Below, one piece after another: positions 1-36,521 of a stretch of 36,521 nt of DNA. How positions within the stretch are numbered: the first letter of the stretch is position 1; each line of letters begins with the position of its first letter. The DNA comes from a virus. A program made the position numbers and the translations under genes. The stretch spans positions 1 to 36,521 of the IMG/VR virus record IMGVR_UViG_3300025789_000089; one strand, 5' to 3'. The notes beneath the pieces are model-generated. The model saw only the letters and a program-made list of their open reading frames with translations, made no database searches and was not told where the DNA came from.

Positions 1-390
1 CTCTCGTAATGCCTCTGTTGCAGAAATTCCGTTTTGGTCTTGCTCAAATAAAGCAAAGGGTATTTCGTCAATATGTTCATCCGTCAAAGGCTTGCGTTGT
101 GGTGTGGTGTAGAGCTTTGTACCTTGTAACAGTGGTCCATTTGTCCATTCAATGGTATAGCGACTTATGTGAACTTCTGCTACCAATGCCACAGGCTCAT
201 CTTTTGTTTCTAATTGTTCTTTGTAGGTAGATTTAGATGCCATGTTTTGCATATCTTTTGTTAGTCCTCCATACTCAAGGATTGCTCTAGCAAACAATAC
301 AGGAAAGTCAGCGTTGCCAGTCGCTTCAACCAACCCTTCTGCTTTGCCACTCATGTGCAAATAAATGTTGTGTATTTCTTCATCAGTCAT
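1..390 (-). CDS. Conserved phage protein of unknown function, cut by the left window edge
   Basis: The frame opens with ATG at 390 and stays open for 130 codons to the first base of the window, so the C-terminus is missing. It begins MTDEEIHNIYLHM. A middle segment reads EPVALVAEVH, then TIEWTNGPLLQGTKLYTTPQ, then LTDEHI. The 'PVA... GTKLYT.PQ... LTDE.I' layout is a recurring motif in small phage proteins of unknown role (recalled family knowledge, no search run). The start overlaps the stop of the upstream 54-aa gene (383-547), and GGAGG lies 6 bases upstream, so translation is probably coupled. It is the last visible gene of the leftward string. I cannot assign a function. Confidence 0.8.
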   Translation of the reverse strand, partial: MTDEEIHNIYLHMSGKAEGLVEATGNADFPVLFARAILEYGGLTKDMQNMASKSTYKEQLETKDEPVALVAEVHISRYTIEWTNGPLLQGTKLYTTPQRKPLTDEHIDEIPFALFEQDQNGISATEALRE

Positions 391-547
391 CTTTGTCCTC
401 CATTTCTTTTAACATATGGTTCAACGCCATCATCTGTTTACTTTTTTCCATGCGTTGGGCATGAAGAAAATTCATTGCATCGCTCAAGGCTTGCGTAGCC
501 CCATACAGTTCAATGATTTCTTCTTTAATTTCTTCTTTGGTTTTCAT
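383..547 (-). CDS. Small helical protein, 54 aa, unknown function
   Basis: ATG at 547 to TGA at 383-385 encodes 54 residues beginning MKTKEEIKEEIIELYGATQ. The sequence is rich in Lys, Glu and Met and has no Pro, so it is predicted to be mainly alpha-helical. The start codon overlaps the stop of the upstream gene as ATGA, and its own stop lies inside the start region of the next gene, so it sits in a tightly coupled string. The opening KEEI(K/I)E resembles that of the upstream 78-aa protein (MTKEEIIE), which may mean an old duplication or just shared composition. Function unknown. Confidence 0.7.
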   Translation of the reverse strand: MKTKEEIKEEIIELYGATQALSDAMNFLHAQRMEKSKQMMALNHMLKEMEDKDD

Positions 548-780
548 TCTTGTCTCCTTGTTCTGATATCTTGAGCAATGCTTTGTTGAGCAAACAAATA
601 TCCTTTTTTTATATCTTTATTTTCATCATGCAAAATTCTGTTTTCTGCAATCTTTGCACATTCCTCACGTTCTTTTTCTGCTACCAGTTTGGCAAAGGCT
701 ATGAAATTGTCACGTTCTTCTTTTTTAATAACTCCACCAAATGCTTGGCAAGCCATTTCTATAATTTCTTCTTTAGTCAT
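544..780 (-). CDS. Small charged helical protein, 78 aa, unknown function
   Basis: ATG at 780 encodes 78 residues. They begin MTKEEIIEMACQAFG and continue through a highly charged helix-prone stretch (KLVAEKEREECAKIAENR) to a polar tail ending IRTRRQE. No catalytic motif is visible. The start overlaps the end of the upstream 33-aa membrane peptide (shared bases 773-780), and the stop overlaps the next start as ATGA. The 'FAKLVAEKEREEC' style of helix is frequent in short phage proteins of unknown role. Position in the coupled leftward string supports it as a real gene. Confidence 0.75.
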   Translation of the reverse strand: MTKEEIIEMACQAFGGVIKKEERDNFIAFAKLVAEKEREECAKIAENRILHDENKDIKKGYLFAQQSIAQDIRTRRQE

Positions 781-874
781 GATTTAGTACCGAGTAAATA
801 AGCCATATGATCAACAGCATCCCTACTGCTGAACATATGGCGCATAAAAGTGCAATGAAAACTAGAATAGTCAT
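773..874 (-). CDS. Predicted single-span membrane peptide, 33 aa
   Basis: ATG at 874 overlaps the stop of the upstream 60-aa gene as ATGA, and TAA lies at 773-775. The 33 residues are almost entirely one hydrophobic segment, roughly residues 3-29 (MTILVFIALLCAIC, then GMLLIIWLIYSVL), ending NHD. The overlap on both sides with neighbouring genes, and a hydrophobic pattern that chance frames rarely give, support a real peptide. It probably inserts in the host inner membrane. Function is unknown; small membrane peptides in phage early regions can act in superinfection exclusion or inhibit host functions, but nothing here shows which. Confidence 0.6.
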   Translation of the reverse strand: MTILVFIALLCAICSAVGMLLIIWLIYSVLNHD

Positions 875-1053
875 TCGACTTTTTCTGCAAGCAGTTCTTG
901 CAAAACCTCGAGCATAATTTTGGCCTGGTCCCTGGGGATGGTACAGCTCGCAGAGCCACCTTGGAAGGCCAGATACATCCATACTGCACCTTCATCCCAC
1001 TTGTCAAAAGATACTCTGCAACCGTGGTTTGCTTTGATCAAAATGTCTTCCAT
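871..1053 (-). CDS. Small protein of unknown function, 60 aa
   Basis: ATG at 1053 is preceded by a strong AAGGAG with 7-base spacing, and the stop overlaps the next start as ATGA. The 60 residues begin MEDILIKANHGCRVSF, contain WDEGAVWMYLAFQGGSASC, and end in a helical stretch QAKIMLEVLQELLAEKVE. The pattern suggests a small beta-sheet packed on a C-terminal helix. No motif is recognised. It lies just after a G/C hairpin with a UUCG loop (1069-1082) separating it from the 96-aa gene. Confidence 0.75.
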   Translation of the reverse strand: MEDILIKANHGCRVSFDKWDEGAVWMYLAFQGGSASCTIPRDQAKIMLEVLQELLAEKVE

Positions 1054-1068
1054 GTATTTCTCCTTAAA

Positions 1069-1082
1069 GCCCCCGAAGGGGC
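1069..1082 (-). terminator. GC hairpin with UUCG tetraloop, weak terminator or mRNA processing/stability element
   Basis: Read on the minus strand, GCCCC-TTCG-GGGGC forms a perfect 5-bp stem closed by a UUCG loop, followed by TTTAAGGAG. The T run is only three bases, so full rho-independent termination is doubtful. The following AAGGAG is the ribosome binding site of the 60-aa gene. It may attenuate transcription or protect the upstream mRNA's 3' end between the 96-aa and 60-aa genes. Confidence 0.45.
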
Positions 1083-1089
1083 GGTTGAT

Positions 1090-1380
1090 TTAGTTGGACA
1101 ATGCTGTTGTTGTGGCGCTGAGGTGGTTCAATGTGACCTTTGTGTGCTTTTTAATCAAAGCCTCTGGAGCATTCATCTCTTTTGCAACTGATGCCCATGA
1201 AGTGCTTTTCTTCTCTGCTGTGTGCTTGATTTGTGTGACGTACATAGTTCCGCTGTATGTACCCTCTCCGAGCAATTTGATTTGGTCCTTGAGGGACTCC
1301 GCCTGCTCCATGAGTTGTTCGATTTGGTCTTGGATCAATCCGAGTTCGTCTACGATTTTGAGTGCTGTTGCTGTTGTCAT
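1090..1380 (-). CDS. Small protein with N-terminal coiled coil, 96 aa, unknown function
   Basis: ATG at 1380 follows AAAAGGAA with about 6 bases of spacing. Residues 5-37 form a heptad-like amphipathic helix (LKIVDELGLIQDQIEQLMEQ, then AESLKDQIKLLG), predicted as a coiled coil. The rest carries GTYSGTMYVTQ, SWASVAKEMNAPEALIKKHT and a polar tail. The central 'SWASVAKEM..PEALIKKHT' could be a small helical DNA- or protein-binding element, but no family is named with confidence. It is the first gene behind the promoter/operator at 1426-1455, so it is likely the lead gene of the left-end transcript. Confidence 0.8.
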   Translation of the reverse strand: MTTATALKIVDELGLIQDQIEQLMEQAESLKDQIKLLGEGTYSGTMYVTQIKHTAEKKSTSWASVAKEMNAPEALIKKHTKVTLNHLSATTTALSN

Positions 1381-1425
1381 GATGGTTCCTTTTAAGTTAA
1401 ATGCCCGATTTGTTTCGGTGATTGA

Positions 1426-1455
1426 ATCTTAACTTAAAGTTAATATCCCTGTCAA
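1426..1455 (-). promoter_or_regulatory. Sigma70-type promoter for the left-end gene string
   Basis: On the minus strand there is a perfect -35 TTGACA (1455-1450), an 18-base spacer and a -10 TAAGAT (1431-1426). It lies in the only real gap of this arm (1381-1466), between the Ref-like gene and the 96-aa gene, and is oriented toward the latter. The spacer contains a 15-bp palindrome matching those at the divergent early promoters, so it is probably repressed by the same regulator. Confidence 0.7.
1429..1443. promoter_or_regulatory. Operator copy 1: TTAAC-N5-GTTAA
   Basis: The bases TTAACTTAAAGTTAA form a palindrome with 5-bp arms TTAAC and GTTAA and a 5-bp centre; this copy is also perfect as 7-1-7. 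It occupies the spacer and overlaps three bases of the -10 of the minus-strand promoter. The same arm and spacer layout occurs at 5785-5799 and 5822-5836, so bound protein would block this promoter. The likely ligand is the small Cro/YdaS-like protein at 5294-5497 or a repressor outside the window. Confidence 0.65.
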
Positions 1456-1466
1456 CAATATGGATA

Positions 1467-1751
1467 TTATATTTTTAGGAGATTCGCAACATCCTCTGCC
1501 AAGTCCTCTTCAGTGAACCCCCAATGCTTGGGAAATCCCTTCGTACCAAGACCGTGTACGCCTGTGTTGCCCCTGTGGTGCTCAGGGCATAGAGGTATCA
1601 CCGTCATGTTGCTGGACCGTCCCCAGCCACCAGACAATCGCCTTGGATGGTGAAGTTCTGCTGGAGTGCCTGCATAACCCATACGTCTGCATACAGCACA
1701 ACCCAGCTCGGCCACCGCATTCATGTGTTTTTTTTCTTCTTTGGTGGTCAT
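1467..1751 (-). CDS. Ref-like HNH-fold nuclease (RecA-dependent nuclease family)
   Basis: The 94-aa protein has a zinc/HNH layout: GCAVCRRMG (Cys18 and Cys21), ELHHPRRLSGG (His34, His35), then PLCPEHHRGNTGVHGLG (Cys55, His58, His59), with a Trp-rich acidic C-terminus. The order 'CxxC - LHHxR - CPEHHRG - GVHG' matches the phage P1 Ref family, a RecA-dependent HNH endonuclease that boosts recombination. It is shorter than P1 Ref, which carries an additional N-terminal region; the catalytic core appears complete. Its start overlaps the upstream stop as ATGA. With the RuvC-like gene in the same operon it suggests a recombination or replication-fork role. Family assignment is from motif memory. 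Confidence 0.75.
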   Translation of the reverse strand: MTTKEEKKHMNAVAELGCAVCRRMGYAGTPAELHHPRRLSGGWGRSSNMTVIPLCPEHHRGNTGVHGLGTKGFPKHWGFTEEDLAEDVANLLKI

Positions 1752-2092
1752 GTCAGTGCCCTATCTAAAGCCCTGTTGCTGGCCTCCTGTGACCTCCAGA
1801 CCTCAATTCTGGCCTCCGCGGCCACCAGTTGCCATTTGAGTTGCTCCTCGATCTGCATGGCGTCTCTAATCGCCTCCAGATGCCTTTTGTACTTGGGGTG
1901 GCTATATGCCTCTCTCTCTTGGGCGTTGACCGCCTCATAGCCCGCTACAAGGGCCTCCTTGCACAGCTCCGCCTTCAGACTGTCTCTGAACTTCTCGAGG
2001 TAAAACCTGTTCGCCTTGGCTTGGGCATACTTGACCGCGTTTTCGTACATGAAATCAACCGCGGCATTGGGATCAATTAGTTTGTCTTGCAT
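1748..2092 (-). CDS. Helical charged protein, 114 aa, unknown function
   Basis: I place the start at the ATG at 2092, which follows AGAGGAAAAACAA (a good Shine-Dalgarno). A longer frame reaches an ATG at 2128, but that would overlap the JmjC gene and lacks an obvious binding site. The protein begins MQDKLIDPNAAVDFMYENAV and is strongly helical and charged (YAQAKANRFYLEKFRDSLKA, later AYSHPKYKRHLEAIRDAM). A final helix holds WQLVAAEARIEVWRSQEASN. It resembles a conserved phage protein family of unknown function found near replication genes. Its stop overlaps the start of the Ref-like gene as ATGA, so the two may be translated together. Confidence 0.8.
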   Translation of the reverse strand: MQDKLIDPNAAVDFMYENAVKYAQAKANRFYLEKFRDSLKAELCKEALVAGYEAVNAQEREAYSHPKYKRHLEAIRDAMQIEEQLKWQLVAAEARIEVWRSQEASNRALDRALT

Positions 2093-2103
2093 TTGTTTTT
2101 CCT

Positions 2104-3081
2104 CTATGTGTTTAAGTTTGGGTCCCATTCATTTTCAAAATCTAATCCAGTAAAAGATAAAGATATTGATTTATCTAAAGCTTCCACTGTGTGCCACCAA
2201 CAAAATGGCATAAAGATGGCGTCTCCCTCATTGACCGTTGTCTCGATGATCTTGACATCTTTCATCAACGGAAATTTTTCAAAGTCAATATTTTTGTTGG
2301 TGAGCTGACTGAATATCGTGACATGGTTATACACGCGAGGTGTGTCAAGAATAGAAACAATTTTCCATTTTTTTGAACCGACGATTTGTACGTTTACCAA
2401 TCCCATAACATCTTGATGCATAGTGGTGTAAGACCCTTTCGAGCCCATCCATAAAAAGCTGGCACCATCATTGGGTGGACGTTTAATAAACTCTGGAAGT
2501 GTTCCAATTGCTTTGTACAGCTCAGGTAATTTTTCAATCAATCGATTGTTTGCCGTAATGTATAAATTATTTGTTTCATCCGTAGAAAGAAAGTAATCCA
2601 ATAAATCGTGCAATTTAATTTTTTGTTTATGGTTGTTCATATGCAACTCATATTCTTCTTCAGAGTCGCGGTTGCCCATAACTTCAATGTCGGTATTGTT
2701 GAAGTTGTTTCTCATGTACTCAAATGACCATACATTTTTGTCCCAGTCATTTGTAAAATTTTTAATAACGACTGGCCGCATGGTGAGCCAATATTTTTCA
2801 AAGAATTCTTGCTTGCTTGGCATTTCAATAACATCTATTTGCTCATACATTGGGTTTTGTTCCCACATCATTTGAACACTTCTCAATGTGGCGGCAAATT
2901 TGATTTTTTCTCTGTGCAGGCCTTTTAAAGCCAAATATGTCGGAGAGGCGTAAACCGTTTTTACTTCATTAAGAACGTCTTTTAACGCAATACCACGGTC
3001 TAACATGATGTTGGCCAAGTAATCTTCAGAGTTTCCTCTCACAAGATTTTCAGCAAACCAAACCTTCCATGATTCGTTCAT
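2104..3081 (-). CDS. JmjC/cupin_8-type Fe(II)/2-oxoglutarate-dependent oxygenase
   Basis: The 325-aa protein has an N-terminal helical region (residues 1-80), then a double-stranded beta-helix oxygenase core. The entry segment is KYWLTMRPVVIKNFTNDW (97-113). The metal site is visible: SYTTMHQDVMGLVNVQIVG gives His222 and Asp224, and EGDAIFMPFCWWHTVE gives the distal His297. SKKWKI after the first motif supplies the Lys expected to bind 2-oxoglutarate (Lys237/238). All three iron ligands are present, so it is likely an active hydroxylase or demethylase-type enzyme. The substrate (protein residue or nucleic acid) cannot be told. The start overlaps the upstream stop as ATGA, placing it firmly in the replication/recombination operon rather than as a recent cargo insert. 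Sequence features around the site match the cupin-like JmjC family best. Confidence 0.85.
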   Translation of the reverse strand: MNESWKVWFAENLVRGNSEDYLANIMLDRGIALKDVLNEVKTVYASPTYLALKGLHREKIKFAATLRSVQMMWEQNPMYEQIDVIEMPSKQEFFEKYWLTMRPVVIKNFTNDWDKNVWSFEYMRNNFNNTDIEVMGNRDSEEEYELHMNNHKQKIKLHDLLDYFLSTDETNNLYITANNRLIEKLPELYKAIGTLPEFIKRPPNDGASFLWMGSKGSYTTMHQDVMGLVNVQIVGSKKWKIVSILDTPRVYNHVTIFSQLTNKNIDFEKFPLMKDVKIIETTVNEGDAIFMPFCWWHTVEALDKSISLSFTGLDFENEWDPNLNT

Positions 3082-3479
3082 ATGCTGACCTCTCTTCCAT
3101 CACGGTAAAACAATGTATTGCCTCTGCGGCTGGGAAAGCTGAAATGGTCGTCAGCTCCAATCCTCACAGATTTTGACAACAATTCATTTCCGTCATAAGG
3201 CACAAACTCAACTGGTGCGCGTCTGGTTTTTGCAACAGGATTGGTGTATCTACCTAGATGGTCCAGCTTCTCTGAGCCCTTTGGCGTGATGTAGTAGAGG
3301 GTTTCGTTGCGAGTGATCATGCCGTCATTGAGTAAGGGCTGGATGATCGATTGGTCAAATATTTTGGTTGAGTCTTTAAAATTCACAACTCTACGCCAGT
3401 GGCCAGCCTCCATGGCCATGACTTCAATCTTGCATAGGCTCTGGTGAATCCTACTCATTCGGGTGTATTTTGGTTGCAT
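3078..3479 (-). CDS. Unknown protein, possible winged-helix DNA-binding fold, 133 aa
   Basis: The ATG at 3479 has a good AGGAG with 5-base spacing. An internal ATG (3458) has none, so the longer form is preferred even though it overlaps the RuvC-like gene by 29 bases. Residues 10-75 read like a small winged helix: helices in RIHQSLCKIEVMAMEAGHWR and FDQSIIQPLLNDGMITRN, then a two-strand wing ETLYYITPKGSEKLDHLG. The 'I.PLL.DGMI......YYIT.KG' layout is typical of MarR/PadR-like wings. The tail is basic and ends FYRDGREVSI. The role is inferred as DNA binding only; no family is certain. Confidence 0.75.
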   Translation of the reverse strand: MQPKYTRMSRIHQSLCKIEVMAMEAGHWRRVVNFKDSTKIFDQSIIQPLLNDGMITRNETLYYITPKGSEKLDHLGRYTNPVAKTRRAPVEFVPYDGNELLSKSVRIGADDHFSFPSRRGNTLFYRDGREVSI

Positions 3480-3927
3480 TTAGTCTCCTAAAGTATTCAG
3501 CAATTAACAAAGATTCGGCACGTCCTCCATCTTTTACGCGACTGAGTGGTGCCATCGGGAACAGTTCTCTGGCCAAGTCAAGGGAAACTTTCTTGTCAGA
3601 ATCGATTTTGAGCGCTTTTTTCCAAACTTGAGGGGTAACCATGTAGCAGGGCGTTTTGAAGCGTTTGGCAAGCGAAATGGCCGCGCCGAAGGCCATCCCA
3701 AACGAAAAGACACTCACAACCCCTTGTTTGGGCATGGAGTGAACCCGCTCCACCACCACAATCAGGTCTTGGCCATCACGGGCTTGAGACATCTCGGACC
3801 AGACTTTCTCGGTGTCAACGATTCCCAGCTCGTCAACTTCCATGTCGCCGCAGGACCAATACTTGCCATGGTGGTCGATCATTCCCCACGCTCCAGTTTT
3901 GCCAGGGTCAATCCCGCAGATCAGCAT
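3451..3927 (-). CDS. RuvC-like Holliday junction resolvase
   Basis: The 158-aa protein opens with the RNase H-fold signature MLICGIDPGKTGAWGMID (Asp7). The second acidic residue lies in LIVVVERVHSMP (Glu60). A C-terminal helix carries KDGGRAESLLIAEYFRRL (Asp133 and Glu138). Together these give the four acidic positions expected of RuvC-type crossover junction endonucleases, and the length (about 160 aa) is typical. It would cleave four-way junctions in replicating or recombining phage DNA before packaging. It overlaps the upstream 73-aa gene by 20 bases and the downstream gene by 29 bases, in the same operon as the SSB/nuclease functions inferred elsewhere in the early regions. Confidence 0.9.
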   Translation of the reverse strand: MLICGIDPGKTGAWGMIDHHGKYWSCGDMEVDELGIVDTEKVWSEMSQARDGQDLIVVVERVHSMPKQGVVSVFSFGMAFGAAISLAKRFKTPCYMVTPQVWKKALKIDSDKKVSLDLARELFPMAPLSRVKDGGRAESLLIAEYFRRLNATKIHPNE

Positions 3928-4129
3928 CTTTCAACTCCTTGAGTCTGGCCGCCACCATCTTGCCCAGCCCTACCCAGCACCCAAGTTCGTCTGCCTCCAT
4001 CTCCCTCACGCGATACCTCGCATGGTCTATCGTCGCAGGGTTCATCGCCATTCGAGCATAGTGGTCCGCAATAGTCTCCAGTGAGATATAACGCCATGTT
4101 GATATCTCGGATTGTGGTTGGTCGTCCAT
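3908..4129 (-). CDS. Small protein of unknown function, 73 aa (frame choice uncertain)
   Basis: The preferred frame starts with ATG at 4129 and gives a protein-like sequence: TWRYISLETIADHYARMAMN, then ATIDHARYRVREMEADELGC and VGLGKMVAARLKELKDADLR. A competing frame (3921-4172) begins with an ATG that overlaps the upstream stop and reads MNYYQAQELLTAVKHGRPTT, but its second half becomes Gly/Arg/Asp-rich shadow-like sequence. The upstream 40 codons of that competing frame look credible, so either two short overlapping genes exist or a frameshift joins them. The 'SLETIADHYARMA' helix is seen in small conserved phage proteins. Function unknown. Confidence 0.65.
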   Translation of the reverse strand: MDDQPQSEISTWRYISLETIADHYARMAMNPATIDHARYRVREMEADELGCWVGLGKMVAARLKELKDADLRD

Positions 4130-4168
4130 GTTTTACAGCAGTCAAAAGTTCTTGGGCTTGGTAGTAGT

Positions 4169-4411
4169 TCAAAATTCGTCCTTTGGCTCATAGTAGTTAG
4201 CAATACCATGGTCAGCTTTGCCAATGTTTCTGGCATTGATCCGAGCTGTAATGGCCGCCCAGTGATCAGAGTCAGCCCAAGCATGGGCAGAACACAGAGG
4301 CTTACCCATGTTCACGCTCCAACGATTGGGACAGCCGTAGGCTGAGCACATCAATCGTGCCTCTGAATCGTAATCTGAGTTTTTTTCAATAATTGGTTTT
4401 GCGAATGTCAT
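4169..4411 (-). CDS. Small zinc-knuckle-like protein, 80 aa, unknown function
   Basis: ATG at 4411 overlaps the stop of the DUF1376 gene as ATGA. The protein contains ARLMCSAYGCPNRWSVNMGK followed by PLCSAHAWADSDHW, giving a C-x4-C...C-x2-H set (Cys22, Cys27, Cys39, His42) that can bind one zinc ion. The 'C..GCPNRWSV..GKPLCSAHAW' pattern is one I recall in many small phage proteins next to replication genes. The C-terminal part is polar (IANYYEPKDEF). It may help replication-protein assembly, but that is inference from position only. Confidence 0.75.
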   Translation of the reverse strand: MTFAKPIIEKNSDYDSEARLMCSAYGCPNRWSVNMGKPLCSAHAWADSDHWAAITARINARNIGKADHGIANYYEPKDEF

Positions 4412-5196
4412 TTGTTGTACTTCCCATCAATGATTTTTTGAAAATTTGTTGCGTTTACTACCCACTCAAGGTCTGGCCTCCACGTCCTGTCTTTAGACTC
4501 AAAACCCTTCGCAAGAGAAGTATCGTTTGCTATATAGGCAAAGAATGAATCCCACCAAGCCAGACCTTTGTCCATAGAGTTGTAGCCATCAGGAGAGTAG
4601 TTGGATGGTTTGCTGGCTTGAATCCACCTTTGTTTGAGCATTGTCTGTCTGTTCCCCTCCCACGATCTGGGTTGAGTCAAGTGGGGTAGATGCTTTCCCC
4701 AAAGCTTTAAAATTTCTTGTTGTGGACAAGTCAGAACCTTGGGTTCGGACAAAGAAGCTTTAGCTTCTATAAATAATGGTTCTTGGTTATTGGTTATTGG
4801 TTTATGGTTATTGGTTAGTTGCTCATCTGTTGAACTCTTGCTCAACACCTGTTCAACACCTGTTGAATTCTTGTTCAACGCCCGTTTAATAGCTGATGCT
4901 TTACCAGCTTTGGATTTGTCGTTTATGAATTCTTTATAGCTACTTATCTCTTCTTCACAGCGAGACTGATACCAATACCCATCTTTTAAGGTAAAGAACA
5001 TTTTTAAAATGCCTGAAACTGCTTGCTCATTGTCCCTAGCATTTAATTTCATGCTCAAGGTAAAAAGATCGTCAGGAAGTGGGCTCTCGGTATCGTAATA
5101 GATCCAGAGTAATTTGAGATAAATGCCAACTTCTTCGTTGGTTAAAAACGCGGTGTCCTTAATGAAGTCACCAATGTGATGCTGATAGTAATGCAT
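4408..5196 (-). CDS. DUF1376 (YdaU-like) phage replication-associated protein
   Basis: The 262-aa protein begins MHYYQHHIGDFIKDTAFLTN, followed by EEVGIYLKLLWIYYDTESPL and PDDLFTLSMKLNAR, the signature N-terminal domain of DUF1376/YdaU proteins (a winged-helix module related to replisome organisers). A low-complexity Ser/Asn/Gln linker (about residues 85-145) follows, then a C-terminal segment LWGKHLPHLTQPRSWEGNRQ and MLKQRWIQASK typical of the same family. Its likely job is to recruit host replication proteins to the phage origin. The nearest upstream gene is the small HTH regulator, a classic order for lambda-like early arms. The linker DNA contains short direct repeats (TTATTGG several times around 4790-4815) that could be tested as replication iterons. 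Confidence 0.85.
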   Translation of the reverse strand: MHYYQHHIGDFIKDTAFLTNEEVGIYLKLLWIYYDTESPLPDDLFTLSMKLNARDNEQAVSGILKMFFTLKDGYWYQSRCEEEISSYKEFINDKSKAGKASAIKRALNKNSTGVEQVLSKSSTDEQLTNNHKPITNNQEPLFIEAKASLSEPKVLTCPQQEILKLWGKHLPHLTQPRSWEGNRQTMLKQRWIQASKPSNYSPDGYNSMDKGLAWWDSFFAYIANDTSLAKGFESKDRTWRPDLEWVVNATNFQKIIDGKYNK

Positions 5197-5293
5197 AAAA
5201 CCTTACGTTCTTGGTTGTCGTTACAAAGAAACAGTGGCAGGACGGTAACGAATCGTCTTTTCGGGAGCTACCCTAGCCATGTTCAAAAAAATT

Positions 5294-5497
5294 CTACTCT
5301 AAAAATAAATCTGGGCGCAACTCATTTCTAAGTACTAACCCTTGTGTTGCTTTTTCAATTGCAACTGCCAATTTGGGTGAAGGCTTTCTATGGCCATGAA
5401 TGATGAGAGACAGCCAAGTGGCTGATACACCCAAATACTCTGCCATCTCTGCAATTGCTCCTATTGGTTCTTCTTTGAAATACTCTGTCAATGTCAT
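5294..5497 (-). CDS. Cro/YdaS-like helix-turn-helix regulator, 67 aa
   Basis: The protein begins MTLTEYFKEEPIGAIAEMAE. Its helix-turn-helix spans residues 14-45: IAEMAEYLGVSATWLSLIIH, then GHRKPSPKLAVAIEKATQG, in which LSLIIHGHRKPSP is the recognition-helix and turn region. The tail LRNELRPDLFL matches the end of YdaS/Cro-type phage regulators ('...RPD.F'). It is the first gene behind the leftward promoter at 5777-5805, after a leader of about 270 bases. It is the best candidate within the window to bind the three TTAAY-N5-GTTAA operators, and would then regulate its own promoter. No partner CI-like repressor or integrase is visible, so whether the phage is temperate cannot be decided here. 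Confidence 0.85.
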   Translation of the reverse strand: MTLTEYFKEEPIGAIAEMAEYLGVSATWLSLIIHGHRKPSPKLAVAIEKATQGLVLRNELRPDLFLE

Positions 5498-5776
5498 TCT
5501 TTTTATCCTTGTGGGTTGTTGGCACTACCCTGCACACTTAAAGAGGGAATATATCCCACGGCTATGCATCGCCTTTACAGGATTACCAACACGGCTGGGA
5601 ACTGCTCTTGCGGAATTGCAAAGCAACTGGGTGTATACCCCCAACAATCCCCATGCGTCTTGGTGTTGACTACTTGCTCCATTACCCCCACTGATCAGGT
5701 GGCCCTTAAATAGGGGGTGCCTTCACGGATCCCGTTCATCAGCAGGCCAAGCAATTTTACTTTCGTCAACAACTCT
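5498..5776 (-). other. Long untranslated leader of the leftward early transcript
   Basis: This stretch between the leftward -10 and the Cro-like start has no convincing gene. It is more GC-rich than its flanks and has self-complementary pieces, such as GGGATATATTCCC (around 5548-5560, read on the minus strand), a GATC-centred palindrome near 5730, and runs of G and C. A 35-codon minus-strand frame at 5575-5682 follows GGGGG but has no family resemblance. Plus-strand frames here are Cys/Thr-rich and unconvincing. It may be a structured 5' leader (antitermination, riboregulation) or hold a small RNA. Confidence 0.4.
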
Positions 5777-5805
5777 ATTCTATTTTAATTTATAGTTAAT
5801 TACAA
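5777..5805 (-). promoter_or_regulatory. Leftward early promoter
   Basis: On the minus strand, -35 TTGTAA (5805-5800), a 17-base spacer and -10 TAGAAT (5782-5777) match the sigma70 consensus at 4/6 and 5/6. It drives the Cro-like gene and the replication arm. The spacer is almost exactly filled by the 15-bp operator at 5785-5799. Confidence 0.7.
5785..5799. promoter_or_regulatory. Operator copy 2: TTAAT-N5-GTTAA
   Basis: The bases TTAATTTATAGTTAA have the same 5-5-5 layout as the other two copies, with one mismatch in the left arm (TTAAT for TTAAC). It sits between the -10 and -35 of the leftward promoter, so binding should block RNA polymerase there. Its centre lies 37 bp from that of copy 3, which could allow cooperative binding. 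Confidence 0.6.
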
Positions 5806-5821
5806 CACTTTCTAAAAGTAT

Positions 5822-5836
5822 TTAACTTTTTGTTAA
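5822..5836. promoter_or_regulatory. Operator copy 3: TTAAC-N5-GTTAA
   Basis: The bases TTAACTTTTTGTTAA are a perfect 5-bp inverted repeat around a T5 centre. It covers the -35 element and half the spacer of the rightward promoter. Arm sequence and spacing are identical to copy 1 at 1429-1443, 4.4 kb away. Confidence 0.65.
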
Positions 5837-5850
5837 AACCGTGATACTAT
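5822..5850 (+). promoter_or_regulatory. Rightward early promoter with extended -10
   Basis: A -35 TTAACT (5822-5827), a 17-base spacer and a -10 TACTAT (5845-5850) are preceded by TGA, giving an extended -10 TGATACTAT. It starts the plus-strand operon. The first gene (ATG 5885) has AGGAG 7 bases upstream, leaving a leader of about 28 bases. Confidence 0.65.
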
Positions 5851-5884
5851 TCGTTTGCGTCGATTTGACGTTTAGGAGAAACAC

Positions 5885-6100
5885 ATGGGAAAAGTCTACT
5901 ACACCACAAGCACAGGAATCAAAATCGGTTCGTGCTACACCCCACCTCTTCGCAATTTAAACACTGATGAAGAGCGTGTCCAAGCCGCAATTCTCGGCAT
6001 CGAACATGACTGGTCTTTACGCAGAACCTCATGGTTTTGTTTGTACTGCACTTCAGTCATCACTTTTGTTTCAGTTTTAATGGCATGGGTGCGAACATGA
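5885..6100 (+). CDS. Small protein with C-terminal membrane segment, 71 aa
   Basis: ATG at 5885 follows TTAGGAGAAACAC. The first 45 residues are soluble (MGKVYYTTSTGIKIGSCYTP, then NLNTDEERVQAAILGIEHDW), and residues 46-67 form one hydrophobic segment (SWFCLYCTSVITFVSVLMAW). It is probably anchored in the inner membrane with the N-terminus inside. It is the first gene of the rightward early operon, a position often used for host-takeover or exclusion proteins. Its stop overlaps the next start as ATGA. No family recognised. Confidence 0.75.
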   Translation: MGKVYYTTSTGIKIGSCYTPPLRNLNTDEERVQAAILGIEHDWSLRRTSWFCLYCTSVITFVSVLMAWVRT

Positions 6101-6192
6101 ACGAACACAAATTTTTTGAAATCTTTTCACGGGTGGTCTTCTTAATTGCAATGATCGTCGTGTTTTTTGATCTAACCTTCTGGAGACCTTAA
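6097..6192 (+). CDS. Predicted single-span membrane peptide, 31 aa
   Basis: ATG at 6097 overlaps the upstream stop as ATGA, and TAA at 6190-6192 directly abuts the next ATG. The 31 residues contain one hydrophobic stretch (VVFLIAMIVVFFDLTFW) after a short polar start (MNEHKFFEIFSR). Perfect packing between two neighbours supports it as real. Like the 33-aa peptide at 773-874 it is a tiny membrane peptide in an early region. Function unknown. Confidence 0.65.
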   Translation: MNEHKFFEIFSRVVFLIAMIVVFFDLTFWRP

Positions 6193-6543
6193 ATGAAAGA
6201 AATTATTGAGCTGAAATTAAACAAAGCAAAACAAATCCTAGATCAAATTGGATTCAAGTATGCGATCATTGACTCTGACAACGTCAAACATGGTGAACTT
6301 GAATTACACAAAGAATCTAAACCAAGAAAAGAACCAGCATACCCACTGGGTGAGTTGACCAACTACATCAAACCATATTTACAAAATCTTCAAAAAGGTG
6401 AATTTGCTGACATTCCTTATGGCAAGTATGAAAGAAGCATTCTTCAGCGTTCTGCCTGCGGTTATGTCAATGGAGAATGGGGACCACACACATACACTAC
6501 ACACATGGGCGAAGAACACTTGGAGGTTTTCAGATATGTCTAA
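6193..6543 (+). CDS. Unknown protein, 116 aa
   Basis: The ATG directly follows the TAA of the 31-aa peptide. The sequence starts with a charged helix (MKEIIELKLNKAKQILDQIG), then a short beta-like part (FKYAIIDSDNVKHGELEL) and a polar Tyr/Gly-rich C-terminus (SACGYVNGEWGPHTYTTHMG). No membrane span or catalytic motif stands out. The next gene starts inside its last codons. It may act with the following SSB-like module, but position is the only hint. Confidence 0.75.
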   Translation: MKEIIELKLNKAKQILDQIGFKYAIIDSDNVKHGELELHKESKPRKEPAYPLGELTNYIKPYLQNLQKGEFADIPYGKYERSILQRSACGYVNGEWGPHTYTTHMGEEHLEVFRYV

Positions 6544-6700
6544 CAGAACATTTTACGAAGCATTTGACGAAATTTTTAACGAACAAGACGACATCGAATC
6601 AGATTTATGGGAGATTGAACAAAGAGCAAAAAACTTACCACCAAAAGACCTTGAACAAGTAATTAAATTTTTAACAGAACTTCAGAAAGAAATATCATGA
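6536..6700 (+). CDS. Small acidic protein, 54 aa, unknown function
   Basis: ATG at 6536 lies inside the end of the previous gene, with GGAGG 10 bases upstream. The 54 residues begin MSNRTFYEAFDEIFNEQDDI and continue ESDLWEIEQRAKNLPPKDLE to a helix ending FLTELQKEIS. The strong negative charge in the first half and two predicted helices resemble small DNA-mimic or adaptor proteins, but this is only a composition remark. The stop overlaps the start of the SSB-like gene as ATGA, implying coupled expression. Confidence 0.7.
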   Translation: MSNRTFYEAFDEIFNEQDDIESDLWEIEQRAKNLPPKDLEQVIKFLTELQKEIS

Positions 6701-7329
6701 GTTTCATAGTAGAACAAAACACAGAATCAAACTTCAAACCCGTACCTGCTGGTTCACATTTGGGCCGTTGCTGGAGAATCATTGACCTTGGCTCACAAAA
6801 AGTTGAGTACATGGGTGAAACCAAAGTTCAGCGCAAAATCATGATTGGCTGGGAGTTGTTTGGTGAAACCGACGACGGCACGCCCCTTAAAACCGACGAC
6901 GGCAAGCCCATGTCCATCTTCAAGCAATACACCCTCAGTTGGTCCGAAAACGCCAATTTGAGAAAGGATTTGCAGGCATGGAGGGGTAAGCCTTGGACCG
7001 ACGCAGAAGCCAACCGATTCGACCTTAAAACGGTTCTTGGCGCCTTTTGTATGCTCAACGTCATTGTGACCAGCAAAAACGGCAAAACCTACTCTAACGT
7101 GGGCGGCATCTCTCCTGTGCCTGCAATGATGAAGTCTGCTGGTCTTCCCAACGGCGTCAACAAAACCCAGTTGTTCACCATTGCTGACCCTGACATGGAT
7201 GTGTTCGACAACCTGAGCAATCACATCAAACAAAAGATTGAGGGTTCGCCTGAGTGGAAATCAAAAGGTCAGCCAAAAACATCAGCTCAAAGCTGGTTTG
7301 ATGATATGGAAGATGAAATCCCTTTTTGA
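6697..7329 (+). CDS. Phage single-stranded DNA-binding-like protein (DUF669/NGO0469-like)
   Basis: The 210-aa protein has a beta-rich core: FKPVPAGSHLGRCWRIIDLG, RKIMIGWELFG, MSIFKQYTLSWSENANLRKD, and LQAWRGKPWT near the middle. It ends in an acidic tail, WFDDMEDEIPF, closely resembling the C-terminal tip of bacterial SSB (D-D-D-I-P-F). In SSBs this tail recruits partner enzymes. The core pattern is that of a phage replication protein family often found beside RecB-type nucleases. A role in coating ssDNA during replication or strand annealing fits, with the PD-(D/E)XK nuclease two genes downstream as likely partner. The core assignment is by resemblance; the tail is seen directly. Confidence 0.75.
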   Translation: MSFIVEQNTESNFKPVPAGSHLGRCWRIIDLGSQKVEYMGETKVQRKIMIGWELFGETDDGTPLKTDDGKPMSIFKQYTLSWSENANLRKDLQAWRGKPWTDAEANRFDLKTVLGAFCMLNVIVTSKNGKTYSNVGGISPVPAMMKSAGLPNGVNKTQLFTIADPDMDVFDNLSNHIKQKIEGSPEWKSKGQPKTSAQSWFDDMEDEIPF

Positions 7330-7344
7330 TACTAAAGTATTAAG

Positions 7345-7674
7345 ATGAACGTCTTAAAGATTGTCCAACACAATCCTACCCAGTTCTCAGATGAGTTTGA
7401 GGACTGGATCAAGGACAACTTGCACATCTGGAAAGCCTTCGAGAAGGAGGCTCTTCTTGTACGGGCAAAGGGTAGGGAACACTACTCAGCCCGTACCATT
7501 ATTGAGTTCTTGCGCCATCACTCTGCTGTCAGTGAAGTTGGTGGTATGTGGAAGATCAATGACCACAGCGTGCCTTATCTGGGCAGGTTGTTTGTCTTGG
7601 TCCACCCAGAGGCCAAAAACTTCTTTGAATTCAGAAAAATCAATCCCAAAAACAAACAAATTTCACTTTTTTAA
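7345..7674 (+). CDS. Conserved phage protein of unknown function, 109 aa
   Basis: The protein reads FEDWIKDNLHIWKAFEKEAL, then GREHYSARTIIEFLRHHSAV and GGMWKINDHSVPYLGRLFVL, ending HPEAKNFFEFRKIN. The 'W.AFE.EA......G..HYSARTIIE..RHH......WKIN' arrangement is a recurring small phage family seen near nuclease and SSB genes (recalled). The basic, helical HYSARTIIEFLRHH stretch could contact DNA. No catalytic residues are evident. No clear ribosome binding site precedes it, so translation may depend on the upstream gene 15 bases away. Confidence 0.75.
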   Translation: MNVLKIVQHNPTQFSDEFEDWIKDNLHIWKAFEKEALLVRAKGREHYSARTIIEFLRHHSAVSEVGGMWKINDHSVPYLGRLFVLVHPEAKNFFEFRKINPKNKQISLF

Positions 7675-7682
7675 AGGCAACT

Positions 7683-8438
7683 ATGATAGTAAGAGCTTCA
7701 GAATCACAGCACTGGTATGACCGCGAAGGTAAACCAGCATATACCGTTATCGCCAAAAATGGTGAGCCACGGCCTACAACGCTCAGAGACGCACGCAAAC
7801 TCAACTTGGTACCTTCGGTTACCACCATCTTAAACGTGGCCGCCAAGCCCGCTTTAGAGGCTTGGAAACTCAATCAAATGATGTATGCGTGTCTCACCCT
7901 TCCCAGAGTGGATGGAGAGACTGAAGAGCGTTTTATTGAGCGTATTGTCAAAGACTCTAAAGAGCAGGCTAAAAAAGCCGCCGAACGTGGTACCAATATT
8001 CACGGAGTCATTGAATCGTTCTATGAGGGCGTTTACCTTGCAGATTTCATGGACTATCAAGTCGGTGTCGATAAGGCCATGCAAGCCTCTTTTGGGGATC
8101 CAGAGTGGGCAACTGAAAAGTCATTCTGCAATGAGCTTGGGTTTGGCGGCAAAGTGGACCTTCACTCAAAGTTTGGCCAAGGCATCGTGGTGGACTTCAA
8201 AACAAAGGAATTCACGGACCCCAACACTGTGGACGCCTATGATGAGCACGCCATGCAGTTGGCCGCCTATCGGGTTGGACTCGGCATTCCAAATGCCAGA
8301 TGCGCCAATGTGTTCATCTCAGTGACGGAACCAGGGCTCGTCAAAGTCGTCGAATGGTCCGAAGAAAAGATGAATCGCGCGTGGGAGATGTTTCAAGCAC
8401 TCCTCACATATTGGCAAGTTAAAAACGATCACAGGTGA
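7683..8438 (+). CDS. PD-(D/E)XK nuclease, RecB/Cas4-like exonuclease
   Basis: The 251-aa protein shows RecB-type motifs in order: ERGTNIHGVIESF (His107), then LGFGGKVDLHSK (Asp159), GIVVDFKTKEF (Asp171 and Lys173), then EHAMQLAAYRVGLG (Gln192). These are the metal- and DNA-binding positions of the RecB/lambda-exonuclease branch. Length fits a stand-alone phage nuclease. AAAGG precedes the ATG at 7683. With the SSB-like protein upstream it probably forms a recombination or DNA-processing module that resects ends or degrades host DNA. No annealase of the RecT/Erf type is visible in the window. Confidence 0.88.
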   Translation: MIVRASESQHWYDREGKPAYTVIAKNGEPRPTTLRDARKLNLVPSVTTILNVAAKPALEAWKLNQMMYACLTLPRVDGETEERFIERIVKDSKEQAKKAAERGTNIHGVIESFYEGVYLADFMDYQVGVDKAMQASFGDPEWATEKSFCNELGFGGKVDLHSKFGQGIVVDFKTKEFTDPNTVDAYDEHAMQLAAYRVGLGIPNARCANVFISVTEPGLVKVVEWSEEKMNRAWEMFQALLTYWQVKNDHR

Positions 8439-8441
8439 AAT

Positions 8442-8591
8442 ATGGGATACATAGCCGCATTCTTTTGTTTTTGGGCTTGGCTGACGCACATCTTCTTTTG
8501 CTTTGGCCATGCCGCTTGGGGCTTTCTGCTTGCAGGAGCCATCTTCTTCCCCATTGGAATCCTCCATGGGTTTTATCTTTGGTTTAATTGA
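8442..8591 (+). CDS. Aromatic-rich two-span membrane peptide, 49 aa
   Basis: ATG at 8442 to TGA at 8589-8591 encodes 49 residues, with the start 3 bases after the nuclease stop and AGGTG just upstream. Two hydrophobic segments are separated by a short turn: MGYIAAFFCFWAWLTHIFF and WGFLLAGAIFFPIGILHGF. There are many Phe and Trp residues and few charges. The layout (short hairpin of two spans) is like small phage membrane toxins or holin-like peptides, but it is far from the lysis genes and lies in the early operon, so exclusion or host-membrane targeting is as likely. Function unknown. Confidence 0.65.
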   Translation: MGYIAAFFCFWAWLTHIFFCFGHAAWGFLLAGAIFFPIGILHGFYLWFN

Positions 8592-8600
8592 GGAAAATTT

Positions 8601-8837
8601 ATGTCTAGAATAAAAATTGATATTGCAACTGATGAATTTGAGTTTGTAAAAGAGGCAATTGCTTATAAAGCCAAAGCTTTGATCGATTATCTTGATCGCT
8701 GTAAAGCAGAATGTGAAATTAAAGATGTTGAAATCAATGGCTTTAATAATGCATTGAGAGAAATGATTGATAACCCTACCTTTAAAAAAATTGGTAGACC
8801 CCGTAAAACTGTAAGGAGAACACGCAATGCAAAATAA
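8601..8837 (+). CDS. Small protein with C-terminal AT-hook-like basic tail, 78 aa
   Basis: ATG at 8601 follows GAGGAAAATTT. The body is helical and charged (EFVKEAIAYKAKALIDYLDR, then ECEIKDVEINGFNNALREMI). The tail is KKIGRPRKTVRRTRNAK, which contains GRPRK, the core of AT-hook minor-groove binders. It may bind AT-rich DNA such as the operator region, but this is inference. Its end overlaps the next gene by 11 bases. Confidence 0.72.
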   Translation: MSRIKIDIATDEFEFVKEAIAYKAKALIDYLDRCKAECEIKDVEINGFNNALREMIDNPTFKKIGRPRKTVRRTRNAK

Positions 8838-9057
8838 ATATTTAACAGAAGACGACATCAAACAAGTTTTTTTTCAATGCAAGATGGATGACCCCAACGG
8901 TTATGACTTTGATGAACTGTTGGATTTTGCCGACAAGGTGATTTTGACAGCATCATTCAATGTTGCTCGAGCAGAGCGTGAGTTGTGCATTGAGTTTGTT
9001 GAATCCCTCAACAGCGAGGTTGCTAAGGCTCTCAGAGAGAAAAGAGGCAATCTGTGA
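8827..9057 (+). CDS. Small acidic helical protein, 76 aa, unknown function
   Basis: ATG at 8827 is preceded by AAGGAG with 8-base spacing, the site lying inside the previous gene. The sequence begins MQNKYLTEDDIKQVFFQCKM, then DFDELLDFADKVILTASFNV, and ends SLNSEVAKALREKRGNL. It is all-helical by appearance and shows no catalytic motif. 'FADKVI.......ARAERELCIEFV' resembles a helical segment common in short phage proteins. The stop overlaps the next start (GTGA). Confidence 0.75.
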   Translation: MQNKYLTEDDIKQVFFQCKMDDPNGYDFDELLDFADKVILTASFNVARAERELCIEFVESLNSEVAKALREKRGNL

Positions 9058-9287
9058 CCTCCGATGACGTGATCACAGGGATACTCGGAGAAGGGTGGGA
9101 GCCTGAAATCCTGCCCTACTTCTTGGAAACCATGAAAATAGCATTCATCGATGCAAACAGGTACCATTTTGTTCGAGACTTTGCCAAGACGTTAACTTTC
9201 AGTAATAATCCAAGGGACAGATTACAAATGAAAGAGTTCGACGAAATGTTGGACAAAAAACGCAATGATTTTGATGAAAATAACTGA
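9054..9287 (+). CDS. Small protein of unknown function, 77 aa, GTG start
   Basis: A GTG at 9054 overlaps the upstream stop as GTGA, with AGAGG about 7 bases before. The protein begins MTSDDVITGILGEGWEPEIL, continues YFLETMKIAFIDANRYHFVR, and ends in an acidic, charged tail (DEMLDKKRNDFDENN). No motif is recognised. The use of GTG and tight overlap imply modest, coupled expression. Confidence 0.7.
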   Translation: MTSDDVITGILGEGWEPEILPYFLETMKIAFIDANRYHFVRDFAKTLTFSNNPRDRLQMKEFDEMLDKKRNDFDENN

Positions 9288-9486
9288 CGGTAAATTGGAG
9301 GCCAACTGGGATGAAATGAAAGCCCTGTCGGATGCCTACGACCGTGGTTGTCGATCAGAAGAATCATACAAAGCAAAGATGTTCGCTCTCATGTTTGAGA
9401 TGGGTTACAACTCAGCCATGGATGACATTGAACAGCAGGGATTGCAAATGGGCTATCTCATGACCCACACAATGGGCAATGCTTAA
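9265..9486 (+). CDS. Small protein of unknown function, 73 aa, last gene of the rightward operon
   Basis: Starts are possible at ATG 9265 or ATG 9274 (MKITDGKLEANWDEMKALSD); neither has a clear binding site, and both lie inside the end of the previous gene. The protein is Met-rich and helical: AYDRGCRSEESYKAKMFALM, then GYNSAMDDIEQQGLQMGYLM. No function is recognised. Right after it comes a hairpin whose T-run points the other way, so the two operons converge here. Confidence 0.7.
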   Translation: MILMKITDGKLEANWDEMKALSDAYDRGCRSEESYKAKMFALMFEMGYNSAMDDIEQQGLQMGYLMTHTMGNA

Positions 9487-9514
9487 AAAAAGGGGGGGAT
9501 TTATCGTCCCCCCC
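9485..9514 (-). terminator. Rho-independent terminator of the leftward late operon
   Basis: On the minus strand a GGGGGGG (9514-9508), a 9-base loop ACGATAAAT and CCCCCCC (9498-9492) form a 7-bp all-GC stem, followed by seven T (9491-9485). On the plus strand the hairpin is followed by GAACTTCC without a T-run, so termination is directional. It lies 29 bases past the transglycosylase stop. Confidence 0.85.
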
Positions 9515-9543
9515 GAACTTCCTTTGCAAGGCAACTGCTAGGA

Positions 9544-10719
9544 TTAAGGGCGTGGATAAACGAATGCAGGCGTAGATGCCGTGTCCAGTTCATCCATTGT
9601 TGGGGGTTGTTTGTATTGTTCGGGTGTTGCCGCTTGATTGGCTCTGATTCTATCCAATACAGCCAAAGCCGCGGGAGAAGCCAAAGACATACCCGTACCA
9701 ATTTGGCTGGCATAAGGCAAAGGCAATCTTCTGACAACTTGGCCAGCGGCTCCGAGACCACCAATAACGGCCCCAGGCATATCTCCAGCGTTATATCGAG
9801 TTGATGCCTCTTGGCCCAGTCCACCCATAATGCCGCCAGATAAAGCTCCACTGATGGTGTTTGAACCCAACACTCTTGAACCAATACTTGGCTCATTCAC
9901 TGGAGGCTTTGCAAACCTGAATGTAGGCGTTTTATTGTTGATTGTGGCGCCTTTACGCTCGCCAGACTCAAATTGGTGTGCTTGACCATAAGTAAGGCCA
10001 CCACGGTCTTTGTAGCCCATTTCACGGGTCCAATTCTGAACACCAGTTGTGGGCTTATTGGGTTGGCCAGCCAAGTTATTTGCGATTGCGTTGAGCTTTT
10101 GAGTGGTAGACACACCTAAACCTCCAACACCACCGATGCCAGCTCCCATAACAGCTCCAGCCACATCTCTCTTCACGTCGATTGGAGCAGGTGCATTTGG
10201 AGTCTGATAGGGTGCAAGAGCTTCAGCCCTTCTCTTTTGAAAGTCTTCATCGCTGGCAGGTGTGACTTCAGTTTCAGGTTGCTCAAATCCACCCAAAGCT
10301 TTAATGGCCGTCAAATAGTCCATGGTTGACTTTGGAAGCTTCTGCTCACCAGTCGACAATGCTTTGTGGTCCATGCCTGCGTTATATCCAGCCACGGCCA
10401 TCACTGGGTCTTTGAATTTATCAATACCTTGCTTCAGATAAGACAAACCAATCTGCGTGTTCTTTTTGGGGTCAGAGAGGTCTTCAGGCTTATAACCCAT
10501 CATCTCAGCAGTGGGAGGTCTAACTTGCCACATACCCACTTCGCCGTTATCACCTATGCGAGGCTTACCGTTTTCATCATTGTGAGTCAATCCACTTTCA
10601 TGGAAGGCAACTGTGACGGCCAAAATAGGATCAACGCCAATTTCTTTGGCCTGTTTAATGATCTGCTTGGCGTTAGCCGCTTGTGTTTCGTTTAAGTTGT
10701 CAAGCCATTCAAGTGCCAT
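9544..10719 (-). CDS. Virion-associated lytic transglycosylase (SLT domain)
   Basis: The 391-aa protein has an N-terminal lysozyme-like SLT domain (about residues 10-130). The catalytic Glu is in VTVAFHESGLTHN (Glu41), then GEVGMWQVRPPTAEMMGY (59-76), then AVAGYNAGMDHKA with the family's GYNAG motif (111-115). The rest is Gly/Ala/Pro-rich with membrane-compatible glycine stretches (AGAVMGAGIGGVGGLG, GALSGGIMGGLGQE). It likely travels in the virion and opens peptidoglycan during DNA ejection, as internal-head or tail-tip transglycosylases do. It is the last gene of the late operon, just after the other large internal proteins and before the terminator. Confidence 0.88.
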   Translation of the reverse strand: MALEWLDNLNETQAANAKQIIKQAKEIGVDPILAVTVAFHESGLTHNDENGKPRIGDNGEVGMWQVRPPTAEMMGYKPEDLSDPKKNTQIGLSYLKQGIDKFKDPVMAVAGYNAGMDHKALSTGEQKLPKSTMDYLTAIKALGGFEQPETEVTPASDEDFQKRRAEALAPYQTPNAPAPIDVKRDVAGAVMGAGIGGVGGLGVSTTQKLNAIANNLAGQPNKPTTGVQNWTREMGYKDRGGLTYGQAHQFESGERKGATINNKTPTFRFAKPPVNEPSIGSRVLGSNTISGALSGGIMGGLGQEASTRYNAGDMPGAVIGGLGAAGQVVRRLPLPYASQIGTGMSLASPAALAVLDRIRANQAATPEQYKQPPTMDELDTASTPAFVYPRP

Positions 10720-10726
10720 GATGAAC

Positions 10727-12319
10727 CTATTCTCTAGGCTTTAAGCCAAGTTGATTTCTGATGCTATTTCCAATTGCTGTCGGGGCAGAAGCTGGAGCTG
10801 TTCCACTAGTTTTGGCTTTTTGTGGATTGACGATGTTATTCAAACGCTCATAGTAAGCTTGCTCAGTATTCGTATATTCATCAGAATCTTTGAAGTCGTC
10901 AGCATTCATGCCAGTTTTGCGAAGCTTGCGAGCGACATCTCGTTCAAATTGAGCTTTAGCCTCCAACATTTCAATCTTCTTTTTCAATGTTTCAGCAGAG
11001 TCTCTGATGCCAGTACCCATTGAATTGAACATCTTAGTTTCAAAGTCAGAGATTGAACCTTGACCTTTGGCCAATGATCTAAACCCAAAGTTGATTTGAG
11101 CCAACAATGATGTTAACAATTGAGAGTTGTTTATGACGTCTTGAGGTACGCCAGTTTGACTCATGATTTTACGGATGTCGTCGCCAGTGATTTTGAAGCC
11201 TGGGATGCCAATGCCATTATCTAAAGCTGTACCAAGTGCTGATACAAAATCACCGTTCTCAAATACACCAAGGGTTTTTTCAATGCCTGGTTGATTCAGG
11301 AGATTTTTAGTACTTCTGTACGTCGCAATTTTGCTTGGGGCTTCATTTCCAGCGTCAATGATACTTTGGAAACGCTTGTCTTCACCTTTGGCTCTGAGCG
11401 TTTCTGTTTCTTCTTTAGCTTTAGCTCTTGCGGCAACAGCGGCTGAAGACATATCTGTGACTGGATATTTATCAGCTTCAGCTTGAGCAGAAGTTTTTTG
11501 AGCACCAGCAGGCTGGAAGTTGGGCGTAGTGAAGTTTCTATACCACTCAGCGCCTTTGCCTTGTGCTCTGGCTTGTCTGTATTGATCATAGTCATAAGGC
11601 GTCATCATCACCTTACCACCAGCTTCAGGGATTAAGAATTCCGACGCTGTTTGGCCAGGTATGGGTTTATTCAAATATTCCTGAGCCTGTGTATCAAACA
11701 CAGTTCCATTCATTGCAATCTTGAACCGCTCTGATCCAAGTTTTGCCGCTTCCATCAACATCTTGGCAAGCTCAGGATCTGCCTCACCATAAACAGCCGC
11801 AAACTTGAGGGCATCATTTACCGTCACGTTTTGCATTGTTTGTGGAGCTTGAGCAGGTGCTCCACCAACTGGAACGGCCTGTGCAGAAGGAGCATTACCA
11901 GCAGTTGGAACATTCTGAGCGGTAGGTACGTTTTGAGCTGTAGGAGCAGTAGGAGGAGTAACTCCTGAAGAACCCAAGAATGACTTCAAAGCGCCAGCTT
12001 TAAGATTCTGCTGTCTTTCTGTTTGAGCGATTTGAAGTCTCAACAATGCGTCTTCTTGAGCTTGTTTTTCTTGCGCTTGTTTAGCAGGCAAGTAAGCACC
12101 AATGGCATTTTGAATGCTTTCTCCAGTTGAGCCAGATTTGGTAGAACCCAAAAAACCTGCCGCTAAAGCAAGCATTGCAGGGTCCAATCCTCCACCAGAT
12201 TGACGTGCTTTAATTGATGATTTCAAGTCATTAAGAGCACTTGAATAGTCATCATTTGCAGGATCGTCGGGCAATCCAGCCAAAGGCTTGAGTGCGCTTG
12301 TAATTAGATCAAGTGCCAT
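10727..12319 (-). CDS. Large helical virion protein, probable internal/ejection protein, 530 aa
   Basis: It begins MALDLITSALKPLAGLPDDP, shows Ala/Gln-rich helical stretches (KQAQEKQAQEDALLRLQIAQ), a Pro/Ala linker with PTAQNVPTAQNVPTAGN repeats (about 125-160), and a C-terminal helical domain (FRSLAKGQGSISDFETKMFN, then ETLKKKIEMLEAKAQF) ending IGNSIRNQLGLKPRE. The 'FG.RSLAKGQG.ISD.E' stretch recurs in phage structural proteins of this kind (recalled). There is no enzyme motif. Location between the transglycosylase and the other Ala/Gln-rich proteins suggests a core or ejection protein of a short-tailed phage. The function is inferred from context. Confidence 0.7.
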   Translation of the reverse strand: MALDLITSALKPLAGLPDDPANDDYSSALNDLKSSIKARQSGGGLDPAMLALAAGFLGSTKSGSTGESIQNAIGAYLPAKQAQEKQAQEDALLRLQIAQTERQQNLKAGALKSFLGSSGVTPPTAPTAQNVPTAQNVPTAGNAPSAQAVPVGGAPAQAPQTMQNVTVNDALKFAAVYGEADPELAKMLMEAAKLGSERFKIAMNGTVFDTQAQEYLNKPIPGQTASEFLIPEAGGKVMMTPYDYDQYRQARAQGKGAEWYRNFTTPNFQPAGAQKTSAQAEADKYPVTDMSSAAVAARAKAKEETETLRAKGEDKRFQSIIDAGNEAPSKIATYRSTKNLLNQPGIEKTLGVFENGDFVSALGTALDNGIGIPGFKITGDDIRKIMSQTGVPQDVINNSQLLTSLLAQINFGFRSLAKGQGSISDFETKMFNSMGTGIRDSAETLKKKIEMLEAKAQFERDVARKLRKTGMNADDFKDSDEYTNTEQAYYERLNNIVNPQKAKTSGTAPASAPTAIGNSIRNQLGLKPRE

Positions 12320-12329
12320 GATTCAACCT

Positions 12330-13451
12330 TTATTCGTAATAATCAGACATATCAACAGGCTGATTGTTTGAGTCAACATAAGTTCCACTTGTTGGATCAT
12401 ATGTGACTTGTTGATCACTCAATTGACCTTTCAATACACTCAAATCAGCTCCACTTCCCAATTGAGTACCAGTTACACCAGTAACGCCAGAATTTAAAGC
12501 AGTTAACAAAGCATTTGGATCTGTTGAGGTTCCATTTAATCCCAAGGCTTTTGCAATACCTTGAGCGGCACTTACTCCATTTGAACCAGATGCAAACAAC
12601 GTACCCAGACCAGCAATTTGAGCAAGTGGAGAAGGTCCATAAGTTGAAGCTGGTCCAGTGTATGTTTGATTGGTTGATGTGGGTACAGTGTATCCCTTCA
12701 ATAAATTAGATACGTTGGTAGCTGTGTTCAATGGAGCATTGATCATGGCTTGATTTTGAGCTTGTCCAGCCGCACCCAATGTATTGGCAGTATTCAATCC
12801 AGAAACCGTAGCTTGCTGTTGACCTGTTCCAATATTTGACAATGCATTAGCCGCACCAGTGAGGTTTTGTTGGTTTTGTAGTGCACTGGTCACTGCATTT
12901 TGGTACCCAGACGCCAAGTTTGCACTCTCTTGAGCACCCAAACCTTGTTGAATTTGACCCAAAGTTTGACCAGTTGCATTGATCAATCTGCTTGATCCTG
13001 TATTACCAGAGCCAGCACCAAATGCTTGTAATGCAGGCAAAACGGTTTGATTGACGTTTTGCTGAGTATTGGTCTCAAGAGCTTTGTTTACATCAGTGAT
13101 ATAAGGATTCAAAAAGTTGTTGATTTGACTTGAACCAACGCCACCAGCCGCAGTTCCAGCCGCCGTGGCCGCAGTTCCAAATGGAGCCAAAGCACCAGTC
13201 AACAGGTTTTCCGTATTTGCAACACCAGAAGGACTGCCATAAATATCAGTTTGAAGCTGATTCAATGGGGCAACATAAGGCTGACCAGCCGCAATATTTC
13301 CCTGAAGGGTTTGATCAGGATTGGTTTGACTTGTACCAAGGTTGGCCAAATTGGTCAAAAAATTGTTGTAATACTGCGGAGCGGCAGTAGTACTTGTTTG
13401 CGTCGTATTTACATTGGGTGGCGCTGTTCCCGCAAATAAACTGGTAGTCAT
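12330..13451 (-). CDS. Asn/Gln/Thr/Ala-rich virion protein, probable internal protein, 373 aa
   Basis: It opens MTTSLFAGTAPPNVNTTQTS and is low in charge but rich in Asn, Gln, Thr and Ala across its length. Segments such as AGTAAGGVGSSQINNFLNPY, ITDVNKALETNTQQNVNQTV and SRLINATGQTLGQIQQGLGA form long polar helices. The 'NPYI..V.......' entry and 'A.GSR......' middle match a class of large helical podovirus virion proteins I associate with DNA ejection. It is coupled to the 908-aa gene by a 4-base overlap. No catalytic motif. Function by context. Confidence 0.65.
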   Translation of the reverse strand: MTTSLFAGTAPPNVNTTQTSTTAAPQYYNNFLTNLANLGTSQTNPDQTLQGNIAAGQPYVAPLNQLQTDIYGSPSGVANTENLLTGALAPFGTAATAAGTAAGGVGSSQINNFLNPYITDVNKALETNTQQNVNQTVLPALQAFGAGSGNTGSSRLINATGQTLGQIQQGLGAQESANLASGYQNAVTSALQNQQNLTGAANALSNIGTGQQQATVSGLNTANTLGAAGQAQNQAMINAPLNTATNVSNLLKGYTVPTSTNQTYTGPASTYGPSPLAQIAGLGTLFASGSNGVSAAQGIAKALGLNGTSTDPNALLTALNSGVTGVTGTQLGSGADLSVLKGQLSDQQVTYDPTSGTYVDSNNQPVDMSDYYE

Positions 13452-16174
13452 TGTTTTTTACCTTTCAGGTAGTCAAGGGGTGATTTTAATGCGTCGGGGG
13501 GGAGATCGCCTGGTTTTGCGGATCTGGCTCTTGCCCTGATTCCATGCATCATTTCATACAGTTTATCCGTACCAGCCTTTGTAGAACCGTTTCCAAGCGC
13601 CGCAACCACGTCCGCAGGGAATACAAACTCTCCATCTGCAAGCATAGCAGGAATGTCATCAGAAGTCCCGTCTCCGTCACCAGCAACGTGAGCACCAGCC
13701 CTAAAATCATGGCGGCCATCAACCACTGGCAAACCACCTTTTTTGTACGCTAAAGGCTCAACATGACCACCAGTTTTATAAGTTTGAGCTTCTTCAGAAT
13801 TCAAATTTCCTAAACCAAGAATTTTGTCAACAGATGTTGGTGCTTGGCCATAGGTAAACCAATCATTTTGTAGACCAGATTTTGGTTTTGGTCCCTGCAA
13901 AGACTGTAAAAGTTGGGCTAATTTTGGATCAATCATAGGAATATTTTGTTCTTGAGATAAATTTTCAACTTGTTGCAAAACATTTTGATATTTTGCAGGA
14001 TTTTCCATCATTGATTTCAGTAAAGATTCTGTGATGGGGTTAGGGCCTGGGCCGCTTATGTTTCCTGCAATATTTGATGCAGGCAAGACAGTTGTTATGT
14101 TTTGGTTTGTAGTTCCACCACCACCACCAGAAGGTGTTATTGAAGGCGTAATAGAAGGAGTTACTGATGGAGTTACAGGAGTAACTTTAGGAGTTACAAC
14201 TGGCGTAATAACTGGAGTTACTGATGGCGTTACTTGTGGTGTTACAGACGGCGTAACTGAAGGTGTTATCTCTGGAGTTACACTTGGAGTAATACTTGGA
14301 GTTACAGTAAGGTCAACGTGAGTAACTTTTCCATCAGAAAGATTAACTGTCTTTAATGGTACCAAGTCTCCAGTGTTTGTATCTACACCACCACCAGTAA
14401 CAGTAACTTTATTGAGTTTAACGTCAGAGTTATTTTCATCAGTTGATGAATTTGAAGATATTAAATTACCTTCAGCATCATAAGTATCAACTGTATATAA
14501 GCCTGTTACTTTATCAGTTGTCTCAACAACTTTGCTTCCATCTGGACTTGTTGTTGTAACTTCTTGAGTTTGTAATACAGGGTCAGTTACTACCTGAGTA
14601 ACATCTTTATTGTCTTCAAGTGTAATTGAAGTTTTAATACCAGTATTTGGATCAGTGCTTACAACAGGCTGACCAACAACTAATTTTGATACGTCAATTG
14701 GAGCATTGTTAATATCAACAGCAGAACTTGCATTTGTATATTGACCGAATTTTTCTGAATTATCGCCTGGCTTGGCTGAAGATGCCACAGTTGCCGCATT
14801 CGTTACACTGTTTGGATCAATGACTTCTGATCCGCCAGTTGAAGTACCTGCATTGACTGTTGCAACATTAGAACTGCCACCAGTTGTACCAGTTGTAGTT
14901 GTTCCAGAAGTTCCAGAAGTTCCAGTAGAAGAACTGCCAATTTGATTTTTAACTTCTTGAGCACCTGCCGCAATAGCCGCGTTAATTGCTATGGCATCAG
15001 TACTTTGTCCTGCCAATGTTCCACCAATAACTTTGTTTACGGCGGCTTTGCCTGCGGCGCTGAGGTCAGAATACCCTGGAATCTGAGCACCGACCAACGG
15101 AACAGCCGCACTAATACCTCCACTGACTAAAGCAGTCAATGCATCTGCTTTACCTTGTGTTGCAATTTCAGCACCAGTTAATGCACTGGCCGCACCAGCG
15201 GCAAGCTTGCTTCCAACAGATCCCAAAGCATCAGAAGTTGCAGATGAGACAGCGTTACCAACAAGTGGAGCGGCAGTGATTGCACCTTCGGATAAAAGTC
15301 CTGAAGTTAAAGCTTTACCCAAATTTCCAGTTTGAGCGTAAGTCGTTGCTCCACTTACTAAAGGAATAAATTCACCGTTTCCAGTAACAGCCAAAGCAAT
15401 ATCAGCAAGTGGACCAAGACTTGATGCAACGCTCTTTAACCATCCACCTGATGATCCGCCAGTATAGGTAAGATTTTGACTTGGATTGGCAATAGGAGTT
15501 GCTTTACCAGTTGATGGGTCAACTTGGAAAAAATAATTTAATGTTCCACCAGATCCATCTGGCTTGCTGACAACATAAGTATTTGGCGGTGCAGTAACTA
15601 CGTTTCCTGATGCATCTTTATATGTTGATACAGCGTGAGGAGTTAATCCTTGGCTCAGAATGTCAGAAGCATTTGCGCCAGAATTAACTTGTGCCATTAA
15701 AGTATCTAAACCTGCGTTTTTAATACCTTGTTGCGTTTGACTATTGTATTGGCTTAAAAAATCTTGTTGTGTTCCAGTTTGAGATTGATTATTTGCTGTT
15801 GATCCAGTATTTAAACCAGAATTGGATGCAATATTTGATATGCCACCATTTGGTGAAATTGAAGACAATCCACCTGTAATTGGAATATTGTTTGCTGTAT
15901 CAGCATTAACAACGGTTTGTGCAAAAGGACTTATGCCTGAACTGGCTCCTCCAGTTGTTCCAGAAGAAACAGCAGGAGCAGTTAATGTGTTGTATTGAGT
16001 ATTGACTACATCAGAAGTTGTGCCGTAGTGCTGTGCGATAGCGTCAGCAAGACCTGGTACCGCTCCGAGACCACCAATAGATGAAACTGCCTTTGCCACA
16101 TCACTTGTGGTTGCAGTAGGGTTAGCCGCAAAGTATTGGCTGACAAGTGCTGATGGATCGGTATTAGTTGTCAT
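13448..16174 (-). CDS. Large virion protein with (V/I)TPx repeats and conserved phage C-terminal motif, 908 aa
   Basis: Four parts are visible. Residues 1-220 are polar and helical, opening ALVSQYFAANPTATTSDVAK. Residues 245-410 are Ala/Gly-rich and hydrophobic (SVASSLGPLADIALAVTGNG, VSGGISAAVPLVGAQIPGYS) and could contact membrane. Residues 624-682 hold about 15 (V/I)TPx units, then a Gly run. The C-terminus contains GGHVEPLAYKKGGLPVVDG and GDGTSDDIPAMLADGEFVFP, followed by DVVAALGNGSTKAGTDKLYE. That last pattern ('DG.SDDIPAMLADGEFV.PADVV..LGNGS...G...LY.MM') is frequent at the end of phage virion proteins and is probably an anchoring or assembly tag. A role in DNA ejection or as a tail/core protein is inferred. 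Base composition is AT-rich in the repeat-bearing half. Confidence 0.75.
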   Translation of the reverse strand: MTTNTDPSALVSQYFAANPTATTSDVAKAVSSIGGLGAVPGLADAIAQHYGTTSDVVNTQYNTLTAPAVSSGTTGGASSGISPFAQTVVNADTANNIPITGGLSSISPNGGISNIASNSGLNTGSTANNQSQTGTQQDFLSQYNSQTQQGIKNAGLDTLMAQVNSGANASDILSQGLTPHAVSTYKDASGNVVTAPPNTYVVSKPDGSGGTLNYFFQVDPSTGKATPIANPSQNLTYTGGSSGGWLKSVASSLGPLADIALAVTGNGEFIPLVSGATTYAQTGNLGKALTSGLLSEGAITAAPLVGNAVSSATSDALGSVGSKLAAGAASALTGAEIATQGKADALTALVSGGISAAVPLVGAQIPGYSDLSAAGKAAVNKVIGGTLAGQSTDAIAINAAIAAGAQEVKNQIGSSSTGTSGTSGTTTTGTTGGSSNVATVNAGTSTGGSEVIDPNSVTNAATVASSAKPGDNSEKFGQYTNASSAVDINNAPIDVSKLVVGQPVVSTDPNTGIKTSITLEDNKDVTQVVTDPVLQTQEVTTTSPDGSKVVETTDKVTGLYTVDTYDAEGNLISSNSSTDENNSDVKLNKVTVTGGGVDTNTGDLVPLKTVNLSDGKVTHVDLTVTPSITPSVTPEITPSVTPSVTPQVTPSVTPVITPVVTPKVTPVTPSVTPSITPSITPSGGGGGTTNQNITTVLPASNIAGNISGPGPNPITESLLKSMMENPAKYQNVLQQVENLSQEQNIPMIDPKLAQLLQSLQGPKPKSGLQNDWFTYGQAPTSVDKILGLGNLNSEEAQTYKTGGHVEPLAYKKGGLPVVDGRHDFRAGAHVAGDGDGTSDDIPAMLADGEFVFPADVVAALGNGSTKAGTDKLYEMMHGIRARARSAKPGDLPPDALKSPLDYLKGKKQ
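14130..14305 (-). repeat. Tetrapeptide (V/I)TPx repeat coding block
   Basis: About 15 near-tandem units of 12 bases encode VTPS, ITPS, VTPE, VTPQ, VTPV, VTPK and variants, ending in a Ser-Gly5 stretch. Codons differ between copies (GTA/GTT/GTG, ACT/ACA/ACG), so the repeat is kept at protein level rather than as a fresh DNA duplication. Such Thr-Pro arrays usually form a stiff extended linker. Confidence 0.85.
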
Positions 16175-16446
16175 TGCGGATTAGGTGAGAAGTTGTTTCT
16201 GAGGTCCAATGCCCACTTGTCCCAAGAGTCATAACTGTATGGGTCAGGAACCTGTGAATTGTTAAAAAGGTCAATACCCTTTAATCCCACAGCCCAGCTT
16301 TGCCATAGTGTTGTTGGACTTGGTATCTCCAATTGATTCCCAGCAAACGCTTCACACATAAGTGAAGCCCAAGAATCAAAAGTATGGTATCTTGGATCAT
16401 AGATAAGCGGTGTGACATTGATTTGATTGTATGGAATTAAACTCAT
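16171..16446 (-). CDS. Small virion-region protein, 91 aa, unknown function
   Basis: The protein begins MSLIPYNQINVTPLIYDPRY. It contains two similar aromatic pieces, TFDSWASLMCEAFAGNQLE and YSYDSWDKWALDLRNNFSPN, each with the pattern 'DSW..W(A/S).L', suggesting an internal duplication of about 50 residues with a Trp-rich helix. It overlaps the genes on both sides by 4 bases, so it is co-translated between the gp10-like protein and the 908-aa protein. Perhaps it is a small tail or scaffold component; no family is recognised. Confidence 0.75.
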   Translation of the reverse strand: MSLIPYNQINVTPLIYDPRYHTFDSWASLMCEAFAGNQLEIPSPTTLWQSWAVGLKGIDLFNNSQVPDPYSYDSWDKWALDLRNNFSPNPQ

Positions 16447-18467
16447 GAGTAGCCCCTCACGTCTCCAACGTCTGCATCCAACATCAGTCGTCCAAGCTGG
16501 TAATTACCGCCAGCAACATTAGAGACAAAACGCAATCTCATTTCACGTCTTTGTTCTTTTAAGTCAATCTTGCCAGTGTTTGCGTCAAAAGTATAGGGGC
16601 CAGACGTTTGGTCAGAAACTTGTGCATATGGACGTCCAATAATGTACATATCCATAGTACCTGACAATATGAAATCAGGCTCAACTCGCTCAACTCTCCA
16701 CCATTTGTTGACAGCACTCATGGGAGCAAATTGAGCAGAATTTCCTAAAATGTAAGCAAGAGAATTGGTCTCAAAATAACTATTGATGGCCAAAACTTGC
16801 TCATTCTTGATCGCATCTGTACCCACTTCGTGTTGATACAAAGACACAAAATTCATTATAGAACCCACTAAAAGTGAGAATGATGAACCAGCAGGTATGG
16901 ATGCACTCAGTGTGTTGCCAACAGAATACCCAGTGCCCCTGTTATCGATTGTGACGGAAGTAACAGAACCACCACTAACAACAATAGTAGCGGTTGCTCC
17001 AGTTCCAGTACCGCCAGTAAGAGCAATATAAGAGTAAGTTCCATTTGTGTAGCCTGAACCAGCATTAGCAATCGTTGTTACATTCACACCGCCAGTGTAG
17101 TTGTAGTTCCAATCTGCATTTACGGGGTAATGGAAAACTTGAGAGAAGTAACCTGCACTACGTTGAGAACCCATGGCTTGACCTGCGTCGTACCATGTGC
17201 CTTCTCTGATGTTGTAGATAATTGCATCTGTGCATTCTGTGGCAGATCCTTTGGGGTAGAACCACCAAATCTCACCGAAACGGGGCACTTTGGTTGCATA
17301 AACTTTCTGCCTATATGCGTAGTTCAGATTGTCAAAAAAGTAGTTTTGATTCATGTCGTTGGGGATCTCTTTGACCACACCGTTGTACAGCAAGAATCTA
17401 TCTACACCACACCAATAAAAAATGCCGTCATACTCAATCACCGACTGAGAAGACAAAATGGACGATTGAGACGTGATCGTGTCATAACGCCAATAAAAAG
17501 TCTGAGATACTTGAGTGGAACCAGAACCAGTCGTCACAGTTGTTGGCGTATAAGACACGCGAACCACGCTGTCCAAGCTCCAAAACAAGCCAGAAGGTGC
17601 GTTCACACCACCGCGGACGGGTAAGCCTTGGACAATCTTTCCAGTGGCCACATTCGTCGCATTGGCGGTCGCTGATACCCAATCGTTGACGTTATTGGCA
17701 CCAGAGTTTTGAATCAATCCATTGTTGCCGTAAACAAAAACATATGGAAAAAGACTTACTACGCCACCAGAAACAGCAATGTTGTTGTCAAAAGTTGCTG
17801 AAACACTTGAATTTGTAGCAGTGGCTGGAAGGCTCAATGTTATTGTGGTCCCAACAACAGATGACACTGTGGTGCCTGATTGAATTCCCGTTCCAGATAC
17901 TGTTTGTCCAGCACCAATGATGAATTGGTTTGTCAAAGGAGCCACAATCGTAGCTGTTGTGCTTGAGCTTGTGATGCTGATATTTTGAGTAAAAACACCT
18001 ATTTTGGAAGCGCTTGAACCAGTGATGTTGCCAGCCAAAATGGGTGAATTTACAGCGTTGTTGATGTCGGATAGGTTTTGCCCTGGATGTGCCAGAAGAA
18101 GATTATTTCCAGAACCCGTTGCATCAAAGAAATTATCAAACTGCCACAAGTTATTGGATGAAACTGTAAAGTTTGATAGTGCCCAATCCGTGATACCAGC
18201 ACCAATTCCATCATTGTTTACTGGAATGGACTGCAAACCATCAGAATAGCCGCTAAAAACGACTGTATAACCATTTTGAGGGCTGACATAGATACCGCGT
18301 GATGGGCCTGCCAAATAGCCTGTAATCTCTTTGTATCCACCTATTTTTCTGGGGCGGCCACGCTGAAACCTTACCCACTGCCCATCTCTGTAGAACAGCG
18401 AGTCAAATAGAGTCCCATCCCTCTGAATCCCAGGCTTGGTAACTATTTGATAAATTTGCTTGGTCAT
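16443..18467 (-). CDS. P22 gp10-like DNA stabilisation / tail hub protein with two inserted beta modules, 674 aa
   Basis: The N-terminus reads FDSLFYRDGQWVRFQRGRPR followed by KIGGYKEITGYLAGPSRGIY, and later blocks are ADWNYNYTGG, VIEYDGIFYWCGVDRFLLYN and PNDMNQNYFFDNLNYAYRQK. This beta-propeller-like pattern is that of podovirus packaged-DNA stabilisation or tail-hub proteins. Two modules interrupt it. Residues 162-227 contain IGAGQTVSGTGIQSGTTVSS, a short beta domain found in many phage surface proteins. Residues 463-534 contain IANAGSGYTNGTYSYIALTG and TGATATIVVSGGSVTSVTID, the 'SGYTNGTY' module. They may decorate the tail or bind glycans. The closing segment (YQLGRLMLDADVGDVRGYS) resembles other phage structural proteins. 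Confidence 0.75.
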   Translation of the reverse strand: MTKQIYQIVTKPGIQRDGTLFDSLFYRDGQWVRFQRGRPRKIGGYKEITGYLAGPSRGIYVSPQNGYTVVFSGYSDGLQSIPVNNDGIGAGITDWALSNFTVSSNNLWQFDNFFDATGSGNNLLLAHPGQNLSDINNAVNSPILAGNITGSSASKIGVFTQNISITSSSTTATIVAPLTNQFIIGAGQTVSGTGIQSGTTVSSVVGTTITLSLPATATNSSVSATFDNNIAVSGGVVSLFPYVFVYGNNGLIQNSGANNVNDWVSATANATNVATGKIVQGLPVRGGVNAPSGLFWSLDSVVRVSYTPTTVTTGSGSTQVSQTFYWRYDTITSQSSILSSQSVIEYDGIFYWCGVDRFLLYNGVVKEIPNDMNQNYFFDNLNYAYRQKVYATKVPRFGEIWWFYPKGSATECTDAIIYNIREGTWYDAGQAMGSQRSAGYFSQVFHYPVNADWNYNYTGGVNVTTIANAGSGYTNGTYSYIALTGGTGTGATATIVVSGGSVTSVTIDNRGTGYSVGNTLSASIPAGSSFSLLVGSIMNFVSLYQHEVGTDAIKNEQVLAINSYFETNSLAYILGNSAQFAPMSAVNKWWRVERVEPDFILSGTMDMYIIGRPYAQVSDQTSGPYTFDANTGKIDLKEQRREMRLRFVSNVAGGNYQLGRLMLDADVGDVRGYS

Positions 18468-19702
18468 TAGAATGCACCGCCAGAAATACCACCGCTAAAA
18501 GAACCAGTTCCTGTGACAGATATGCCAGAAGAATTAACATCAAGAACCTCTGAACCCAAGACAGTGATGCCAAAACGACCAGTTCCAGGGCGATAAATAC
18601 CTGTGGAAGTCTCAGAACTAAAGTTCAAAGTTGGGTTTGATACCGTACCATTTGCAATACTCAAAGCAGTCGCACCAGCTTGTGTTGTATTCGCGTTTAG
18701 GAAATTTTTACCATCACAGAACAATGTGGCTTGGCCACCAGAAGGCACCGTAGCAGTAGAACCACCTGAAACACCAGTTGTACAAGTCAATGTGTAAGCG
18801 CCAGATGTCTGGTTGCTGATCACATAAAGATTTGCTACTGGAGGAAAAACAATTGTTTGATTTGAAGTTAATGTGCCAGCGTATTCTTGGAGCGTATTGG
18901 ATGCTTGGCTGGCAGACAAAGTGTATGAGCCACCCGTTACGCTGAGAGTCAATACAGAGTAAACAAAGGTTGAGCTGGTGCCGTAACCAACAGTTACAAA
19001 ACCAGTGCCTGTGCAGACGATGAAGGCAGAATTCCCTGGCTGGAAGGTCTTGGTGGTAGCCCCGTCAATCAAATCTGAACCAGAGCAAGCCAAAGTCACT
19101 GTACCAGTTCCGTTGTTCTTGAACAAAAAGAACCAACGACTGCCCAGTGTTCCAGATGCAGAAAGGGTTACGGTAGTGGTGCCGCCAGTCCAAATGTAAA
19201 TAGATGCTTGGTCTCCAGCAAGGAAGGTATAACTTGCTGTTAATGAGTTGACAACATATGCTTGATTCAATGTGGCTGAAATTGGTTCTAAACCGTATCC
19301 AGCAAGCGTTGATGCAGTACCACTATATGTACCTGCGCCAAAAGCCAAAACACCCCATGTGCCGTTCTGAGTGGTGTTGTTGGTCAAATAAATGTATTCG
19401 GCTGAACCAGCAGGCACAGAAACAATACTGGTTCCAGAGTATCCAACCACTGTAAACGCATAAGATCCAGTGTTTCGGATCATTGCATCTTGGCCTACTG
19501 ATACTTGGGTGGCATCAGGCATGGATACCGTGTACCCATTACCAGTAAAACTAATGTCCATGATACGGGCGGCTGGGTTCCCAGTAGTCCCGTTGATTGG
19601 CCAAAACAGCGTTAAATTGGCCGTTTGGTTTTGATACAATTCATAGCTAACATCGGTTGGCTGAATCGTGTTGCCAGTAAATGGAGAGGTATAAGTTGTC
19701 AT
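18467..19702 (-). CDS. Tail fibre / surface beta-protein, 411 aa
   Basis: The sequence is rich in Ser, Thr, Gly and Val with few charges. It starts MTTYTSPFTGNTIQPTDVSY, with two similar beta blocks (FLFKNNGTGTVTLACSGSDL and LYVISNQTSGAYTLTCTTGV). The end, TGIYRPGTGRFGITVLGSEV then GSFSGGISGGAF, is the usual end of phage fibre proteins before a host-recognition or chaperone domain. The final GGISGGAF parallels GGINGGTF at the end of the 722-aa fibre (31053-33221), suggesting a shared terminal motif. It overlaps the gp10-like gene by one base. Likely a trimeric fibre or tail decoration. Confidence 0.75.
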   Translation of the reverse strand: MTTYTSPFTGNTIQPTDVSYELYQNQTANLTLFWPINGTTGNPAARIMDISFTGNGYTVSMPDATQVSVGQDAMIRNTGSYAFTVVGYSGTSIVSVPAGSAEYIYLTNNTTQNGTWGVLAFGAGTYSGTASTLAGYGLEPISATLNQAYVVNSLTASYTFLAGDQASIYIWTGGTTTVTLSASGTLGSRWFFLFKNNGTGTVTLACSGSDLIDGATTKTFQPGNSAFIVCTGTGFVTVGYGTSSTFVYSVLTLSVTGGSYTLSASQASNTLQEYAGTLTSNQTIVFPPVANLYVISNQTSGAYTLTCTTGVSGGSTATVPSGGQATLFCDGKNFLNANTTQAGATALSIANGTVSNPTLNFSSETSTGIYRPGTGRFGITVLGSEVLDVNSSGISVTGTGSFSGGISGGAF

Positions 19703-20343
19703 GCATCCACCGCAATGGCTTGACGATCAGCAATACGCAATTTGTCCTCATTCATGAGGGTTTGCATAATTAAATCGTACTGTTGTTGGAAAATAGGCGC
19801 TCTATCATCATTTTTAAGGAAGGGCATGGCTTGGAGAAGCGAGCCAAACAATAAAGCCTGTGGGGCGTATTGTGTGAACCAGTTGGTCTGATTGTATGAG
19901 TCAAGTGGCTGGACTCTTTGGTAGTACAAGACTTCAAAAGAGTAGTTTTGATCTGGCGTCGGTGCCACCAACCAGTTGTCGTAGTCATAGTCAGCGTAAT
20001 ACAAAGGAGTTGAAGTATTTGACTGAATGGGCCAATACTCTTTTAAGTACTCATATTTTCTGAGTAAAACAGGCTGATCGGTATTGGTTGAAGGAATGGT
20101 CAAATTCATTGACACTGTTTTGTGCCAACGTGCAGGTTTTGGGACAATGTTTGATCCAGCCACCATGGTTGATTCTTGGACCGTCAAGTTGCCCAAAAAC
20201 TTGATTTGAGAAGCAATAACTTGCTCCGCCAACATAATAAAAAGTGGAATATTGGAAAGTGTAGTGGCGTCAGTACGCTCCAAATAGGTTTGAATGTTCA
20301 AAACCAAGGAGTCATACGTCATCACACTGGTGCTGGTCGCCAT
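19699..20343 (-). CDS. Head-tail adaptor-like protein (SU10 adaptor / gp4-gp11 group), 214 aa
   Basis: The N-terminal helical part is MTYDSLVLNIQTYLERTDAT, LSNIPLFIMLAEQVIASQIK, and the beta part is PARWHKTVSMNLTIPS and LLRKYEYLKEYWPIQSN. It ends in a helical tail with QYAPQALLFGSLLQAMPFLK. This 'helix bundle + small beta domain + YAP.ALL.G.L..A..FLK' layout matches phage adaptor proteins joining portal and tail. A second adaptor-like protein is at 34166-35239. AGGCACCGAGATT precedes the ATG. It sits directly after the endolysin gene. Confidence 0.72.
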   Translation of the reverse strand: MATSTSVMTYDSLVLNIQTYLERTDATTLSNIPLFIMLAEQVIASQIKFLGNLTVQESTMVAGSNIVPKPARWHKTVSMNLTIPSTNTDQPVLLRKYEYLKEYWPIQSNTSTPLYYADYDYDNWLVAPTPDQNYSFEVLYYQRVQPLDSYNQTNWFTQYAPQALLFGSLLQAMPFLKNDDRAPIFQQQYDLIMQTLMNEDKLRIADRQAIAVDA

Positions 20344-20403
20344 AATCTCGGTGCCTTTCTATACACTACCACAAGGGCATTTTAGTCCCCCAACCCCATC
20401 TAA

Positions 20404-21003
20404 TCAAGCATTCAGTATGCGTTCACACTTATGCATTACAGCCTCTCGCTCTTTTGCTCCAAATTCACCACCATTGATGACTTTAGTTAATGCCAAGTAG
20501 TTTTTGGCTTGGGCCAGTTGATTGCATCCATGCGTTTTCCAGAACCAACCCCCAATTGCGGCCGCATACTTGGGTGTACGGGCCAAATCTGGGTTGTGAA
20601 CCAAATCAACCCCCAAGGCTTGGCCTGCGTGCCAGAAGTTGTCATGGCCAGTCAATTGACAGATTGCCGAACCCCTGAACCGCCATCCGTCCCCAGACTT
20701 CTCGTCTCGGTTGCCCATCCTATTGGAATAGATGTGGTTAGCTATCTTTTCTGGCTGGTGAGCATAGATTAAGGCTTCCTGCATGGTTGGAAAGCGCTTT
20801 GGCCACAACTTCATAAGCGTTTCAGGCTTATAGTTCAGGTTCTCGCTCAGGTCCTTGAAGTGGTTGGATTCATAGGAAAACTGGCCAATAAAGCAAGCCT
20901 GCTCCTCCGCAGTATCGATTCCCCAGCGGTCAAAGGTCTCATTGAGAGGGTCCAGCCACTGAGGACCAATGTCCATTTGGTGGAGTTGTTCAGCAGTGAT
21001 CAT
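20404..21003 (-). CDS. Endolysin, GH19 chitinase-like lysozyme
   Basis: The 199-aa protein has the GH19 fold marks: ACFIGQFSYESNHFKDLSEN, containing the two catalytic Glu residues (Glu45 and Glu54), then NLNYKPETLMKLWPKRFPT, IYSNRMGNRDEKSGDGWRFR and GSAICQLTGHDNFWHAGQAL. The usual 'GRGLIQLTGR.NY' box appears here as FRGSAICQLTGHDNF. It likely hydrolyses the glycan strands of peptidoglycan (lysozyme-type) at the end of infection. No signal sequence is seen, so it needs a holin. It overlaps the Rz-like gene by 4 bases, giving a holin/spanin/endolysin cassette. Confidence 0.9.
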   Translation of the reverse strand: MITAEQLHQMDIGPQWLDPLNETFDRWGIDTAEEQACFIGQFSYESNHFKDLSENLNYKPETLMKLWPKRFPTMQEALIYAHQPEKIANHIYSNRMGNRDEKSGDGWRFRGSAICQLTGHDNFWHAGQALGVDLVHNPDLARTPKYAAAIGGWFWKTHGCNQLAQAKNYLALTKVINGGEFGAKEREAVMHKCERILNA

Positions 21004-21581
21004 TTGACCCCCTCATTAACCGTTTGCATCACTTCGTTATATTGACTGATGCAGGCGTTGAGTTTGACGATTGCTTTGTCTCCGTCTGAGGCGATGGCGA
21101 CAATATCTTTAATAGCCTGTCGGTCAGATTCGGCTCCATTGGCTTGATTTCTATTGGGGGCATCTGCACTGGCTTGTACACCACAGGAGGTGGGGAGGCG
21201 CAACTCGCCAGAGTCAATCCGAGCATTGATAGAAGCTTGCTTGGTCTTAATGTCATTTTTGGCCTGCTTCAATTGGCTGGTGGCTCTTGCGAGCTTTTGT
21301 CCGAGTTCGACTTCTTTTGCGCGAGCTTCTCCATTAAGTCGCTCAATTTCTGCTTTATCTTCGTCAACCCGTCTTTGATAACCGTGATGATCTGAGACAT
21401 AGTAACCTCCTGCGATAACCAACAACAAACCCACTGCCTTCATGATGAGGGCGTGGGGCTTTAACATAGGGAAAAACCCTACAAGATAACTCAGTACATA
21501 TGCGATGGCTCCTGCGACCGTTGCAATGACTGCAATCCAGTAAAACAGGTCGTCAAAGAACCATGACAGCCAACTAAGCAT
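21000..21581 (-). CDS. Rz: Rz-like inner-membrane spanin with two N-terminal membrane spans
   Basis: I use the ATG at 21581 (MLSWLSWFFDD); a GTG at 21590 would add three residues. Unlike a classical Rz, two hydrophobic segments precede the body: WIAVIATVAGAIAYVLSYLV and MKAVGLLLVIAGGYYV. The body is the usual charged coiled coil (YQRRVDEDKAEIERLNGEAR, then LARATSQLKQAKNDIKTKQA), followed by GELRLPTSCGV and a polar tail. The Rz1 gene lies wholly inside the second half in another frame. Starting at the internal Met (21443) would give a canonical one-span Rz, but that site has no ribosome binding sequence. The spanin pair fuses inner and outer membranes at lysis. The extra span may give holin-like activity (inference). 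Confidence 0.85.
   Translation of the reverse strand: MLSWLSWFFDDLFYWIAVIATVAGAIAYVLSYLVGFFPMLKPHALIMKAVGLLLVIAGGYYVSDHHGYQRRVDEDKAEIERLNGEARAKEVELGQKLARATSQLKQAKNDIKTKQASINARIDSGELRLPTSCGVQASADAPNRNQANGAESDRQAIKDIVAIASDGDKAIVKLNACISQYNEVMQTVNEGVK
21029..21256 (-). CDS. Rz1: Rz1-like outer-membrane lipoprotein spanin, nested inside Rz
   Basis: The 75-aa product starts MTLRPSKLLSMLGLTLASCA: a basic start, a hydrophobic core and the lipobox LASC, so Cys18 would be lipidated. The mature part is Pro-rich (SPPPVVYKPVQMPPIEIKPM), as in Rz1 proteins. The gene is fully embedded in the Rz-like gene in a different frame, an arrangement diagnostic of spanin pairs. It would span the periplasm together with Rz and help disrupt the outer membrane. 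Expression needs an internal start; TTAAGACC follows the ATG and no strong binding site is evident. Confidence 0.85.
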   Translation of the reverse strand: MTLRPSKLLSMLGLTLASCASPPPVVYKPVQMPPIEIKPMEPNLTDRLLKILSPSPQTETKQSSNSTPASVNITK

Positions 21582-22047
21582 TTCGCACACTCTCTCTTGC
21601 GTGAGCCGTTCTTAAACGCTCGTCTTCGCTCTCAAGAGTCGGTGGTCCAGCAGGTGGAGGAGGTGGTGTCCATGATGGATTTGGGGCCGTCATGATGATT
21701 GGTGCAGGCGGTGGGGGAGGAGGTGCCACATAAGCATCTTTGTTCGCTTTCGCCGCATTCATCATATTTTGGGCTTCATTGGTCAGTCCCTTAGTCAGAA
21801 TGCCTCCAATACCGCCCACAATCAGCAAAACGATGTCGTTGAGCATCTTGGTATAGGCTTGATCAATAGGGGCCATGGCCTTGATCGGTTGAGACACAAA
21901 GGTCACCGAATAAAGCAGTGCCATCACAATAAACGCCAGAATCAGGGTCACAACAATGATCACAAATGATCGGACCCTAATCTCTATCTCATCGGCATTG
22001 AGGCGTTCCTTGGGGCTGTTGAGGAATGCTAGTAGTAGTTCCTTCAA
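21574..22047 (-). CDS. Predicted two-span membrane protein with Pro-rich tail, candidate holin, 157 aa
   Basis: Two hydrophobic segments occur at about residues 28-50 (FVIIVVTLILAFIVMALLYS) and 69-87 (LNDIVLLIVGGIGGILTKGL), preceded by a charged N-terminus. The tail has Pro runs (VAPPPPPPAPIIMTAP, WTPPPPPAGPPTLESE) and a charged end. It stands immediately upstream of the spanin/endolysin cassette, so a holin role is the most economical guess, but the long Pro-rich tail is unusual for holins. Start overlaps the previous gene, stop overlaps the Rz start region. Confidence 0.7.
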   Translation of the reverse strand: MKELLLAFLNSPKERLNADEIEIRVRSFVIIVVTLILAFIVMALLYSVTFVSQPIKAMAPIDQAYTKMLNDIVLLIVGGIGGILTKGLTNEAQNMMNAAKANKDAYVAPPPPPPAPIIMTAPNPSWTPPPPPAGPPTLESEDERLRTAHARESVRNA

Positions 22048-22249
22048 TTTTTTTCTCCAAAATGGGTGCGACTAAATACTCGGGACAATCTTGATTGAAT
22101 TCACATCTGGGCTTTTGACAACGCTCTTTGCCAAAGTTGTCAGGGTCTTGGCAATAATACCTATAAGTGTCATTGCAACTTGTAATAAAAAACGGCAAAA
22201 ATATACATATCAATATTGATGTGTATAGAAAATTGGATTTTTTAATCAT
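21989..22249 (-). CDS. Small phage lipoprotein, 86 aa
   Basis: The N-terminus MIKKSNFLYTSILICIFLPF leads to FFITSCNDTYRYYCQDPDNF, with the signal-peptidase II site at FITSC (Cys25). Six more Cys residues follow in a compact pattern (YYCQDP, ERCQKPRCEFNQDCPEYL), probably disulphide-bonded in the periplasm. The 'SC.DTYRYYCQDP.NF....C.KP.C.....CPE' layout is a family I recall from other phages, mostly in the lysis region. It overlaps the next gene by 59 bases. It may be an additional lipoprotein for lysis or superinfection immunity. Confidence 0.78.
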   Translation of the reverse strand: MIKKSNFLYTSILICIFLPFFITSCNDTYRYYCQDPDNFGKERCQKPRCEFNQDCPEYLVAPILEKKIEGTTTSIPQQPQGTPQCR

Positions 22250-22407
22250 TTGCCTTCAATCCTTGTCAAAGCTTTGTTGACCCTCAGTTCCATCTGCCTC
22301 ACGTCCACATACATCCAAGCAATCAACGGAATCAACAACAACAAAACAACCAATAGAACAACAATCAGTAGGATGGCGAGTGTGTCATGCTGAGAATCAT
22401 TAGCCAT
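22246..22407 (-). CDS. Small single-span membrane protein, 53 aa
   Basis: The likely start is ATG 22407 (MANDSQHDTLAILLIVVLLV); a longer frame starts at 22488 but its first 27 residues (SSKGRLNQGKNGG...) look like a by-product of the overlapping gene. The product has one very hydrophobic span (LAILLIVVLLVVLLLLIPLI) followed by AWMYVDVRQMELRVNKALTR. The 'IPLI..MY.DV...E..V...' ending is a recurring form of small phage membrane proteins. Stop overlaps the lipoprotein start as ATGA. Probably part of the lysis/membrane set. Confidence 0.6.
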   Translation of the reverse strand: MANDSQHDTLAILLIVVLLVVLLLLIPLIAWMYVDVRQMELRVNKALTRIEGK

Positions 22408-23036
22408 ATCCACATTAGCATCAGCACTGTAATTACTGAAGCCACCATTCTTCCCCTGATTAAGTCTGCCTTTTGACGACGTTGCCATTTTGCATTACGC
22501 TCCTTCAGCATTTCCTCTCGCTTTGCTAGAGCCTGCACGTTGGCAATATGCCCAATCTGTTGATTTACTCGGGTGTACAAATCCTTCAATTCAAGAGGGA
22601 CGTGATACACCATGTAATCACTCATTTCCGTATTCAACTTCTCCATCTGCAAATTGGCAATCGTTATCTTGATTGCGGCCTCTTGGCCTTCATCATTATT
22701 TGCATGGAGAGCAAATTCTTCCTGTTCTTTAACGTAATTCTTCAAGGCGTTGTACGCTTGGAAGAACTTGATGAGAGCATCACTGACCTGTTGGTAAATG
22801 AGGTTCTCGTCAAACTCTGGTGGAGGCTCTTTCTTCTTTTTTACTTTCTTTACTGGTTGTGCAACTTCTGGTTGAACTTCTTCTTTCTTACCAAAGACAG
22901 CACTTAAAAAACCAAGAAGTCCTTTGGCTTTCTTTTGTACCGCCTTTACATCCTTGACGACGCCATCAATTTCCTTGACTGCATCGGTGACAATTTGCCT
23001 TCCCTCCTTGTACATCTCACACGCATCTTTGCACAT
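22365..23036 (-). CDS. Helical protein with C-terminal membrane anchor, 223 aa
   Basis: It begins MCKDACEMYKEGRQIVTDAV, with helix KEIDGVVKDVKAVQKKAKG, then a small hydrophobic piece GLLGFLSAVFGKK. A Lys/Pro linker (VKKVKKKKEPPPEFDENLIY) follows, then long charged helices (IKITIANLQMEKLNTEMSDY, YTRVNQQIGHIANVQALAKR) and a final membrane span SVITVLMLMWIWLMILSM. It resembles a phage protein family found near holins and other lysis membrane genes. A membrane-tethered coiled coil in the cytoplasm fits. Its end overlaps the next gene's extended frame by up to 124 bases. Function unknown. Confidence 0.75.
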   Translation of the reverse strand: MCKDACEMYKEGRQIVTDAVKEIDGVVKDVKAVQKKAKGLLGFLSAVFGKKEEVQPEVAQPVKKVKKKKEPPPEFDENLIYQQVSDALIKFFQAYNALKNYVKEQEEFALHANNDEGQEAAIKITIANLQMEKLNTEMSDYMVYHVPLELKDLYTRVNQQIGHIANVQALAKREEMLKERNAKWQRRQKADLIRGRMVASVITVLMLMWIWLMILSMTHSPSY

Positions 23037-23084
23037 TTTGAATGCGCCAGATGCAAGAGCGACAAGGGTGAATGGGTCAATTTG

Positions 23085-23279
23085 TTACATCCCAAAAAAA
23101 TGTTTGAAAAATGCCCCCGCAACGCCTGGGCCAAGAAGGACCAAGAGCATGACCCCATAGATTAAATACTCTATTTTGGTCATGCGCTTTTCCCCTTCCC
23201 TCAAAGACTGTGCAATATGGTTGTACCGAACATCACACACAGCAACGTGGACAGCCAAATCTTTTTCTGTATCAGCCAT
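23085..23279 (-). CDS. Small XhlA-like membrane protein, 64 aa
   Basis: The protein has a soluble coiled-coil part (DLAVHVAVCDVRYNHIAQSL, then REGEKRMTKIEYLIYGVMLL) ending in one span with LLVLLGPGVAGAFFKHFFGM. The 'VHVAVCE.RY......R....IE.L.YG....LLGPG' pattern is a widespread phage family in lysis regions, related in layout to haemolysin XhlA. It may modulate the holin or anchor to the inner membrane. It directly precedes the next gene by one base. Confidence 0.75.
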   Translation of the reverse strand: MADTEKDLAVHVAVCDVRYNHIAQSLREGEKRMTKIEYLIYGVMLLVLLGPGVAGAFFKHFFGM

Positions 23280-23465
23280 TTAATCAAAACCTATGAGTGT
23301 TTTGGCCAATGTTTTGCGCTTTGCCATCTTGGGTGAATCAGTGGATTTCACGGCCAATTTCTTAGCTGGAATCTTTTTGTCAGCAGGCACACCCAAGGCT
23401 TTATGCAAAGAGCCCCGATTTTGTGGTTTAATAGCATCTTGAATCCACTTTTTCTTTTCAGCCAT
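23280..23465 (-). CDS. Small basic conserved phage protein, 61 aa
   Basis: I place the start at ATG 23465 (MAEKKKWIQDAIKPQNRGSL), preceded by TTGGAG with 6-base spacing; a longer frame to 23528 enters the HNH gene on the other strand and is not credible. Residues follow the family pattern 'KKWI..AI.P...G.LH..LGV...KKIPAKKL', ending KMAKRKTLAKTLIGF. It is very basic. This small family is common in phage structural and lysis regions, with no known function. Its start codon shares bases with the start of the plus-strand HNH gene (CATG at 23463-23466). Confidence 0.8.
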   Translation of the reverse strand: MAEKKKWIQDAIKPQNRGSLHKALGVPADKKIPAKKLAVKSTDSPKMAKRKTLAKTLIGFD

Positions 23466-24012
23466 GACAAACTCCAATAGAAAACTTGAAGGGAGAGGAA
23501 AGATTACTCTTATCTGTCCCGCTTGCACAAAAGAATTTCAAATCTTTAAAGCTCATTATCGTGGAAAAACAAATGCTTGCTCTAAAGAATGTTCTCACAA
23601 AATCAAACCCACCAAAGGCAAAACAATGATTGATCATTGTTGCAAAGAATGTGGAAAAGAATTTCAAACAAGAAAAGGCAATGGTGGAACGGGAGATTAT
23701 TGTTCTATACCATGCATGGCTTTGGCCAGAGGCAGAAAAATGTCTGGAGCCAACCATCCAAAATGGAATAATGGGTCTTCTAAACGAACACATAAATCTC
23801 GTCGCGTAATTGCAGATCTTGTAAAAGAAAGAGGCAAGTGTGAAGAATGCGGAGCAACTGATAACCTTCAAGGACACCATATTAAATCGCATTCTCAACA
23901 TCCAGTAGAACGAACTAACCCCGACAACATTCAAGTGTTGTGCGTGGCTTGCCATGCGGGAAAACATCCCAAATTGGCCAAGTTCATTCTTTCTGGACAA
24001 ATTCATGCCTGA
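23464..24012 (+). CDS. HNH homing endonuclease on the opposite strand within the late operon
   Basis: The 182-aa protein has two zinc-ribbon pieces (LICPACTKEFQI with ACSKECSHKI, then CCKECGKEFQTRKG with YCSIPCMALA). Its C-terminal HNH motif is CEECGATDNLQGHHIKSHSQ followed by NIQVLCVACHAGKH. The first ATG (23464) has no binding site. A strong GGGAGAGGAAAG lies 10-15 codons inside, just before an in-frame ATT, so the real start may be later. It is the only plus-strand gene in 27 kb of minus-strand late genes, and its end overlaps the 113-aa gene stop by 10 bases. It is likely a selfish free-standing HNH element. How it is transcribed is unclear; a promoter inside the flanking coding region would be needed. 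Confidence 0.85.
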   Translation: MTNSNRKLEGRGKITLICPACTKEFQIFKAHYRGKTNACSKECSHKIKPTKGKTMIDHCCKECGKEFQTRKGNGGTGDYCSIPCMALARGRKMSGANHPKWNNGSSKRTHKSRRVIADLVKERGKCEECGATDNLQGHHIKSHSQHPVERTNPDNIQVLCVACHAGKHPKLAKFILSGQIHA

Positions 24013-24344
24013 TTTTTCTCCTCAGGTTGCACTTCTTCTACTGGCTCGGCAGGAGCCTCTTCGGTCACAACTGGTGTATCCACAACTGGAGAAGAATCAG
24101 CAGAAACAGGGGTATCACTATTAGCAACATTTTCAGTCTCCACGGGTTGTTCAACAGTATCAAGAACTGGAGCAATGAATGTTGGCTCAGGTGTAGGCAT
24201 TGCAATAGGTGCTGGTGGTTTTACAATTGCTGGGCCAGGTTCTTGATATTTGGTGTGCAAATAATCAATAAAGCGGTGCATTTCATCTGAAACATCAGTT
24301 TCAAACTCATTCAAATGTTCTCTGATTTCTTTTAAAAATTGCAT
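24003..24344 (-). CDS. Pro/Glu/Val-rich protein with helical head, 113 aa
   Basis: Start ATG 24344 follows AAGGAG with 6-base spacing; a longer frame to 24404 has no binding site and overlaps the adhesin gene. The first 35 residues are helical and acidic (MQFLKEIREHLNEFETDVSD, then MHRFIDYLHTKYQE). The remainder is a disordered Pro/Glu/Val-rich tail (PGPAIVKPPAPIAMPTPEPT, PAEPVEEVQPEEKNQA). This may be a linker or spacer protein in the virion or a binding tail. No family recognised. Its 3' end overlaps the HNH gene end from the other strand. Confidence 0.72.
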   Translation of the reverse strand: MQFLKEIREHLNEFETDVSDEMHRFIDYLHTKYQEPGPAIVKPPAPIAMPTPEPTFIAPVLDTVEQPVETENVANSDTPVSADSSPVVDTPVVTEEAPAEPVEEVQPEEKNQA

Positions 24345-24354
24345 GATTAACTCC

Positions 24355-25233
24355 TTAAAAAGTGATTGAACCAGACGCAGTAAATGTGTACACAATGTAC
24401 CCATTCGCAGTTGTTTGGCTTGGAATTCCAGTAGTGGATGCGGCTAGTTTATAGCTTGATGGATAACGGATGATGACAATACCTGAACCACCTGCGGCTC
24501 CATTTGAAACATATGCTCCTCCGCCTCCACCGCCGCCAGTATTTGCTGATCCCGCCGAGCCTGATGTTGTTGATGAACCATTTCCACCACCCCCAACACC
24601 ACCATTCCCTCCTGTACCATTACTACCACCTCCACCACCACCCGCATAAGTGGTAACTGTGCCATTTATGGATGATGCTATGCCTGCTCCACCATTTCCA
24701 GCAAATGCGCCAGAAATTGGCGAAACATTTAATCCTATTGTTCCTGCTCCACCACCACCTGCACCAGCATAATATGAAGCATTTGCAGTACCTCCAGCAT
24801 TTCCTTGACCACTTGTGCCAGATCCACCTACATTTGCCGCTGTAACAAGAGTTGCTCCACCACCACCAGAACCACCTGCAACACCAACAGTGTTTGATGC
24901 GCCACCACCTCCACCATTTGCTACAAAATTACCTGCAGACGATCCAGATGAAGCGGCTAATAAAACAGAATTTCCGCCTGTACCGCCAGTTGTACTTGAA
25001 CTGCCACTACCAGCGGCGCCAACTGTTATCCAACATTGTGTCCCTTGAGTAACAGATGTAAGCCCAGCAATTACACCGCCAGCACCGCCACCGCCTCCAC
25101 AAGAATACCCGCCACCGCCTCCCCCAGCAACCACAAGGTACTCAACAACAGGAGGAGCAATTCCAGTCCAATTCTGTGCTTTGACAGCTTGGCTGACTTG
25201 AGATAGCGTCCAAAGTCCAGAATACTGCGCCAT
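24355..25233 (-). CDS. Glycine-rich tail adhesin paralog 1 (type B), 292 aa
   Basis: The short N-terminal anchor (MAQYSGLWTLSQVSQAVKAQ, then NWTGIAPP) is followed by the shared core start VEYLVVAGGGGGG. Poly-glycine loops alternate with short strands (CWITVGAAGSGSSS, then GNGGAGIASSINGTVTTYAG). The common end reads GSGIVIIRYPSSYKL, then YIVYTFTASGSITF. This glycine-rich domain builds polyglycine-II type bundles in phage adhesins such as T4-like gp38. It presumably contacts host surface molecules. It shares the 'AGIASSI.GTVTTYAG' stretch with paralog 3, defining type B. It is the last of four paralogs in transcription order. Confidence 0.82.
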   Translation of the reverse strand: MAQYSGLWTLSQVSQAVKAQNWTGIAPPVVEYLVVAGGGGGGYSCGGGGGAGGVIAGLTSVTQGTQCWITVGAAGSGSSSTTGGTGGNSVLLAASSGSSAGNFVANGGGGGASNTVGVAGGSGGGGATLVTAANVGGSGTSGQGNAGGTANASYYAGAGGGGAGTIGLNVSPISGAFAGNGGAGIASSINGTVTTYAGGGGGGSNGTGGNGGVGGGGNGSSTTSGSAGSANTGGGGGGGAYVSNGAAGGSGIVIIRYPSSYKLAASTTGIPSQTTANGYIVYTFTASGSITF

Positions 25234-25234
25234 A

Positions 25235-25681
25235 TTAGGCTCCAGTTGAGGGTGTAGGTGTAGGTGTTGGGGTTACTTCAGGTGTGGGAGTTGGAGTGGC
25301 TTCAACCACAGGAGTTACATCAACCCAAGCCTTTGTAGGCTCATCCCATGCATAGATTTTGCCTTCATGAACAGGCATAGCAACAGGATTTACCCATGTC
25401 CATGTGGGTGCGCCAATCGTGAATGAATCGCAAGAAACACCGTTTCTGTCTACTGGGCGTGGAGCATGGAAAACATCGTTGTTTTTGTCGTAAACATAAC
25501 CAATACCAGCATAGTTGGCTCTCAAAGGAGTACCGCCAAGTTTATGTTCACCAGCAATTGTGTTGTATGAAGTTTGTACCCACTCAGATGGGTTGCCCCA
25601 ATGACCTGTTGCTAGTGTTTCAGCATCAATAACGATGACTTGATCGACAATTCCGTTTGTAATATGGGCAAAATGACTCAA
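25235..25681 (-). CDS. Conserved phage virion-region protein with Thr-Pro tail, 148 aa, TTG start
   Basis: I place the start at a TTG (25681-25679) preceded by AAGGAG at 6-base spacing, giving (M)SHFAHITNGIVDQVIVIDA. A longer frame to 25756 runs into the upstream HNH gene and is not credible. The core shows WVQTSYNTIAGEHKLGGTPL, then YAGIGYVYDKNNDVFHAPRP and PTWTWVNPVAMPVH. These are hallmarks of a widespread small family in cyanophages and other marine or freshwater phages ('HFA.I..G.V..VIV......WVQTSYNT......LR.NYAGIGY.YD...DAF.PP'). The tail (EVTPTPTPTPS) parallels the VTP linker of the 908-aa protein. The function is unknown, possibly a virion accessory. Confidence 0.8.
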   Translation of the reverse strand: MSHFAHITNGIVDQVIVIDAETLATGHWGNPSEWVQTSYNTIAGEHKLGGTPLRANYAGIGYVYDKNNDVFHAPRPVDRNGVSCDSFTIGAPTWTWVNPVAMPVHEGKIYAWDEPTKAWVDVTPVVEATPTPTPEVTPTPTPTPSTGA

Positions 25682-25691
25682 AATATTCTCC

Positions 25692-26180
25692 TTAATGATG
25701 ATTGGCAAATTCGCCATGATACAAATCTCTTGCCTCTTGTGCAACCAAATCAGCAAGTTCTATGTCTTGAAAAAAACCAATGTGTTTTTTCTTTCCTTTG
25801 AAACTTAAAGAAACGCTCCAAGCATTATTACTTTTTACCCAAGCAACATTTTTAAATCCAGATCGATTGTTTTTGTGTAATGTTCTATTTCGACAATTTT
25901 CTGATTTTGTTGCAACTCTTAAGTTTTCAATTTTATTATCTAATCCATTGCCATTTTTGTGATCTACAAATTCTGGTAAAAATCCGTGGTGATATAAAAA
26001 TACAAGTCTATGAGCTTGATACCTTTTCCCATCAAGACCAATGGTGTAATAATCTTTTGTTGCTTTTAAAGAACCTGCAACATCGCCCGCTTTACCAAGA
26101 CGAGATGTATTTTTTTTGCGTATTAAATGACCATCTTCTCGATATTCAAACATTTCTTTAAGACGTTCTTGGGTTACCAT
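25692..26180 (-). CDS. HNH homing endonuclease with C-terminal AP2-like DNA-binding domain
   Basis: The 162-aa protein has DGHLIRKKNTSRLGKAGDVA, then QAHRLVFLYHHGFLPEFVDH, KNGNGLDNKIENLRVATKSE (the HNH core with 'VDHKNG...NLR') and a C-terminal AP2-like segment GFKNVAWVKSNNAWSVSLSF followed by KHIGFFQDIELADLVAQEAR. It is markedly AT-rich compared with the adhesin genes around it. It sits exactly between paralog 2 and the 148-aa gene; its TAA is embedded in the AAGGAG ribosome binding site of the next gene. It is likely a selfish free-standing homing gene with little disruption of the late operon. Confidence 0.88.
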   Translation of the reverse strand: MVTQERLKEMFEYREDGHLIRKKNTSRLGKAGDVAGSLKATKDYYTIGLDGKRYQAHRLVFLYHHGFLPEFVDHKNGNGLDNKIENLRVATKSENCRNRTLHKNNRSGFKNVAWVKSNNAWSVSLSFKGKKKHIGFFQDIELADLVAQEARDLYHGEFANHH

Positions 26181-26189
26181 GTTAACTCC

Positions 26190-27128
26190 TTAAAATGTGA
26201 TTGTTCCACTGCTTGTGAAAACGTAAATCTGATAGCCCGAATTGTAGAAGACTTGTGGGCCACCAGTAACAGATGCAGGAGGTGCTGTGTTGGCTGGGTA
26301 GCGAATGATTACTATGCCTGAACCGCCATTACCGCCCGCTGTGAAGCTTACATAAGCAGAATAAGCCCCCGATCCACCACCTCCACCAGTATTTGCGCCA
26401 CCTGCGCCACCCATACCGTTTGGTGAAGCGTTTCCACCATTTGGTGCCCCTCCTAAAGCAGTTGGAGGGGTTCCAGCATTGCCGTTTCCTGGTGCGCCTG
26501 CACCCCCGCCACCTACACCACCATTACCGCCAGCCGATGTGTTTGATGATCCAGCATAGCCACCACCTCCACCTCCACCAGCATAAAATTGTTTTGATCC
26601 TGTAATACTTGAAACAGTTCCAGTTCCGCCTTGACCAGCTTGTACATTGGTAACACCAGAAGTACCCGCAGAACCAGAACCGCCCCCGCCTCCTCCAGTG
26701 GTTGCATCTGAACTAGTTACTCCAACAGCACCAGCATATCCTTGACCCGATGTTCCTGTTCCTGCTGTAGTGCTTTGATAAGCACCCCCACCAGAACCAC
26801 CATTTGATCCATTTGATCCATACGCACCGCCGCCACCGCCAGCAGTTGCAGTAATAGAACCAAAAATAGAATTATTTCCATTTGATCCAGATACGTTGTA
26901 TGTTGAACCTGAAGACCCACCAGCTCCAACAGTAACGGTAATACTTGAGCCAGAAGTAACTGCATATCCCGTAGCAGTAAGAAGACCACCAGCGCCTCCT
27001 CCGCCACTTGCTCCACCAGCTCCCCCACCACCACCAGCCACAACCAAATACTCTACAGTTGCAGTAGGCAAAGATGTCAAAGGGTTTAATGTTCCTGTAA
27101 TAATTCCCGCCAAATATGACTGACTCAA
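26190..27128 (-). CDS. Glycine-rich tail adhesin paralog 2 (type A), 312 aa
   Basis: The protein starts MSQSYLAGIITGTLNPLTSL, then VEYLVVAGGGGGAGGASGGG. It continues GLLTATGYAVTSGSSITVTV, later GGTGTVSSITGSKQFYAG and GSGIVIIRYPANTAPP, ending YQIYVFTSSGTITF. The 'LL.ATGYA(V/I)T.GSSITVT' and 'GGTGTVSSITGS' pieces are shared with paralog 4 and define type A. It overlaps the GIY-YIG gene by 4 bases on its upstream side. Predicted to be a surface-exposed glycine-rich receptor-binding or tail-tip protein. Confidence 0.82.
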   Translation of the reverse strand: MSQSYLAGIITGTLNPLTSLPTATVEYLVVAGGGGGAGGASGGGGAGGLLTATGYAVTSGSSITVTVGAGGSSGSTYNVSGSNGNNSIFGSITATAGGGGGAYGSNGSNGGSGGGAYQSTTAGTGTSGQGYAGAVGVTSSDATTGGGGGGSGSAGTSGVTNVQAGQGGTGTVSSITGSKQFYAGGGGGGGYAGSSNTSAGGNGGVGGGGAGAPGNGNAGTPPTALGGAPNGGNASPNGMGGAGGANTGGGGGSGAYSAYVSFTAGGNGGSGIVIIRYPANTAPPASVTGGPQVFYNSGYQIYVFTSSGTITF

Positions 27129-27832
27129 GATATCACCTCTTTTTTCTTGTTACGAGCTTCAATCATCATAGCCCTAAATTCAGGATCAGCCCATTTAGCT
27201 TTTAGTCTATCAGACTGCGCTTTATTTTGTTCTGGTGTTGCAACATAAGTACGCACGCCTATATGTGCTTGACGCAATTTTTCTTTGCCTTCTTCAGGCA
27301 TTTTCCAACCTGTTCGTGCTTTAACGTGCTGTTCTGATTGTTTACGACCTTTTCTTGTCGCACTCATTTTTGCAATTGTTTCAGGTTTAGCTTTTTTGCC
27401 AGTAAGAGATGCACTAATTTTGGCTTTTTGCTCTTCTGAAAGAGGTCTACCCAAATACTTTTGACGCATGAACTCACGAAACTCAGGTGATCTTTGCGTA
27501 CCATACATATGATGAAATTCACCTCTAAACCCTGTATAACCAAGACCTCCTGCGGTAATGTTATAACCTAATGGTGTGCGTGTTTTATAGCCTTCAATCA
27601 GCTTAGATTCCATCTCATAACAGTATTCTGCGGTGCTTTTGCAAAGTATCTGCAAAGAAAAATTATCTTTACCATGCGCTTGTATGGCATTTCTTAATAT
27701 TGATCTTCGACTATCTTGTGGTTTTTCACAATGTTTTTTAAACCGTTTTTCTGGGTTTTTTGAAACGCCAATATACTCCATGCCATTAACGGCATTAGTA
27801 ATTTTGTATAAATAGGCAATTTCTTGTTGCAT
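27125..27832 (-). CDS. GIY-YIG homing endonuclease with NUMOD3 repeats
   Basis: The N-terminal nuclease shows IAYLYKITNAVNGMEYIGVS followed by NPEKRFKKHC, a variant of GIY-YIG (YLY...YIG) with Arg27 in the ...PEKRFKKH helix, and MESKLIEGY with the catalytic Glu. Downstream are NUMOD3-type DNA-binding repeats (YLGRPLSEEQKAKISASLTG, KKAKPETIAKMSATRKGRK, TGWKMPEEGKEKLRQAHIG). It sits between adhesin paralogs 3 and 2, with a 4-base overlap to the latter and a 2-base gap to the former. It is a free-standing selfish gene that probably cuts the homologous adhesin junction in a co-infecting phage. It is AT-rich relative to its neighbours. Confidence 0.9.
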   Translation of the reverse strand: MQQEIAYLYKITNAVNGMEYIGVSKNPEKRFKKHCEKPQDSRRSILRNAIQAHGKDNFSLQILCKSTAEYCYEMESKLIEGYKTRTPLGYNITAGGLGYTGFRGEFHHMYGTQRSPEFREFMRQKYLGRPLSEEQKAKISASLTGKKAKPETIAKMSATRKGRKQSEQHVKARTGWKMPEEGKEKLRQAHIGVRTYVATPEQNKAQSDRLKAKWADPEFRAMMIEARNKKKEVIS

Positions 27833-27834
27833 GA

Positions 27835-29295
27835 TTAGAACGTCACAGTTCCGCTACCAGTCCAAGTGTACACACGATTCTTGTATCCTAGTCCTGTTGC
27901 AAATGGGGATATTTGGTTCCAAGATGGTGTCCCAGTTGTTGACAATATGATATTGTTTGATGAATTGTCAACAAGATAAGATCCAGATACGGTATTCAAA
28001 AGGAGTAATGTTCCAGAAATTGCAGTCAATGGCTTTGTTGATGGTGTAAAATTACTTGTATAAACTGCTGTATTTGTTAATCTTGTATTGGTAATATAAC
28101 CTTGCAAATACTCGTTGTTAGTTACATCAAGATCACCAATAGCAAATGCCGTTGCTGAAAGATTCAAAGAAGATGTGGCAGTTCCAAAAGAAACACCATT
28201 GATATAGCCAGTTAATGTAGTTCCACTTCTAACATAAGCAACGTGATACCATTGACCAACTTTTAAAGAACCTGTGCTAGAAGTTAAAATTCTTCCAACA
28301 CTATTGTTGTAAATAGTTAATACACCAGTTGAGTCAGTTCCTATATTGAATCCATTTGTTCCCCTTGTTGTAGAGAAGAAATCTTCGTAATCAACAAGCG
28401 CATTTAAATATACCCAACATTCAATTGTAAAGTTTCCTGTCCCAACTGAAGAAGTAAGATTTCCAGTTAAATAACTAGAACCATTAAAGTAAACACTACC
28501 ACTACCACTTGTAGAAGCAGTATATGTTCCTGTTAATGCTGATGGTGCGTTATAAGTGTCTGGGTATGAAATGATGACGATGCCTGAGCCGCCCTGACCA
28601 GGTGTTCCACTTTGACAGCCACCTCCTCCACCTCCAGTATTGACAGTGCCATTTGTTCCATTAGATGAACCTACTGCTCCTGCACCTCCACCCCCTGCAC
28701 CACCAGAGCCAGCAGTTCCACTAATAATTCCACCGCCACCACCACCAGCGTAAGTAGTTACAGTACCTGATATTGAACTAGCAATACCTGCACCACCATT
28801 ACCAGAAACACTAGAAACACCAGTTAAACCAACAGTTCCTGAACCACCACCACCTCCTGTAGGGCCAACACCGCCTTGTGGAAAATTTGCTCCACCAGCG
28901 TTTCCTTGGCCAAAAGTTCCTTGTCCACCAAAATAATTAACGCTTCCACTACCTGCCGCACCGCCTCCTGAACCACCAGATGCAACATTACCTGAAGTGG
29001 CAGAATATCCACCACCTGTTGCACTTATATTTCCAAAAATACTATTAGTTCCTGATGAGCCTGAACCAGTACCACCAGAACCTACAGTAACAGTAATTGA
29101 TGATCCATTAGGAACATTTACAATGCCTTGAAGCAATCCACCTGCGCCTCCACCACCACCCGGACTTGTTGAACCCCCACCCCCACCACCAGCAACAACT
29201 AAATACTCAACATAGTTAGTCGCAATAGAGCCTGTCCAAGCCTTTTGAATCAAGCCTTGTAACTGTTGTTTAAGATTAAAGATTCCGTTAGGCAT
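27835..29295 (-). CDS. Glycine-rich tail adhesin paralog 3 (type B) with LamG-like insertion, 486 aa
   Basis: The order is: N-terminal anchor MPNGIFNLKQQLQGLIQKAW; core VEYLVVAGGGGGG (about 29-41) with poly-Gly loops to residue 230; GSGIVIISYPDTYNAP; then an extra domain at about residues 264-440. That domain, with VYFNGSSYLTG, NFTIECWVYLNALVDYED, KVGQWYHVAYVRSGTTLTG and YLQGYITNTRLTNTAVYT, is LamG/concanavalin-like and could bind carbohydrate. It ends STTGTPSWNQISP and YTWTGSGTVTF. In the other paralogs the 'YP' and 'STTG' pieces are separated by only a few residues, so the LamG domain is inserted into that linker. It shares 'AGIASSISGTVTTYAG' with paralog 1. Confidence 0.82.
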   Translation of the reverse strand: MPNGIFNLKQQLQGLIQKAWTGSIATNYVEYLVVAGGGGGGSTSPGGGGGAGGLLQGIVNVPNGSSITVTVGSGGTGSGSSGTNSIFGNISATGGGYSATSGNVASGGSGGGAAGSGSVNYFGGQGTFGQGNAGGANFPQGGVGPTGGGGGSGTVGLTGVSSVSGNGGAGIASSISGTVTTYAGGGGGGIISGTAGSGGAGGGGAGAVGSSNGTNGTVNTGGGGGGCQSGTPGQGGSGIVIISYPDTYNAPSALTGTYTASTSGSGSVYFNGSSYLTGNLTSSVGTGNFTIECWVYLNALVDYEDFFSTTRGTNGFNIGTDSTGVLTIYNNSVGRILTSSTGSLKVGQWYHVAYVRSGTTLTGYINGVSFGTATSSLNLSATAFAIGDLDVTNNEYLQGYITNTRLTNTAVYTSNFTPSTKPLTAISGTLLLLNTVSGSYLVDNSSNNIILSTTGTPSWNQISPFATGLGYKNRVYTWTGSGTVTF

Positions 29296-29298
29296 AAT

Positions 29299-30177
29299 TT
29301 AAAACGTAATCGTTCCTGATGCGTTGAACACATACACTCTGTATGGGCCTGAAATATACGTTGTGGGTGAGCCTGTTGTTGATGTGGCTTGAGATAGATA
29401 AGCAGGGTATCTGATGACTACGATTCCTGAACCGCCTGCTGATCCAACACTATTAACTTGTGCAATAGCCCCACCACCTCCACCAGTATTGGCAAGCCCA
29501 GTAGTTGATGATGAATAACCTCCATTACCACCACCACTTGAACCTAAAGAAATATTAGTGGTTGAATTTCCAAGTCCACCACCGCCTCCACCTGCATATT
29601 GTATTGGTGAGCCTGTGATTGAAGATACTGTACCTGTCCCACCATTACCAAAATTGTTGCCTGTTGGTGTAATTCCTGTAGAACCTGATCCACCACCACC
29701 TCCTCCACCATAATAAGATGCAGAAGCTACACCACTACCTCCAGCATTACCTTGGCCTGATGTTCCAGAACCACCTGAACCACCTGTGCTAAATGAAGAA
29801 CCTCCACCACCTGAACCACCACTAGCGCCAACATTTAGTGAAGAATTAACACATATAGCCCCACCGCCACCGCCTGTAGCAGTAATGCTTCCAAAAACGG
29901 AATTACCACCATTTCCACCAATTGCGGTGCTTGTACCAGCAGTTCCACCAGCTCCTATGGTTACAGTAATACTTGACCCAATAGTAATTGCATAACCAGT
30001 AGCTTGGAGCAAACCACCAGCGCCACCGCCACCTCCTCCATTACCAGCGCCTGTTACACCACCAGTACCTCCACCACCACCTCCAGCGACAACAAGATAC
30101 TCTACTGTTGTTACAGGATAGTTCAGCCCATTGTATTGAGCACCAGTAAATCCACCAGGGTGTGATTGAAACGTCAT
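29299..30177 (-). CDS. Glycine-rich tail adhesin paralog 4 (type A), 292 aa
   Basis: The order is: anchor MTFQSHPGGFTGAQYNGLNY; core VEYLVVAGGGGGG; GLLQATGYAITIGSSITVTI; later GGTGTVSSITGSPIQYAG and GSGIVVIRYPAYLSQATSTT; end YRVYVFNASGTITF. It is closest by motif to paralog 2. It is the first of the four in transcription order, and only three bases separate it from paralog 3. The poly-glycine design is as in phage receptor-binding adhesins of the gp38 type. Confidence 0.82.
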   Translation of the reverse strand: MTFQSHPGGFTGAQYNGLNYPVTTVEYLVVAGGGGGGTGGVTGAGNGGGGGGAGGLLQATGYAITIGSSITVTIGAGGTAGTSTAIGGNGGNSVFGSITATGGGGGAICVNSSLNVGASGGSGGGGSSFSTGGSGGSGTSGQGNAGGSGVASASYYGGGGGGGSGSTGITPTGNNFGNGGTGTVSSITGSPIQYAGGGGGGLGNSTTNISLGSSGGGNGGYSSSTTGLANTGGGGGAIAQVNSVGSAGGSGIVVIRYPAYLSQATSTTGSPTTYISGPYRVYVFNASGTITF

Positions 30178-30180
30178 GGT

Positions 30181-30573
30181 TTAATCAGAGATTGATTCGT
30201 AAGAAACAACAAAAGTGAGATTGTTTGCAGTACCACTTGTGATGCTGATACATGAGTTTTCATTCAAATAAAACGCTGTGGTCTTATCGCTCAAAATAAC
30301 AGTTGAATTGGGTGGCACTGAAATAGTCGATGCAAATGGATATGCAGTACCGCCTGATGGGGCAGAACCTTGAGCCGTTGCATTGGTGTAAATAGCCGCA
30401 GTTGCATTGACTGCACTTGAGCTGGTATTACAAGCCATGATGGTGTCGATCTTATAAACCAAACCACTTGAAGCGGCATTGTTCAATAAAGACACTGCTG
30501 TTGTGCCAGAAGGCGTGTATTGAGTCGTTAGTCCGTAAATTGATGCGACCGTGACGATATTAGGATTTGACAT
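30181..30573 (-). CDS. Small beta-rich virion protein, 130 aa
   Basis: The protein begins MSNPNIVTVASIYGLTTQYT and has SSGLVYKIDTIMACNTSSSA, VNATAAIYTNATAQG, then TISVPPNSTVILSDKTTAFY and ENSCISITSGTANNLTFVVS. It is a beta-sandwich-like, low-charge protein; 'YKIDTIMA.N......A....Y' and 'P..STV.LSDKT..FYL.EN' match small capsid-decoration or tail proteins in other phages (recalled). It lies between the fibre gene and the adhesins, just 3 bases before paralog 4. Confidence 0.75.
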   Translation of the reverse strand: MSNPNIVTVASIYGLTTQYTPSGTTAVSLLNNAASSGLVYKIDTIMACNTSSSAVNATAAIYTNATAQGSAPSGGTAYPFASTISVPPNSTVILSDKTTAFYLNENSCISITSGTANNLTFVVSYESISD

Positions 30574-30606
30574 TTAAATTCTCCAATTAATACTTTTGTT
30601 TTCAAA

Positions 30607-31053
30607 CTAGAAGCCAAACACCATTGCCATCGCAATGGATTTACCTGTTGAAATACCACCTGATACTGCTGTCCATGTTGGAGGTGATGACCCGTTTGAC
30701 TGCAAATAATAACCTGCTGTTCCAGCCGCAGTGAATGCATAAGCAGAACCTGTTCCATATGCCACCGCACCCGCTGTAGGAGTTGCAGTACCACCAGTAC
30801 CACCATATCCAACAGCAATTGTTGTTGCATTCCATGTACCCGTTGTGACAGTGCCAAGGGTTGTTATTGCAGTTGTACCTTTGCTTGCAACAAGTGTGTT
30901 GTATGTATTGGTTCCAGTGCCAATAAACAAAATGCCATCGGTAATATTGACTGCAAGTTCACCAGTGGTAATGGTGCCGCTTCCTGTGGTTGGAACGTGA
31001 CCAGTGGTGCTACTGTTGTAGGTAATGATTGGGGTATAGCCTGGTTGAGCCAT
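30607..31053 (-). CDS. Small fibre-like surface protein, 148 aa
   Basis: It begins MAQPGYTPIITYNSSTTGHV, continues TGELAVNITDGILFIGTGTN and TVTTGTWNATTIAVGYGGTG, and ends SPPTWTAVSGGISTGKSIAM. 'GTWNATTI.V.YGGTG' is a repeat element common in phage fibre proteins, and 'GELAVNITDG.LF' matches the N-terminal virion-attachment part of many fibres. It overlaps the 722-aa fibre gene by one base and may form a composite fibre with it. Confidence 0.78.
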   Translation of the reverse strand: MAQPGYTPIITYNSSTTGHVPTTGSGTITTGELAVNITDGILFIGTGTNTYNTLVASKGTTAITTLGTVTTGTWNATTIAVGYGGTGGTATPTAGAVAYGTGSAYAFTAAGTAGYYLQSNGSSPPTWTAVSGGISTGKSIAMAMVFGF

Positions 31054-33221
31054 TAGAATGTTCCTCCATTGATGCCACCAGTAATTGTACTGTTTGTGGC
31101 GTTAATTGTAATCCCTGTGCTTGTGTATTGGGGTTGATTTCCAGTAGCACTTGCAGAATAAGTGATGTAGTTTGTTGCCCCTGATCCAGCAGTCAAAGCA
31201 AGGTTCGTTGCGTTTGTTGCATTTGTTACCGCAGTGGTACCAATTACAGAAACCACTTGGGCGGCAGTTGCGGCAGTAAACGCAGAAGTTCCATTGCCGT
31301 AAGCCAATCCACTCAGTGTTGCAACTCCAGTTCCACCGTTACCAACCACCAAAGTACCAGCTAAAGTGATAGCCCCAGTGGAAGCAGTTGAAGGTGTTAA
31401 TCCTGTTGTTCCAGCGCTGAATGTTGTCACACCGCCAGCAGTACCATTTGATGCCGTGGTAATCTGACCTTGGGCATTTACAGTAATGTTTGCATTTGTG
31501 TATGACCCAGCAGTGACAGCAGTGTTTGTGATGCTGAATTGACTACCAGTTAGAGTTAATCCAGTGCCCGCTGTATAAGCCCCAGGGCCCGCAATTTGAA
31601 CAAAGTTAATCGCCGTTGTACCAATCGTGATTGGCAATGCAGTTGTTTGAACCCACTGCGTGTTGGTGTTAACGGTTCCGCTAAGAATAAAGGTGGTATC
31701 ACCTGGTGCGATTTCATTCGTACCAGTACCAGTTTGGTCATAATCTGTTGCTCTGGTCAATACCCAATTTGTAGAACCAGAACCTTGATTTGTAACTGTA
31801 TAAATACCGTTATACGCACCATTTGATTCATTTTTAACCAATACTCTGGAGGCATTGCTTACATCAGTTGATGTGAATGTATGTCCATCAATAACCAATG
31901 CGACTTGTGTTCCTGCATTAGTAATTGTTGCTCCAACACCAGATGTTCCATTGTTATATGTTACTGAGCCTAAATCTGCGGTTGTTCCATAGTTACAAGC
32001 GGCATGGTAGTTGACGTTTGAAATTGCGGCATCAACGTATTGTTTGGTCGTCAATTGCAAAGCTTGTGTGGGGTCTTGGGTTACCGCAACCGATGTCAAT
32101 CCACCCAAAGTGAGGCTTGTTGCGCCTAATGCTATGCTTGTTGTACCAATGGTAACAGTGCTGTTGGTCAGAGAACTGTTGCCAATATTGCTCAGTGTAT
32201 TGGATGAACCACTGATGGTTTTATTGGTCAGCGTTTGGGTGCCAGTTAATGACACGCCATCTGTAATTCCATAACCAGACAATGTTGTGGGCGTAGAAGT
32301 GATTGAACTCCATGCAGGAGTCACAGTCACATTGCTTGCCGCTGTCAATTGTCCTTGAGCGTTAACAGTAAATGTACCGACTTGAGTGGCTGAACCATAA
32401 CTACCAGCAGTCACTGCGGTATTTGCAATCGAAATGGTGCCTGTAGAGGTAATAGGACCACCTGTAAGGCCAGTTCCAGTGGCAATTGAGGTAACACCAG
32501 TGCCAGTTGTCACCGCGCCCCATGCGCCGTTTGCATATCCTTCAAATAGACCAATATCGCTGTTGTACCTGAACATACCATTGACAGGTGATGCAGGTCG
32601 AGCAGAGGTACCGCCGATGGGAAAGGTCAAACTAGCGGACCCTGGTACCACTGGATTGTTGGCCAACCCAATCGTCGGAGCCCCACCCGATCCGTTTCCG
32701 TTTGAAACAGAAATTTGATTGGATGCCCCAACCAATGTCACTTGGCTGACTGCCGTTCCATTGATCGTGACAAATCCAGTGCCTGAAGTACTAGCAAAAT
32801 TGGCCAAAGTACCAGATATAGAAAGCGTTGGGTTGCCAGATATACCGTCACCATTACTGATTGACAGACCGTTGCCAGTGACTGTTATGGAGCGATTGAC
32901 AATTGTATTTGCCGTTGATTTGACCAACATCCCATAACCAACAGACTCCAAGCTGGCAGATGAGCCATTCAAAGAGATTTGGATACTAGATTGTGCGCCG
33001 TTATCAGTGATGCCCAAGCCTGTGCCTGTAGCCAAATATCGGCTAGAGGCCAAGGGGGAAGTAGTTCCAACAGTGATAAAAGTATATGAACTGAGTGCGG
33101 GAGTGGCTTGAATTGCACCAGTCGTTGTTTGGACCGTCACTCCATTTTGGACGACAGGAACCGCCTCTGTGCCAGTCAGAGCAGAGGCTTGGGGTAATTG
33201 GGTTATCTGTACATTTGCCAT
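31053..33221 (-). CDS. Long tail fibre protein with collagen-free beta repeats, 722 aa
   Basis: The N-terminus MANVQITQLPQASALTGTEA, then VPVVQNGVTVQTTTGAIQ, is the usual virion-proximal end of phage fibres. The middle holds repeats (ISNGDGISGNPTLSISGTLA, NTAVTAGSYGSATQVGTFTV with NAQGQLTAASNV). The latter is repeated as NTAVTAGSYTNANITVNAQG. A segment QYVDAAISNVNYHAACNYGT followed by VLVKNESNGAYNGIYTVTNQ marks a domain seen in other fibre proteins. The end is GINGGTF. Likely a trimeric host-binding fibre. Start overlaps no gene; the previous gene ends 4 bases upstream. Confidence 0.85.
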   Translation of the reverse strand: MANVQITQLPQASALTGTEAVPVVQNGVTVQTTTGAIQATPALSSYTFITVGTTSPLASSRYLATGTGLGITDNGAQSSIQISLNGSSASLESVGYGMLVKSTANTIVNRSITVTGNGLSISNGDGISGNPTLSISGTLANFASTSGTGFVTINGTAVSQVTLVGASNQISVSNGNGSGGAPTIGLANNPVVPGSASLTFPIGGTSARPASPVNGMFRYNSDIGLFEGYANGAWGAVTTGTGVTSIATGTGLTGGPITSTGTISIANTAVTAGSYGSATQVGTFTVNAQGQLTAASNVTVTPAWSSITSTPTTLSGYGITDGVSLTGTQTLTNKTISGSSNTLSNIGNSSLTNSTVTIGTTSIALGATSLTLGGLTSVAVTQDPTQALQLTTKQYVDAAISNVNYHAACNYGTTADLGSVTYNNGTSGVGATITNAGTQVALVIDGHTFTSTDVSNASRVLVKNESNGAYNGIYTVTNQGSGSTNWVLTRATDYDQTGTGTNEIAPGDTTFILSGTVNTNTQWVQTTALPITIGTTAINFVQIAGPGAYTAGTGLTLTGSQFSITNTAVTAGSYTNANITVNAQGQITTASNGTAGGVTTFSAGTTGLTPSTASTGAITLAGTLVVGNGGTGVATLSGLAYGNGTSAFTAATAAQVVSVIGTTAVTNATNATNLALTAGSGATNYITYSASATGNQPQYTSTGITINATNSTITGGINGGTF

Positions 33222-33225
33222 GTTG

Positions 33226-33573
33226 TTACTGCCCTGGTGATGGACTGAGTGTATCTAGGTTTCCGTTGTCTGATGGTGTTTGTGTGTTATTTTCAGGTGA
33301 CAAATCCCACTGATTGTTGCCAGTGGTTTGAATTGCATCTGGCACCACAGGTATTGCCTCGTCTGGCCTTGGAAAACGAATGTTAATCCGCTCTGTCCTT
33401 CTGGCCGCTAAACGATATGGGTCCTTCTCATCTTTGCATCCTTGCTCACACACCCTTAGACCAGGGAAGTTAAAGTCCGCACTCAACTCCGCATGGGGGC
33501 GCTTCATCTTGCAACGGTCGCATACTGCGATTGCGATGTCTGAATAGCCGCGAGTGTCAAGAAATAACGGCAT
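33226..33573 (-). CDS. Conserved zinc-finger-like virion-region protein, 115 aa
   Basis: It begins MPLFLDTRGYSDIAIAVCDR, then CKMKRPHAELSADFNFPGLR and VCEQGCKDEKDPYRLAARRT, giving CDRC...C..GC (four Cys that can bind zinc), followed by a disordered Pro/Asn/Ser tail. The pattern 'D..G..D.AI.VCDRC.MK.P..EL..D.N.PGLRVC..GC.D..DPYRLA.R' is a small family common in aquatic phage late regions (recalled). It shares one base with the HNH gene stop (TAATG). Confidence 0.8.
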   Translation of the reverse strand: MPLFLDTRGYSDIAIAVCDRCKMKRPHAELSADFNFPGLRVCEQGCKDEKDPYRLAARRTERINIRFPRPDEAIPVVPDAIQTTGNNQWDLSPENNTQTPSDNGNLDTLSPSPGQ

Positions 33574-34154
33574 TAGACAACCTCCAAACGATTGTTTTTT
33601 CGGATATTGTCAATAGCAGGTATGACTTGTAAGTTCCAAGGAACGTGCATACCAGATACAGATTCACCCTTCATGGGAATTATATGATCCACATGATATT
33701 TGAGTCCAATTGAATTAAGAACTGAACAGTATTTATAAATACATTCCATTTCAAAATTATCTATTGGCAATAACCAAGCAGGCATACGTTCTATTTTGCT
33801 TGCTCGATATTTTTGAACATTTTTCAATCTTTTTTCAGGATTGTTTTTTTGCCAAGCAATAGTTGCCTCATTCTTTTGAAGTCGATACTTTTCTTTTCTT
33901 TCAGGATCGGCATTCAACCATTGTTTATGCTGTTGATTTTCTATATCACGGTGCAGTTCTTTATGTTTTCTTCTATGTTCTGCTCGTTTTTCAGGATTAG
34001 ATTTTCTCCAATCATTAAGCCTAAGTAACGCACAACCTAAGCATTCACCATTTCTTGTTGCTCTTTCCGTTTCATGACCACGCAAACAAGGCTTGCCCGT
34101 GTAGTAACGGGTCAATCCTTTTTCTTTAGCTTGTGATCTTGAAATAACATTCAT
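33573..34154 (-). CDS. HNH homing endonuclease, 193 aa
   Basis: The N-terminal zinc site is PCLRGHETERATRNGECLGC. A long charged helix bears the 'NPEKR' repeats (KSNPEKRAEHRRKHKELHRD, ADPERKEKYRLQKNEATIAW, NNPEKRLKNVQKYRASKIER). The HNH core is GLKYHVDHIIPMKGESVSGM, then HVPWNLQVIPAIDNIRKNN. AT-rich compared with flanks. It sits between the adaptor gene (11 bases away) and the zinc-finger-like gene, again exactly at a gene junction. It is a free-standing selfish gene that probably targets the adaptor locus. Confidence 0.88.
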   Translation of the reverse strand: MNVISRSQAKEKGLTRYYTGKPCLRGHETERATRNGECLGCALLRLNDWRKSNPEKRAEHRRKHKELHRDIENQQHKQWLNADPERKEKYRLQKNEATIAWQKNNPEKRLKNVQKYRASKIERMPAWLLPIDNFEMECIYKYCSVLNSIGLKYHVDHIIPMKGESVSGMHVPWNLQVIPAIDNIRKNNRLEVV

Positions 34155-34165
34155 TTTTAATACTT

Positions 34166-35239
34166 TTATCTAGTATATACACTTATGTTAGGTGAAAAGT
34201 ATTCAGGAGACCTGTCACGTTCTTCATTTTCCACATCAGCAAGGAATTTGTCAGCCATTTTTTCAAGATAAGCAATTCGATTTGCATCAATTGCAGGCAA
34301 TTCCAAGCTCATACGGTGAGCCAGCATGAAAATCACAGCCTCATACCATCTTTGAGGTATTGCCAACTGTCCAGATAGGGATCCAACGTCCTCAATGTAG
34401 GCTGAGTACCATACTGTTGCCTGTACAAATGAAGTATTTGGGACTGGCCACAGTGTAATTGTGGGCTGATTGATTGTTCTTTGGAAATAATACTGGAATG
34501 GCTGGTTCGCAGTGAAGTTTTTGTTAGGTAAGTTGGTGTAATCATCTCTATTTAGTCGTGACATCTCAATTTCACGACTATTATTGCCTAAATACAGCTC
34601 TCTCAACGCCAAAGTTGTGCCATTTGTGGCCACCATGCGGTAGTAGCTGACGTTTGCCCCTGGGTCAATGTCCTGCCACACCCATTGTCCATCTTGAACA
34701 GCCACATTTGTGCCCGTATACAAGGTTTGCCAGTTGGTACCATCAAGAGACGCCTGCAATTGGTAGTTCCAAGTGGCCGTTCCAAAGCCAGCAATGTAGG
34801 GCATGAACCCAATTGAACCGATGTACTGAGGATTGTTGGTCCCGTAGATCACTTCAAAGTTGCCATTTGGTGAATTCTGCTGGCAATAGGTGTTGGTGTT
34901 GTTGTCATAAAGGTTAGAAACGACTCCACCTGCACTCGATGTGTAATTGCCTGAAGGCTGGGCCATTTGGCGATACAAGACGTTTAATGCGTCATTGGCA
35001 CCCACAGGTAGCAAGTACTCATATTGATTCGCTACAAGGCCGATTACAGTCTTATATAGGGCAAAGTATTGAATGCCGCGGTTCATCATGTTGGACAAGA
35101 GAAAATACAAGTTTTCTCTGGCGGCAACTTGCTGTTCTGAAGTGGTTTCTTCAGCTAATTTACCGCAACGACGAACCGCATGATCGATGACGGTTTGAAC
35201 GCTGACAATAGTCTGACTTGTCGTTCCTGAAAAACTCAT
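34166..35239 (-). CDS. Head-tail adaptor-like protein with inserted discoidin-like (F5/8 type C) domain, 357 aa
   Basis: The outer parts resemble an adaptor: VIDHAVRRCGKLAEETTSEQ, RENLYFLLSNMMNRGIQYFA, KTVIGLVANQYEYLLPVGA (1-90), then EIEMSRLNRDDYTNLPNKNF, TLWPVPNTSFVQATVWYSAY and AIPQRWYEAVIFMLAHRMSL (220-357). Between residues about 100 and 220 sits a different beta domain: VSNLYDNNTNTYCQQNSPNG, YQLQASLDGTNWQTLYTG, then YYRMVATNGTTLALRELYLG. This is the pattern of discoidin/F5/8 type C domains, in which 'SLDGTNW' and 'YYR.......ALREL' are typical. It may project from the neck as a carbohydrate-binding decoration. Start overlaps the upstream HNH stop as ATGA. Confidence 0.75.
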   Translation of the reverse strand: MSFSGTTSQTIVSVQTVIDHAVRRCGKLAEETTSEQQVAARENLYFLLSNMMNRGIQYFALYKTVIGLVANQYEYLLPVGANDALNVLYRQMAQPSGNYTSSAGGVVSNLYDNNTNTYCQQNSPNGNFEVIYGTNNPQYIGSIGFMPYIAGFGTATWNYQLQASLDGTNWQTLYTGTNVAVQDGQWVWQDIDPGANVSYYRMVATNGTTLALRELYLGNNSREIEMSRLNRDDYTNLPNKNFTANQPFQYYFQRTINQPTITLWPVPNTSFVQATVWYSAYIEDVGSLSGQLAIPQRWYEAVIFMLAHRMSLELPAIDANRIAYLEKMADKFLADVENEERDRSPEYFSPNISVYTR

Positions 35240-35808
35240 GCCATTTCCTTTTTAGCTTTTAGAAATGCTTTCGTAGCAATCATTTTTGCAATACTTTCAG
35301 CTGATAATGCGGCTTTTGTACCAATTTTATTCAATTGACCATTAGCAATTAAAGGATGAATTCTTCCATGTTCAACATAATGCATTACCCTTAAATTTTC
35401 TACTCGATTATCTGCATGAATTCCATTTATATGATCAACTTGATCACCCTTTTGTAAAGGAAATATAAACGCATCTGCAACCAATCTATGAACCAAAAAT
35501 GATTTACAAGGTTTGGTTCTTACACCGCCATCTCTTAATCTCACTTCAACATAAGGTTTGGTTCTACCATTATCTTTTTTTGGCGTAAGGGCCATGATAA
35601 TTTCAGGCACTGGAACTTCTGAACCGTTCCTACCACGTCTCATCCTAGCCAAAGATTTAACATTGCCAAAATTACTCACTTGGTATCTGCCTTCATAACC
35701 TTTTATGTCTTTCCAAATTTCACCAATTTGGACACTTCCATCTTTGCATTGATGCTCTTGCACGACTGCCCCTTTCAGACTTTTCTGCGATAGGAGCCAT
35801 TCTAGCAC
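35236..35808 (-). CDS. HNH homing endonuclease with NUMOD4, start uncertain
   Basis: The recognisable protein begins at GEIWKDIKGYEGRYQVSNFG followed by NVKSLARMRRG, the NUMOD4 motif. The HNH core is FLVHRLVADAFIFPLQKGDQ followed by VDHINGIHADNRVENLRVMH, and a tail carries AALSAESIAKMIATKAFLKA. The open frame reaches an ATG at 35808, but its first 30 codons overlap the end of the upstream 171-aa gene, and NUMOD4 proteins usually begin just before 'EIWK'. The upstream stop TGA overlaps the Gly-Glu codons at that very point, so the start may be a GTG at 35763 or an ATT near 35724. AT-rich relative to its neighbours; a selfish insert at the 3' end of the upstream gene. Confidence 0.85.
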   Translation of the reverse strand: MLEWLLSQKSLKGAVVQEHQCKDGSVQIGEIWKDIKGYEGRYQVSNFGNVKSLARMRRGRNGSEVPVPEIIMALTPKKDNGRTKPYVEVRLRDGGVRTKPCKSFLVHRLVADAFIFPLQKGDQVDHINGIHADNRVENLRVMHYVEHGRIHPLIANGQLNKIGTKAALSAESIAKMIATKAFLKAKKEMA

Positions 35809-36235
35809 AAAACGAATCTTTTCTCGCGCCGCCTTGAGGCTGTGGTGCCTTCAAATGGCTACCAGTCTCACGGTTATATTTTGCCCTACCTTTGGCCGTC
35901 AAGCCAGCTCCCTTTTCAACAGAGAGCTTTTCACCGCGTCCAACAGCCAAAGAAGGACCGCCCTCTTTGTGCTTTGCTGTCTTGGCTGATTGTTTGAATG
36001 CCTCGGCTGTGGGAGCGCCTGGTGCCCCTGGCTTTCTCATCTTTTCCTTTGATCCATGGGCTATCCGTTCCTGTTTAGCATGGATATTGGCATAAAGTCC
36101 GCCTTTGGCCATCTTCTTCTCCTTGTCAGCTTTCACAAATTCTTTGCCAACTTTTTGTGGAACGCCACCGAACCCACCATTGGTATGGGCGGCGGCCTCC
36201 ATCAATCGATGTTGAGCAGGTGATTTGCTTGGCAT
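35720..36235 (-). CDS. Fused small phage protein: three conserved modules including a DUF6321-like C-terminus, 171 aa
   Basis: Three pieces are joined. The first is MPSKSPAQHRLMEAAAHTNG, then GFGGVPQKVGKEFVKADK. The second is KMAKGGLYANIHAKQERIAH, GSKEKMRKPGAPGAPTAEAF, then KQSAKTAKH. The third is GAGLTAKGRAKYNRETGSHL, KAPQPQGGARKDSFCARM and SRARASMQRWKCPNW (DUF6321-like). In other phages I recall these as separate small genes. All are basic and Ser/Gly-rich and are typically found near portal or capsid genes. The function is unknown. The end overlaps the HNH frame. It shares one base with the upstream gene stop (TAATG). Confidence 0.8.
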   Translation of the reverse strand: MPSKSPAQHRLMEAAAHTNGGFGGVPQKVGKEFVKADKEKKMAKGGLYANIHAKQERIAHGSKEKMRKPGAPGAPTAEAFKQSAKTAKHKEGGPSLAVGRGEKLSVEKGAGLTAKGRAKYNRETGSHLKAPQPQGGARKDSFCARMAPIAEKSERGSRARASMQRWKCPNW

Positions 36236-36521
36236 TATGTACCAACGCCCGTTACAGAATTATTGTTTTGAATCAATTTACCAATAATAATTGCCCCAGA
36301 CAAAATAGCAGTTGAACTAGTTGTAGCAATTTGCCATTGAATATCGGATTTTTGTGGGTATGCAAATGGAGCTGACGATCTGTCAATTACATACACTGAA
36401 CTAAAGCCTTGAGTCAATACATTGTATTGAACACCATTTACTGTTTGTTGAACGTTGTAATACATTCCATTGCCACTGCCCAATGTATTATCAGAATTAA
36501 CTTCTACTACATTCAAATAAA
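36235..36521 (-). CDS. Partial late-region protein, 5' end beyond the window
   Basis: The frame is open from the right window edge and stops with TAA at 36235-36237. A TTG at 36516 could serve as start, but nothing in the remaining five bases can confirm it, and an ATG at 36512 is out of frame, so the gene probably begins outside. The visible part reads YYNVQQTVNGVQYNVLTQGF, SSVYVIDRSSAPFAYPQKSD, and ends IIIGKLIQNNNSVTGVGT. It is beta-rich with low charge, as expected of a virion surface protein. No family recognised. Confidence 0.6.
   Translation of the reverse strand, partial: YLNVVEVNSDNTLGSGNGMYYNVQQTVNGVQYNVLTQGFSSVYVIDRSSAPFAYPQKSDIQWQIATTSSTAILSGAIIIGKLIQNNNSVTGVGT

Follow-up and report, generated by a model that had tools for sequence, protein, structure and literature searches.

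Four glycine-rich protein genes are located on the minus strand of the viral DNA stretch analyzed here (36,521 nucleotides, referred to as the window). Their coordinates had been given correctly in the preliminary description, and every motif quoted there for the four paralogs was found in the sequence. The genes were numbered as slots in transcription order, with slot 1 (29299–30177) first and slot 4 (24355–25233) last. Slot 1 encodes a type A glycine-rich protein of 292 aa (PF21722, 86.7 bits; also supported by the slot test described below), with the N-terminal tag MTFQSHPGGFTGAQYNGLNYPVTT (30106–30177). Slot 2 (27835–29295) encodes a type B protein of 486 aa (PF21722, 66.9 bits) with the N-terminal tag MPNGIFNLKQQLQGLIQKAWTGSIATNY (29212–29295). 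It is the longest of the four genes because a C-terminal Laminin_G_3/ConA-like domain (PF13385, 67.8 bits) separates its end motif from the terminal GTVTF. Slot 3 (26190–27128) encodes a type A protein of 312 aa (PF21722, 65.3 bits) with the N-terminal tag MSQSYLAGIITGTLNPLTSLPTAT (27057–27128). Inspection of its start and junction revealed a TTG start codon that overlaps the stop codon of a GIY-YIG endonuclease gene. The type B protein of slot 4 is 292 aa long (PF21722, 74 bits), and its N-terminal tag is MAQYSGLWTLSQVSQAVKAQNWTGIAPPV (25147–25233).

All four slot proteins are members of Gly_rich_2 (PF21722), with scores of 65–87 bits against a Pfam cut-off of 24.3, and all match phrog_2295. 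Both families, from marine and freshwater phages, have no assigned function, and a four-slot A-B-A-B operon is absent from their description. Among the papers listed by a literature search for Gly_rich_2/PF21722, none was a study of this family in phages. Many relatives of the slot proteins were found in BFVD, with TM-scores of 0.7–0.8. A PDB sequence search with the four proteins returned no entries, and phage records searched by tblastn and megablast with the glycine-rich genes yielded no matches, the blank tblastn result being likely due to low-complexity filtering.

The neighboring genes are also encoded on the minus strand. A tail-fiber-like protein of 722 aa (31053–33221) lies upstream of the array and matches the tail fiber protein family phrog_8745 (E 1.4e-28); its relatives precede the array elsewhere as well. 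A 148-aa protein (30607–31053) contains a 49-residue stretch that is 45% like the S74-type tail protein of MW202545. The small protein of 130 aa (30181–30573), conserved directly before slot 1, shares 42% identity with a 'putative lectin' of phage DSL-LC04. Another protein of 148 aa (25235–25681, with a TTG start at 25681), missing from the preliminary description, matches phrog_7759 and is conserved between slots 3 and 4. It is possibly an accessory or assembly factor. Its assignment as a known tail-fiber assembly protein was rejected, as it has neither a Pfam hit nor a significant PDB hit.

Relatives were retrieved by an IMG/VR scan with the four proteins and three further scans, and distinct contigs were counted. 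Phages with several copies of these genes do exist: about 20 IMG/VR contigs besides the window carry the four-slot array, and L013 has a fifth copy. The operon order is identical in these contigs, namely fiber, 148-aa gene, 130-aa gene, slot 1 (A), slot 2 (B), slot 3 (A), phrog_7759 gene, and slot 4 (B). The window is near-identical to contigs L084, L085, and L086. A scan of genome contigs for relatives of the array found none.

Two homing endonuclease genes interrupt the array in the window. A GIY-YIG/NUMOD3 gene identified by Pfam (27125–27832, minus strand) occupies the slot 2/3 junction; a GIY-YIG gene is present at the same site in L059 and L180, and this junction is free of endonuclease genes in L007 and L005. 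An HNH_3 gene (25692–26180, minus strand; PF13392 and phrog_99) lies between slot 3 and the phrog_7759 gene and is absent in L007, where slot 3 starts within a few bases after slot 2 and the phrog_7759 gene directly follows slot 3. L017 has an HNH gene at a different place, L072 carries a different inserted gene, and most arrays are free of endonuclease genes. In the window, the end of each endonuclease gene appears to supply the ribosome-binding site to the next gene. The endonuclease genes are mobile passengers representing local insertions. The earlier proposal that such genes fill the junctions applies to these insertions and does not extend to the array in general, as the slot 1/2 junction and most arrays lack them.

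To compare the genes among phages, gene order was used as the sole basis for assigning slots, and the proteins were cut into N-terminal tag, core, and C-terminus. Slot HMMs were built from the same sequences, so that HMM assignment is not independent evidence; the nearest-neighbor test uses gene order only. The nearest neighbor of a tag in another phage belongs to the same slot in all 76 of 76 cases, and that of a C-terminus in 50 of 51. The cores have their nearest neighbor in the same slot in 57/71 cases and in the same type in 69/71, compared with at most 50/71 for type in 1000 label shuffles. The close relationship of some of the compared contigs inflates these nearest-neighbor counts. The mean tag similarity between phages (20 phages) is 0.35–0.63 within a slot, 0.21 for slots 1 and 3, 0.20 for slots 2 and 4, and –0.01 to 0.03 for the other slot pairs. 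Within a phage, the tags of slots 1 and 3 have a similarity of 0.20; for slot 1 tags of different phages, the value is 0.50. Slot identity therefore resides in the N-terminal ~25 residues.

The grouping of slots 1+3 and 2+4 proposed from the window holds in both tags and cores. In the core tree, the A|B split takes 1 change (SH-aLRT 97), compared with 8 for 12|34 and 7 for 14|23, and the tree of tag plus core gives the A|B split a support of 100. In an AU test restricted to the core, 12|34 was not rejected (p 0.45), so that the deep topology of the core is weak. The C-terminal segment is slot-specific and carries no A/B signal (0.534 vs 0.528).

In the cores, variation falls mainly in short loops that separate conserved runs of glycine. 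Glycine columns have a conservation of 0.77–0.86, compared with 0.53–0.56 for other columns, and many loop columns reach only 0–3 tenths. Fourteen of the 71 cores are nearest to another slot, and 12 of these are nearest to a slot of the same type. Slot 4 of the window is itself a mosaic. Over the first 300 nt, the match is to slot 4 of L007, with identity falling from 91 to 66–74%. Beyond about nt 300, slot 2 of L005 is matched instead, at 79–91% up to about nt 750 and at 59–66% thereafter. The crossover lies near nt 300–360, and the slot 2-like segment corresponds to 24484–24934 (minus strand; ~79–91% per 90-nt step). These patterns suggest that heads are sometimes exchanged between slots, mostly within a type. 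Recent gene conversion within a phage, which the preliminary description had suggested looking for, was rejected as a general process: core similarity within and between phages is 0.47 and 0.45 for slots 1 and 3, and 0.44 and 0.44 for slots 2 and 4, so that general homogenization is not seen in either pair.

Two simpler accounts of the array fare poorly against these comparisons. The shared motifs could be mere glycine-rich low complexity, and glycine-rich sequence is indeed easy to align; however, the A/B and slot signals peak in the tags, where the sequence is not rich in glycine, and they survive the label shuffles. A composition artefact is thereby refuted, and we give it practically no weight. 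The array could also have arisen if a unit of two genes was recently duplicated in tandem in this lineage, with endonucleases at the seams, as proposed earlier. The A-B-A-B order and the location of the GIY-YIG gene exactly on the AB/AB seam agree with this account, but the tags of orthologous slots in other phages are closer than those of paralogs (N-terminus, 76/76), and the junctions are endonuclease-free in most arrays. A recent event, contradicted by slot orthology across phages, is thus very improbable. What stands of the proposal is the A-B repeat itself. With orthologous four-slot arrays in about 20 other contigs, the duplication appears to be ancient, neither recent nor peculiar to this phage, and an ancient duplication of two genes is likely.

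The structures of the slot 1 (type A) and slot 4 (type B) proteins were predicted by AlphaFold2 with mean pLDDT of 89.5 and 90.5, respectively. VEYLVVAG and GSGIVIIRYP form predicted strands flanking the glycine-rich part, the middle of which is mostly without helix or strand in the models. The tags are poorly predicted (pLDDT 43–55 at the N-terminus), with a short helix in type B. In Foldseek searches, the best matches of both models are Bxb1 tail-tip chains (E 3e-4 to 6e-4, TM 0.37–0.40). The fiber protein gp24 of Pam3 was matched by type A (E 6e-3, probability 0.99, TM 0.31) and type B (E 7e-2), and the ALK glycine-rich domain was matched weakly. TM-scores to solved structures are low (0.30–0.40). 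The four proteins had been likened to gp38-type adhesins, an identity to which these results lend no support: none of the four matches the Pfam GP38 profile at E up to 0.1, and S16 gp38 is not among the 50 Foldseek matches listed per model, which may miss distant ones; Bxb1, Pam3, and ALK were matched instead.

The phage is podovirus-like: genes in the window encode an SU10-type adaptor and a tail protein with relatives among 'phage stabilization protein' genes. The complete podovirus genome MW202545.1 shares adaptor, fiber, and tail genes with the window at 44–60% identity. In MW202545.1, an 827-aa Peptidase_S74 tail protein follows the fiber gene, where the array would be; the array thus sits where this relative encodes an unrelated protein of receptor-binding type. 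A role of the array in host recognition is probable, although the results do not point to gp38-type adhesins. Nothing found supports the switchable array that had been envisaged, with neither an invertase nor a reverse transcriptase among the Pfam-scanned window proteins, a scan that is not exhaustive.

Taken together, it is probable that the four genes constitute an old, slot-addressed array of receptor-binding fiber tips in a podovirus-like phage. Each protein would be placed in the tail by a short docking tag at its N-terminus, of type A for slots 1 and 3 and of type B for slots 2 and 4, with a separate version for each slot. Because the tags are modeled with low confidence, we infer docking to the fiber or tail from their conservation. 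Behind the tag, a small beta-sandwich framed by VEYLVVAG and GSGIVIIRYP would be closed by the slot-specific C-terminus, and the glycine-rich stem between the two strands would carry the hypervariable loops as probable receptor contacts. The proteins may form trimers, bind receptors, and be displayed all four at once. With the tags constant and the heads at liberty to change, recombination could move heads among slots that share a type, and slot 4 of the window is an example. In other phages with the 130-aa gene, A-like and B-like N-termini precede different heads, namely FN3, beta-propeller repeats, and Laminin_G.

Other roles of the conserved N-termini were considered. They could serve secretion, folding, or chaperone recognition. 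The four proteins might also assemble on one another via their tags into a branched complex, with one alone touching the tail. Four slot-specific N-termini in a fixed order would suit such an assembly, and the four-protein branched complex of CBA120 provides a precedent (PMC8825819); however, the tags have only ~25–30 residues against the 335 residues of TSP4-N, and no slot in the window has a longer anchor of its own. We therefore hold a branched complex to be distinctly unlikely.

Unlikely, in our estimate, is that a single N-terminal docking domain, carried intact elsewhere, is here split into the A and B tags of neighboring genes, the pair being then doubled, so that slots 1/2 and 3/4 would pair as A-B heteromers. 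This idea arises from related phages in which the two tags are fused. One N-terminus in L192 has both tag motifs in tandem, MSIRYIGGVLSATAATSSTTAASGIWTLDDQMQAKKAGNWP, before a glycine-rich head, and tandem A and B motifs in single proteins also occur in L194, L206, and L260. From such fusions, the two tag types may each represent half of a common module. In L237 and L243, a gene with only the A tag adjoins one with only the B tag, and the about 20 arrays have two A and two B tags in strict alternation wherever the tags are readable. On the other hand, Pam3 gp24 is a homotrimer (PMC9608196), and A-only or B-only genes without an obvious partner occur in the wider survey, which is noisy; it was made by regular expressions, and single-tag HMM scores are low, so that its counts are approximate, while the tandem sequences are clear. 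A split module would imply obligate A-B adhesin pairs and exchange of heads within a type without disturbing assembly.

If the reading as a slot-addressed array is right, it shows how uncultured phages of this group maintain several heads for receptor binding within a fixed system of addresses. The address system would offer a way to separate docking tags from heads in such tails by sequence alone, and the A/B tag rule lends itself to direct tests on purified proteins. Among solved structures, gp24 of the myocyanophage Pam3 (PDB 7YPX/7YFW) may resemble the slot proteins in having a glycine-rich receptor-binding domain, variable at its distal tip, on a beta-sandwich after an N-terminal docking part, and it gave a sub-threshold profile match to them at the entry strand. 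Pam3 gp24 is a trimeric fiber with N-terminal docking, TNF-like, and glycine-rich domains, and the distal ends of its glycine-rich domain are proposed receptor contacts (PMC9608196). S16 gp38 of a T4-like phage, compared through Pam3, shares the idea of a glycine-rich stem with hypervariable distal loops (PMC9608196). In Pam3, a single fiber gene is accompanied by a TFA chaperone, and the docking domain is long and helical, whereas the array has four paralogs, tags of 25–30 residues, and no recognized TFA. The best fold match of both models, chains Qa/Qb of the mycobacteriophage Bxb1 tail tip (PDB 9D93), comes from the different context of a siphophage tail tip, with a TM-score of only 0.37–0.40. 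By analogy, the array would belong with multi-adhesin tails of conserved anchors and variable heads, with the tailspikes of CBA120 as the nearest functional analog. We know of no alternating tag types in CBA120 or the Ackermannviridae. The CBA120 proteins are tailspikes, with a 335-residue anchor part in TSP4 and heads unrelated to those of the array; like the array, CBA120 and the Ackermannviridae have four proteins for receptor binding in which the N-terminal assembly parts are conserved and the heads vary (PMC8825819).

The ORF at 23464–24012 (+), on the strand opposite the glycine-rich array, encodes 182 amino acids with zinc-finger/HNH-like Cys and His motifs. If this ORF is counted, the window would carry four probable endonuclease genes, together with those at 25692–26180, 27125–27832 and 35236–35808 (NUMOD4/HNH). 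Three proline-rich ORFs (24815–25048, 26896–27123 and 29786–29995; all +) lie antisense to the glycine-rich genes. They mirror the glycine codons and are not likely to be genuine genes.

In the 357-aa protein encoded at 34166–35239 (−), residues 101–212 correspond to an F5/F8 type C (discoidin) domain, and residues 210–343 give a sub-threshold match to SU10_adaptor. A second SU10_adaptor protein is encoded at 19699–20343. A phage-borne Cupin_8/JmjC-type hydroxylase gene (120 bits) was identified at 2104–3081 (−).

The four-slot array, with a fifth glycine-rich copy, was also found in the 335-kb contig IMGVR_UViG_3300028394_002328, which is much larger than the remaining array carriers and possibly reflects a jumbo phage, transfer or misassembly. 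In contigs of other phages, relatives of phrog_7759 (L164, 17265–17621, −; L165, 8001–8351, +; L166, 8046–8393, +) likewise adjoin glycine-rich or lectin-like tail genes, hinting that phrog_7759 proteins may generally have an accessory role.
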